A stretch of 39,315 bases of DNA from Candidatus Aenigmatarchaeota archaeon (lineage in GTDB: Archaea > Aenigmatarchaeota > Aenigmatarchaeia > GW2011-AR5 > JACRMX01), in assembly GCA_018304635.1 (NCBI GenBank), contig JAGVVW010000034.1, positions 1 through 39,315 of the forward strand, in the 5' to 3' direction. Numbering within the stretch: the first letter of the stretch is position 1; the number at the start of each line of letters is the position of its first letter. This document shows positions 1 to 39,315 of this stretch, one piece after another. Both the position numbers and the translations under genes were made by a program. The notes beneath the pieces were generated by a model. That model was not told the DNA's origin. It did not search any database and saw nothing but the letters and a program-made list of their open reading frames with translations.

Positions 1-81
1 ATCGCCTTTCTCAAGTTGCCACATAATTTAATCACCAAGAAATATATGGTGATTGCTAATATATAAAAGTTCTGAAATTAA

Positions 82-312
82 GTGAACATACTATTAGATG
101 AGCAATCATACGAAAAACTAGATTCTACTTTTAAACAACATCATGGAAGCGATATTCCATTCAGCCCGGGAATATATGTGGAAAAAGCAATGAAAGATGC
201 ACTTAAAAATAACGAAACCAGCAAACAACCAAATGAACCCGAAGTTCTGAAACCGATGCCAATAGAAATGCGATCACCTTCTACTCGGGTATATAAATTT
301 ATTACAAATTAA
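82..312 (+). CDS. Small hypothetical protein, uncertain
   Basis: A 76-codon frame with a GTG start. I do not recognise the product. It is hydrophilic, has no signal peptide or membrane segment, and ends in a Pro-rich tail (PNEPEVLKPMPIE). A TATA-like ATATATAAAAG lies at 59-69, only about 17 nt before the GTG. A transcript initiated from that box would start at or beyond the start codon, so the box and start do not fit each other well. Either the real promoter is further upstream or this is a decayed gene. No neighbour on the same strand suggests a role. Codon use looks normal for the window, which is the main reason to list it. Confidence 0.35.
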   Translation: MNILLDEQSYEKLDSTFKQHHGSDIPFSPGIYVEKAMKDALKNNETSKQPNEPEVLKPMPIEMRSPSTRVYKFITN

Positions 313-731
313 AGAACCTGATTTAAAATTTAATAAACATGATTGATTTCATTTTGAGCATGATAAGTATTAAATAAGGACATTAGGATATCATAAAATC
401 CCGGGGTAAAATTATATAATATCCAAAATATGAAACCGGGTTCAGGTATTCAGGTTCAAATCTGAATTCACATTCATCAGAATGTTTCACATACTGCATG
501 GTGATGAAACAAAAGTAAAAACATACAAAAAGGGCAAATACTTCTGATTTTGGGCACTAAAATGCCCTTTTACAAAACTCATTGTTGCGTGGCATGTATC
601 TGAAACACGGGAATTAAACGAAGCAAATGATACAGGTTAAAATTTTTGGCAGATTTTGGGACATGTTTGCGATGATGGTATCATACGGATTTTGAAATTA
701 AATACGATCTGCTATTATATCTCATATATTC
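313..731. other. Intergenic stretch with little recognisable content
   Basis: AT-rich, with no convincing ORF on either strand. The one structured element is a short hairpin at 552-567 (GGGCA, 6-nt loop, TGCCC) followed by four T residues, which could be a weak terminator for the small ORF at 82-312. I see no mobile-element ends, no CRISPR and no RNA gene here. Confidence 0.5.
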
Positions 732-734
732 TTA

Positions 735-820
735 TGTTACGCATAACATAAAATTTGTTACGCATAACATAATCTATTCTTATTATGTTACATATAACAC
801 AAAAAATGTTATATGTAACA
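735..820. promoter_or_regulatory. Array of four palindromic operator-like sites
   Basis: Four 14-bp sites share TGTTA-N4-TAACA symmetry: 735-748 and 756-769 (both TGTTACGCATAACA), 786-799 (TGTTACATATAACA) and 807-820 (TGTTATATGTAACA, the exact reverse complement of the third). Starts are spaced 21, 30 and 21 bp, so each pair sits two helical turns apart. The array ends just before the TATA box of the HEPN/MNT operon. This layout is what cooperative binding by a dimeric repressor would need. Which protein binds is unknown. Confidence 0.75.
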
Positions 821-825
821 ATAGG

Positions 826-833
826 TTTAAAAA
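826..833 (+). promoter_or_regulatory. TATA box of the HEPN/MNT operon
   Basis: TTTAAAAA is centred about 26 nt before the ATG at 856, the usual archaeal TATA-to-start-site distance. The mRNA is therefore expected to be leaderless or nearly so. It lies directly downstream of the fourth operator site. Confidence 0.55.
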
Positions 834-855
834 CTTATAAAATTAATAATTATTC

Positions 856-1260
856 ATGACATCGCCCGAAGCCCATAAAGAAAGTGTCAGGATATTGGTG
901 GAAGATGTAAAAGAAAAGCTTCGCTCAGAAACAGCAGTGCATCGTCAGAAATTAATCGGTTTTGCATGCTCAGAAGCATCCTGCGATCTGCTTGCGATTT
1001 TACTACATAAAAAGAATCTCATTGATCCGGGATTCAATGTTAATCACAGGTTTTTCGTATCCACGAAAATAGCTGCATCAAAATTTGACTATGATTTTCC
1101 GTCTAAAAGAAAATTATTACTGCTTTTGGTGAATCAGGAAGAATATAAAAATCAGCTTTGTTATGGAAAACCAAAAGAAAAGGGAGTTGTCTTAAAGTGT
1201 ATAGAAAACTTTTTCGAAATAAAAAAAATAATCGAAAAAGAAGTGGGTGAGGAAATATGA
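856..1260 (+). CDS. HEPN-like partner of an MNT nucleotidyltransferase
   Basis: A 134-aa all-helical protein. The segment around residues 34-60 (IGFACSEASCDLLAILLHKK) followed by LIDPGF and NHRFF matches the small archaeal HEPN-fold proteins that are usually encoded beside minimal nucleotidyltransferases. The place where toxic HEPN RNases carry Rx4-6H holds KNQLCYG (residues 98-104), so RNase activity is doubtful. An R23-x5-H29 pair does exist near the N-terminus, but in an unusual position. Its stop overlaps the start of the nucleotidyltransferase (ATGA), so the two are translationally coupled. By family knowledge, HEPN/MNT pairs act as toxin-antitoxin modules in which the MNT partner nucleotidylates the HEPN protein. 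Whether this pair does so is inference. Confidence 0.65.
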   Translation: MTSPEAHKESVRILVEDVKEKLRSETAVHRQKLIGFACSEASCDLLAILLHKKNLIDPGFNVNHRFFVSTKIAASKFDYDFPSKRKLLLLLVNQEEYKNQLCYGKPKEKGVVLKCIENFFEIKKIIEKEVGEEI

Positions 1261-1871
1261 TAATGGCATATATTTATGACTTTATTTCGTTTTTGTTTGA
1301 GAAAGAACTAAAAAGCGAAATAAAAAATATTATACTTCACGGTTCTGTAGCATCCGGCAATTATGATGAGAAAAGCGACATAGATATTTTTATAGAGCCG
1401 TGGGACAGAAGAAAAAAAACAACCATTGAAAAAAATATAAAAGAACAGTTAAGTAAATTTGAAGACAAGGCCGCAAGAATCTGGTACCCCATGGGAATAA
1501 AAAACACGTTTTCAATTATAGTTGACGATCTGAATTCACCTAAATGGAAAAATGTCAGATATGACATTGTTTCCAATGGTATGCTGCTATATAGTAAATT
1601 CAAGAGCATACCTGAAAACTTACAACACAATGTTTTAATAACGTTTTCGACAAATAAATTAAAGCAATCAGATAAAATGAAGCTTATAAGAAATCTGTAC
1701 GGCTACGAATCCAATGAAACAACAAAACCCGGTCTTGTTAATAAATATAATGGAATAAAAATTTCTGTAAATTCTGTTCTGATTCCAATAGAAAAGGTTA
1801 AAGAATTCAGAAAGTTGTTTTCTGAATTCAGAGTCACCCCACAAATAAAAGAAATCTGGATTAGGGAATGA
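1257..1871 (+). CDS. MNT-type nucleotidyltransferase domain protein
   Basis: 204 aa. The N-terminal part carries the nucleotidyltransferase signature: HGS (residues 28-30), VASGNYDEKS, then DIDIF (41-45), i.e. GS-x10-DxD with the two metal-binding aspartates. A third acidic position may be in IIVDDL near residue 87. The remaining ~110 residues form an alpha/beta domain that I do not recognise. It starts with ATGATAATG overlapping the upstream stop by 4 nt, and either ATG could be used. Together with the HEPN-like gene it forms a two-gene operon under the operator array. Expected role by family: NMP transfer to the partner or to tRNA. The real substrate is unknown. Confidence 0.75.
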   Translation: MIMAYIYDFISFLFEKELKSEIKNIILHGSVASGNYDEKSDIDIFIEPWDRRKKTTIEKNIKEQLSKFEDKAARIWYPMGIKNTFSIIVDDLNSPKWKNVRYDIVSNGMLLYSKFKSIPENLQHNVLITFSTNKLKQSDKMKLIRNLYGYESNETTKPGLVNKYNGIKISVNSVLIPIEKVKEFRKLFSEFRVTPQIKEIWIRE

Positions 1872-1874
1872 AGT

Positions 1875-1892
1875 TAAAAATCCCGATTTTTA
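1875..1892 (+). terminator. Hairpin terminator of the HEPN/MNT operon
   Basis: TAAAAATC-CC-GATTTTTA is a perfect 8-bp inverted repeat beginning 3 nt after the stop codon at 1871, followed by a T-rich tail (CTTTACTTTATC). Confidence 0.55.
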
Positions 1893-2019
1893 CTTTACTT
1901 TATCAGATACCGACCTCGTCTGAATCCTTTGATAATTTCATCAAATACATAATTTTCTGATCGATGATGTATCCTTTTTTCAAGCATAGTATAATTTCGC
2001 AGTTCAAATCTTTAAAAAG

Positions 2020-2889
2020 TTATTCCACAATTTTCACACTGTCAATTATGCCATCAGCATCATTGTCAATTCCTTCAACAATCGTATAATTTTTTCTGGA
2101 AATTTCATCAAATGCCTGAAAAAATGCCAGCACAGCTGCCCGTGTTCCTGTATATCCTTTTCCGGCAATAACCATGATTTCATGCTCTTCCGACAAAGGA
2201 TTTTTCTGTTTCAGGATAAAACCGATATTGTTTTCTTTGTATAACCTTTTTGTCTTTTTGGAATAAATGTAATTCCTCTCTGCAAACTTTACACAAAGAT
2301 CTTTGTTCAATAACTTTGTCACCCTGTTTACAACAGGACCACCGATAATTATCAAATTATTTTTTAGTTCTGATTTATGCAGATCTGTATCAAAAACAAC
2401 ATTAGGTTCTGATACGCTTAAAAATTTTCCAAGAAACAATGAAAAATTAGATGCATATAATGCATCTCTTGACCTTGCTTTTTCAGGTCCATGGGGATCT
2501 GAACTGCCGATAATTATTAATGAATTCAGTTTGCCGTTTTTTATAAAATCAGAAAAGAATTTATCCTCTGTTGGTATGTTTATAGATCTATCAAGTTTAT
2601 CTATCATTAAAACAAATCCGGAACTTGATGATTTATACACATTCGCAACTGTACCACCTAAATATTTTTTGGATTCTATTTCAATGAATCCCATTTTATC
2701 CAGCTGTCGTACATGATAATATATTTTCTGCTCATGCTCTCCGAATTTTTTAGCTATGTTCCTAGGATGATCTGGAGTAACGACCAGATGTCTTAAAATT
2801 CTAATAGCCAGCTTGCTCAATCCGATGTTTTTTACAGGCTTGATCGGAGCTGTAGCAAGACCCCTGGAAGTTTTTTCTACTGCATACAC
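2020..2889 (-). CDS. Winged-helix protein with S-layer-like C-terminal domain
   Basis: The open frame extends back to a TTG at 2916, but I prefer the GTG at 2889. It has a Shine-Dalgarno (GAGGTG, complement of 2897-2902) about 7 nt ahead, and a TATA box at 2922-2930 would start transcription near 2900, after the TTG. The product is then 289 aa. The first ~85 residues form an ArsR/MarR-like wHTH (SKLAIRILRHL, PRNIAKKFGEHEQKIYYHVRQLDKMGFIEI). The rest resembles the C-terminal domain of methanogen S-layer proteins: NLIIIGGPVVNRVTKLLN, then IMVIAGKGYTGTRAAVLAF and IVEGIDNDADGIID. No signal peptide, so it is cytosolic. It could be a regulator that reuses the S-layer fold as a sensor domain. It is divergent from the sugar nucleotide genes. 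Confidence 0.7.
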   Translation of the reverse strand: MYAVEKTSRGLATAPIKPVKNIGLSKLAIRILRHLVVTPDHPRNIAKKFGEHEQKIYYHVRQLDKMGFIEIESKKYLGGTVANVYKSSSSGFVLMIDKLDRSINIPTEDKFFSDFIKNGKLNSLIIIGSSDPHGPEKARSRDALYASNFSLFLGKFLSVSEPNVVFDTDLHKSELKNNLIIIGGPVVNRVTKLLNKDLCVKFAERNYIYSKKTKRLYKENNIGFILKQKNPLSEEHEIMVIAGKGYTGTRAAVLAFFQAFDEISRKNYTIVEGIDNDADGIIDSVKIVE

Positions 2890-2921
2890 CCTTTTGCACC
2901 TCTTTAATTTAGGCAAAAACC

Positions 2922-2980
2922 TTTATATACTACAAATACTTTTATAATACTATTATAATAATTTTAATAAACATATAAAA
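2922..2980. promoter_or_regulatory. Divergent promoters: wHTH/S-layer gene and glmU-like gene
   Basis: Two separate TATA boxes face outward. On the minus strand, TATATAAAG (2921-2929) drives the wHTH gene. On the plus strand, TATAAAA (2974-2980) lies about 27 nt before the ATG at 3004, giving a leaderless transcript. This contrasts with the two divergent pairs elsewhere in the window that share one box. Confidence 0.6.
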
Positions 2981-3003
2981 GCTTTTTAGCCCAAAAATAT
3001 TAA

Positions 3004-4146
3004 ATGAAATTTGTTATTTTAGCAGCTGGAAATGGCACAAGAATGTGTCCCCTGACCCAGACTATGTCAAAACCAATGATACCTGTTGCTAACAAGCCTT
3101 TGCTCGAATGGTATGTTGAAAAAATTGAAAAATTGGGCACGGACATTATACTGGTTGTCAGAAAAGATCAGAAAGATATTCGTGAGTATTTTGATGGACG
3201 TGTAGAATTCGCATATCAGGATACACCCAAGGGTACAGCTGATGCTATTTTGGCAACTGAAAATTTTATTGATGGAAAATTTGTTGTTTCTAACAGTGAT
3301 GAAATTTTCAACCAAAAAGATCTTGCTGAATTTATCAGGCAAAAACCATTTACTTTGGCACATTTTGTTCATGATCAGCCAAAGAGATTCGGTGTCTTTA
3401 CGCTTGAAAACGAATTGATCAAGGATATAATTGAAAAGCCTAATATTAATAAACCCAGCCCAGTCAATGTAGGACTATATATTTTTGACAAACATATATT
3501 TGATTTTATACGAAAAACACCGTTTTCTGAACGCAGAGAATTGGAAATCACAACAACATGGAAAATGATGATAGAAAATGGGTTTGAATTTTATTCATTC
3601 AGGATGTCTGACTGGTTAACTGTTGGATATCCGTGGGAAATTCTGGAAGCTAATCAGAAAATATTAAATGAAAATGGATCGAAAATTCACAAAACAGCTG
3701 AAATGCGACCAGGAACTTATATAGAACACCCGGTATTCATTGGAGAGAATTCAATAATAGGCCCGAATTGTTATATACGAAAATATTCCACTATAGGAAA
3801 GAACTGTAAAATTGGCAATGCCGTTGAAATTAAAAATTCGATTATTATGGATGGTTCATATGTTTCTCATCTTTCTTATGTGGGTGACAGCATCATAGGA
3901 AGAAATTGTAACATTGCAGCAGGAACACTATTTGCAAATCTCAGGTTGGATGAAAAGAATATTGGAATGAAAATTAAAGGCGATTATGTTGACAGCAATA
4001 TGAAAAAGCTTGGCAGTATCGTAGCTGACAGTGTAAAATTCGGAGCTGGATGTACTATTATGCCGGGCAAAAAAATATGGCCAAATATTCTTGTGCCGCC
4101 GTGCCAAAAAATTGACCATGATATTGAAACGCAGCCGGAATTATAA
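3004..4146 (+). CDS. glmU: Bifunctional sugar-1-P nucleotidylyltransferase/acetyltransferase
   Basis: 380 aa, close to the archaeal GlmU-type family (ST0452-like, about 400 aa). The N-terminal nucleotidylyltransferase has LAAGNGTRMCPLT (residues 6-18) with the pyrophosphorylase G-x-G-T-R loop, SKPMIPV, a metal-binding D in SNSDE near residue 98 and EKPNINKPSPVNVGLY. From about residue 230 there is a left-handed beta-helix made of hexapeptide repeats (IGENSIIGPNCYIRKYSTIGKNCKIG), ending in VADSVKFGAGCTIMPGKKIWP. By family it uses GlcN-1-P or GlcNAc-1-P to make UDP-GlcNAc. Whether it prefers UTP or dTTP cannot be read from sequence. It sits 110 nt before glmS, which supplies glucosamine-6-P, supporting the UDP-GlcNAc role. 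Leaderless ATG start. Confidence 0.85.
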   Translation: MKFVILAAGNGTRMCPLTQTMSKPMIPVANKPLLEWYVEKIEKLGTDIILVVRKDQKDIREYFDGRVEFAYQDTPKGTADAILATENFIDGKFVVSNSDEIFNQKDLAEFIRQKPFTLAHFVHDQPKRFGVFTLENELIKDIIEKPNINKPSPVNVGLYIFDKHIFDFIRKTPFSERRELEITTTWKMMIENGFEFYSFRMSDWLTVGYPWEILEANQKILNENGSKIHKTAEMRPGTYIEHPVFIGENSIIGPNCYIRKYSTIGKNCKIGNAVEIKNSIIMDGSYVSHLSYVGDSIIGRNCNIAAGTLFANLRLDEKNIGMKIKGDYVDSNMKKLGSIVADSVKFGAGCTIMPGKKIWPNILVPPCQKIDHDIETQPEL

Positions 4147-4182
4147 AATCAAATACCCCATGATTTAAAAAAGAAGAGGGAA

Positions 4183-4209
4183 AAACGAAAGATGCAGCTT
4201 TGCTGCATC
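4183..4209 (+). other. AAACGAAAGA motif plus TTT-loop hairpin before glmS
   Basis: AAACGAAAGA (4183-4192) runs into a perfect 8-bp stem GATGCAGC-TTT-GCTGCATC (4191-4209). It lies 37 nt after the glmU-like stop. A TATA-like GATTTAAAA at 4162-4170 would start glmS transcription near 4192, placing the hairpin at the very 5' end of a roughly 65-nt leader. Related hairpins occur at 14882-14898 and 21000-21018 on the minus strand. Confidence 0.55.
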
Positions 4210-4256
4210 ATGGTTTTTTCATCAAGTGCGTTGCGTCAAGTTGTTTGGAGAAACCT

Positions 4257-5972
4257 ATGTGTGGAATATTCGGAATGATCAGACAATCACCTTTTTCATC
4301 CAATGAATTGTTGCAGGGTTTGAAAAGGCTTGAATACCGGGGATATGATTCTTTTGGCTTTGCATCAAACACAGGAGAGCTTACAAAACATATTGGCTCA
4401 ATTTCAGATTTTATTGATAAAATAAATCAGTCAGAAGCAACAACAGGTATTTCGCATACGCGCTGGGCAACCCACGGCGGAGTTACGCTACAAAACTCGC
4501 ATCCGCATTCAGACTGCAACGAAAGGTTTTTCGTAGTTCATAATGGAATAATTGAGAATTATGAAGAACTGAAAAATGAACTGTTATCAAGAGGGCATGT
4601 ATTCAAATCACAAACTGATACTGAAGTTATACCGCATTTTATTGAAGAACATGTCAAATCAGGACTCAGTATAGAAGATGCCATAAAAATGTTCATTAAA
4701 ATATCAAAGGGAACATTTGCTGTATTACTTATGGAAAAAAACAAAAATATAATATATGCAATGAAACGTGATTCACCATTGGTTCTGGGTTTGATGAAAG
4801 ATGGTTTTGCAATTGCCAGCGATATATACGCATTTTCAAATATTACAAATAGAGTAATATTCTTTGATGACAATGAATATGCCATCATTAACCAGAACGA
4901 TTTTGGAATTTACGATTCATATGGAAAACAAATAAAAAAAGATTTTATGACATTCTCATGGAACAAAGAAGAAAATCTTGGAAATTACGAACATTACATG
5001 ATAAAAGAAATAATTGAAGAGCCTGTTGCTATAGAAAGGCTTATAAATTCTCTGAATAATGAACAGCATGATACAGTTGAAAAAATTTCCAGTCTGATTA
5101 AAATCAGAAAGGTTTTGTTTGTTGCATGCGGTACAGCATATCATGCATCTTTGCTTGGAACTAGCTTTTTACGTTTCGCGGGAATAAATGCAGATGCAGT
5201 AATAGCTTCAGAATATCAGAATTACATGGCTGATAAAAATACCTGTGTAATTGCAGTAAGCCAAAGCGGGGAAACAATGGATGTTATAAAAGCCCTTCAG
5301 GCTGCCAGGGCCAGCAGTGCTGTTATATGTTCCATAGTAAATGTTCCGCATTCAACTATTGAAAGAATGTCCAGCTTAAGCATAAACATAAAGGCCGGTC
5401 AAGAAATATGCGTTGCATCTACAAAAGTCTTCACTGGCCAGGCTGCTGCTATCCTTTATTTATCAGGTGCTAAAATAGTTACGCTACAAAAGCTTCTGGA
5501 TTCTGTTATAAAGCAAAAGGATGTGATTAAAAAAATTTCAGAAGATTTGTGCAAAGCCAGAGATATCTATGTTCTTGGAAAATCAGAGGGTTATGCACTT
5601 GCGAGGGAAATTGCACTAAAAATCAAGGAAATATCATACATACATGCAGAAGGAATGATGGCTGGTGAATTAAAGCATGGCACCATAGCATTGATAGAAC
5701 CCGGCGTTCCAGTTATCTCAATAATTTTCAATAACAATGAAGATATGATCTCCAGCACAAAAGAAACTGAAGCCCGCGGCGCTGATATTTTTGCAATCAC
5801 AAACAAACCATACCCGGGAAAATGGAATTTCGTAATTGATAGTGAAGATAAAAAACTTTTTTTCATCGCAGCTGGAACTGTAGGCCAGCTGATTGCTTAT
5901 TACACTGCAAAAGCACTTGGTCGACCGATTGATAAACCGAGAAACCTGGCAAAATCAGTCACAGTAAAATAA
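4257..5972 (+). CDS. glmS: Glutamine--fructose-6-phosphate aminotransferase (isomerizing)
   Basis: The frame is open from 4200, but the start must be ATG at 4257 because the mature enzyme needs Cys at the N-terminus (MCGIFGMI). GGAG at 4247-4250 is a good ribosome binding site. The product is 571 aa, slightly short of the 590-610 usual. Domains: class II glutamine amidotransferase (about 1-215; Cys1, HTRWATHGG at about 67-75, NSHPH, HNGIIENYEEL), then two SIS sugar-isomerase domains (CGTAYHASL, SQSGETMDV; YIHAEGMMAGELKHG) and the typical C-terminus DKPRNLAKSVTVK. It converts fructose-6-P plus glutamine to glucosamine-6-P, the first committed step to UDP-GlcNAc. It works with the upstream GlmU-like enzyme. 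It is one of few genes here with an SD and a leader. Confidence 0.95.
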   Translation: MCGIFGMIRQSPFSSNELLQGLKRLEYRGYDSFGFASNTGELTKHIGSISDFIDKINQSEATTGISHTRWATHGGVTLQNSHPHSDCNERFFVVHNGIIENYEELKNELLSRGHVFKSQTDTEVIPHFIEEHVKSGLSIEDAIKMFIKISKGTFAVLLMEKNKNIIYAMKRDSPLVLGLMKDGFAIASDIYAFSNITNRVIFFDDNEYAIINQNDFGIYDSYGKQIKKDFMTFSWNKEENLGNYEHYMIKEIIEEPVAIERLINSLNNEQHDTVEKISSLIKIRKVLFVACGTAYHASLLGTSFLRFAGINADAVIASEYQNYMADKNTCVIAVSQSGETMDVIKALQAARASSAVICSIVNVPHSTIERMSSLSINIKAGQEICVASTKVFTGQAAAILYLSGAKIVTLQKLLDSVIKQKDVIKKISEDLCKARDIYVLGKSEGYALAREIALKIKEISYIHAEGMMAGELKHGTIALIEPGVPVISIIFNNNEDMISSTKETEARGADIFAITNKPYPGKWNFVIDSEDKKLFFIAAGTVGQLIAYYTAKALGRPIDKPRNLAKSVTVK

Positions 5973-6097
5973 AAAATCTACATTCCCATTAAGTTTTGAT
6001 AAAAGCCCCACGTCAAAACACTTATAAATATGTTTTATCCTGATAAGAATCAGTAATATCACATTATAACGATTTAACACTCAACTCACTCGTCATT

Positions 6098-7777
6098 TCA
6101 GTTTTTCTGCTTTCTGATCTGTTGTTCGTATATTTTCTCAATCGTTGCAACAGTATCTGCATCTTCCGGGTTTTTTTCTCTGGTTCTTATTCGAAGTAGT
6201 CGTGGAAACCTCAGAGCATATCCGCTGGGATATTTTGACGACTTCTGGATTTCCTCATAGCCAATTTCTAAAACAATCCGTGGCCTTACTTTTATTTCAT
6301 TTCCTTTTTCCTCAATTATATCTTTTTTTAGTTCGTTCGTCAATTTCTGTAGCGTAACCTTTTCGCTTCCTTCTGTTTCTTTTTCCAGCAGGCCTGAACC
6401 GAGCATGCCGGTTGCAACAAATTCTGTACCTCTTCTTGCTCCAAGCAGAATAGTACCGACATATTTTGCTCTCTTGCCTTCGCCCCATTCACCGCCAATC
6501 ACAACCAGGTCTAATGGTTCAAGCATGTCTTTGACTTTTAACCAGTAACCCACTCGCCGGCCAGGCTGATAATACGCATCTAAATTTTTAACAATAACAC
6601 CTTCTTCACCCATTGACAATGATTTTTTATAAAATTTCTCAGCTTTTCCGTAATCTTTTGTTTCCATATGTTCAACAAGTCTTATATTGGTTTTGACTGT
6701 TACAATGCTTTTCAGTTTCTCCCATCTTTTTAATAACGACTCATCCATATAGCTTTTGTTATTCAAGGCCAACAAGTCAAAAACATTTACCTGTACTGGA
6801 ATTTCTCTAACTATTTTATCAATATCATATTTTCTCTGGATCCGTCTGGATAAAACCTGAAATGCAAGCGGTGCTTTAGTAACAGGGTTAACAGCGATTG
6901 TTTCAGCATCCAGTATCACAGAATCAGCTTTAATATATTTTCTGATAAGCCCAACAACATCCGGAAACTGGCTCGTTACCTCGTCCATTCTTCGCGAAAA
7001 TATTTTAACATTATTCCCGTATTTATGAACTTGTGTGCGAAATCCATCCATTTTAATTTCAATCGCAGGATTATTGAATTTTTCCATAGCCTCTTTTAAA
7101 TTTCCTGCCCTGTCCGCCAGCATGCATCTTATTGGCTTGCCTATTTCCAGTTCAGCATATAATTTATTTTCTTTGGCTAATTTGGCAACACTGCCAAAAT
7201 TCCCTGTGAAATTATATTGCCTTTCAATTTCTCCTGGTGTTTTTCCAAAAGCTCTGGCAATTGCATCGCGGACAATTCCATCAGAAACACCGAACCTCAT
7301 CTGCTCTAGTATTGTCCGTACAATATATTTAGCTTCTTCCGGAGAAGCACTACTTATCAACTCAGAAACAATATCTATTTTCTTTTCCTGCGATCCGGCA
7401 CCGGAGATGTCAGGAAGTTTCTTGAGATTTTCAAAAATCTTTTTGATTGTCAGTTCCCTTTTAAACAGCGTGGCCTGTTTTTTATTTTTCACAAGCATTT
7501 CAGCTGTTGTTCCGAGATCACCTGTTTTTTTGAATAATTTTATAATTTCATCCTGCGTTGCACCGCAGGTTTTTTTCAGGATTTCTATTATCAATTTATC
7601 AGCAATGCCGAGCTCTTTTTCCCCTTTTGGAAATACACGGCCAAGAGAAAGCATAACCACAACATCCAGATCAGCTTCAGCGTGTTTGAAAAAGTCAGCT
7701 AATATATCAGCTTTCTCAAGTTTTTTCGTAGTAGAACCAAGCTTGTTATATATTTCCACGAGCTTTTTGTACTCCAT
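6098..7777 (-). CDS. lig: ATP-dependent DNA ligase
   Basis: 559 aa, the normal length for archaeal/eukaryal-type LigI-like enzymes. Residues 1-~200 are the helical DNA-binding domain (LSLGRVFP, SPEEAKYIVRTILEQMRFGVSDGIVRDA). The adenylation domain holds motif I KMDGFR with the nucleophilic Lys242, then SRRMDEVTSQFPD, DAETIAV (motif III region), FDLLALN, GEEGVIVKNLDA (motif IV), and WLKVKDMLEPLDLVVIGG (motif V). The OB domain ends with RFPRLLRIRTREKNPEDADT. It seals nicks in DNA replication and repair. ATG at 7777 lies 23 nt from a palindromic TATA box shared with pyrG. The tail is convergent with glmS, with 125 bp between. Confidence 0.96.
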   Translation of the reverse strand: MEYKKLVEIYNKLGSTTKKLEKADILADFFKHAEADLDVVVMLSLGRVFPKGEKELGIADKLIIEILKKTCGATQDEIIKLFKKTGDLGTTAEMLVKNKKQATLFKRELTIKKIFENLKKLPDISGAGSQEKKIDIVSELISSASPEEAKYIVRTILEQMRFGVSDGIVRDAIARAFGKTPGEIERQYNFTGNFGSVAKLAKENKLYAELEIGKPIRCMLADRAGNLKEAMEKFNNPAIEIKMDGFRTQVHKYGNNVKIFSRRMDEVTSQFPDVVGLIRKYIKADSVILDAETIAVNPVTKAPLAFQVLSRRIQRKYDIDKIVREIPVQVNVFDLLALNNKSYMDESLLKRWEKLKSIVTVKTNIRLVEHMETKDYGKAEKFYKKSLSMGEEGVIVKNLDAYYQPGRRVGYWLKVKDMLEPLDLVVIGGEWGEGKRAKYVGTILLGARRGTEFVATGMLGSGLLEKETEGSEKVTLQKLTNELKKDIIEEKGNEIKVRPRIVLEIGYEEIQKSSKYPSGYALRFPRLLRIRTREKNPEDADTVATIEKIYEQQIRKQKN

Positions 7778-7800
7778 AAATCATTTATGAAGAATATTCT

Positions 7801-7808
7801 ATTTAAAT
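7801..7808. promoter_or_regulatory. Palindromic TATA box shared by lig and pyrG
   Basis: ATTTAAAT reads the same on both strands. Its centre is 27.5 nt from the lig ATG (7777) and 28.5 nt from the pyrG ATG (7833), so one TBP site could serve both leaderless genes. Confidence 0.6.
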
Positions 7809-7832
7809 TCCTTGCTATTCAGATTCTTATAC

Positions 7833-9542
7833 ATGAAATTCATCTTTGTGGTGGGCGGTGTAATCAGCGGTGTAGGCAAAGGTGTTGCAACTGCATCTAT
7901 TGCAAAGATTCTTTCTGAGTATGGATTTTCAACGACTATTATAAAAATTGATCCCTATATAAATTGCGATGCAGGAACAATGCGTCCGACAGAACACGGA
8001 GAAGTGTGGGTAACCGCTGATGGCGGCGAGATTGACCAGGATCTCGGAAATTATGAACGATTTATGAACAGAAATATTCCTAAAATAAACAACATAACAA
8101 CAGGTCAGATATACAGAACTGTGATAGAGAATGAAAGAGCAGGAAAATATCTTGGAAAGACTGTGCAGCTTATTCCGCATATACCGGATGAAATAAGAAG
8201 AAGAATTAAGCTTTCAGGTGAAGGATATGATATTGCCTTGATAGAAGTTGGCGGCACAATAGGAGATATAGAAAACATACCTTACCTTTTCGCAGCTAAA
8301 GGACTTGAAAAAGAATGCGGAAAAAATAGTGTTATATACATTCTTGTTACATACTTACCTGTACCAACACACATTCAGGAAGCAAAAACAAAACCCACAC
8401 AACATGCAATAAAACTTCTGTCTGAAAATGGAATTTCTCCTGATTTTATTTTATGCAGGGCAAAGCAACCCCTTGATAGCGTAAGGCGGCAAAAAATTGA
8501 GGTATATTCAAATCTTGACAGGCATCAGATTATATCTGCACCTGATGTAAATAATCTTTATGAAATTCCGCTGAATTTTGAAAAAGAAGGGCTTGGAAAA
8601 AAACTAATGCAGTGTATGGAACTCCAGTCTAGAAAAATACCTGACTGGGAAAAATGGAAAAAACTTCTGTATAATCTGCAAAATCCTGAAAAAACTATAA
8701 AAATAGCAATGATAGGAAAGTATCTTAGCATCGGCGATTATCAGCTTACTGATTCTTATATATCAATAAATGAATCATTAAAGCACGCATCAGCAAAATT
8801 AGGAGTAGGAATTAAAATTTCATGGATAGATTCAAAAATTTTTGAAATGAACCCGGAAAATGTCAGAGGGTTGTCTGAATATAATGGCATACTTGTTCCT
8901 GGGGGATTTGGTAATTCTGGTGTAGAGGGAAAAATTACTGCAATCAAATATGCACGAGAGAACAGGATACCTTATCTTGGTCTATGTTATGGAATGCAGC
9001 TGGCAGTTATAGAATATGCCAGAAATATGTGCAACCTGAAAAATGCTAATACAACAGAGAATGATTCAAATACGCCTTACCCTGTAATTGATATACTTGA
9101 ATCGCAGCGTGAAGTAATGCAGCAAAATAAATACGGCGGGACAATGCGTCTTGGATACTATGCTGCATGCCTTAAGCCGGATACACAGGTATGCAGGCTA
9201 TATCATGAAAATGGAAGAATAGAATTAGACAAGAACAGGATTAACTCAGTTGAAAAATTCCGCATAGGAAATGTTAAGGGTATTGATAACATAATTTTGG
9301 AAAGGCATCGACATCGTTATGAAGTAAATCCAAAATTTGTTCCGGTTTTTGAATCAAATGGAATTATTTTTTCAGGATATCATCAGGTATCTGATGATAA
9401 TATGCTTATGGAATTCATGGAACTACCAGAACACCCGTTTTTTATCGCAACCCAGTCACACCCTGAATTTGAGTCGCGCTTTGAAAATCCTGCACCGCTT
9501 TTTGTTGGGTTTGTAAATGCAGCAGGTTTGAACCAGACCTGA
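7833..9542 (+). CDS. pyrG: CTP synthase
   Basis: The frame is open from a TTG at 7812, but ATG at 7833 gives the canonical N-terminus (MKFIFVVGGVISGVGKG) and the right distance from the TATA box. 569 aa. The N-terminal amidoligase domain has the P-loop GGVISGVGKG (K16), IDPYINCDAGTMRP, GGTIGDIE and the UTP/CTP-binding region. A class I glutamine amidotransferase domain follows from about residue 290: VPGGFG, nucleophile in GLCYGMQL (Cys at about 385), RHRYEVNP and SHPEF with the catalytic His/Glu. It makes CTP from UTP, ATP and glutamine. Minor oddity: GLCYGMQ rather than the more usual GICLGMQ. Single-gene transcript, divergent from lig. Confidence 0.96.
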   Translation: MKFIFVVGGVISGVGKGVATASIAKILSEYGFSTTIIKIDPYINCDAGTMRPTEHGEVWVTADGGEIDQDLGNYERFMNRNIPKINNITTGQIYRTVIENERAGKYLGKTVQLIPHIPDEIRRRIKLSGEGYDIALIEVGGTIGDIENIPYLFAAKGLEKECGKNSVIYILVTYLPVPTHIQEAKTKPTQHAIKLLSENGISPDFILCRAKQPLDSVRRQKIEVYSNLDRHQIISAPDVNNLYEIPLNFEKEGLGKKLMQCMELQSRKIPDWEKWKKLLYNLQNPEKTIKIAMIGKYLSIGDYQLTDSYISINESLKHASAKLGVGIKISWIDSKIFEMNPENVRGLSEYNGILVPGGFGNSGVEGKITAIKYARENRIPYLGLCYGMQLAVIEYARNMCNLKNANTTENDSNTPYPVIDILESQREVMQQNKYGGTMRLGYYAACLKPDTQVCRLYHENGRIELDKNRINSVEKFRIGNVKGIDNIILERHRHRYEVNPKFVPVFESNGIIFSGYHQVSDDNMLMEFMELPEHPFFIATQSHPEFESRFENPAPLFVGFVNAAGLNQT

Positions 9543-9612
9543 ACAGTGAAAAAACCCAACTGAAAATAATTTTATCTGTTATTTTTTATATATATCCATA
9601 TCAAATAATATC

Positions 9613-10071
9613 ATGGAAACCAGCAAAGCAATAATGACAAGAAAATCAGTAAGGAATTTTAAAAAAGCCATGATCAGTCAGGAAATTATTGATAAATTAT
9701 TAAGAGCGGGAAAATATGCACCTTCTGCCGGCGGTCTGCAGAGTCAGTCTTTCCTGGTTTTTACAAAAACAGAAGACAAGCAGGACTTGTCATTGATATG
9801 CTATAATCAGGATTTTATGGAGAATGCCAGCGCTATTATTATTGTTCTTGTTGATGAAGAACGGATTAAAAGAAAATACGGCGTTCGTGGCTCGTTTTAC
9901 GCTATATGCGATGGTGCAGCAGCTGGCCAGAATATTCTTCTCATAGCAACTGATCTTGATCTCGGCTCCTGCTGGATTGGCGCGTTTGATGAAGGAGAAC
10001 TTAAACGATTTCTCAAAACAGAACTGAAACCCGTGATTGTTATACCTGTTGGATATGAAGATGTGATATAG
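9613..10071 (+). CDS. Nitroreductase family FMN protein, short form
   Basis: 152 aa. FMN-binding landmarks of the nitroreductase fold are present in order: RKSVRNF (residues 11-17), LLRAGKYAPSAGGLQSQ (30-46), DGAAAGQNILLIATDLDLGSCWIGAFDE (95-123) and VIVIPVGY at the C-terminus. It is slightly shorter than typical members (about 165-200 aa), ending directly after the PVGY strand. Flavin-dependent oxidoreductase; the substrate is unknown. A TATA-like TATATATA at 9587-9594 lies about 23 nt before the ATG, giving a leaderless transcript. Confidence 0.85.
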   Translation: METSKAIMTRKSVRNFKKAMISQEIIDKLLRAGKYAPSAGGLQSQSFLVFTKTEDKQDLSLICYNQDFMENASAIIIVLVDEERIKRKYGVRGSFYAICDGAAAGQNILLIATDLDLGSCWIGAFDEGELKRFLKTELKPVIVIPVGYEDVI

Positions 10072-10113
10072 AAAAAAATTATGTTTTAATATTATTCATA
10101 GCATAAACTAATC

Positions 10114-10878
10114 ATGACATGGTATCATAGAATTACTTTAATAGTGGCTTTACTTGTTTTAATGTGCAGCATTGCTGCTGCCGGAACTATAACTCTTCAG
10201 ACAACTACCATGGACATTCTTCTGAATGAAACAGGCACACTGAATATGACTATTATAAACAGGGGCGATGTACCTGCTGTAGATGTAAATGTATTTTCTT
10301 ATTTTGATGAAAAAACATATTTTATCGGCAATCTGGGAGAGAATACAATCCAGATTCCTGTGGACATGCATGGAAAAAATCCCGGAACATACAATTTAAT
10401 ATGGAAAATTAATTACCGCGATACAAAAGGATATCCATATTCTGCAATAACCAACAGTAAAATAGTCAAACAGGAACCAACAGCAGGTAATATTTATTTA
10501 ATAGCAGCAGATATGAAAATGCAGGATAATGGCCAGCTGGAAATAATTGTAAAGAACAGGAACACTGTCAAAAAAACAGTTTCTGTAAATCTTTATCTCT
10601 CGTCAGAGCTGATCAGTGAAGAATTGAAAACAATTTCAACAGAACCAAACGGACAGGATAGCGTAATTTTTAATGTTGTAAATAACGGGGCAAATGAAAA
10701 CAGTGCATATTACTACATAGCATCCGCTGATTACGATGAAACTGGAAAACACTACTCAGTTATCAGCAGTGGAACAATTATTATAGAAAAGCAGGCCAAT
10801 GTCATATGGTTTGGCGTGATTGCTGTTTTTGCAGCAATTGTTGTGATTGCATATTTTATCATGAGGAAGAAAAAATGA
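10114..10878 (+). CDS. Membrane-anchored extracellular CARDB-like protein
   Basis: 254 aa. N-terminal signal peptide (residues 7-23 hydrophobic, ending SIAAAG). Then two beta-rich Ig-like domains of the CARDB type: LNETGTLNMTIINRGDVPAVDVNVFSYF-like pattern at about 35-60, and GQLEIIVKNRNTVKKTVSVNLYL-like pattern at about 140-165. A single C-terminal membrane helix (about 230-250) is followed by RKKK, so the protein is outside and anchored. First gene of an operon: its stop overlaps the next start (ATGA at 10875-10878). TATA-like TTTTAATATT at 10084-10093. Probably a surface or glycan-handling accessory factor, by context only. Confidence 0.7.
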   Translation: MTWYHRITLIVALLVLMCSIAAAGTITLQTTTMDILLNETGTLNMTIINRGDVPAVDVNVFSYFDEKTYFIGNLGENTIQIPVDMHGKNPGTYNLIWKINYRDTKGYPYSAITNSKIVKQEPTAGNIYLIAADMKMQDNGQLEIIVKNRNTVKKTVSVNLYLSSELISEELKTISTEPNGQDSVIFNVVNNGANENSAYYYIASADYDETGKHYSVISSGTIIIEKQANVIWFGVIAVFAAIVVIAYFIMRKKK

Positions 10879-12320
10879 AATTAAAATACATTCTGATAGT
10901 ATCGTTGATTGTCGGTTCTGTTCTTCGGTTGTATGACCTGGAAACTTATCCCGGACTTCATTTTGATGAAGCAAGATTTGGACTGGAAGCTGAAAGCCTT
11001 CTGGAAGGAAGTTCATTTCCATTAAAAGGCCAACAGCCTTATATAGGAAATTTTTATCAATACTTTATTTCAATACCTTTGATTTTCTTGGGAAAAACCG
11101 TATTTAGCATTCGTATAATGTTTGCATTGATGGGAATTTTTTCTCTCCTGCTTATCTATTATGCTGTAAAACCATTTGACAGGAAATTAGCAGCATACAG
11201 TACTATAGCACTGTCTCTGTTACCTGCTCATATAGTATTTTCACGCATAGCATGGGAAATGTCTCTGGTAGGTTTCTTTTTCTGCCTTTCTTTTTATTGT
11301 CTGTCAAAATGGATAACTACAAGAAAGTATTACATACTCTTTGCATTATTTCTTGTAATAGGAATAGGAATAAACACACACATGCTTTTTTTGGCAACAA
11401 TAATACCGCTTCTGGTTTTTCTACTGGTTTATTTTTATAAAACAAAAATGAATAAAATTGTTGTTATAATATCTCTTGTTCTGCTGATGACAGGATCTTA
11501 TGCAGTAGTTATTACCAATCTATCCGGCGACAGCATAGACAAGAAAATTAAGAACTTTAATCCAAATTATCCTGTGTTTTACAGAAATACTATGAGTCTG
11601 GTCGAAGGTCAGTTAATATTTCTCAGAACTTCCGGGAGTATTTACCTGCCTTTATTGGGTATTTTATTTCCAGTATTGTTTTTAATAGGATGTATAATAT
11701 GTATAAAGAATTGCAATATCATCGGAAATACTATAAAAATGTTTTTATTTTATTTTTTATTGCTATGTCCGATTGTCTTTGCACTTTTCGGTTATAGGTA
11801 CGCAATAAGATACTACATAGGCTTTCTTCCGATGATTGCCATTGTCATAGGAATTGGACTAAAACATATTGAATTCCGGATTAAATATATAAATTTTTTC
11901 CTTTTGATAATGATAACTCTGTCGGTGATTTCTGTTTCAGTGAACTTTTTCTATATCTATTATGAAACAAACGGCTCTAGAAACTCATTTGACGTGGGAT
12001 TTCCTGAAACAAGCGAACATTTTATGAATATATTCCTGAAAATAAAACCTTTTGCAGAATACTGTGCAAAAAATAACACTATATATTTCTATGAAAGTTA
12101 TGCTGATGTAAGGTCTGTCCTGGATTATATATCCGATGTAAAAGTAGAAGGCACGAAAAATACTTCAAAAACTCCGTTGTTATTGTTAAGCCTTGGCAAT
12201 GATATAGAAATACCTGATATAATAAAAACTGTTGAAAAACCTGTATTTTCGTACATGTTCCTGAATAAAAAAGAAGAAAAAGTAGCAACATTATATGTTA
12301 TACGGGGTGATGAAAATTGA
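10875..12320 (+). CDS. GT39/PMT-like membrane glycosyltransferase
   Basis: The frame is open from 10806, but ATG at 10875 has an SD (GAGGAAG at 10862-10868) and overlaps the upstream stop, giving 481 aa. About ten membrane helices. The first extracytoplasmic loop has the GT-C type acidic motif HFDEARFG (D31, E32), as in ArnT/PMT-like dolichyl-phosphate sugar transferases, followed by LRLYDLETYPG upstream and ALSLLPAHIVFSRIAWEM typical of the family. The C-terminal ~100 residues are a small soluble domain. It likely moves a sugar from a polyprenyl-phosphate carrier to a protein or lipid acceptor outside the cell. The acceptor is unknown; the giant surface protein in this window is a candidate by inference. 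Confidence 0.75.
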   Translation: MKLKYILIVSLIVGSVLRLYDLETYPGLHFDEARFGLEAESLLEGSSFPLKGQQPYIGNFYQYFISIPLIFLGKTVFSIRIMFALMGIFSLLLIYYAVKPFDRKLAAYSTIALSLLPAHIVFSRIAWEMSLVGFFFCLSFYCLSKWITTRKYYILFALFLVIGIGINTHMLFLATIIPLLVFLLVYFYKTKMNKIVVIISLVLLMTGSYAVVITNLSGDSIDKKIKNFNPNYPVFYRNTMSLVEGQLIFLRTSGSIYLPLLGILFPVLFLIGCIICIKNCNIIGNTIKMFLFYFLLLCPIVFALFGYRYAIRYYIGFLPMIAIVIGIGLKHIEFRIKYINFFLLIMITLSVISVSVNFFYIYYETNGSRNSFDVGFPETSEHFMNIFLKIKPFAEYCAKNNTIYFYESYADVRSVLDYISDVKVEGTKNTSKTPLLLLSLGNDIEIPDIIKTVEKPVFSYMFLNKKEEKVATLYVIRGDEN

Positions 12321-12490
12321 AACTAGAACCCATAATTTTTAAAATATGTATAGGAATTGTTTTATTGGTATTTTTGATGTCAATTTTAGGCACATTTTTA
12401 AAAATATCTCCGTCGTTTGTTGAAATTGCCATTATAATTTTGTGTTTTTCTGTAATCAATAAATGGTGGTGTGGCAAAAATGAGAAATAA
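12317..12490 (+). CDS. 57-aa two-helix membrane peptide
   Basis: A short frame between the GT39 and DUF2079 genes: TTG start at 12317, TAA at 12488-12490. GGGGTGA at 12304-12310 is a strong SD with 6-nt spacing, and the start overlaps the upstream stop. Two hydrophobic helices (about 7-27 and 35-48) are separated by a short loop (KISPS), and the tail is NKWWCGKNEK. Its end overlaps the start of DUF2079 by 11-20 nt, so it is embedded in the operon. It may be a small subunit or assembly factor for its membrane neighbours. No family recognised. Confidence 0.6.
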   Translation: MKLEPIIFKICIGIVLLVFLMSILGTFLKISPSFVEIAIIILCFSVINKWWCGKNEK

Positions 12491-13877
12491 ATTAAAAAAC
12501 ATTCTTGGTTGGAAATTAGCTCCATACATTCTGCTCTTAATACTTATATCAGCTTATTTCATAATTTTCCTTTCCACCAGCTTCAGCCAGTACAACCGTT
12601 TCTGGTACGGGAATTTTGATTTGGGTATTCCGGATCAGGGTATCTGGTTGCTGAGCCAGAACAAAGAACCGTTTGTTACAGCACGCGGCATGCATATCTT
12701 TGCAGATCATTCTGAATATATAAAAATATTTGTAGCACCTGTTTTCTGGTTATGGAATGATGCAAAAGCATTGATACTTTTACAGACACTTGCTTTGAGC
12801 TTGGCAGCCATTCCTCTTTTCTTTATAGCAAAAAAACTTTTGAAAAGCAACAGAACCTCGTTGATAATTGTCGCAGTTTATCTGCTTTATCCTGCATTGC
12901 AATTCCTGAATCTGGATCAGGGCTATCATTCAGAAGCATTCATTATACCGATGCTTTTTACAGCACATTATTTTTTACTGGAGAAAAAATACACACATGT
13001 TTTTGTTCTATGTCTTTTTTCCCTGTTAATTAAGGAAGAAATCGCACTGACAATCGCACTTTATGGCGCGTATATTTACTTCAGGCACAACAAAAAGCTC
13101 GGCGCAATAGTTTCAATAACTACAGTTATATGGCTCATTGTTTTATTGACTGTTATATTTCCCATGTTTTCATCACGTGGATTTTTATATTTTGAGCGTA
13201 CAACCGGCAACTCTCCATTTAAAATGATCAGCAATGTCTTTGATATTCGTAATGCAGAATACATTGCCAAGCTTTTTGGACCGCTTGGATTCACACCTTT
13301 TTTTGATGCAGCTATTGTGTCAGCAGGTTCTTTGTTCCTGAATCTTGCAAATTCATGGTCGTACAGCCATGAAATACAATATCATTATACAGCAGCGATA
13401 ATTCCTGTTGCATTTATAGCCATGCTTCATTTTTTGTCAAAAAGAAAAAACATTATGTTATGGCTGCTTGTTATTTTATCACTGACATTGATATCAAACT
13501 ATATTTTCGGTCCGGGTGAAGTCTCTTTGCGTGAAACAGATAAAATGTTTAACAACGTTGCTGAACTTGGAAAAGAACCGGAAAATGTTATTGCACTTAA
13601 GCAGATGATATCCAGTATTCCCCAGAATGCTTCTGTTTCAGCATCTTACAATATAATGGCATTTCTGACACACAGAGAACGGATCTACATGTATCCTGTG
13701 CCATTCAAGTCCCATATGTATGGAGCTTCAGGCAATGAACTCCCAGAAGACAGATTTGTGGACTATATTATAATTTCCAGAAGTGTAGTACCTGAAAAAG
13801 ATATGATATTTATGGAAAATTATACAATGACCAGCAGGCACGATGACATTGAAATGTATAAGAAGACTGTTATGTGA
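12480..13877 (+). CDS. DUF2079 family membrane protein
   Basis: 465 aa from ATG 12480; a GTG at 12471 in frame is the alternative and the sequence does not decide clearly. About ten to twelve membrane helices. Diagnostic DUF2079 pieces: NRFWYGNFDLGIPDQGIWLL (about 34-53), FADHSEYIKIFVAPVFWLWN (about 74-93) and GYHSEAFIIPMLF. The C-terminal part is a soluble domain with IPQNASVSASYNIMAFLTHR, similar to the acceptor-side domain of GT-C proteins. The family is a predicted GT-C glycosyltransferase-like group of unproven activity. Last intact gene of the operon with GT39, in line with a surface-glycan role. Confidence 0.8.
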   Translation: MRNKLKNILGWKLAPYILLLILISAYFIIFLSTSFSQYNRFWYGNFDLGIPDQGIWLLSQNKEPFVTARGMHIFADHSEYIKIFVAPVFWLWNDAKALILLQTLALSLAAIPLFFIAKKLLKSNRTSLIIVAVYLLYPALQFLNLDQGYHSEAFIIPMLFTAHYFLLEKKYTHVFVLCLFSLLIKEEIALTIALYGAYIYFRHNKKLGAIVSITTVIWLIVLLTVIFPMFSSRGFLYFERTTGNSPFKMISNVFDIRNAEYIAKLFGPLGFTPFFDAAIVSAGSLFLNLANSWSYSHEIQYHYTAAIIPVAFIAMLHFLSKRKNIMLWLLVILSLTLISNYIFGPGEVSLRETDKMFNNVAELGKEPENVIALKQMISSIPQNASVSASYNIMAFLTHRERIYMYPVPFKSHMYGASGNELPEDRFVDYIIISRSVVPEKDMIFMENYTMTSRHDDIEMYKKTVM

Positions 13878-13969
13878 ACAATTCAGTAGGAATAGATATC
13901 AATCCCAAATATGTTGAAATAGGAAAAAAGAGATTGGCAAGTATCAAACCGTTAGACAAATTCACTTAG
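13874..13969 (+). pseudogene. C-terminal remnant of an N6/N4 DNA methyltransferase
   Basis: 31 codons reading from a GTG that overlaps the DUF2079 stop: SVGIDINPKYVEIGKKRL is the C-terminal SAM-binding strand found in DNA methyltransferases of the N6_N4_Mtase type (GIDINPxYVExAxKRL). Everything upstream of that strand is missing. It sits tail-to-tail with a nuclease-like remnant on the other strand, the usual arrangement of a restriction-modification pair. I read it as a deletion remnant. A functional mini-ORF is possible but unlikely. Confidence 0.6.
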
Positions 13970-14465
13970 TTTTCATATTTATATTATATTGCACCACTTG
14001 AATAAACTTTATTGAATTTATATCTTCATTATCCATAATATCGAAATATTTTTTTATACTGAAAAGCTGTCTTATCTCAAAATCTTCGTGTTCAACATTC
14101 TTTGCTTCCACGGTTACTATCATGCCACTTTTTGTTTCAAAAATTCCGTCTATCTCAATTTGTTGTTTGTCTGCATGTAATTTTGAGCTATTTACTTTGA
14201 ATGAGAACGAAACCTTTGATCTTCTTGCAGTATGAACTTTCAAATCTTTGACGCCATTGTGAACTCTATAATTTTGGCTTTTTGTTTCTTTTTGTAAAGA
14301 TTGTTTAAAAGTATATTTATTGAAGTTCGTTTTTTGCTTTCCATACACAATAAATATATGCTTTTCTTTAAAGCATGAAAAATATCCTTCTGCTGTTTTT
14401 TTCGGAATACTATTGCGATGACATTTTGGAAATGATGCAACAATTAATTTATTACATACTTGTCG
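13962..14465 (-). pseudogene. N-terminally truncated PD-(D/E)XK restriction-endonuclease-like remnant
   Basis: From the only plausible start (GTG at 14348) the frame encodes 128 aa, but it is open back to the stop codon of the upstream gene at 14466 and reads sensibly there too (LIVASFPKCH, KKTAEGYFSCFKEKH). The 5' part of the gene is therefore missing or decayed. The core shows EID at about residues 88-90, then 13 residues, then EAK (IVTVEAKN), followed by EDFEIRQLFSIKKYF. That is the D-x13-ExK active site and helix of PD-(D/E)XK nucleases. The end overlaps the methyltransferase remnant by 8 nt. Probably the dead half of a type II restriction system; a small intact nuclease is the alternative. 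Confidence 0.55.
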
Positions 14466-14846
14466 CTACCTGTATCTCGTATTAATCCGCATATCCACGT
14501 TCTTCAGCCGTTCATTGATAAGCTCGGTCTGGCTTTTAATAGCAGAAAGCTGGTTTTCAATGAATGAAAGCCTGTCAATAATTTCCCGAATCTCGCGGTC
14601 ATATCCCGGACCAATATCAACCGGTTCATTTCTATTTATACCTAAAGGCTCGCGACCCGGCATCGGTGGTAAATCAGGGATATCATCATAAGGCGGATTG
14701 AAATTAGGTGGCTCTGGAAAATCCATTGGTGGCAGTGGCTCCATGCCCGGCGGTTCCGGACCGGACAAAACCCGGGATTTTATATCGTAAAAATCATCAT
14801 CCCTTTTTCTCAAAATTTTATTTTTTATTGCGCTGAACAGACCCAC
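14466..14846 (-). CDS. Proline-rich hypothetical protein with C-terminal coiled coil
   Basis: About 126 aa from GTG at 14846; a GTG at 14855 and ATG at 14852 are in frame, but AAGGTGAT (overlapping them) is best spaced for 14846, giving the N-terminus GLFSAIKNKILRKRDDD. An amphipathic basic N-terminus is followed by a Pro/Gly-rich disordered middle (PEPPGMEPLPPMDFPEPP-type repeats, about residues 30-70) and a heptad-type helix (IREIIDRLSFIENQLSAIKS, about 85-120). No membrane segment. I do not recognise a function. The layout (short membrane-binding-like helix, Pro linker, coiled coil) suggests a scaffold or tether, by inference only. Confidence 0.65.
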   Translation of the reverse strand: MGLFSAIKNKILRKRDDDFYDIKSRVLSGPEPPGMEPLPPMDFPEPPNFNPPYDDIPDLPPMPGREPLGINRNEPVDIGPGYDREIREIIDRLSFIENQLSAIKSQTELINERLKNVDMRINTRYR

Positions 14847-14881
14847 AACCATCACCTTCTAACCTTTCTTTTTATTTTTCC

Positions 14882-14898
14882 AAATACCAAAGGTATTT
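14882..14898 (-). other. TTT-loop hairpin between two minus-strand genes
   Basis: AAATACC-AAA-GGTATTT on the plus strand, so AAATACC-TTT-GGTATTT in the minus-strand RNA, preceded there by CTTTTCGA. A perfect 7-bp stem. It lies upstream of the Pro-rich gene and about 120 nt after the stop of the next gene at 15016. Same triloop geometry as 4191-4209 and 21000-21018. Confidence 0.45.
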
Positions 14899-15015
14899 TC
14901 GAAAAGAAAAAACTTTGGCAACTTCATTGTATATTATTTTCTCTTATCACCTTTTTATAATTTCATGATACGATATTTTATTTTTCTTCTGTTTTATTCT
15001 CTTTCGTTTCTTTTC

Positions 15016-15513
15016 TCATCCCATATTCGGCTGGATGCCTAACTTCATCCGCATCTCATCACGTATCATATATATGAAATCTTTTCCCTGTTCTAAATAT
15101 GCCCTGCGCTGCTTATAATAAAACCGCATATTATAAAACCACCACAGATTCCTTTGTATGAAGTTCGTATAATCATATGAGGTTTCTATTTCACCACGAA
15201 GCCATATTGTCAGCCATCCTAGCCCATCTTTTCCTTGTGCACCCTGCCCGATAGCATAAACATAAGTTTTTGACCATCTATCTTCTGTGCGGCCTCCACG
15301 CCATGACCCATAAAAAGTAGTTGGATCGTCTGTAACATCCCACTTTGTATGAAATTCATAAACATCTTTTCCTTCAGCCTTTAAAATTAACTGAACGATC
15401 TTTGGTATCTGAAGAAAGACTTTTACAGGCTCTTTTCCCTTAAAATTTATATTTATCCATTGTTCAGGAGATAAAACATCATCAATAATTTTTAGCGTTT
15501 GCTTTTCTGCCAC
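15016..15513 (-). CDS. Hypothetical protein, paralogue of the 15635-16171 gene
   Basis: The frame starts with GTG at 15522 (168 aa); a GTG at codon 4 (15513) has GGGTGA at SD distance and I prefer it (165 aa). Alpha/beta, soluble, rich in Trp and Tyr. The C-terminal third, FIQRNLWWFYNMRFYYKQRRAYLEQGKDFI with flanking residues, lines up with FIYEIIRRFWHVTFYHHQRMEYLDISKDSI in the neighbouring gene, and the middle shares a long antiparallel beta region (FHTKWDVTDD... and FRITWEVTKLF). The two are therefore diverged duplicates. No family I can name; no catalytic motif seen. Confidence 0.65.
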   Translation of the reverse strand: MAEKQTLKIIDDVLSPEQWININFKGKEPVKVFLQIPKIVQLILKAEGKDVYEFHTKWDVTDDPTTFYGSWRGGRTEDRWSKTYVYAIGQGAQGKDGLGWLTIWLRGEIETSYDYTNFIQRNLWWFYNMRFYYKQRRAYLEQGKDFIYMIRDEMRMKLGIQPNMG

Positions 15514-15634
15514 GTCACTCACCCTATAATATTAAACATTGTAATTTATGCCATATACTAAACTACATATTATGCAGTTATCATTATAATCAACTGTTCT
15601 CGTCAATTTCACTCAATCCTTCAACATCTCGAAA

Positions 15635-16171
15635 TCATGAACCTTCCTTTTTCTCGGTTTTTGTCTTTTTTAGTTCTTCTATATACAATTTCAATGCACT
15701 TTCAAAGGAAACAATACTATCTTTTGAAATATCCAGATACTCCATTCTTTGATGATGGTAAAATGTAACATGCCAGAATCTTCTTATTATTTCGTATATG
15801 AAATTCTGCTGGAAATATGTATCTTGAGGATATTCAGTAATCATCCTAGGTTTTATTTGCAATCTAGCAGATCCCATGTCTCCTGATACATCGCCTTTCA
15901 GATCCATCTCAATCAAAAGATAGGTGAAATTATCAAACAGCTTTGTAACTTCCCACGTAATTCTGAATGTTTCTGAAGAATCACGGCCTTTTTCCCAACT
16001 ATATGTTTTTTCCTGAACATAAGCTTCAGGAACATTAAAAATAACACGTATCAGTTCATTTATTTTCTTATACAAACTATCCGGATTCGGGCCTTTGTAT
16101 CCTATTTCTATTTCTTTAACTGGTTCAAATACATAGTCCCAGATAAGAAGCTTATTTCTTGCCCATACCAT
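15635..16171 (-). CDS. Hypothetical protein, paralogue of the 15016-15522 gene
   Basis: 178 aa, ATG start. Predicted alternating beta strands in the first two thirds (LIWDYVFEPVKEIEIGYKG, FRITWEVTKLFDNFTYLLIEMDL, ARLQIKPRMITEYPQD) and two aromatic-rich helices (FIYEIIRRFWHVTFYHHQRMEY and the end). The C-terminus is very charged (KKTKTEKKEGS). No signal peptide or membrane segment. Related to the next minus-strand gene, so a local duplication. Its TATA box (16194-16201) is palindromic and shared with the plus-strand gene at 16223. Function unknown. Confidence 0.65.
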   Translation of the reverse strand: MVWARNKLLIWDYVFEPVKEIEIGYKGPNPDSLYKKINELIRVIFNVPEAYVQEKTYSWEKGRDSSETFRITWEVTKLFDNFTYLLIEMDLKGDVSGDMGSARLQIKPRMITEYPQDTYFQQNFIYEIIRRFWHVTFYHHQRMEYLDISKDSIVSFESALKLYIEELKKTKTEKKEGS

Positions 16172-16193
16172 ACTTATTATTTAACTCAGGTAC

Positions 16194-16201
16194 TTTATAA
16201 A
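16194..16201. promoter_or_regulatory. Palindromic TATA box shared by two divergent genes
   Basis: TTTATAAA is its own reverse complement. Its centre is 26.5 nt from the minus-strand ATG (16171) and 25.5 nt from the plus-strand ATG (16223). No other TATA-like element lies in the 51-bp gap, so this single box probably drives both leaderless genes. Confidence 0.65.
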
Positions 16202-16222
16202 TATGAAAGCCAAAATAGAATT

Positions 16223-16567
16223 ATGCTATTAGAATTTATTATAGCTGCTGTGCTTATAGCAATGGGCGTCATGATACTCATAAATACGATTAATCGCAGC
16301 AGTGATTTTCAGGCATTTATAGCATCCATATTCGGTGGAATTTTCATACTAGCTGGAATATTTGTCGCAGCCATACTTGGTGGCTTTGCATTTATTTTGT
16401 TTGTCAAGATAATCGCCTTTTTGTTTATATTATTTGGTTTATTTTTAGTTATAGCATTTCCTGACATCAACAGGTATCAGCCCAATGCATTCAGCAGTAC
16501 TGGAATTTTCCTTGGATTAATTCTTCTGACACTAGGAATTTTTCTGCTATTTCTCTGGTGGCCGTAA
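16223..16567 (+). CDS. Small four-helix membrane protein
   Basis: 114 aa, nearly all hydrophobic: helices at about 3-21, 31-50, 54-78 and 93-112, with short polar loops (NTINRSSDFQ, PDINRYQPNAFSS). Gly-rich helix faces suggest tight packing. It resembles generic small archaeal membrane proteins, and no specific family can be named. Expressed from the shared palindromic TATA box. Confidence 0.6.
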   Translation: MLLEFIIAAVLIAMGVMILINTINRSSDFQAFIASIFGGIFILAGIFVAAILGGFAFILFVKIIAFLFILFGLFLVIAFPDINRYQPNAFSSTGIFLGLILLTLGIFLLFLWWP

Positions 16568-16704
16568 TAGCATTTAGCTTAATGTACAAATAGTGCACTG
16601 ACAAGTTATTTTGTCTTGTAATTAATTTGTCTCAGTACTGCTATTGCTTTGTTTTTTCATCTATAAAACTTATTTATGCTAACCAACGTTTTATCTAATA
16701 TCGT

Positions 16705-17646
16705 TTAATCTCTTTTCGGTTTAAATGTGTGCTGTTCCATCAGCACTTTGGCAATGTAATGCACTATTGCTTCGTCATTGCCTTTATCACCTTCTTCAAC
16801 TGCTTCGTAATACTTAATCTTGTCTCTCATTTCCACATAAAACATTGGAAATTTGCTCTTCATTAAGATCCAGTTCATTACAACTCTCGATGTTCTTCCA
16901 TTACCATCAATAAATGGGTGGATTCGTACTAATTTATTGTGCAAGATCGCACCCAATTCAACCGGATGAAGTTTTTTCTTGGAAGAATAATACCATTGGA
17001 AAACTTTTCTCATATTATCTTTAACTTTTTCATGAGAAGGTGGAATCCATTCAGAACCGGAAATTCTAACTTCATGATTTCTATAGTCACCTATAATTCT
17101 GCAATTGGTATTCTTGGTAAGTAATTCGTGAATTTTCAGCAAAAGCGTTTGATTAAACTCACCCCCATACCCTTTCATAAACTCATAGCAGTCTTTTGAG
17201 TTAATTGCTTCATTGTAATCATTGGGAGTAGCACCAGAAGGGATTATGTTCTCGGTCAAAATCATGCTTGTTTCACGAAGGCTTAAACGATTACCTTCAA
17301 TAGCATTTGAGTTATAGGTAAACCTCACGACAAAATCGTCTTTATATTTTTTTTTCTCAGCGCTGCTTAGTTTTCCATACCATTTATTAAAAACTTCTTT
17401 CAGATCCTGCAACTTCTCTGCTTCATCATCAGTTAAATAGGTATGCCTGGAAACAGGTTTCATAAGACCTTTTATTAATGCTTCTTTTTCAATTTCTCTG
17501 ACCAATTTCTTTGTCTGTTCTTTTGAAGGGGACTTATCGCCAACATACTTTCTTATTTTCTTCCATTTTTTACCATTAATTCTAAAATTTCTTGTGATAT
17601 AATAATAGAGATTGCCCTTCCTTTCAACACTTTCCAAATATGCCAT
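16705..17646 (-). CDS. Fic family protein (AMPylator-type)
   Basis: 313 aa. The Fic active-site loop is intact: HPFIDGNGRTSR at residues 243-254, with catalytic His243, Asp/Gly anion hole and Arg. The inhibitory helix motif (S/T)xxxE(G/N) is present as SNAIEGN (113-119), ahead of the core, which marks a self-inhibited class II Fic. Residues 1-60 form an unusual basic beta-rich start (YYYITRNFRINGKKWKKIRKYVGD), possibly nucleic-acid binding. By family it transfers AMP or another nucleotide to a hydroxyl side chain; the target is unknown. A TATA box at about 17670-17678 on the minus strand is bracketed by a 12-bp inverted repeat. No Doc/Phd-type antitoxin gene is adjacent. Confidence 0.88.
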   Translation of the reverse strand: MAYLESVERKGNLYYYITRNFRINGKKWKKIRKYVGDKSPSKEQTKKLVREIEKEALIKGLMKPVSRHTYLTDDEAEKLQDLKEVFNKWYGKLSSAEKKKYKDDFVVRFTYNSNAIEGNRLSLRETSMILTENIIPSGATPNDYNEAINSKDCYEFMKGYGGEFNQTLLLKIHELLTKNTNCRIIGDYRNHEVRISGSEWIPPSHEKVKDNMRKVFQWYYSSKKKLHPVELGAILHNKLVRIHPFIDGNGRTSRVVMNWILMKSKFPMFYVEMRDKIKYYEAVEEGDKGNDEAIVHYIAKVLMEQHTFKPKRD

Positions 17647-17651
17647 ATTTA

Positions 17652-17711
17652 TTGTATGGGCACGGAAGTATATAAAATTATCTATTTTTGTTAAATAAAG
17701 TGCCCATACAA
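17652..17711. promoter_or_regulatory. 12-bp inverted repeat flanking the fic promoter
   Basis: TTGTATGGGCAC (17652-17663) and its exact reverse complement GTGCCCATACAA (17700-17711) lie 48 bp apart. One arm falls between the fic TATA box and ATG, the other upstream of the TATA box. GC-rich half-sites in very AT-rich DNA make this a good candidate operator pair for repression by looping or occlusion. Confidence 0.6.
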
Positions 17712-17734
17712 CTGGGAAAAATAAAGGGCAGTAA

Positions 17735-17846
17735 TGCGACCGCCGGGATTCGAACCCGGGTCATGAGCTTGGAAGGCTCAGATCCTACCGATGTCCAACC
17801 GAGCTTACAGCTTCATTAAAAGAAAGGGTTACTAGACTACGATCGC
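17735..17846 (-). tRNA. tRNA-Gly(UCC) with a 41-nt D-loop intron
   Basis: The gene reads 17846 to 17735 and includes discriminator A73; no CCA is encoded. Acceptor GCGATCG pairs with CGGTCGC. The anticodon arm is TGAGC-CTTCCAA-GCTCA (anticodon UCC) and the T arm CCGGG-TTCGAAT-CCCGG. The D arm is split: GTCT-AG, an insert, then CGGTA-GGAT. The insert (17791-17831) has a bulge-helix-bulge type junction: exon GUCU pairs with intron GGAC, bulges AGU and AUC flank, and the inner helix is AACC/GGUU. Cutting after the second nucleotide of each bulge gives a normal 7-nt D-loop (AGCGGTA) and a 71-nt tRNA. The exon strand used is the 5' D-stem strand, so splicing must come before D-arm folding. Confidence 0.92.
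17791..17831 (-). other. tRNA-Gly D-loop intron
   Basis: 41 nt, non-canonical position (around nucleotide 16-18). Its 3' end GGTTGGAC mimics the exon segment GGTAGGAT, competing for the same D-stem strand. Junction type is HBh' with no clear outer helix. Confidence 0.8.
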
Positions 17847-18003
17847 ATATTTCAAGTGACTCTTTTCGTATTCTTCAATTTTACTGAGGTTGGTTACAAC
17901 CATTTTAAACAACTTTTTTCTTTCCATATGACCCACCGATTAAATAGTCATTGTTTCATAGATATTAAAAAAACATTTAAAGTCTTTTGCTTTAATGATA
18001 TCT

Positions 18004-18174
18004 ATGACATTGAATCAGGAACTATTAGATATTCTGGCATGTCCAAAATGCAAAGGTGATATCGAATATAAGAAAAAACAGAACAAACTTATATGCCACA
18101 AATGCAGATTAAAATATAAAATCCTTGAAGGCGACATTCCTGACATGCTGATAGATGATGCGGAAAAGTTTTAG
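18004..18174 (+). CDS. trm112: Trm112 family zinc-binding methyltransferase partner
   Basis: 56 aa, ATG start, TAG stop at 18172-18174. The start LNQELLDILACPKCKGDI and the second half KLICHKCRLKYKILEGDIPDMLID are the classic Trm112/YcaR pattern: Cys pairs at residues 13/16 (CPKC) and 31/34 (CHKC) to bind zinc, and the IPDML element near the C-terminus. In archaea Trm112 is an obligate activator of several SAM-dependent methyltransferases acting on tRNA, rRNA or release factor. TATA-like CATTTAAAG at 17974-17982 gives a leaderless transcript. It sits between two intron-containing tRNA genes. Confidence 0.9.
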   Translation: MTLNQELLDILACPKCKGDIEYKKKQNKLICHKCRLKYKILEGDIPDMLIDDAEKF

Positions 18175-18200
18175 GTTGTCTAAACTCCGTATTCAAAAAC

Positions 18201-18208
18201 GTTAAATA
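18201..18208 (+). promoter_or_regulatory. Probable promoter of the hairpin RNA/tRNA-Ser unit
   Basis: GTTAAATA would start transcription near 18228-18230, at the base of the hairpin. No AT-rich box exists 25-30 nt before the tRNA-Ser gene itself, so the tRNA is probably made from this upstream promoter. Confidence 0.4.
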
Positions 18209-18227
18209 GGGAGAAAAGAACAGCAAT

Positions 18228-18259
18228 GACGCATCTGACCAAAATTGTCAAGATGTGTC
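18228..18259 (+). ncRNA. Stable hairpin in the tRNA-Ser leader, possible small RNA
   Basis: GACGCATC (18228-18235) pairs with GATGTGTC (18252-18259) with one G-U pair. The stem continues through TGAC/GTCA with a single bulged A, leaving a 7-nt loop. An outer pairing GGAGA (18210-18214) with TCTCC (18275-18279) may close it further. No clear box C/D or H/ACA elements. It is either a processed leader or a separate small RNA cotranscribed with tRNA-Ser. Confidence 0.35.
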
Positions 18260-18308
18260 GGGTCGTTTCGGTTGTCTCCTATGTGCTGGGATGGCGGAGC
18301 TAGGTTAA

Positions 18309-18345
18309 AGCCCTTTTCTCTTACAAGAGAAAAAGGTGTGATTAA
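18309..18345 (+). other. tRNA-Ser intron 1 (D arm)
   Basis: 37 nt with an 11-bp internal hairpin (CCTTTTCTCTT / AAGAGAAAAAGG, one bulged A). TTAAA is repeated at both ends, so the cut site is uncertain by about 4 nt. A relaxed bulge-helix-bulge with AAA bulges on both sides and a weak GGUU/GAUU helix can be drawn. Confidence 0.75.
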
Positions 18346-18393
18346 ACGCGCCAGCTTGGAGAGCTGGTGCCCGCAAGGGCGCGCAGGTTCAAA

Positions 18394-18444
18394 ACAATCT
18401 TTTTTTTTTCAAAACATCGATGAAAAAGAAAAAGATAGGGAAAT
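18394..18444 (+). other. tRNA-Ser intron 2 (T loop, 59/60)
   Basis: 51 nt. Junction: T stem outer helix, 3' bulge AUU, helix UUC/GAA plus an A-G mismatch, 5' bulge AAA, then an inner helix that extends into a long U10/A-rich stem. Cutting after the second bulge base gives U54 to U60 in correct order. The T10 run (18400-18409) could look like an archaeal terminator but pairs inside the intron. Confidence 0.85.
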
Positions 18445-18510
18445 TCCTGCTCCCAGCGTTTGACTCTTTTTATTTTTTTACATTTTTAAAACAGGAGAAC
18501 AAATAATATC

Positions 18511-20091
18511 ATGCCATACATACTTTCTGACCTTAGCCGCACTCCATTCAGCGGCATTGCAGTAAATAAAAAGCTTTTGAATATATGCACAAAATGGATA
18601 GATGAAGGCAATGCTGTATTCTATCCGCCGTCTGACCAGTGTACTGTATTAAATTTCACTGGAAATTTAGGTGCAGCCACAGGAATTTTCTACAGTACCA
18701 TGTTTCAGCTTAGAAAATGGGAATTTAATGTCAAGAAAGCCGGGGAAACAATTGAAGTTTCGCCTGTTCATCAGCAATATTATCAGTTAACACAAAAGCA
18801 GAAAGAAGATCTTGAATCAAGAATAAAAAAAGGCCTTGCATCAGCATCCCAGTCGGTCGCTGATCTGGAACTGTTGGAACATGATCTGAGAAAGTATCAG
18901 GATTTTATAAAATACTTTGGAATGGAGTATAATGAGGAATCCGGTTCATTTGAAAATACAAAAAATAATGATGAGCATACATTAAAAGCGATTTTTATTG
19001 ATCAGATAGATTATCATGCTGGATCAACAGGTCAGGGAGCTGGAAGGCTTAGCATGTCTTTTATGCAACAACAGAACATCATGCCGACCATTGTTCAGAA
19101 TTTTCTTGAAATGCAATCCCCCGAGGATACGGAAAAAAACAGTAAATTAAAAGATATTCCAATTGTAGAAAAAAAATTGCTTGAAGAAAAGTGGAAAGCA
19201 TATAATACATGGAAAGAAATTTTTATTCCTGAAGTTAAAAAAAGATATGTACGCATTCAGGGTCTAGTGAACAGCCGTGAAAAAAGTGTTGAAGAATATA
19301 AAGAATGGTTGAAACCGGTTGTAGCACGGCATAAATTAATAGAAGAAGGATTTGAAAACCCAAAAGTAGCAGGCAGGTATAAAACTTTGTTTGTGAATTC
19401 AATTGGCCAGGCAATTTCATACAACAACATGACTGTCTGGGCATGGAAGTCTTTTGCTCCATCTGAATTGCAAAAAGCATCCGGTGAAATCATAGCAAAA
19501 GCTCGTTTGAATAAATTAATTGACCCGTATGACAAGTGGACACGTGATAATATTATATTTCATCCTGAACACGGAATTCAGGCAACATATCCGTGGGTCA
19601 CAAAAGAATTGGTGGATCAATGGGTTAAAGAAATAAAATCCGAATATTTATCAAGCTCGAATAAACTCTATTATATATTTTTTGTCTTGAGTTTTGACAG
19701 AACCAATATTAAATTTCCAACAGGCAGTGAAATTGAGGATGTTGATGTTGGATTAAATTCCAACATGATGAGCCAGAATATTCTGCTTGCAAAACTGCTG
19801 GAAATCAAGGCCCAACAAGCTGAATTAGAGCGTCATATAAATGCCATGCTTGGAATACAAAATGACATAGGTGAATTCAAAACAAGTGAAATAAAAAAAC
19901 CAGGTCTATCCGAATCGTTTGATAAGTTTTTTAATATTGAATTGATATCACTAAAAAGAAAAGGGCCTTATGAAACTGATTTTGAAGACAGAATTACGAA
20001 ATTTTATCTGAAGCAGATGGGTGGCGGCTGGTACGCTACAATTCTCAAATTTATAAAAGACAAGGTTGGATTTGGAGAGATCAGCAGTTAG
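18511..20091 (+). CDS. Large hypothetical protein, lineage-specific
   Basis: 526 aa, ATG start with CATTTTTAAA at 18481-18490 about 26 nt upstream. Soluble, no signal peptide, no membrane helix. Features: a conserved-looking N-terminus (MPYILSDLSRTPFSG), a Lys/Glu-rich helical region at about 90-130, Gly-rich GSTGQGAGRLSMSF at about 171-184, a long helical stretch 220-290 (KKLLEEKWKAYNTWKEIF), an aromatic stretch NNMTVWAWKSF near 310 and a helical C-terminal third. I do not recognise a domain. The mix suggests a structural or scaffold protein. It may be present across related archaea only. Its 3' end overlaps the convergent toxin gene by 4 nt. Confidence 0.75.
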   Translation: MPYILSDLSRTPFSGIAVNKKLLNICTKWIDEGNAVFYPPSDQCTVLNFTGNLGAATGIFYSTMFQLRKWEFNVKKAGETIEVSPVHQQYYQLTQKQKEDLESRIKKGLASASQSVADLELLEHDLRKYQDFIKYFGMEYNEESGSFENTKNNDEHTLKAIFIDQIDYHAGSTGQGAGRLSMSFMQQQNIMPTIVQNFLEMQSPEDTEKNSKLKDIPIVEKKLLEEKWKAYNTWKEIFIPEVKKRYVRIQGLVNSREKSVEEYKEWLKPVVARHKLIEEGFENPKVAGRYKTLFVNSIGQAISYNNMTVWAWKSFAPSELQKASGEIIAKARLNKLIDPYDKWTRDNIIFHPEHGIQATYPWVTKELVDQWVKEIKSEYLSSSNKLYYIFFVLSFDRTNIKFPTGSEIEDVDVGLNSNMMSQNILLAKLLEIKAQQAELERHINAMLGIQNDIGEFKTSEIKKPGLSESFDKFFNIELISLKRKGPYETDFEDRITKFYLKQMGGGWYATILKFIKDKVGFGEISS

Positions 20092-20369
20092 TTCAGCCAG
20101 TTATAACCACTACTTCGATTCACAATCTCTGTTATTTTGACATCAACACCAGCTACAACATATACAACTCTATAATTTCCAACACGCAACCTGAAAACAT
20201 CGGGGTTTCTGAAACCCACTAATTGCTTTATATCCATTCCAGCTCTTCTATGAAATGGATCATCTCTAAGATTTTGTAAACGCTCTCTGACTCTTTTTCC
20301 AGTAGAAGTGTCTAATTTTCTAAACTGTTTTAAAGCTGTATCTGATACCAAAATATTATATTTTATCAA
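20088..20369 (-). CDS. RelE/ParE-type toxin
   Basis: The frame is open from 20435, but TTG at 20369 (LIKYNILVSDTALKQF) gives the normal 93-aa toxin and overlaps the antitoxin end by 14 nt. Typical RelE/ParE fold: N-terminal strand YNILVSDTALKQFRKL, helical pair through KRVRERLQNLRDDPF, then MDIKQLVG, FRLRVGNYRVVYVVAG and VKITEIVNRS. In this family the central Arg residues of FRLRVGNYRVVY are important for mRNA cleavage, and they are present here. The likely action is ribosome-dependent mRNA cleavage or gyrase-type poisoning; sequence does not decide. Confidence 0.85.
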   Translation of the reverse strand: MIKYNILVSDTALKQFRKLDTSTGKRVRERLQNLRDDPFHRRAGMDIKQLVGFRNPDVFRLRVGNYRVVYVVAGVDVKITEIVNRSSGYNWLN

Positions 20370-20541
20370 GTGAAACAAACTCCTCTGTTTCCAGAATTCT
20401 TTTCTGTCTTTCAAAAAACATTTGCATTTTAGCAAGTCTCATTAGCCTGTTCAGAATTTCATCATAGGTTTCATCTTTATACCCAAAGGTCTTTATATCC
20501 TCTCTGGTATCTTTCTCTATCTGGATTGTTGTCATAGCCAT
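20356..20541 (-). CDS. Antitoxin of the RelE-type pair
   Basis: 61 aa. TTIQIEKDTREDIKTFGYKDETYDEILNRLM is the strand-helix-helix pattern of small archaeal ribbon-helix-helix-like antitoxins (DUF7557-like), followed by a C-terminal arm (FERQKRILETEEFVSLDKI) that would wrap the toxin. AGGTGA (complement of 20550-20555) is the ribosome site. M1 and M3 are both usable. It should bind its own promoter, where a palindrome overlaps the TATA region. Confidence 0.8.
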   Translation of the reverse strand: MAMTTIQIEKDTREDIKTFGYKDETYDEILNRLMRLAKMQMFFERQKRILETEEFVSLDKI

Positions 20542-20566
20542 ATATATATCACCTATGTGTACTTAT

Positions 20567-20577
20567 ATATGACATAT
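20567..20577. promoter_or_regulatory. Palindromic operator of the toxin-antitoxin operon
   Basis: ATATGACATAT is an 11-bp palindrome 26-36 bp upstream of the antitoxin ATG, overlapping the TATA-like CATATATAAG on the minus strand. Consistent with autorepression by a ribbon-helix-helix antitoxin. Confidence 0.5.
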
Positions 20578-20606
20578 AACTATAAATATTTAAGCTTTCG
20601 ATTTAT

Positions 20607-20975
20607 TCACTCTTCCTCCTCTTCTTCGCCAAGGAACCGGAAAACATTTTCAGCCTTGTTTATCAGACCCTCATCAGCCAGCTCTAACAATTCCTTGAGC
20701 GATTGCTCATAAGAAACATTAAACATTTTCATATACATTTGTGGTGTGATAGATTTTTTGTTTTTCATTTCCTTCAGGGAATCTATCTGCCTTTCATTCA
20801 GAAAGAACTTCATTAAGGAAGGCTCTACAGATGCAGTCAGCTCAAAGCTGACTTCTTCCACACGCCCGGTTGCTTTTATAAAGCCTTTCTTTTTCATTTT
20901 GGAAAACCTCTTAAATTTCTGTTTTCTGAAATGTTTTTCATATTTTGACTCACCACTATTTTTCTTTTTGGGCAA
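20607..20975 (-). CDS. Small basic wHTH protein, Fic-tail-like
   Basis: 122 aa with a TTG start (weak). The N-terminal 35 residues are very Lys/Arg-rich (PKKKNSGESKYEKHFRKQKF). The C-terminal half LNERQIDSLKEMKNKKSITPQMYMKMFNVSYEQSLKELLELADEGLI is a winged helix of the kind often appended to the C-terminus of Fic proteins. The protein ends in a run of Glu. No Fic core is in this gene; the Fic gene at 16705-17646 lacks such a tail. It may be a DNA-binding regulator. Confidence 0.6.
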   Translation of the reverse strand: MPKKKNSGESKYEKHFRKQKFKRFSKMKKKGFIKATGRVEEVSFELTASVEPSLMKFFLNERQIDSLKEMKNKKSITPQMYMKMFNVSYEQSLKELLELADEGLINKAENVFRFLGEEEEEE

Positions 20976-20999
20976 CTTACACTTTTTCTTTAACGACTT

Positions 21000-21018
21000 G
21001 ACGCATCAAAGATGCGTC
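21000..21018 (-). other. TTT-loop hairpin downstream of the giant gene
   Basis: On the minus strand AAACGAAAGA (complement of 21017-21026) runs into GACGCATC-TTT-GATGCGTC, a perfect 8-bp stem beginning 26 nt after the stop codon at 21044. Same frame as 4183-4209 with different but complementary stem bases. Could end or protect the transcript of the giant surface gene. Confidence 0.5.
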
Positions 21019-21043
21019 TTTCGTTTGAAAAGAAAAAAGGCAG

Positions 21044-24000
21044 TTAGTCACCTTTAAGCTCATCCAGTTCCATGAGAATCTCAAACCGCTGCTTATCATA
21101 TATGTACCTGCTTATCTGGCCATGTCTGTAGCGTAATTCCAGAACCTTTAATCTGGTTTTTAGCTCTCTTATTCTTTCAAGCCTTTTGTCTGACTTTTCA
21201 CGCCTTGGTAAAAGTACAATAAGCATTAATATCATAGCTGCTACAACTATTCCTGCCATTATCCATGAAATTTCAATAGGAGGTTTAGCAGCGATTTCTT
21301 TTTCTATTTTATAGGAATTCAGTAATTTGCGTAATTCATCTATCTTGGAATTCAGTGACTGAATGTTTGAATCCAGCTTATACATGCCTGCCTCAAACAA
21401 TGCATTTGTTGTTGTATACTCAGTCATTGCATTATCATGCAGGTACTCAGCCTGGCTGACATCCATAGTTTGCTTGTCAAAGAAATCAATTTGCTGCTTA
21501 ATTGAATCCAGTTCTAACTTTACATAATCAAGTTGCTGTTTCATTCTATCCACAGGATGTGGAACAAACAACACTGAATATTTCTTGATTTCATATCTGT
21601 CTGATTTAGCTATGTACATGAAGGTATAATTGCCATATGGCACATTGTATGGAATATTCAATAGCATATCATATGAATATTCCCCGTTCGGAAGCAGTTG
21701 TAATGGAGATGGTGATACTGTAAACCAGGACTCATTCAGGAATAAAATGGACAGTGATATGTTATTCAGCTTCTGGTTTCCTGTATTTTTGATTGTTGGC
21801 TTTATAATCATGGATTTTCCTTGTTCTAATTGAACAGCTTCTGGTATCAATAAAGACATGTTATATACAGCTGCTACAAATCCGCCGCCTCCGCCACCAC
21901 TGCCACCACTACTTCCGCCGCCTCCGCCAGCTTCATTTGTTGTTGGCCTTACAACAGGGAATGTACAGTAGCCGGTTGTTGAGTTTGTAGCATTATTGTA
22001 AGATGCAGAAGCTTTATAATAGTATATGCCACTGTCAGCTGTAATAGGTACTGCTAATGATTCCTCTAATTTTCGTGACTGACCTGGATAAATAGCCAGT
22101 GGAACAGAACCTTCTGCTACTCTGGTACCGAAAGGATTTTCAATCCACCACGTTGCCTGTATATCTGTATAATAATCTCCAAAATTAGAATAGTTAATTG
22201 TTGCAGTTGCAGAATTTCCAGCAGTTACAGTAAGCTGACTGCAACTGACTTTTACATCGTAAAGCAGCTGCCCTGGAACATTTACATTTGAAGATTCAGT
22301 ATCATAAGTTGTAGAGCCGTCTATATTTTGTAATGTAACTTCAACTATATGTAATCCCGCAATATCCGGCGTGAATTTCTCAGACATGTTGTAAATTACC
22401 TGGGATTTTGCAGCCACGCTCGTGACAATATCAGATACAGAATACTTCAATGTGTTGCTATATGTGAACCTAACCCTTATCTTATACACCCCTGTCTGGT
22501 TGCCGTCATTGTATATTTTCACAGAAACATTGGAAGGCTGGCTGACAGCCATTGTCAATGGTGATGTCCAGAAATCGATAATTTCACCTTTAACTTGCGT
22601 CATTAAATAATTATACAAGTCGCGTATAGTCACGTTCATGTCATGCAATGTACGATTTATATCGCTTACATTATGCCATATATCTCCCAGTGTAGAATCC
22701 ACGTCAAATGATATGGATGATGTCATTGTCCTGTATTTTGCAATTGCAAGATATTGCCCCTGTGCAGTTGGAGCGCTGAAGGTATAATAATAAATTCCAG
22801 AGCCATATTCAGACATCTGGGTATTATTTTTATACACACCCATGGACGGATCTATAATATCCAGTGTTATGTTTGCCCCTAATACAGGAGTTGTATAACC
22901 ATCCTGTAAATGTGCATAAATTGTTACAGGCTCACCCGGAGCAAACTGTGTTGTTGTCATTGATAATACAGGCACTAATCCTATATCAATTTTCTGGAAG
23001 CTTGCATTGGCTGTCAGCTGGATGCTGTTGTCAAGTGTTGACATATTCAGGAATACTGTCATAGTGCCGTTTGCACTCGGTGTATCAACACTTCTCACAT
23101 AAATTGTTTCTGTATTAGCAGGAGTATACACTGCTTCAGTAGTTGGTGTTGTGACTGAACTTCCATACGCTATCCAGTATTTTATGTTAACATCCTGACT
23201 ATAATCACCGCGATTGAAAAGAATTATATCAACAGGCAGGTCTTCATCAGTACCGTAATCAACAGGTATCTTTCTTGGCCGCACCCGCACATCATAGACA
23301 CCGCGGGTTATTCTGAAAACTTTTGCATAATGCTTTGAATTGTTGTTGTATGTAATATTGAACACAGCGATATGAACTCCTGACTCGATTGTTGAAGGCG
23401 ATGTCCAGTTGAACAGATAATCGCCGGATGATAATGCGCTGTAATTTGTCGTGTTGTATTCAGCATTATAAGTTGTATTCAAAACAGTCAATGACATATT
23501 TTGAGGAGATACTTTTCCGGTTAATCCGTTGACTGTTACAACCATCAGAATATTTGACTGCGGCACTGCTATATATGGCAAGTCAATATCAACAGTAAAA
23601 AAGTTATTATTTGTTTCATTCAGATAGCCAACATCATTAAGTATTCTATAGATCGTTGCATTAGCATCATCAATTACATTATCTATTGTTATTAAGCGAC
23701 CGCATACACTACTTGTAGCATGTGTATTTGTACAGTTCGCCAGCTCTTTTACAGCAACGGTTGTAGTGTAAATCAATGACAGGTTGTTGTCTATGTTATT
23801 TAATCTGGAATGCAGGGATGAATTTGCATTATTTACCTGCTGCTGCAATGTGCTTATTCCTGACTCAACAGAATCTGTATATCCTTCAATTGTAATCAGC
23901 CTTGAACAAATATCACTACCAGCAGGGCTTGCACAATTTAATTCATTTTCCAGTGAATCTGTATAGGTTTCTATCAGGTCAACATCTGTCTGTAAGTTGT

Positions 24001-24395
24001 CAAGCTTGGGTACAATTGTACTTGTGATGTTTGTCAGTATCAGCGAGACATTTGTCCAGACATTATTCAATGTAGTGTTAAGTACAGTCAATCGTACACA
24101 GACCGAAGACTGCGTTTGATTGACACATGAAAGCAGATTATGAACATTATTAATGTCTGTTCGTGCTTCACTGATGTTATTGTGTATTACAACGAGCTTG
24201 TCCCAGATTCTTGTCTGATTTATTAAAATATTTTGCGTATCTGTATAAATACTATCAACCTTACTGTGAAGATATGCAAGCTGCGCACTCAAGTTAGTAA
24301 CGTAAATGTCATTGTAGAGCATTCTCGTCTGTCCATTGTGCGTAACATTGGTGATTGCAGTGTGGATGCCCAGTGATTCACCAACTGGAACAGAC
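21044..24395 (-). CDS. Giant surface protein, C-terminal segment with membrane anchor
   Basis: About 1,116 aa; the ATG at 24403 is an artefact of the join at 24395/24396, so the segment is 5'-partial. Order (residue numbers from 24403): end of an Ig-like domain (1-40), coiled-coil stalk with Cys loops (45-265), several Ig/CARDB-like domains (270-820), GGGGGSSGGSGGGGGG linker (826-841), an NPCBM/NEW3-like domain (855-940), helical coiled coil (950-1040), one membrane helix (about 1045-1065), then a cytoplasmic SHOCT-like piece (LELRYRHGQISRYIYDKQRFEIL). This is the anchored end of a very large extracellular protein. Many N-x-S/T sequons. Stop TAA at 21044, followed by the hairpin. Confidence 0.8.
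24297..24395. repeat. 99-bp exact repeat B, copy 1
   Basis: Identical to 25099-25197 and differing immediately outside on both sides. Ends flush at the frame break at 24395/24396. Confidence 0.9.
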
Positions 24396-25197
24396 AACAT
24401 CAATTACTGCAGGTGCATATGTTTCAGCAAACCAGCCATTGCTAATTGAAGTTGTAGTTGCATTTATTGAATTGACAGTTGTGTTGATGTCCAGCAATCG
24501 CGCACAAATATTTGATTCAGTCTGGTTTCTGCACGACAAGTAATCATCGACTTGTGAAAGGTTTACAAGTATAGCATTGAGGCCTTTGTCAACTGTATCC
24601 AGTCTCGCTTGAACAGACGTGTTCATGCTGTTTATCATGCCTTGTGCAAGTGTCAAGTTTCCTGAAATTGAAATTGCACTGCTGTTGATCTGCATTAGTC
24701 TCGCGCAGACACTTGATTCAGTCTGGTTTGAGCAGTCAAGTAGTGCGTGAACATCGCTAATATTCGCACGCAAACTAGGTATTTCCTTGTCAATAATGTG
24801 ACCGAGCTTTGGTGCAATCGTGAGCGTAATGTTTGTCCAGATGTTGCTGACATTTGTCCAGACATTGTTTAGTGTAGTATTCAACACAAGCAACCGTGCA
24901 CAGACACTGGATTCAGTTTGATTTATGCAGGACAACATATTTTGCATATTGTCAATGTCGCTGCGTGCCTGTGTGATGTTATCGTGAATAACAGTTAACT
25001 TGTCAAATATCCTCGTTTGGTTTGTCAGGACATTTGAAATGTTGCCTGACAACAGGTCAAGTTTAGTTTGAATTAATGTCAGCTGTGCTGAAAGATTTGT
25101 AACGTAAATGTCATTGTAGAGCATTCTCGTCTGTCCATTGTGCGTAACATTGGTGATTGCAGTGTGGATGCCCAGTGATTCACCAACTGGAACAGAC
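24378..25197 (-). CDS. Giant surface protein, short coiled-coil/Ig segment (broken both ends)
   Basis: Reading starts at the join 25197/25198 in the frame of VPVGESLGIHTAIT (end of an Ig-like domain), then NQTRIFDKL, three Cys loops (CINQTESSVC, CSNQTESSVC, CRNQTESNIC) and the start of a new Ig domain (GWFAETYAPAVID). At 24396 it runs into the next segment out of frame and stops as VCSSW. The middle of that Ig domain (about 59 residues in intact copies) is missing. One module of the tandem array seen upstream, not an independent gene. Confidence 0.6.
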
Positions 25198-27700
25198 GCT
25201 ATTAATAGTGTTGTTAATAACCAATAATCTTGCACAAATATTTGAACCAGTCTGATTTGCACACGACAACATATCATGCAAATCTGTTGTATTTGAAACC
25301 ACAGACCCTATACTTACGTTCAGGCTATCAAGTTTTGAATGCACTGAAGCATTCATGCTGTTTATCATGCCTTGTGCAAGTGTTAAGTTTCCTGAAATTG
25401 AAATTGCACTACTGTTGATCTGCATTAGTCTCGCGCAGACACTTGATTCAGTCTGGTTTGAGCAGTCAAGTAGTGCGTGAACATCAGTCAAGTTGCTTCG
25501 CAAACTAGGTATTTCCTTGTCAATAATGTGACCGAGCTTTGGTGCAATCGTGCCAGTAACGTTCGTCCAGATATTTGAAACATTTGTCCAGACATTGTTT
25601 AGTGTAGTATTCATTACGAGCAAACGAGCACATATGCTCGAACCTGTCTGATTTGCACATGAGAGCATATCCTGCATATTATTTATGTCTGTACGTGACT
25701 GCGAAATATTATTATGGATTAAATTCAGTTTATCAAATATGCGGGTCTGGTTAACCAGAATACTATTTGTATCATTTGCAACCACATCTATACGCAACCT
25801 GAGATAATCCAGACGCTGTGCATAATCAGTAACATATGTGGAAGTATACATGTAAACAGTGTTCCCATTTTCAACAACTTCTGCCTGTGCAATATGTATG
25901 CCTACATTTTCAGTTGAAGATATTGACCAGTTATAGAAGTAAACGCCGGTCGACGGGTTATTGTTCATATAAGTTTCTGAAACATCAACTGTATCATCAA
26001 CCGTATCTATAATTGTTATGTTTGGATTTGTGTCAGGAACTTCCATTGGACCCAGTACAGAACGCATTGTTAATGTTATCCGTGTAAGATTTCCCCTGTC
26101 CACAAGCGGCGGCATATTCAGGTCAAGTATAAATCCTTTGGAAATGCTGTCACTCGTAGAGTTTATTGCATTCACTGTGATATTAATTATTCTCAATCTT
26201 TCACACACATTGCTATTTGTCTGGTTTCTACATGAAAGATAGTCATCGACCTCTGAAAGATTTGCAAGTATGGCATTGAGTCCTTTGTCAACTGTATCCA
26301 GTCTCGTTTGCACAGACGTATTCATGCTGTTTATCATGCCTTGTGCAAGTGTCAAGTTTCCTGAAATTGAAATTGCACTGCTGTTGATTTGCATCAGTCT
26401 TGCGCAGACACTTGACTCTGTTTGATTGGCACAGGACAGCAGATTGTGGATATTAGCAAGCTCTGACTCAACTGTATCTGTCTGTGTTATGGTTGTATCT
26501 AATTTTGGGACAATCGTGCCAGTGATGTTTGTCCAGATGTTTGAGACATTTGTCCAGACATTGTTTAATGTAGTATTCATTACCAATATCCGTGCACACA
26601 TGCTTGACCCGGTCTGGTTAACACAGGATAATAAATTGTGTACGTTATTTATATCAGTTCTTGCCTGACTTAAGTTGTCATGTATCAGGTTGAGCTTGTC
26701 AAATATTCTTGTCTGATTCGTTAATATACTCTGGGTGTCATTATGTATCGCATTTACCTGAATCTGAATTGCATTCAGCATTTCATCATATCGTGTTACA
26801 TAAATGTTTTTGTACATAAAAACAGTGTTGCTATTTTTAATGATTTTTGCTTGTATAGTATGCACTCCTACATTTTCATTCACTGAAATCGACCAGTTGT
26901 AGAAGTACACGCCAGATGACGGGTTGTTATTGAAATACGTTTCAGATACATCTATTGACCCGTCTACTCTGTCTATAATAGTTATGTTAGGCGTTGTATC
27001 AGGCACAACCATTGAGCCAAGAACAGATCGTATTGTAGTGTAAACAGTTGCAGTATATCCACGATCAATAATAGACGGAGCATCTATTTCTATAATGAAA
27101 CCATTGGAAATAGAATTCACAGTTGCATTGATATCATTGGCAGTATTGTTAATCATTTGCAATCTTGCACACACTGATGACTGCGTTTGATTTACACAGG
27201 ATAGTAAGTTGTGCACGTTTGAGATGTTCGCCTGAATTGAAAACAGGGCAGTATCCACTAAGCTGAAACGTGTCTGCACACTTGCATTCATGCTATTTAT
27301 CATGCCTTGTACAAGTGTTAAGTTTCCTGAAATTGAAATCGCAGAGCTGTTGATCTGCATTAGTCTCGCGCAGACACTTGATTCAGTCTGGTTTGAGCAG
27401 TCCAGTAGTGAGTGGATATCAGTCAAGTTGCTTCGCAGGCTTGGGATTTCCTTGTCAATAATGTGGCCAAGTTTCGGTGCAATTGTACCTGTGATGTTTG
27501 TCCATATCAAATTCATTGTTGCTGTTATGTTTGTCAGGTTGTTAAGTGTATTGTTTAGTCGATGGCATATGCTCTGTGGATTGTCCTGCCAGTAATACAG
27601 CGAGCAATCAGTCATGTTCAGCAAAATCAATGTATAATTATGTATATCTGTTACATTGTTCTGAATATCTCCAAGCCTGTTCCAGATTCTCGTCTGGTTT
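24430..27700 (-). repeat. Tandem coiled-coil/Ig modules, about 967-nt period
   Basis: The landmark TTCATGCT(G/A)TTTATCATGCC (plus-strand reading) starts at 24622, 25352, 26321 and 27287. Two intervals are 969 and 966 nt (323 and 322 codons); the third is 730 nt and holds the join at 25197. Each module encodes NQTRIFDKL, three Cys loops and one Ig-like domain. Stretches of over 100 bp around the landmark are nearly identical between copies. Confidence 0.85.
25099..25197. repeat. 99-bp exact repeat B, copy 2
   Basis: Second copy, ending flush at the frame break at 25197/25198. Confidence 0.9.
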
Positions 27701-30700
27701 GTCAGGATGTCATTGGTATTATTTAATATCAATGACACGTTTCCCTGTATTCCGTTGACTGTACTATTGATATTTGAAATTGTATTTGCCCACGGAGCAA
27801 CATGAAATGAATCAGCAGCAAAACCACGTGTCAGGCCACTGGTGAAGTTCGCTTCTTTTGTACAGTTAAAATCTGAAAGATAGACACCCTCTGTTGTTGG
27901 CGTCATATAATCATAATAGTACAGCCCGTTGCTTGGTGAAAGATATGACATTCCTCCGTGATCTATAACAATTGTATTGCTGGGATTGAAGATTGTTATA
28001 TTACATGTAGCTGTATTATACGGATAACCCAGTGAATCCTTAACCTGAACAGCCTGCCGTGCTGTTTCAAAGCTCTTGTATTCTGTTCCGCCGATTCTGG
28101 TTACAGTCAGACCGCCATGAGTTACAGCAAGCCATCCTGCTGCATAATTAGTTGGATCATTTGAACGGCTATAGTTTGAAAATGTACTCAACATGGATCC
28201 TGTTATTCTCGCTCCATACCAGTCTGTTACATTGCACCATGGATAATATCCCGGACCGTTGGCAGAACCACTTGCAGCCACGCTATATAGATAACAAATC
28301 TCATCATCAATTGTACCAAAAGTCGTAGTTATGTTTTCATAGCACATATATGTTTTTGTATATCCTGTAGTATCAGCATCTAAATAACAACCCACTGTTA
28401 AATTATCTCCGTCTTCATCAGTTGCATTCCACACTAACCTGTAATTGCTATCGCCAATATCATTGAATCCGTCAGGATCAATTATTGTTATATTCGGCAG
28501 CCTGTTAGCTATCTGAAACTCCTGCAAAGTGCCTGTAATAATATTTCCCAGTGTATCATTGGCATAGTATCGCCAGTATATGCGTTCCTGATTGCTGAAA
28601 TTTCCTGGCGTCAGTGTGAAATAATAAACACCATGCTCTTTTGAATCTGAGTTGCTTGCTGTATCAGTAGAATTCTGCCACAAGCCTGTTGATGCATTTG
28701 TTCCAAACCACACTCTGTCAATTTTTGCATATGGATCATCAACAGTTATATTCAAGAACACACTATTGTTGTTGAAATTCGTCTGTGGTGCACGCACTTC
28801 AGCTGTCAGGTTTGGAGAATCATTATCAACAGCAAATGTTACATTTACTTCATCGCTGTTGCCAGCACTGTCATTTGCTTTTACTCGCAAACGATAGTAG
28901 CCTGATTTATATTGCAGTGCACTTACAACATCATCCCACGAATTATATGTACCATTTGCCAGAACTTTATTATTCGCAGCACCAGGAAACTGTTCACGAA
29001 CAGTATTTGAAATGCGTAGGCCTTCTATCGTAGCATTTATTACATTTGCATCAGTTCCATTTTCACCTAATATTAAGTTTGAGCTAATTGTTATTGCACC
29101 AACATCAGTTTCATTTATGAATGCTCCGTCAACATACAGTTTTATTTTTCCCGAACTAACCCATGTTGCAGCAAGGTGATGCCAATCATCACTTGACGAG
29201 CTTTGATCGTCTTGTTTTTGTTTTTTCCAGTCAACATAAGCTTTAGCAACAGCATTGGAAACATTAAAGTATAAATAATTATCACTGCCTTTATACAGCT
29301 CCATGTTTTTGGCAGGTGAATCCCGAATTATAGAACGACGTGATGTATCGCCATATTGTTGGCGAATTTCATCAGCAGACAATGAGCGATTCCATATTGC
29401 GACTTCGTCAATTGTGCCGTTGAAATTTTTGCCGTCACTGAAATTTCTCATGCCTATATAAACATCGTGTGTTGATTCATATTGTATATTTCGGAAATTA
29501 CTATCATATCCATTTGCAGTGAAAATTGGCGTTGTACTTATTCCGTTTATGTAAATTTTTGCATCAGAAGAATCGTAATTTATGCTATTGTATGTAATTG
29601 CAACATAAATCCATCTGTTTCCATATGTATTAGGTATTGTCCACGAAGGATATTGTTCTGCGCTTTTGTTCATGACAGAAAATGAGATAAAAGTTGAATT
29701 CATATATAACATATAGCTTTCATATGAATCAAGGGCAATAGGCTTTGTAATAATTACTTGCATTGGGGTATTCATTCCATAAGGTTCTACCCATGCTGTA
29801 ATCGTAATATTTTTAGGCTCAAGTCCTGCTGAACGTGGAATTCTAATACTTTGATTATTTTTCCCACCAAATGAACAGGCAGAACCATACTTTCCGCTGA
29901 TATTGATTGAGCAATCTACTCCATTTTTCCCAGTTCCATGATTTCCCAGCCCACTCGAATCCTGCGTTGAGTTATCCATGTGCCAAAGTCCCACAAGCCC
30001 TGTCTGGCCACCCGGACGAACTTGTTGTGCAACATCAAATTCAGGCTTGAGCCATAGTTCTATAGTTCCATCTGCTGCTTCAATATTCCCTCCAGCTGGA
30101 TAAGTTATTGAATCACTTTCATTTAACAGGATTCCATTTGTTCCCCATTGCCCTGCAACAAAACTGGCATTTGTAATTGACCAGTTAGTCATATTACCGA
30201 TACCTGTTCCTTCACTACAATTATATGTTGAATTAAAATTGCAGAGCATAAGCGTGTAATCGTCTTTTGAAGTTTCCAGATGCGGATATTGTTCCTCGTC
30301 AGCCCATGCATACACATTACTGGTTTGCACAAGCATCAGACTATCAAAATAAGCAGTGCCATTTACATTATTAAGCATAGCATAAATTGTAAACGAAGTG
30401 CTTGAGCCTGTGTTAAATGATACATTATATCGTGTCCAGTTTTTCGTTCCATTTACGTTCAAGTCTCGATTCGTCACTCCATCGCTGATGCGCAATGTTG
30501 CATTGCCGCCGCCAGTTATATTTATAACACTGGTTACTTTCATATATCCGCTAAATGTATATTGCGTGTTAGTATTCAATGTCACATGAGTTGACAGATT
30601 AGATGTGCTGTTAGAAACTGTATGGCTTATTCTTACACCACGTGTACCATAATAATAGTCATGATTATCTACCTGTATAGGATTAGTTTCACCGTTAGCT

Positions 30701-33700
30701 GGAAATTCTGTCCAGTTGCTAATGTTTGTACTGCTGAAATTAAACTCAAAGTCACTGTTATTTATCAGATTTTGCGGCTCCCATTGATAAAGCCAATATC
30801 GTGTAACATCTTCGTTCAATTCTGTCAGACTTGTATTAATTCTTATTGTACCATTCATAACTTGCATTTCTATTGGTGTTTGCACTGTTATGTTTGGCAG
30901 TGTTGTATCCACACTGAAAGACCAGTTATTTATTGCCCATGAACTGTTGCTTACTGTATCATTGCATAAAATATTCCATGAGTGTCCTCCATCGTACATA
31001 ACTGAAACAATACCATTCGTAGCATTAGCAACAGTCTTTGTTGCATTCAAAGCCCACGAACCAGTTGAATTAGTATAAACCTGGCACGAGTCAGCGTCGT
31101 CATCTGAAACAATGAATGTAAAGTTTATACTGCTTGTCGCATTCCATGAATTATCTGCAGGCATATACAATGTTACGCTAGGCGGTATTGAACTGTCAAA
31201 CAAGCTGTAATTTGAAAATCCTGTAACATTGAACACATAAGTATTGCTGGAGTATGAAATATTTTTGCAAACCGTGGAAGGGCACTTCTCCCACAATCCA
31301 GTTGCAGTTGTATTTCTTTTCATGAATGGTAGTGCATAAGTGATATTATTTAGTGTAATTTTCGCACCAGCTTTCTCAAGTATCGGCTCAGCTACAGTAT
31401 CAGCACCTGCAAAATTATTTTGAATCACCAGCTTTGAAAAGTCCGCAGACTGGTTCACAGATGAATTGTAGAAGCTCACAGACCCGTTGGAATTGAACTT
31501 GGTCATTAAGGCACCAGGTGAGAGGGTTGAGTTCGTAATTGAAGGGACGGTGAAAGAAATGGAAATGTTACCATTTTGAGTAATGCCTGTGTTATTAACA
31601 ATACCTGTTATTGAAAGTGTTGGTGCATAAATATTGATCTGGGGAATTGAAGAAGGATTAGAACCAAAGCTTGTTATATTTCCTGAAATTGATAACGAAC
31701 TAGTTGAATTTATTGTAATGTTCCCGCCGATACTATTGTTACGAGCTAATAATCTACCTATAGTATTCACAACGCCTCTTATATCTATTACAGATGCTGT
31801 TAAATTTATTATGCCTCCCTTTCCCTGATAACCACCATCACCATATATATATGATGGTCCTTGTCCGCCATTTGATAGCAGGCTTCCTGTTATATTTATC
31901 GTACTTGCATTGAATACTATTCTATTGCCATCACCACCACTCCATTTCACACTTCCTGTACCTGCTTGTCCTGTACTTTTCACATTTCCAGATACTAAAA
32001 TTGTCGGAGCAGTGAAATTTATAATACCTCCATCACCTGAATATAAATAATAATCAGTATTACCTGGCAAAGCACCAATTGTTTCAATTGTTCCTGTAAT
32101 ATTTATGAGATTTGCCGCAATAAATGTTATATTTCCACCTTTTCCACATTTTGTTCCAGAAGTACAAGACAAACCTTGTGTGGATACACTTGATGTTACT
32201 GTTATATTGTCAGCATTTATTACAAGATTTAATTCTTTCGATCCTAATACAAGAGAGTTAAGACTAACTGTATTCAAAGATAATGACTGTGATTTTTCTG
32301 TACTAATATTAGCAGAAGTATTTAATGTATCTGTTATATTTAAATAAGTAACATTTAATATAGCAAATCTTGACATGAATTGCACTATACCCAGACTTAG
32401 ATCTCTTTCTATTGTAAGATTTGCCGATGTTATGTTCAGAAAACCAGCTATATTCTGTATAGAGCCATTGCTTATATTCAGCATTCCTGTAACATTCAAG
32501 TAAAGTGATGAACTACTCAGCAATATTCTTGCATCACTTATTAAAGTAAGGCTTGTAAAGTTGTACTGGTTTGTGATTTTGCACCATGTGTTGTTAATTA
32601 TACATGATCCTCCAGCTGGGCACTGGCTGTTCCTGTTGCAGTTGAATGAATTTGGTATCCATTGCCCATGGCTGAAATTTGCCTTTGAAATCAGGACATT
32701 ACTTTCGTTTTCATAATTTAGGTAGATATTACCGAGATAGCCATTATTATCCCCACCATAAGATCCACGTGAAGCATTGATAACTCCTGTTATATCTATG
32801 ATGGATCCTGTAATATTTACTGTACCACCACTACCACGAGTATAATCAGCATTTCCAGTAAATGAACCACCACCATTTGCTGAAACTACACCTGTAATGT
32901 TCACTGTTGTTGCATTTAAGATTATTGTACCACCGGCACCACCATTAGCTTTTGTAGCATCAGATTGAGTTGTTGGAGGTTGACCTCCAGTAGCAGTTAC
33001 ATTATTGGTTATGAGAATTGTCTGGGCAGAAATATTGACAATACCTCCGTTGCCACCAGTAGAACCAGTCGATGTTGGAGTTCCACCTGTTGAATCTGTT
33101 CTTCCAGTAATATTTATGAGGTTCATCGCAATAAGTGTTATATTCCCTCCTATTTGACACGTCCCACTGCTACATGATGCTCCTGTACTTTGTACAGTCC
33201 CCCCATTCATCACCGTAACATTCCCAGTCGCATTTATCGTAAACGAGCCACCAACTGTGTTCTGTAGAATACCACTACTCTGCACTGTTAATTCTTCATA
33301 GCAGTTCGTTGAGCCACTGGACACATTAACAGTTGAATTAACAATTCCTGTAATAGTTGTATTTGCCGTGTCCATAGTTGGTGTAAACGTAGCTGTGCAA
33401 GTCTCCGAAGTTCCGAAAGAATTTATAGCTATTGTACCATTGACTGCACTAGTACAGTCATCCCCGCATCGTGCAAAAACAGATCCTGTTATGGATAAAA
33501 ATGTTGAATTTATTTGCAAAGTTCCACCATTGCCATCACTGTTGACACTTTCTGAATCAGTCATTCCACCATTGACACTAATAATACCAGCTATGGACAA
33601 ATTCGTAGCATTTAATACAATTAAAGAACCAGCTCTGCCATTAGGATTACTATCAAAACTAATACCGGAAGTAGAGTCAAGTATTCCTGTTATATTTATC

Positions 33701-35383
33701 GTAGTTGCATAGGCACTAATAACGCCGCCTAAAGTTCCTGATACATTTTGTCCATTTGAATTTATGCCGTCTAATGATAGGTTTCCCTGAACAAACACGG
33801 TGTTTGCATACATAGATAGATTTCCAGTTTTAACACCACAAGTTTCACAGGTTGAATTTCCACCCTGCATTAATGAACCACTGTAAAATGTTATATTATC
33901 TGTAGCATTCATGACAAGAACCGGCTCATTGGTTTCATAAAATTCATAGATGTTGCTGTGAACATTGCCTATAACATCTATATTTCCGAATGATGTAATT
34001 GTCACATCTCGCAAAACATTGCGTTCTGTTCCTGAAACAGAAACATTTGTCGCATTTACTCGAATATAGCCTGTGCCATTGTGTATTATAGAGCCTGATG
34101 AAACATTGAGCATGGAGATGACAGTTATATTTAATGCATTGTTGTGCATGAAAACATGACTTCTGTTAACTAATGTAAGGTTATTGTATGTGCGGGAACC
34201 GTTCAACTCGCATCGTATGTTATTTAGTACAGCATCTGTATTATCAGAAATGCCGCAGGTTTTTGACGGCATTATCCAGTATGCTGGATCTGTTGCTGTG
34301 GTTATAGTTATTGTTGTATAATTCAGATATATATTTCCATCAGCTTCTCGTTCAGGTTTGATTGCTTTTTTAGCTGTTACACTGCCTTGGATAACTAATG
34401 TAGGTGCTGTTATGTTAATTATGCCGCCCCGTCCTGATGCATAATTCGTATATAAATCAGAATGTTGTGGGAACCCGTAAAGTGCATCGTCTTTCGCATC
34501 TGCTGTTATATTTCCAGTTGAATATAAAGATGTTGCATTAATAACAACATTTCCACCATTTCCAGGTTCTGAATGTGCTCCTCCATTTCCTATGCTACCG
34601 CCAACAGCTGTTATTAATCCAGTGTTATTAATAGTTGCAGCATAAACTGTTAGATTTCCACCGTTTGAAGAATCAGCATCACTATCAGTATCACCCATAC
34701 CATTTACTGATATTGTACCATTATTTGTTATGTTGACAGCATAAATTGTTATAACTGGAGAAAACACTGAACTCTGATTTAATGACACAAATCCTATACT
34801 CCCCCCATTATTCACCGTCACATTCCCAGTCGCATTAATCGTAAAGCTACCGCCAGTTATGTTTTGAATAATACCAGCACTTTGCACAACTAAATTGGAA
34901 ATATTGAAAGTATATCCGTCTGTTAAGTTTGCTGTATGGTTTACATAGCAGACATTATTAATAATTGTTGTACAGATACTCATCTCAGTTATGCCCACTG
35001 TCTGCGATGCAGTTGCAATATTGCCTGCTGTATCATTTGCTGCAACAACATAATTATATGCCCTGCCAGCTGGCAGATTAGTAATATTTATCCACGTATT
35101 TGATGCGTCGCCATGAGCTCGTATTTCATCACTCGTCAGCGTCCTGTTCCACACCCCAACTTCGTCAATCGTTCCATTCGTTGCATTGTGCTGCCATGCA
35201 TTGTTTCCGATATAAGCCTGCTCTGTAAAGTTGTTGGGCAGGCTTATGGCACTCACAGAAGTCTGCGAAACACCATCAACGTACAAGTTCGCTCCACTCG
35301 TGCTCCACGTTCCAGCTATGTGATGCCAATCATTTGCACTCCAGCTCGTTGTTGAATAACCAAGCGTCTCATTGCCCACATGG
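25180..35383 (-). CDS. Giant surface protein, main segment (LamG, beta-helix, CBM, stalk)
   Basis: About 3,400 aa, open at its 5' end to the join at 35383/35384 (the GTG at 35379 is only the first start-like codon). In order: end of a LamG domain (35383-35120), a very long beta-helix-like part of short G/N/T-rich strands (GGNLTVYAATINN-type repeats, about 35000-31550), Ig-like domains (31200-30850), a CBM4/9-like domain (NSDFEFNFSS...YFDSLMLV, about 30760-30310), LamG domains (GLVGLWHMDNSTQDSSG...TIDEVAIWNRSL, about 30010-29000), Ig-like domains to 27850, then coiled-coil/Ig modules to the join at 25198. It ends out of frame (VCSSW stop). Extracellular, densely glycosylable; likely an adhesin or carbohydrate-binding fibre. 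Confidence 0.75.
35285..35383. repeat. 99-bp exact repeat A, copy 1
   Basis: Identical to the last 99 bases of the window (39217-39315); the base just before each copy differs (C versus T). Ends flush at the frame break at 35383/35384. Confidence 0.9.
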
Positions 35384-38300
35384 TTATGGCATTACCGCCA
35401 GCTAATGTTGCACCTATCACTGTATTTATTGTTGAAGCAGTTAGTGCACTGCCACTATTTACATTCAATCTATTAATTCCATCTATCCACATCACTTGTT
35501 GTCCAGATATAGCATAAGCAGATATATGATGCCATATGCTATCATTTATAGCAATATTTGAAGTGCCTTCTGCTCCACCGTTTATTAGAATTTGCAATCT
35601 TCCGTTAGCCACTAAATACAGAGCAAATCTTCCACTCGAACCACCAGAACCTACCTGATTGAATACGTATGAACTATTACTTGTTGTTTTTACCCACAAT
35701 GAAACTCCTATTCCTGATGTATTTGTCAAATTTGATGATATAGTTATTCTGTCATTCACTCCGTCAAAACTATATGCTGTCCCAAATTTAGCATCAGAAG
35801 TAGAAGTAGGCCCATTGATTGTTCCATCATGTCCAAAACCACTTGAATCAAGAGCATTTCCATCCAGATGCCATAGCCCCACCAGCCCCCGTGACGTATC
35901 TGGTATTGCATGCGGTGATGAGAAATAAATATATTCTGCATTATCATTACCAGCCACGTTTGGTTTCAGCCACATCTCCAGTGAACCGGAGTTATTTAAT
36001 ATTCCAGTCGCACCAGTGCCCATTGAAATATTTATAATATCTGCGTCTGTTGTTCCAAAGGAACATGCTGTCCCGAACTTACCGCTGACAGAGGTTGAAC
36101 AGTTTGCCTTGCCAAGACCTGAAACATTTCCTGACGTTGTTGCATGGCCAAGTCCCGAGCTGTCTTGTGTCGAGTTATCTAAATGCCATAGTCCCACCAA
36201 GCCAGAAGTATTATACCACGTTTCATTTACTGGCTCAGGCCTTAATGTGCGATTGTATTCACCATTCCATTGCAGCCATAATTTGTCTAAAGAAAGTTCG
36301 TTTATAGAAACATTTATCACTGTATATGTTCTGTTAATATACGAATTATTTGTATCTGTAGGCGCGATAAATGTAATTGTTGGCGCAGTTGCATCAACAT
36401 AAATCGCACCCTGAAACGAAGCTGTATTGTTCAAGGTGTCATTTGAATATATCGTATAATTAACTTCGCCTGTTGGAAATGAAGCATTTATCAGCCCGGT
36501 AGCTGACCAGATATTATTTGCTGCATCAACCAGAGACATAAACCACGTAGCAACTATCGTCGCAACCCCATTAACCATGTGCCAGAACTCAATCCAGACT
36601 TTATCTATGGGTGCATTTGGCTGCGGCACGATCGTAACATTTATTGTCAAATTTTTACCCATTGCAACTTCTGTTGCACCTGTTATCTGGATGCCTGACT
36701 GGTTATACTCAACAGCATTGCTAATAGTTGGCGCAAAAGTATTCACAGTGAAGTTATACACTTCAGACCACGGCGAATAATACTCTCTGTCAGCATATGT
36801 TTCATTGCTAACATCCAATGCACGGACCTTCCAGAAGTAGCGACCATTAGCTAATTGCGATGGCACAGTAAATGTTGTGCTGGAGATATTGCTATACGGA
36901 GTTCGTGCAATGCTGGAAATCCGCAGTTCATCAATCGAACCATTGAAAAAATTTGTATTATTTGCCCCGACTTTGATATTCGTTCCTGTTTGTGAACCAA
37001 GTGTTCTCGTGCCTCTCGTTTCCTCAATTCCATTAAGATATAAAATCACTTGTGTATTATCATAAGTCACAGCAGCAGAATACCATGTTCCTGTTGAAAG
37101 TGTCGTCGCTCCGTTCAGTGCACTGCCGCCAATGTATGTAAATAATTTATTATTTGTCGTGCCTTCGTTTCCATTACCTATACCTATGTGCGTGCGTTCC
37201 TGTGATAGTATTGGTTCAATATTTCCTGTATCTCCTGACCACTTAAACCACAGCTCTTCAGTAAACTTGTCTGTAGAAGCACGGATCATATCATTTTGCA
37301 ATGTATAATTTACCCATGCCCCGGAACCATTCAAAGAAATTGCATTTCCAAACCTGCCTTTTGTAAATGCAGGATTGCCCATCAGCGTCCCGCCATTATC
37401 CACCACTAATGTGGCAGACTCAAAGTGTTCTGTGAAAACAGTATAATCATCATCTTCGTTCCAGGCATCGCTCGAATCCCGAGGCTGTGTGAAATTATTA
37501 ATAGCTAGCCTTGAAACTTCCGGCGATGAAAAATTAGCATCATTGTCTATTAGCAATTCGTAATACTGACGACCGCGATAGTACTGGTCCCGTATTTCGT
37601 ATTCACTTAGAGAGCGATTCCAGATAGCGACTTCGTCAATCGTCCCATTCGTTGCATTATGCTGCCATGCATTGTTCCCTATGTATGCGGAATCAGTAAA
37701 GTTATTAGGCAATGAAATCGAAGTTTTCGTAGTTTGCAGCGAACCATCAACATAGAGATTTGCCCCACTCGTCGACCACGTTCCAGTTATGTGATGCCAA
37801 TCATTCGCACTCCACGAACTTGTAGCGTAACCCAGTGTTTCATTGCCGATGTGGAAGTTCAGCGTGTTTGTAGTATTCTTGTACAGCGATAACCCAAGTG
37901 CCTGTTCTTTAATTTCCTGTGCAGACAATGAGCGATTCCATATTGCAACTTCGTCTATGGTGCCGACAAATCTTCCGCTTGGATCTGCAACTGATATTCG
38001 AAATGGCTGGTCTGAATTCGATAATATTGTTCCATATGTTTGGGTTCCTAATGATGCACTATTTATATATGTTGTAATGGTTGAACCAGAACGAACCATT
38101 ACTATGTAATACCAAACGCCGGTTTTAAACGTATAACTCCAAGTTGCAGCTGGTCCACTTGTCCTCCATAAATAAATTTGTTTTGTTCCTGCTGGGGCAA
38201 TCATAATAAACCATGCCCCACCTTCGGTATGAGGCCCCCTTCCCACTGTTTGCTGATATTCTGGTAATCCATTAAATTTCACCCACTGCGAAAAAGTAAA

Positions 38301-39315
38301 ATTTGTAAAATTATCAAGTTGAGGTGAAGTTCCCATACTTATTACATCATTCACCCCATCAAAACTGCACGCTGTCCCGAACTTGCCGCTGACAGTTGTG
38401 GAACAGTTCGTTCCATTAACAGCAATTCCGTGATTCCCCAGCCCACTCGAATCCTGCGTTGAGTTATCTAAATGCCACAAGCCAACAAGCCCTCTTGAAG
38501 CATCTGGTATTGCATGCGGCGATGAGAAATAAATATATTCGTTATTATCACTACCAGCCACATTCGGTTTCAGCCACATTTCCAGTGAACCGGAATTATT
38601 CAATAGTGAACTACCTATTGAAATGTTTATAATGTCTGCATCAGTTGTTCCAAAGGAACATGCTGTTCCGAATTTTCCATTAACAGCGGTGGAACAGTTA
38701 GCTTTGCCAAGTCCTGATACATTGCCTGACGTTGTTACATGACCTAATCCTGAACTGTCTGCAGTTGAGTTATCCAAATGCCATAATCCGACAAGCCCCG
38801 TAGTATTTGCCCACGTTTCATTAATTGCGCCGAATGCATTCCATTGCAGCGTTGTCAGGTTATTTGCAAGATAAGTATTATTTATTGGGATTTGTAGCGT
38901 AACGTTTTGTGGCGGCCTGTTCCTTATAGGAACCTGATAATTCTGCTGGGTGAAATTAATGCTCTGCAAGACCGGTGTCATGTTAGTATCAAGTGTATCA
39001 AACAGCACGCGATATTGCATATATCTTCCAGCACCAGCTGTATAATGCTGATAAATTTCAGCAGAGCTAAGTGTTCTGTTATAAATCATTAATTCATCTA
39101 TTGTCCCATTCGTCGCATTGTGCTGCCATGCATTGTTTCCAATATAAGTCTGCTCTGTAAAATTATTGGGCAGACTTATGGCACTCACAGAAGTTTGCGA
39201 AGCACCATCAACGTATAAGTTCGCTCCACTCGTGCTCCACGTTCCAGCTATGTGATGCCAATCATTTGCACTCCAGCTCGTTGTTGAATAACCAAGCGTC
39301 TCATTGCCCACATGG
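35316..39315 (-). CDS. Giant surface protein, N-proximal LamG segment (partial)
   Basis: About 1,332 codons, open through the window end, so 5'-partial; the last ~20 residues (after about 35384) are read out of frame across a join. It holds at least five LamG/concanavalin-A-like domains, recognisable by TGLVGLWHLDNST..DSSGLG, GKFGTACSFDGVND, FSQWVKF and GTIDEVAIWNRSLS, plus Ig/FN3-like spacers (ANGRYFWKVRALDVSNETY; INVTIVPQPNAPIDKVWIEF). LamG domains usually bind glycans or Ca2+. No signal peptide is visible because the N-terminus lies beyond the window. It is probably the same giant polypeptide as the next segments. Confidence 0.7.
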   Translation of the reverse strand, partial: HVGNETLGYSTTSWSANDWHHIAGTWSTSGANLYVDGASQTSVSAISLPNNFTEQTYIGNNAWQHNATNGTIDELMIYNRTLSSAEIYQHYTAGAGRYMQYRVLFDTLDTNMTPVLQSINFTQQNYQVPIRNRPPQNVTLQIPINNTYLANNLTTLQWNAFGAINETWANTTGLVGLWHLDNSTADSSGLGHVTTSGNVSGLGKANCSTAVNGKFGTACSFGTTDADIINISIGSSLLNNSGSLEMWLKPNVAGSDNNEYIYFSSPHAIPDASRGLVGLWHLDNSTQDSSGLGNHGIAVNGTNCSTTVSGKFGTACSFDGVNDVISMGTSPQLDNFTNFTFSQWVKFNGLPEYQQTVGRGPHTEGGAWFIMIAPAGTKQIYLWRTSGPAATWSYTFKTGVWYYIVMVRSGSTITTYINSASLGTQTYGTILSNSDQPFRISVADPSGRFVGTIDEVAIWNRSLSAQEIKEQALGLSLYKNTTNTLNFHIGNETLGYATSSWSANDWHHITGTWSTSGANLYVDGSLQTTKTSISLPNNFTDSAYIGNNAWQHNATNGTIDEVAIWNRSLSEYEIRDQYYRGRQYYELLIDNDANFSSPEVSRLAINNFTQPRDSSDAWNEDDDYTVFTEHFESATLVVDNGGTLMGNPAFTKGRFGNAISLNGSGAWVNYTLQNDMIRASTDKFTEELWFKWSGDTGNIEPILSQERTHIGIGNGNEGTTNNKLFTYIGGSALNGATTLSTGTWYSAAVTYDNTQVILYLNGIEETRGTRTLGSQTGTNIKVGANNTNFFNGSIDELRISSIARTPYSNISSTTFTVPSQLANGRYFWKVRALDVSNETYADREYYSPWSEVYNFTVNTFAPTISNAVEYNQSGIQITGATEVAMGKNLTINVTIVPQPNAPIDKVWIEFWHMVNGVATIVATWFMSLVDAANNIWSATGLINASFPTGEVNYTIYSNDTLNNTASFQGAIYVDATAPTITFIAPTDTNNSYINRTYTVINVSINELSLDKLWLQWNGEYNRTLRPEPVNETWYNTSGLVGLWHLDNSTQDSSGLGHATTSGNVSGLGKANCSTSVSGKFGTACSFGTTDADIINISMGTGATGILNNSGSLEMWLKPNVAGNDNAEYIYFSSPHAIPDTSRGLVGLWHLDGNALDSSGFGHDGTINGPTSTSDAKFGTAYSFDGVNDRITISSNLTNTSGIGVSLWVKTTSNSSYVFNQVGSGGSSGRFALYLVANGRLQILINGGAEGTSNIAINDSIWHHISAYAISGQQVMWIDGINRLNVNSGSALTASTINTVIGATLAGGNAITMWAMRRLVIQQRAGVQMIGIT
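39217..39315. repeat. 99-bp exact repeat A, copy 2, at the window end
   Basis: The window stops exactly where the repeat stops, as expected if this is also a contig end. Confidence 0.9.

Follow-up and report, generated by a model that had tools for sequence, protein, structure and literature searches.

Large-scale transposition of tRNA introns in Thermoproteales was reportedly described by Fujishima in 2010. Two later papers cite this work (PMC4090602; PMC3293823), and the first places the tRNA introns of Thermoproteales at sites 20/21, 56/57 and 59/60, with up to three per gene, and speaks of their large-scale transposition. In the Asgard archaea Atabeyarchaeia and Freyarchaeia, 92-95% of tRNA genes are interrupted, more than half of them with several introns, at non-canonical sites (PMC11291895). 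On the side of the processing enzyme, the EndA of N. equitans is listed in a review as a broad-specificity enzyme (PMC6379350), and lysine-bearing loops near the active site have been linked to broad specificity in Crenarchaea and in ARMAN-2 (PMC6379350; PMC12397907). EndA-spliced introns, tRNA genes with multiple introns and intron transposition are already known in other archaea. Here we describe a tRNA-Ser(GGA) gene with two introns in a stretch of 39,315 nucleotides (the window), which corresponds to contig C25 of a 1.08-Mb draft MAG that comprises 52 contigs and is 88% complete. By sequence, the host is placed as an aenigmatarchaeon (DPANN) and not as a member of Thermoproteales, because its splicing endonuclease is 52-72% identical to the homologues from Candidatus Aenigmatarchaeota MAGs. 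Below, the genome under study is called G000, its family-mate G001, and the relatives G003, G006, G008, G012 and G019. The window also contains two giant repetitive ORFs (25180-35379 and 35316-39311, minus strand; 3399 and 1331 aa), which at their called starts have nearly the same stretch, MGNETLGYSTTSWSANDWHHIAGTWSTSGANLYVDG, as compared in translation only.

We are confident that this is a functional tRNA-Ser(GGA) gene, with two introns that are likely spliced by EndA and that belong to a genome-wide population of small introns, many of which are related. The gene was delimited with an intron-aware tRNA parser that we wrote, which fits four stems and a class I or class II variable arm and accepts introns anywhere at a fixed cost. 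It was used with a lower cost for introns at 37/38, and some anticodons hinge on an assumed 37/38 site. Removal of both introns converts the 174-nt gene into a standard mature tRNA of 86 nt (G73), in which the parser finds every stem and conserved base intact: the acceptor (18285-18291/18451-18457), the discriminator G at 18458, the GGA anticodon and a class II variable arm. The features are listed in Table 1.

Table 1. Coordinates, in the window, of the tRNA genes, their parts and the intergenic copy discussed in the text.
Feature	Position	Strand	Basis or remark
tRNA-Gly(UCC) gene with D-loop intron	17735..17846	-	Rfam partial match; parse score 50.2
Gly(UCC) D-loop intron, 39 nt, begins AACCCTTTCTTTT as in the intron family	17792..17830	-	register approximate
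tRNA-Ser(GGA) gene, two introns, discriminator included	18285..18458	+	intron-aware parse, score 53.6
Exon 1: acceptor 5' strand, D arm to D loop	18285..18309	+	end uncertain by 5 nt
D-loop intron, 37 nt, hairpin CCTTTTCTCTT/AAGAGAAAAAGG	18310..18346	+	one of six equivalent registers; TTAAA-flanked
Exon 2: D stem 3' strand, GGA anticodon arm, long variable arm, T arm to base 59	18347..18393	+	
T-loop intron at 59/60, 51 nt, T10 in hairpin arm; relaxed BHB	18394..18444	+	parser; family-level BHB
Exon 3: T60, T stem 3' strand, acceptor 3' strand, G73	18445..18458	+	
Intergenic intron-core copy	20961..21043	-	93% over 92 nt to the tRNA-Gln(CUG) D-loop intron

A previous sequence-only reading of this DNA had proposed two non-canonical introns in the gene and a host outside Thermoproteales. 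The host assignment was correct, and the introns are supported by the parse score of 53.6, compared with at most 38.6 in 24 control trials in which a real T arm was planted in shuffled sequence. The coordinates proposed for the T-loop intron (18394-18444, 51 nt) proved exact. For the D-loop intron the proposed length of 37 nt holds, but the exact site is ambiguous: with TTAAA repeated at both ends, the six registers from 18305-18341 to 18310-18346 all yield the identical RNA, so the sequence does not fix the site within 19/20 to 22/23. The T10 run, pointed out as an oddity, is real and belongs to the pyrimidine arm of the T-loop intron's hairpin. Such an arm is common to many introns of this genome, with C residues breaking it in most of them. 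The run could serve as an archaeal transcription terminator, which would speak against a functional gene. Neither ARAGORN nor Rfam cmscan detected the Ser(GGA) gene, which is no surprise, since both of its interruptions lie outside the anticodon loop. A second intact Ser(GGA), part of the finding named beforehand as counting against the two-intron gene, was not found: when the spliced tRNA served as a blastn query on this 88%-complete genome, it was covered only at its own locus, in intron-split pieces, and the remaining hits were partial matches to other Ser tRNAs.

EndA cuts after the second base of the bulge in a bulge-helix-bulge (BHB) motif, and the T-loop splice site is therefore set at 59/60. 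A BHB at 59/60 was found in 21 of 35 T-loop introns from this genome and its relatives, as against a mean of 0.6 and a maximum of 4 in shuffled introns. It consists of a central helix of 3-4 bp, formed by T54-T55-C56-R57 and the YGAA at the end of the intron, together with an inner helix and bulges that are mostly of 3 nt. The central helix covaries with base 57, A57 occurring with TGAA and G57 with CGAA. The finder used for this count did not return the T-loop intron of Ser(GGA), and a simple strict-BHB finder run on the gene's own two introns gave no sensible solution. By inspection, the T-loop junction forms a relaxed BHB, with a UUC/GAA central helix adjoined by an A.G opposition, AAA and AUU bulges, and an inner helix that has one A.A mismatch. 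The BHB that had been proposed for this junction is thus supported in a relaxed form, and strongly at the level of the family, but not as a motif recovered by the finder. At the D-loop junction, no convincing strict BHB was found within the six ambiguous positions of the register. As predicted from sequence, the Ser(GGA) transcript would bear both introns, EndA would most likely cut both junctions at BHB or relaxed BHB sites, and the exons would be joined, presumably by RtcB, to give the 86-nt tRNA.

Which endonuclease could perform these cuts? Attention had already been drawn to the enzyme type, and a single EndA of the alpha type was detected: the genome has one PF01974 match, a protein of 186 aa with N and C domains (Pfam). 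Its closest structures in the PDB are those of M. jannaschii (1a79) and the N. equitans catalytic subunit (3iey_A). Immediately before the catalytic His it has a Lys/Arg-rich insertion, LKRGPKSAKEHTKW. This loop is almost invariant among the aligned aenigmatarchaeal sequences and is close to the N. equitans PKKGKRSEREHSKW, and six of its residues are missing in M. jannaschii. The enzyme may have a broad specificity. It is possible that a further, beta subunit exists that is too divergent for Pfam.

The Rfam tRNA model gives 8 genes over the cut-off in this genome, against 37 with the intron-aware parser, and ARAGORN and Rfam used by themselves overlook nearly all of these genes; in the other 19 genomes examined in the order the Rfam counts run from 5 to 33, with 5 in the family-mate. 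Our census combined T-arm and intron-end patterns with the parser, which gave 35 genes, and the later addition of Ser(CGA) and of a Leu-type gene brought it to 37, a lower bound obtained from the stretches around matches. Among these 37 genes 36 (97%) are interrupted, by 65 introns in all and up to three per gene, the single intact gene being Val(CAC). The use of intron patterns in the search did not create this share, because intact genes are those that the covariance model detects best. In the first 35 genes, 60 introns were counted: 22 in the T arm, 19 in the D arm, 17 at 37/38 and 2 elsewhere. They are 11-196 nt long, occur in pairs in 16 of these genes and in threes in 5, and make the longest genes 396 nt. 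Five genes of the census score 41-44, nearer to the control maximum of 38.6 (24 shuffles).

Several tRNA loci of the genome are unusual in themselves. Gln(UUG) (C28:19611-19880) has an apparent intron nested inside an intron, and in the T loop of Thr(CGU) (C12:373-131) about 2.5 intron units are arrayed in tandem. A class II tRNA at C11:7449-7616 (plus strand) combines a Ser-type acceptor (GCTGGGA/TCCCAGC, G73) with the Asp anticodon GUC, in an anticodon arm that reads CGTAA TTGTCAA TTACG; a normal Asp(GUC) is found at C47:12542-12390, and Ser tRNAs with GGA, UGA, CGA and GCU are all in the genome. The C11 tRNA, if real, might place Ser at Asp codons; alternatively, it may be a pseudogene. Another class II tRNA (C51, about 2065-2202, minus strand) has a Leu-type body and the anticodon loop CTTATGA, read as UAU (Ile), an anticodon that also occurs in a class I tRNA at C30:2432-2037. 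Finally, the 3' portion of a class II tRNA that has the anticodon TAA and a T-loop intron lies on C36 (about 580-760), and no matching 5' acceptor half was found within 570 nt upstream; the tRNA is possibly split, or an assembly error may have broken the gene.

The Ser(GGA) orthologs bear on the question of whether the locus is still a gene. A T-loop intron is present in Ser(GGA) of G012, G008, G003 and G019, the Ser(GGA) of G006 is intronless, and the D-loop intron is absent from all orthologs parsed. A candidate from the family-mate (C54:23650-23721) was set aside, as it parses as Ser(UGA). As judged from these few genomes, the T-loop intron may date from early in the history of the order, and the D-loop intron may be specific to the lineage. 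One could still suppose that the locus is a decayed, non-functional gene and that the true one lies in the missing 12% of the genome, given that the assembly is only 88% complete and that the D-loop junction has no strict BHB. We regard this as very improbable: the spliced form keeps all stems and conserved bases, the T-loop intron recurs in Ser(GGA) of four relatives, and the same reasoning would demand the decay of 36 of the 37 tRNA genes.

That the two introns belong to a larger population is indicated by comparison of the introns with one another. Many of them begin with RCCCTTTY and end with GGTGTTGGGA. When G000 introns from different genes were paired, 81 of 1302 pairs scored above the best of 1500 dinucleotide shuffles; most pairs are not significantly similar, the median score being 13.5 compared with 10.5 for shuffled introns. 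The relative G012 shows the Thermoproteales-type pattern, in which non-orthologous tRNA genes of a single genome carry near-identical introns: between Gly(UCC) and Asp(GUC) the T-loop introns agree at all of 91 nt, and among Gly(CCC), Gln(CUG) and Arg(CCU) they reach 96-98% identity. In G000 itself the similarity between tRNA genes is lower, up to about 84%. Related introns also occur at different tRNA sites, as in the D loop of Gln(CUG) and the T loop of Ala(GGC) (82% over 89 nt). The Rfam intron models had no match in the window, whose only match at the gathering cut-off is a tRNA, and a group I or group II identity was rejected on this ground; homing-endonuclease introns were rejected for the tRNA introns, which at 11-196 nt are too short to encode such an enzyme.

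Relatives of the introns were also found outside tRNA genes, where copies of the intron core were sought by blast and motif (a covariance model was dropped, since MAFFT misregistered the hairpin arms). The intergenic copy in the window begins right behind the stop codon of the ORF at 21044-24403, a second lies at C45:14837-14922 (91%), and further copies adjoin start codons; these intergenic copies are without the usual 3' end of the introns. The rRNA genes contain three copies: the 16S gene has one, at GGATTAGATA/CCC, and the 23S gene has the other two. The 16S gene (C9:22401-24733) is 2333 nt long, compared with a model of 1478 positions, and the 23S gene (C35:36640-42058) is 5418 nt, compared with 2987 positions. 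Alignment of the 16S gene with those of relatives, some of which reach about 3.5 kb, gave 11 inserts of at least 18 nt, putative introns, several at sites that relatives also use. As a separate observation, the octamer GACGCATC, in many cases within the 8-bp hairpin GACGCATC..GATGCGTC, recurs in introns and in intergenic DNA, and in the window it is found at 18228-18262, 21000-21018 and 35102-35109 (4 matches, compared with 0.47 expected).

Could the likeness of the introns be convergence, produced by the ends that EndA requires and by look-alike AT-rich hairpins, without common descent? BHB requirements do account for part of the intron ends, and the low median score of the intron pairs agrees with it. 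It is contradicted for the related introns by the 91 identical nt of the two G012 introns, by an intergenic copy that is 93% identical to a tRNA intron over 92 nt, and by the 81 pairs that beat every shuffle. As a general account we therefore give convergence hardly any credence, while for short or unmatched introns it is possible.

If the introns are of common descent, how did they spread? Many of them share a core in which a pyrimidine tract (Y) pairs with a purine tract (R1), followed by a short palindromic turn, with the variants CGTTAACG, CCCTTGGG and CCTGTACGG, and by a second purine tract (R2). The second tract tends to mirror the first, repeating it reversed and uncomplemented, and changes with it. 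The mean mirror match is 0.888, compared with 0.800 (sd 0.0105) when R2 is permuted among introns; the observed mean was reached in 0 of 5000 permutations, which overstate the independence of the cases because the introns share ancestry. The alternative that R2 is a direct copy of R1 was tested and fits less well: perfect mirrors number 20 of 42 and perfect direct copies 3 of 42, although direct matching also exceeds its own permutations (0.807 against 0.770). The mirror result persists with one intron per distinct R1 and in asymmetric R1 only; the feature was noticed and then tested in the same introns. For an intramolecular purine.purine-pyrimidine triplex to form, mirror-image purine tracts are needed.

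It is tempting to speculate that the introns represent a mobile element that is dispersed in Aenigmatarchaeota and whose conserved core of pyrimidine hairpin, palindromic turn and mirror purine tract serves its movement or folding, and that the tRNA and rRNA introns derive from a non-coding, transposon-like element. The mirror tract would then, again tentatively, meet the requirement of a three-stranded purine.purine-pyrimidine structure, be it of RNA or of DNA. A different account, which we consider rather unlikely, is that the introns are spliced but were spread by gene conversion between tRNA genes through the short sequences shared by their T and D arms, and not by a self-moving element. 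It agrees with the near-identical introns of G012, which occupy the same tRNA site between a common GGTTCRA and TCC, but related introns are also found at different tRNA sites, and in rRNA genes and intergenic DNA that have no tRNA homology. We return to the reading of one spliced intron population: small, non-coding and in many cases related introns would have spread to nearly all tRNA genes (D loop, 37/38 and T loop at 59/60), and the same population into the 16S and 23S rRNA genes and some intergenic places, a direction and mechanism that we infer from these comparisons.

With nearly all of the tRNA genes found in a reduced DPANN genome interrupted, translation would hinge on a single small endonuclease. 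Standard annotation recovers 8 of at least 37 tRNA genes here, so such genomes would appear incomplete or tRNA-poor. Near-identical introns across tRNA genes, with relatives in rRNA genes and intergenic DNA, would make intron movement in archaea directly testable, and with an EndA loop common to the group, the proposed co-evolution of enzyme loops and intron diversity can be put to the test. In the literature that was covered, which included few subscription papers and is therefore weak evidence of novelty, no report of such introns in Aenigmatarchaeota was found, and two genome papers on Aenigmatarchaeota and DPANN (PMC8407114; PMC8407392) are without any word starting with "intron".

Among described enzymes, those of ARMAN-2 (Micrarchaeota) and N. 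equitans are broad-specificity EndAs that likewise come from DPANN archaea, and the ARMAN-2 loop near the active site is lysine-bearing (PMC12397907; PMC6379350). In contrast to the 390-aa ARMAN-2 enzyme, only a 186-aa alpha-type EndA is found here, and its loop resembles instead that of the N. equitans catalytic subunit. Compared with the CSL and ASL loops of broad EndAs, it is a Lys/Arg-rich insertion before the catalytic His, and its equivalence to them is putative. The Asgard Atabeyarchaeia and Freyarchaeia are alike in the rate of interruption but represent another lineage, and the accessible sections of PMC11291895 report no shared intron family. The 16S rRNA introns of Thermoproteales resemble those described here in that some are short and hairpin-forming, but many of them encode homing endonucleases (PMC4496867), whereas the tRNA introns here, at 11-196 nt, encode none. 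The tRNA introns of Thermoproteales are also a close match, with sites at 20/21, 56/57, 59/60 and 37/38, up to three introns per gene, similarity across tRNAs, and introns in rRNA as well. The present case differs from them in that the host belongs to another phylum, that 97% of the genes found are interrupted, and that one intron group, with a mirror-symmetric purine core, is common to tRNA genes, rRNA genes and intergenic DNA.
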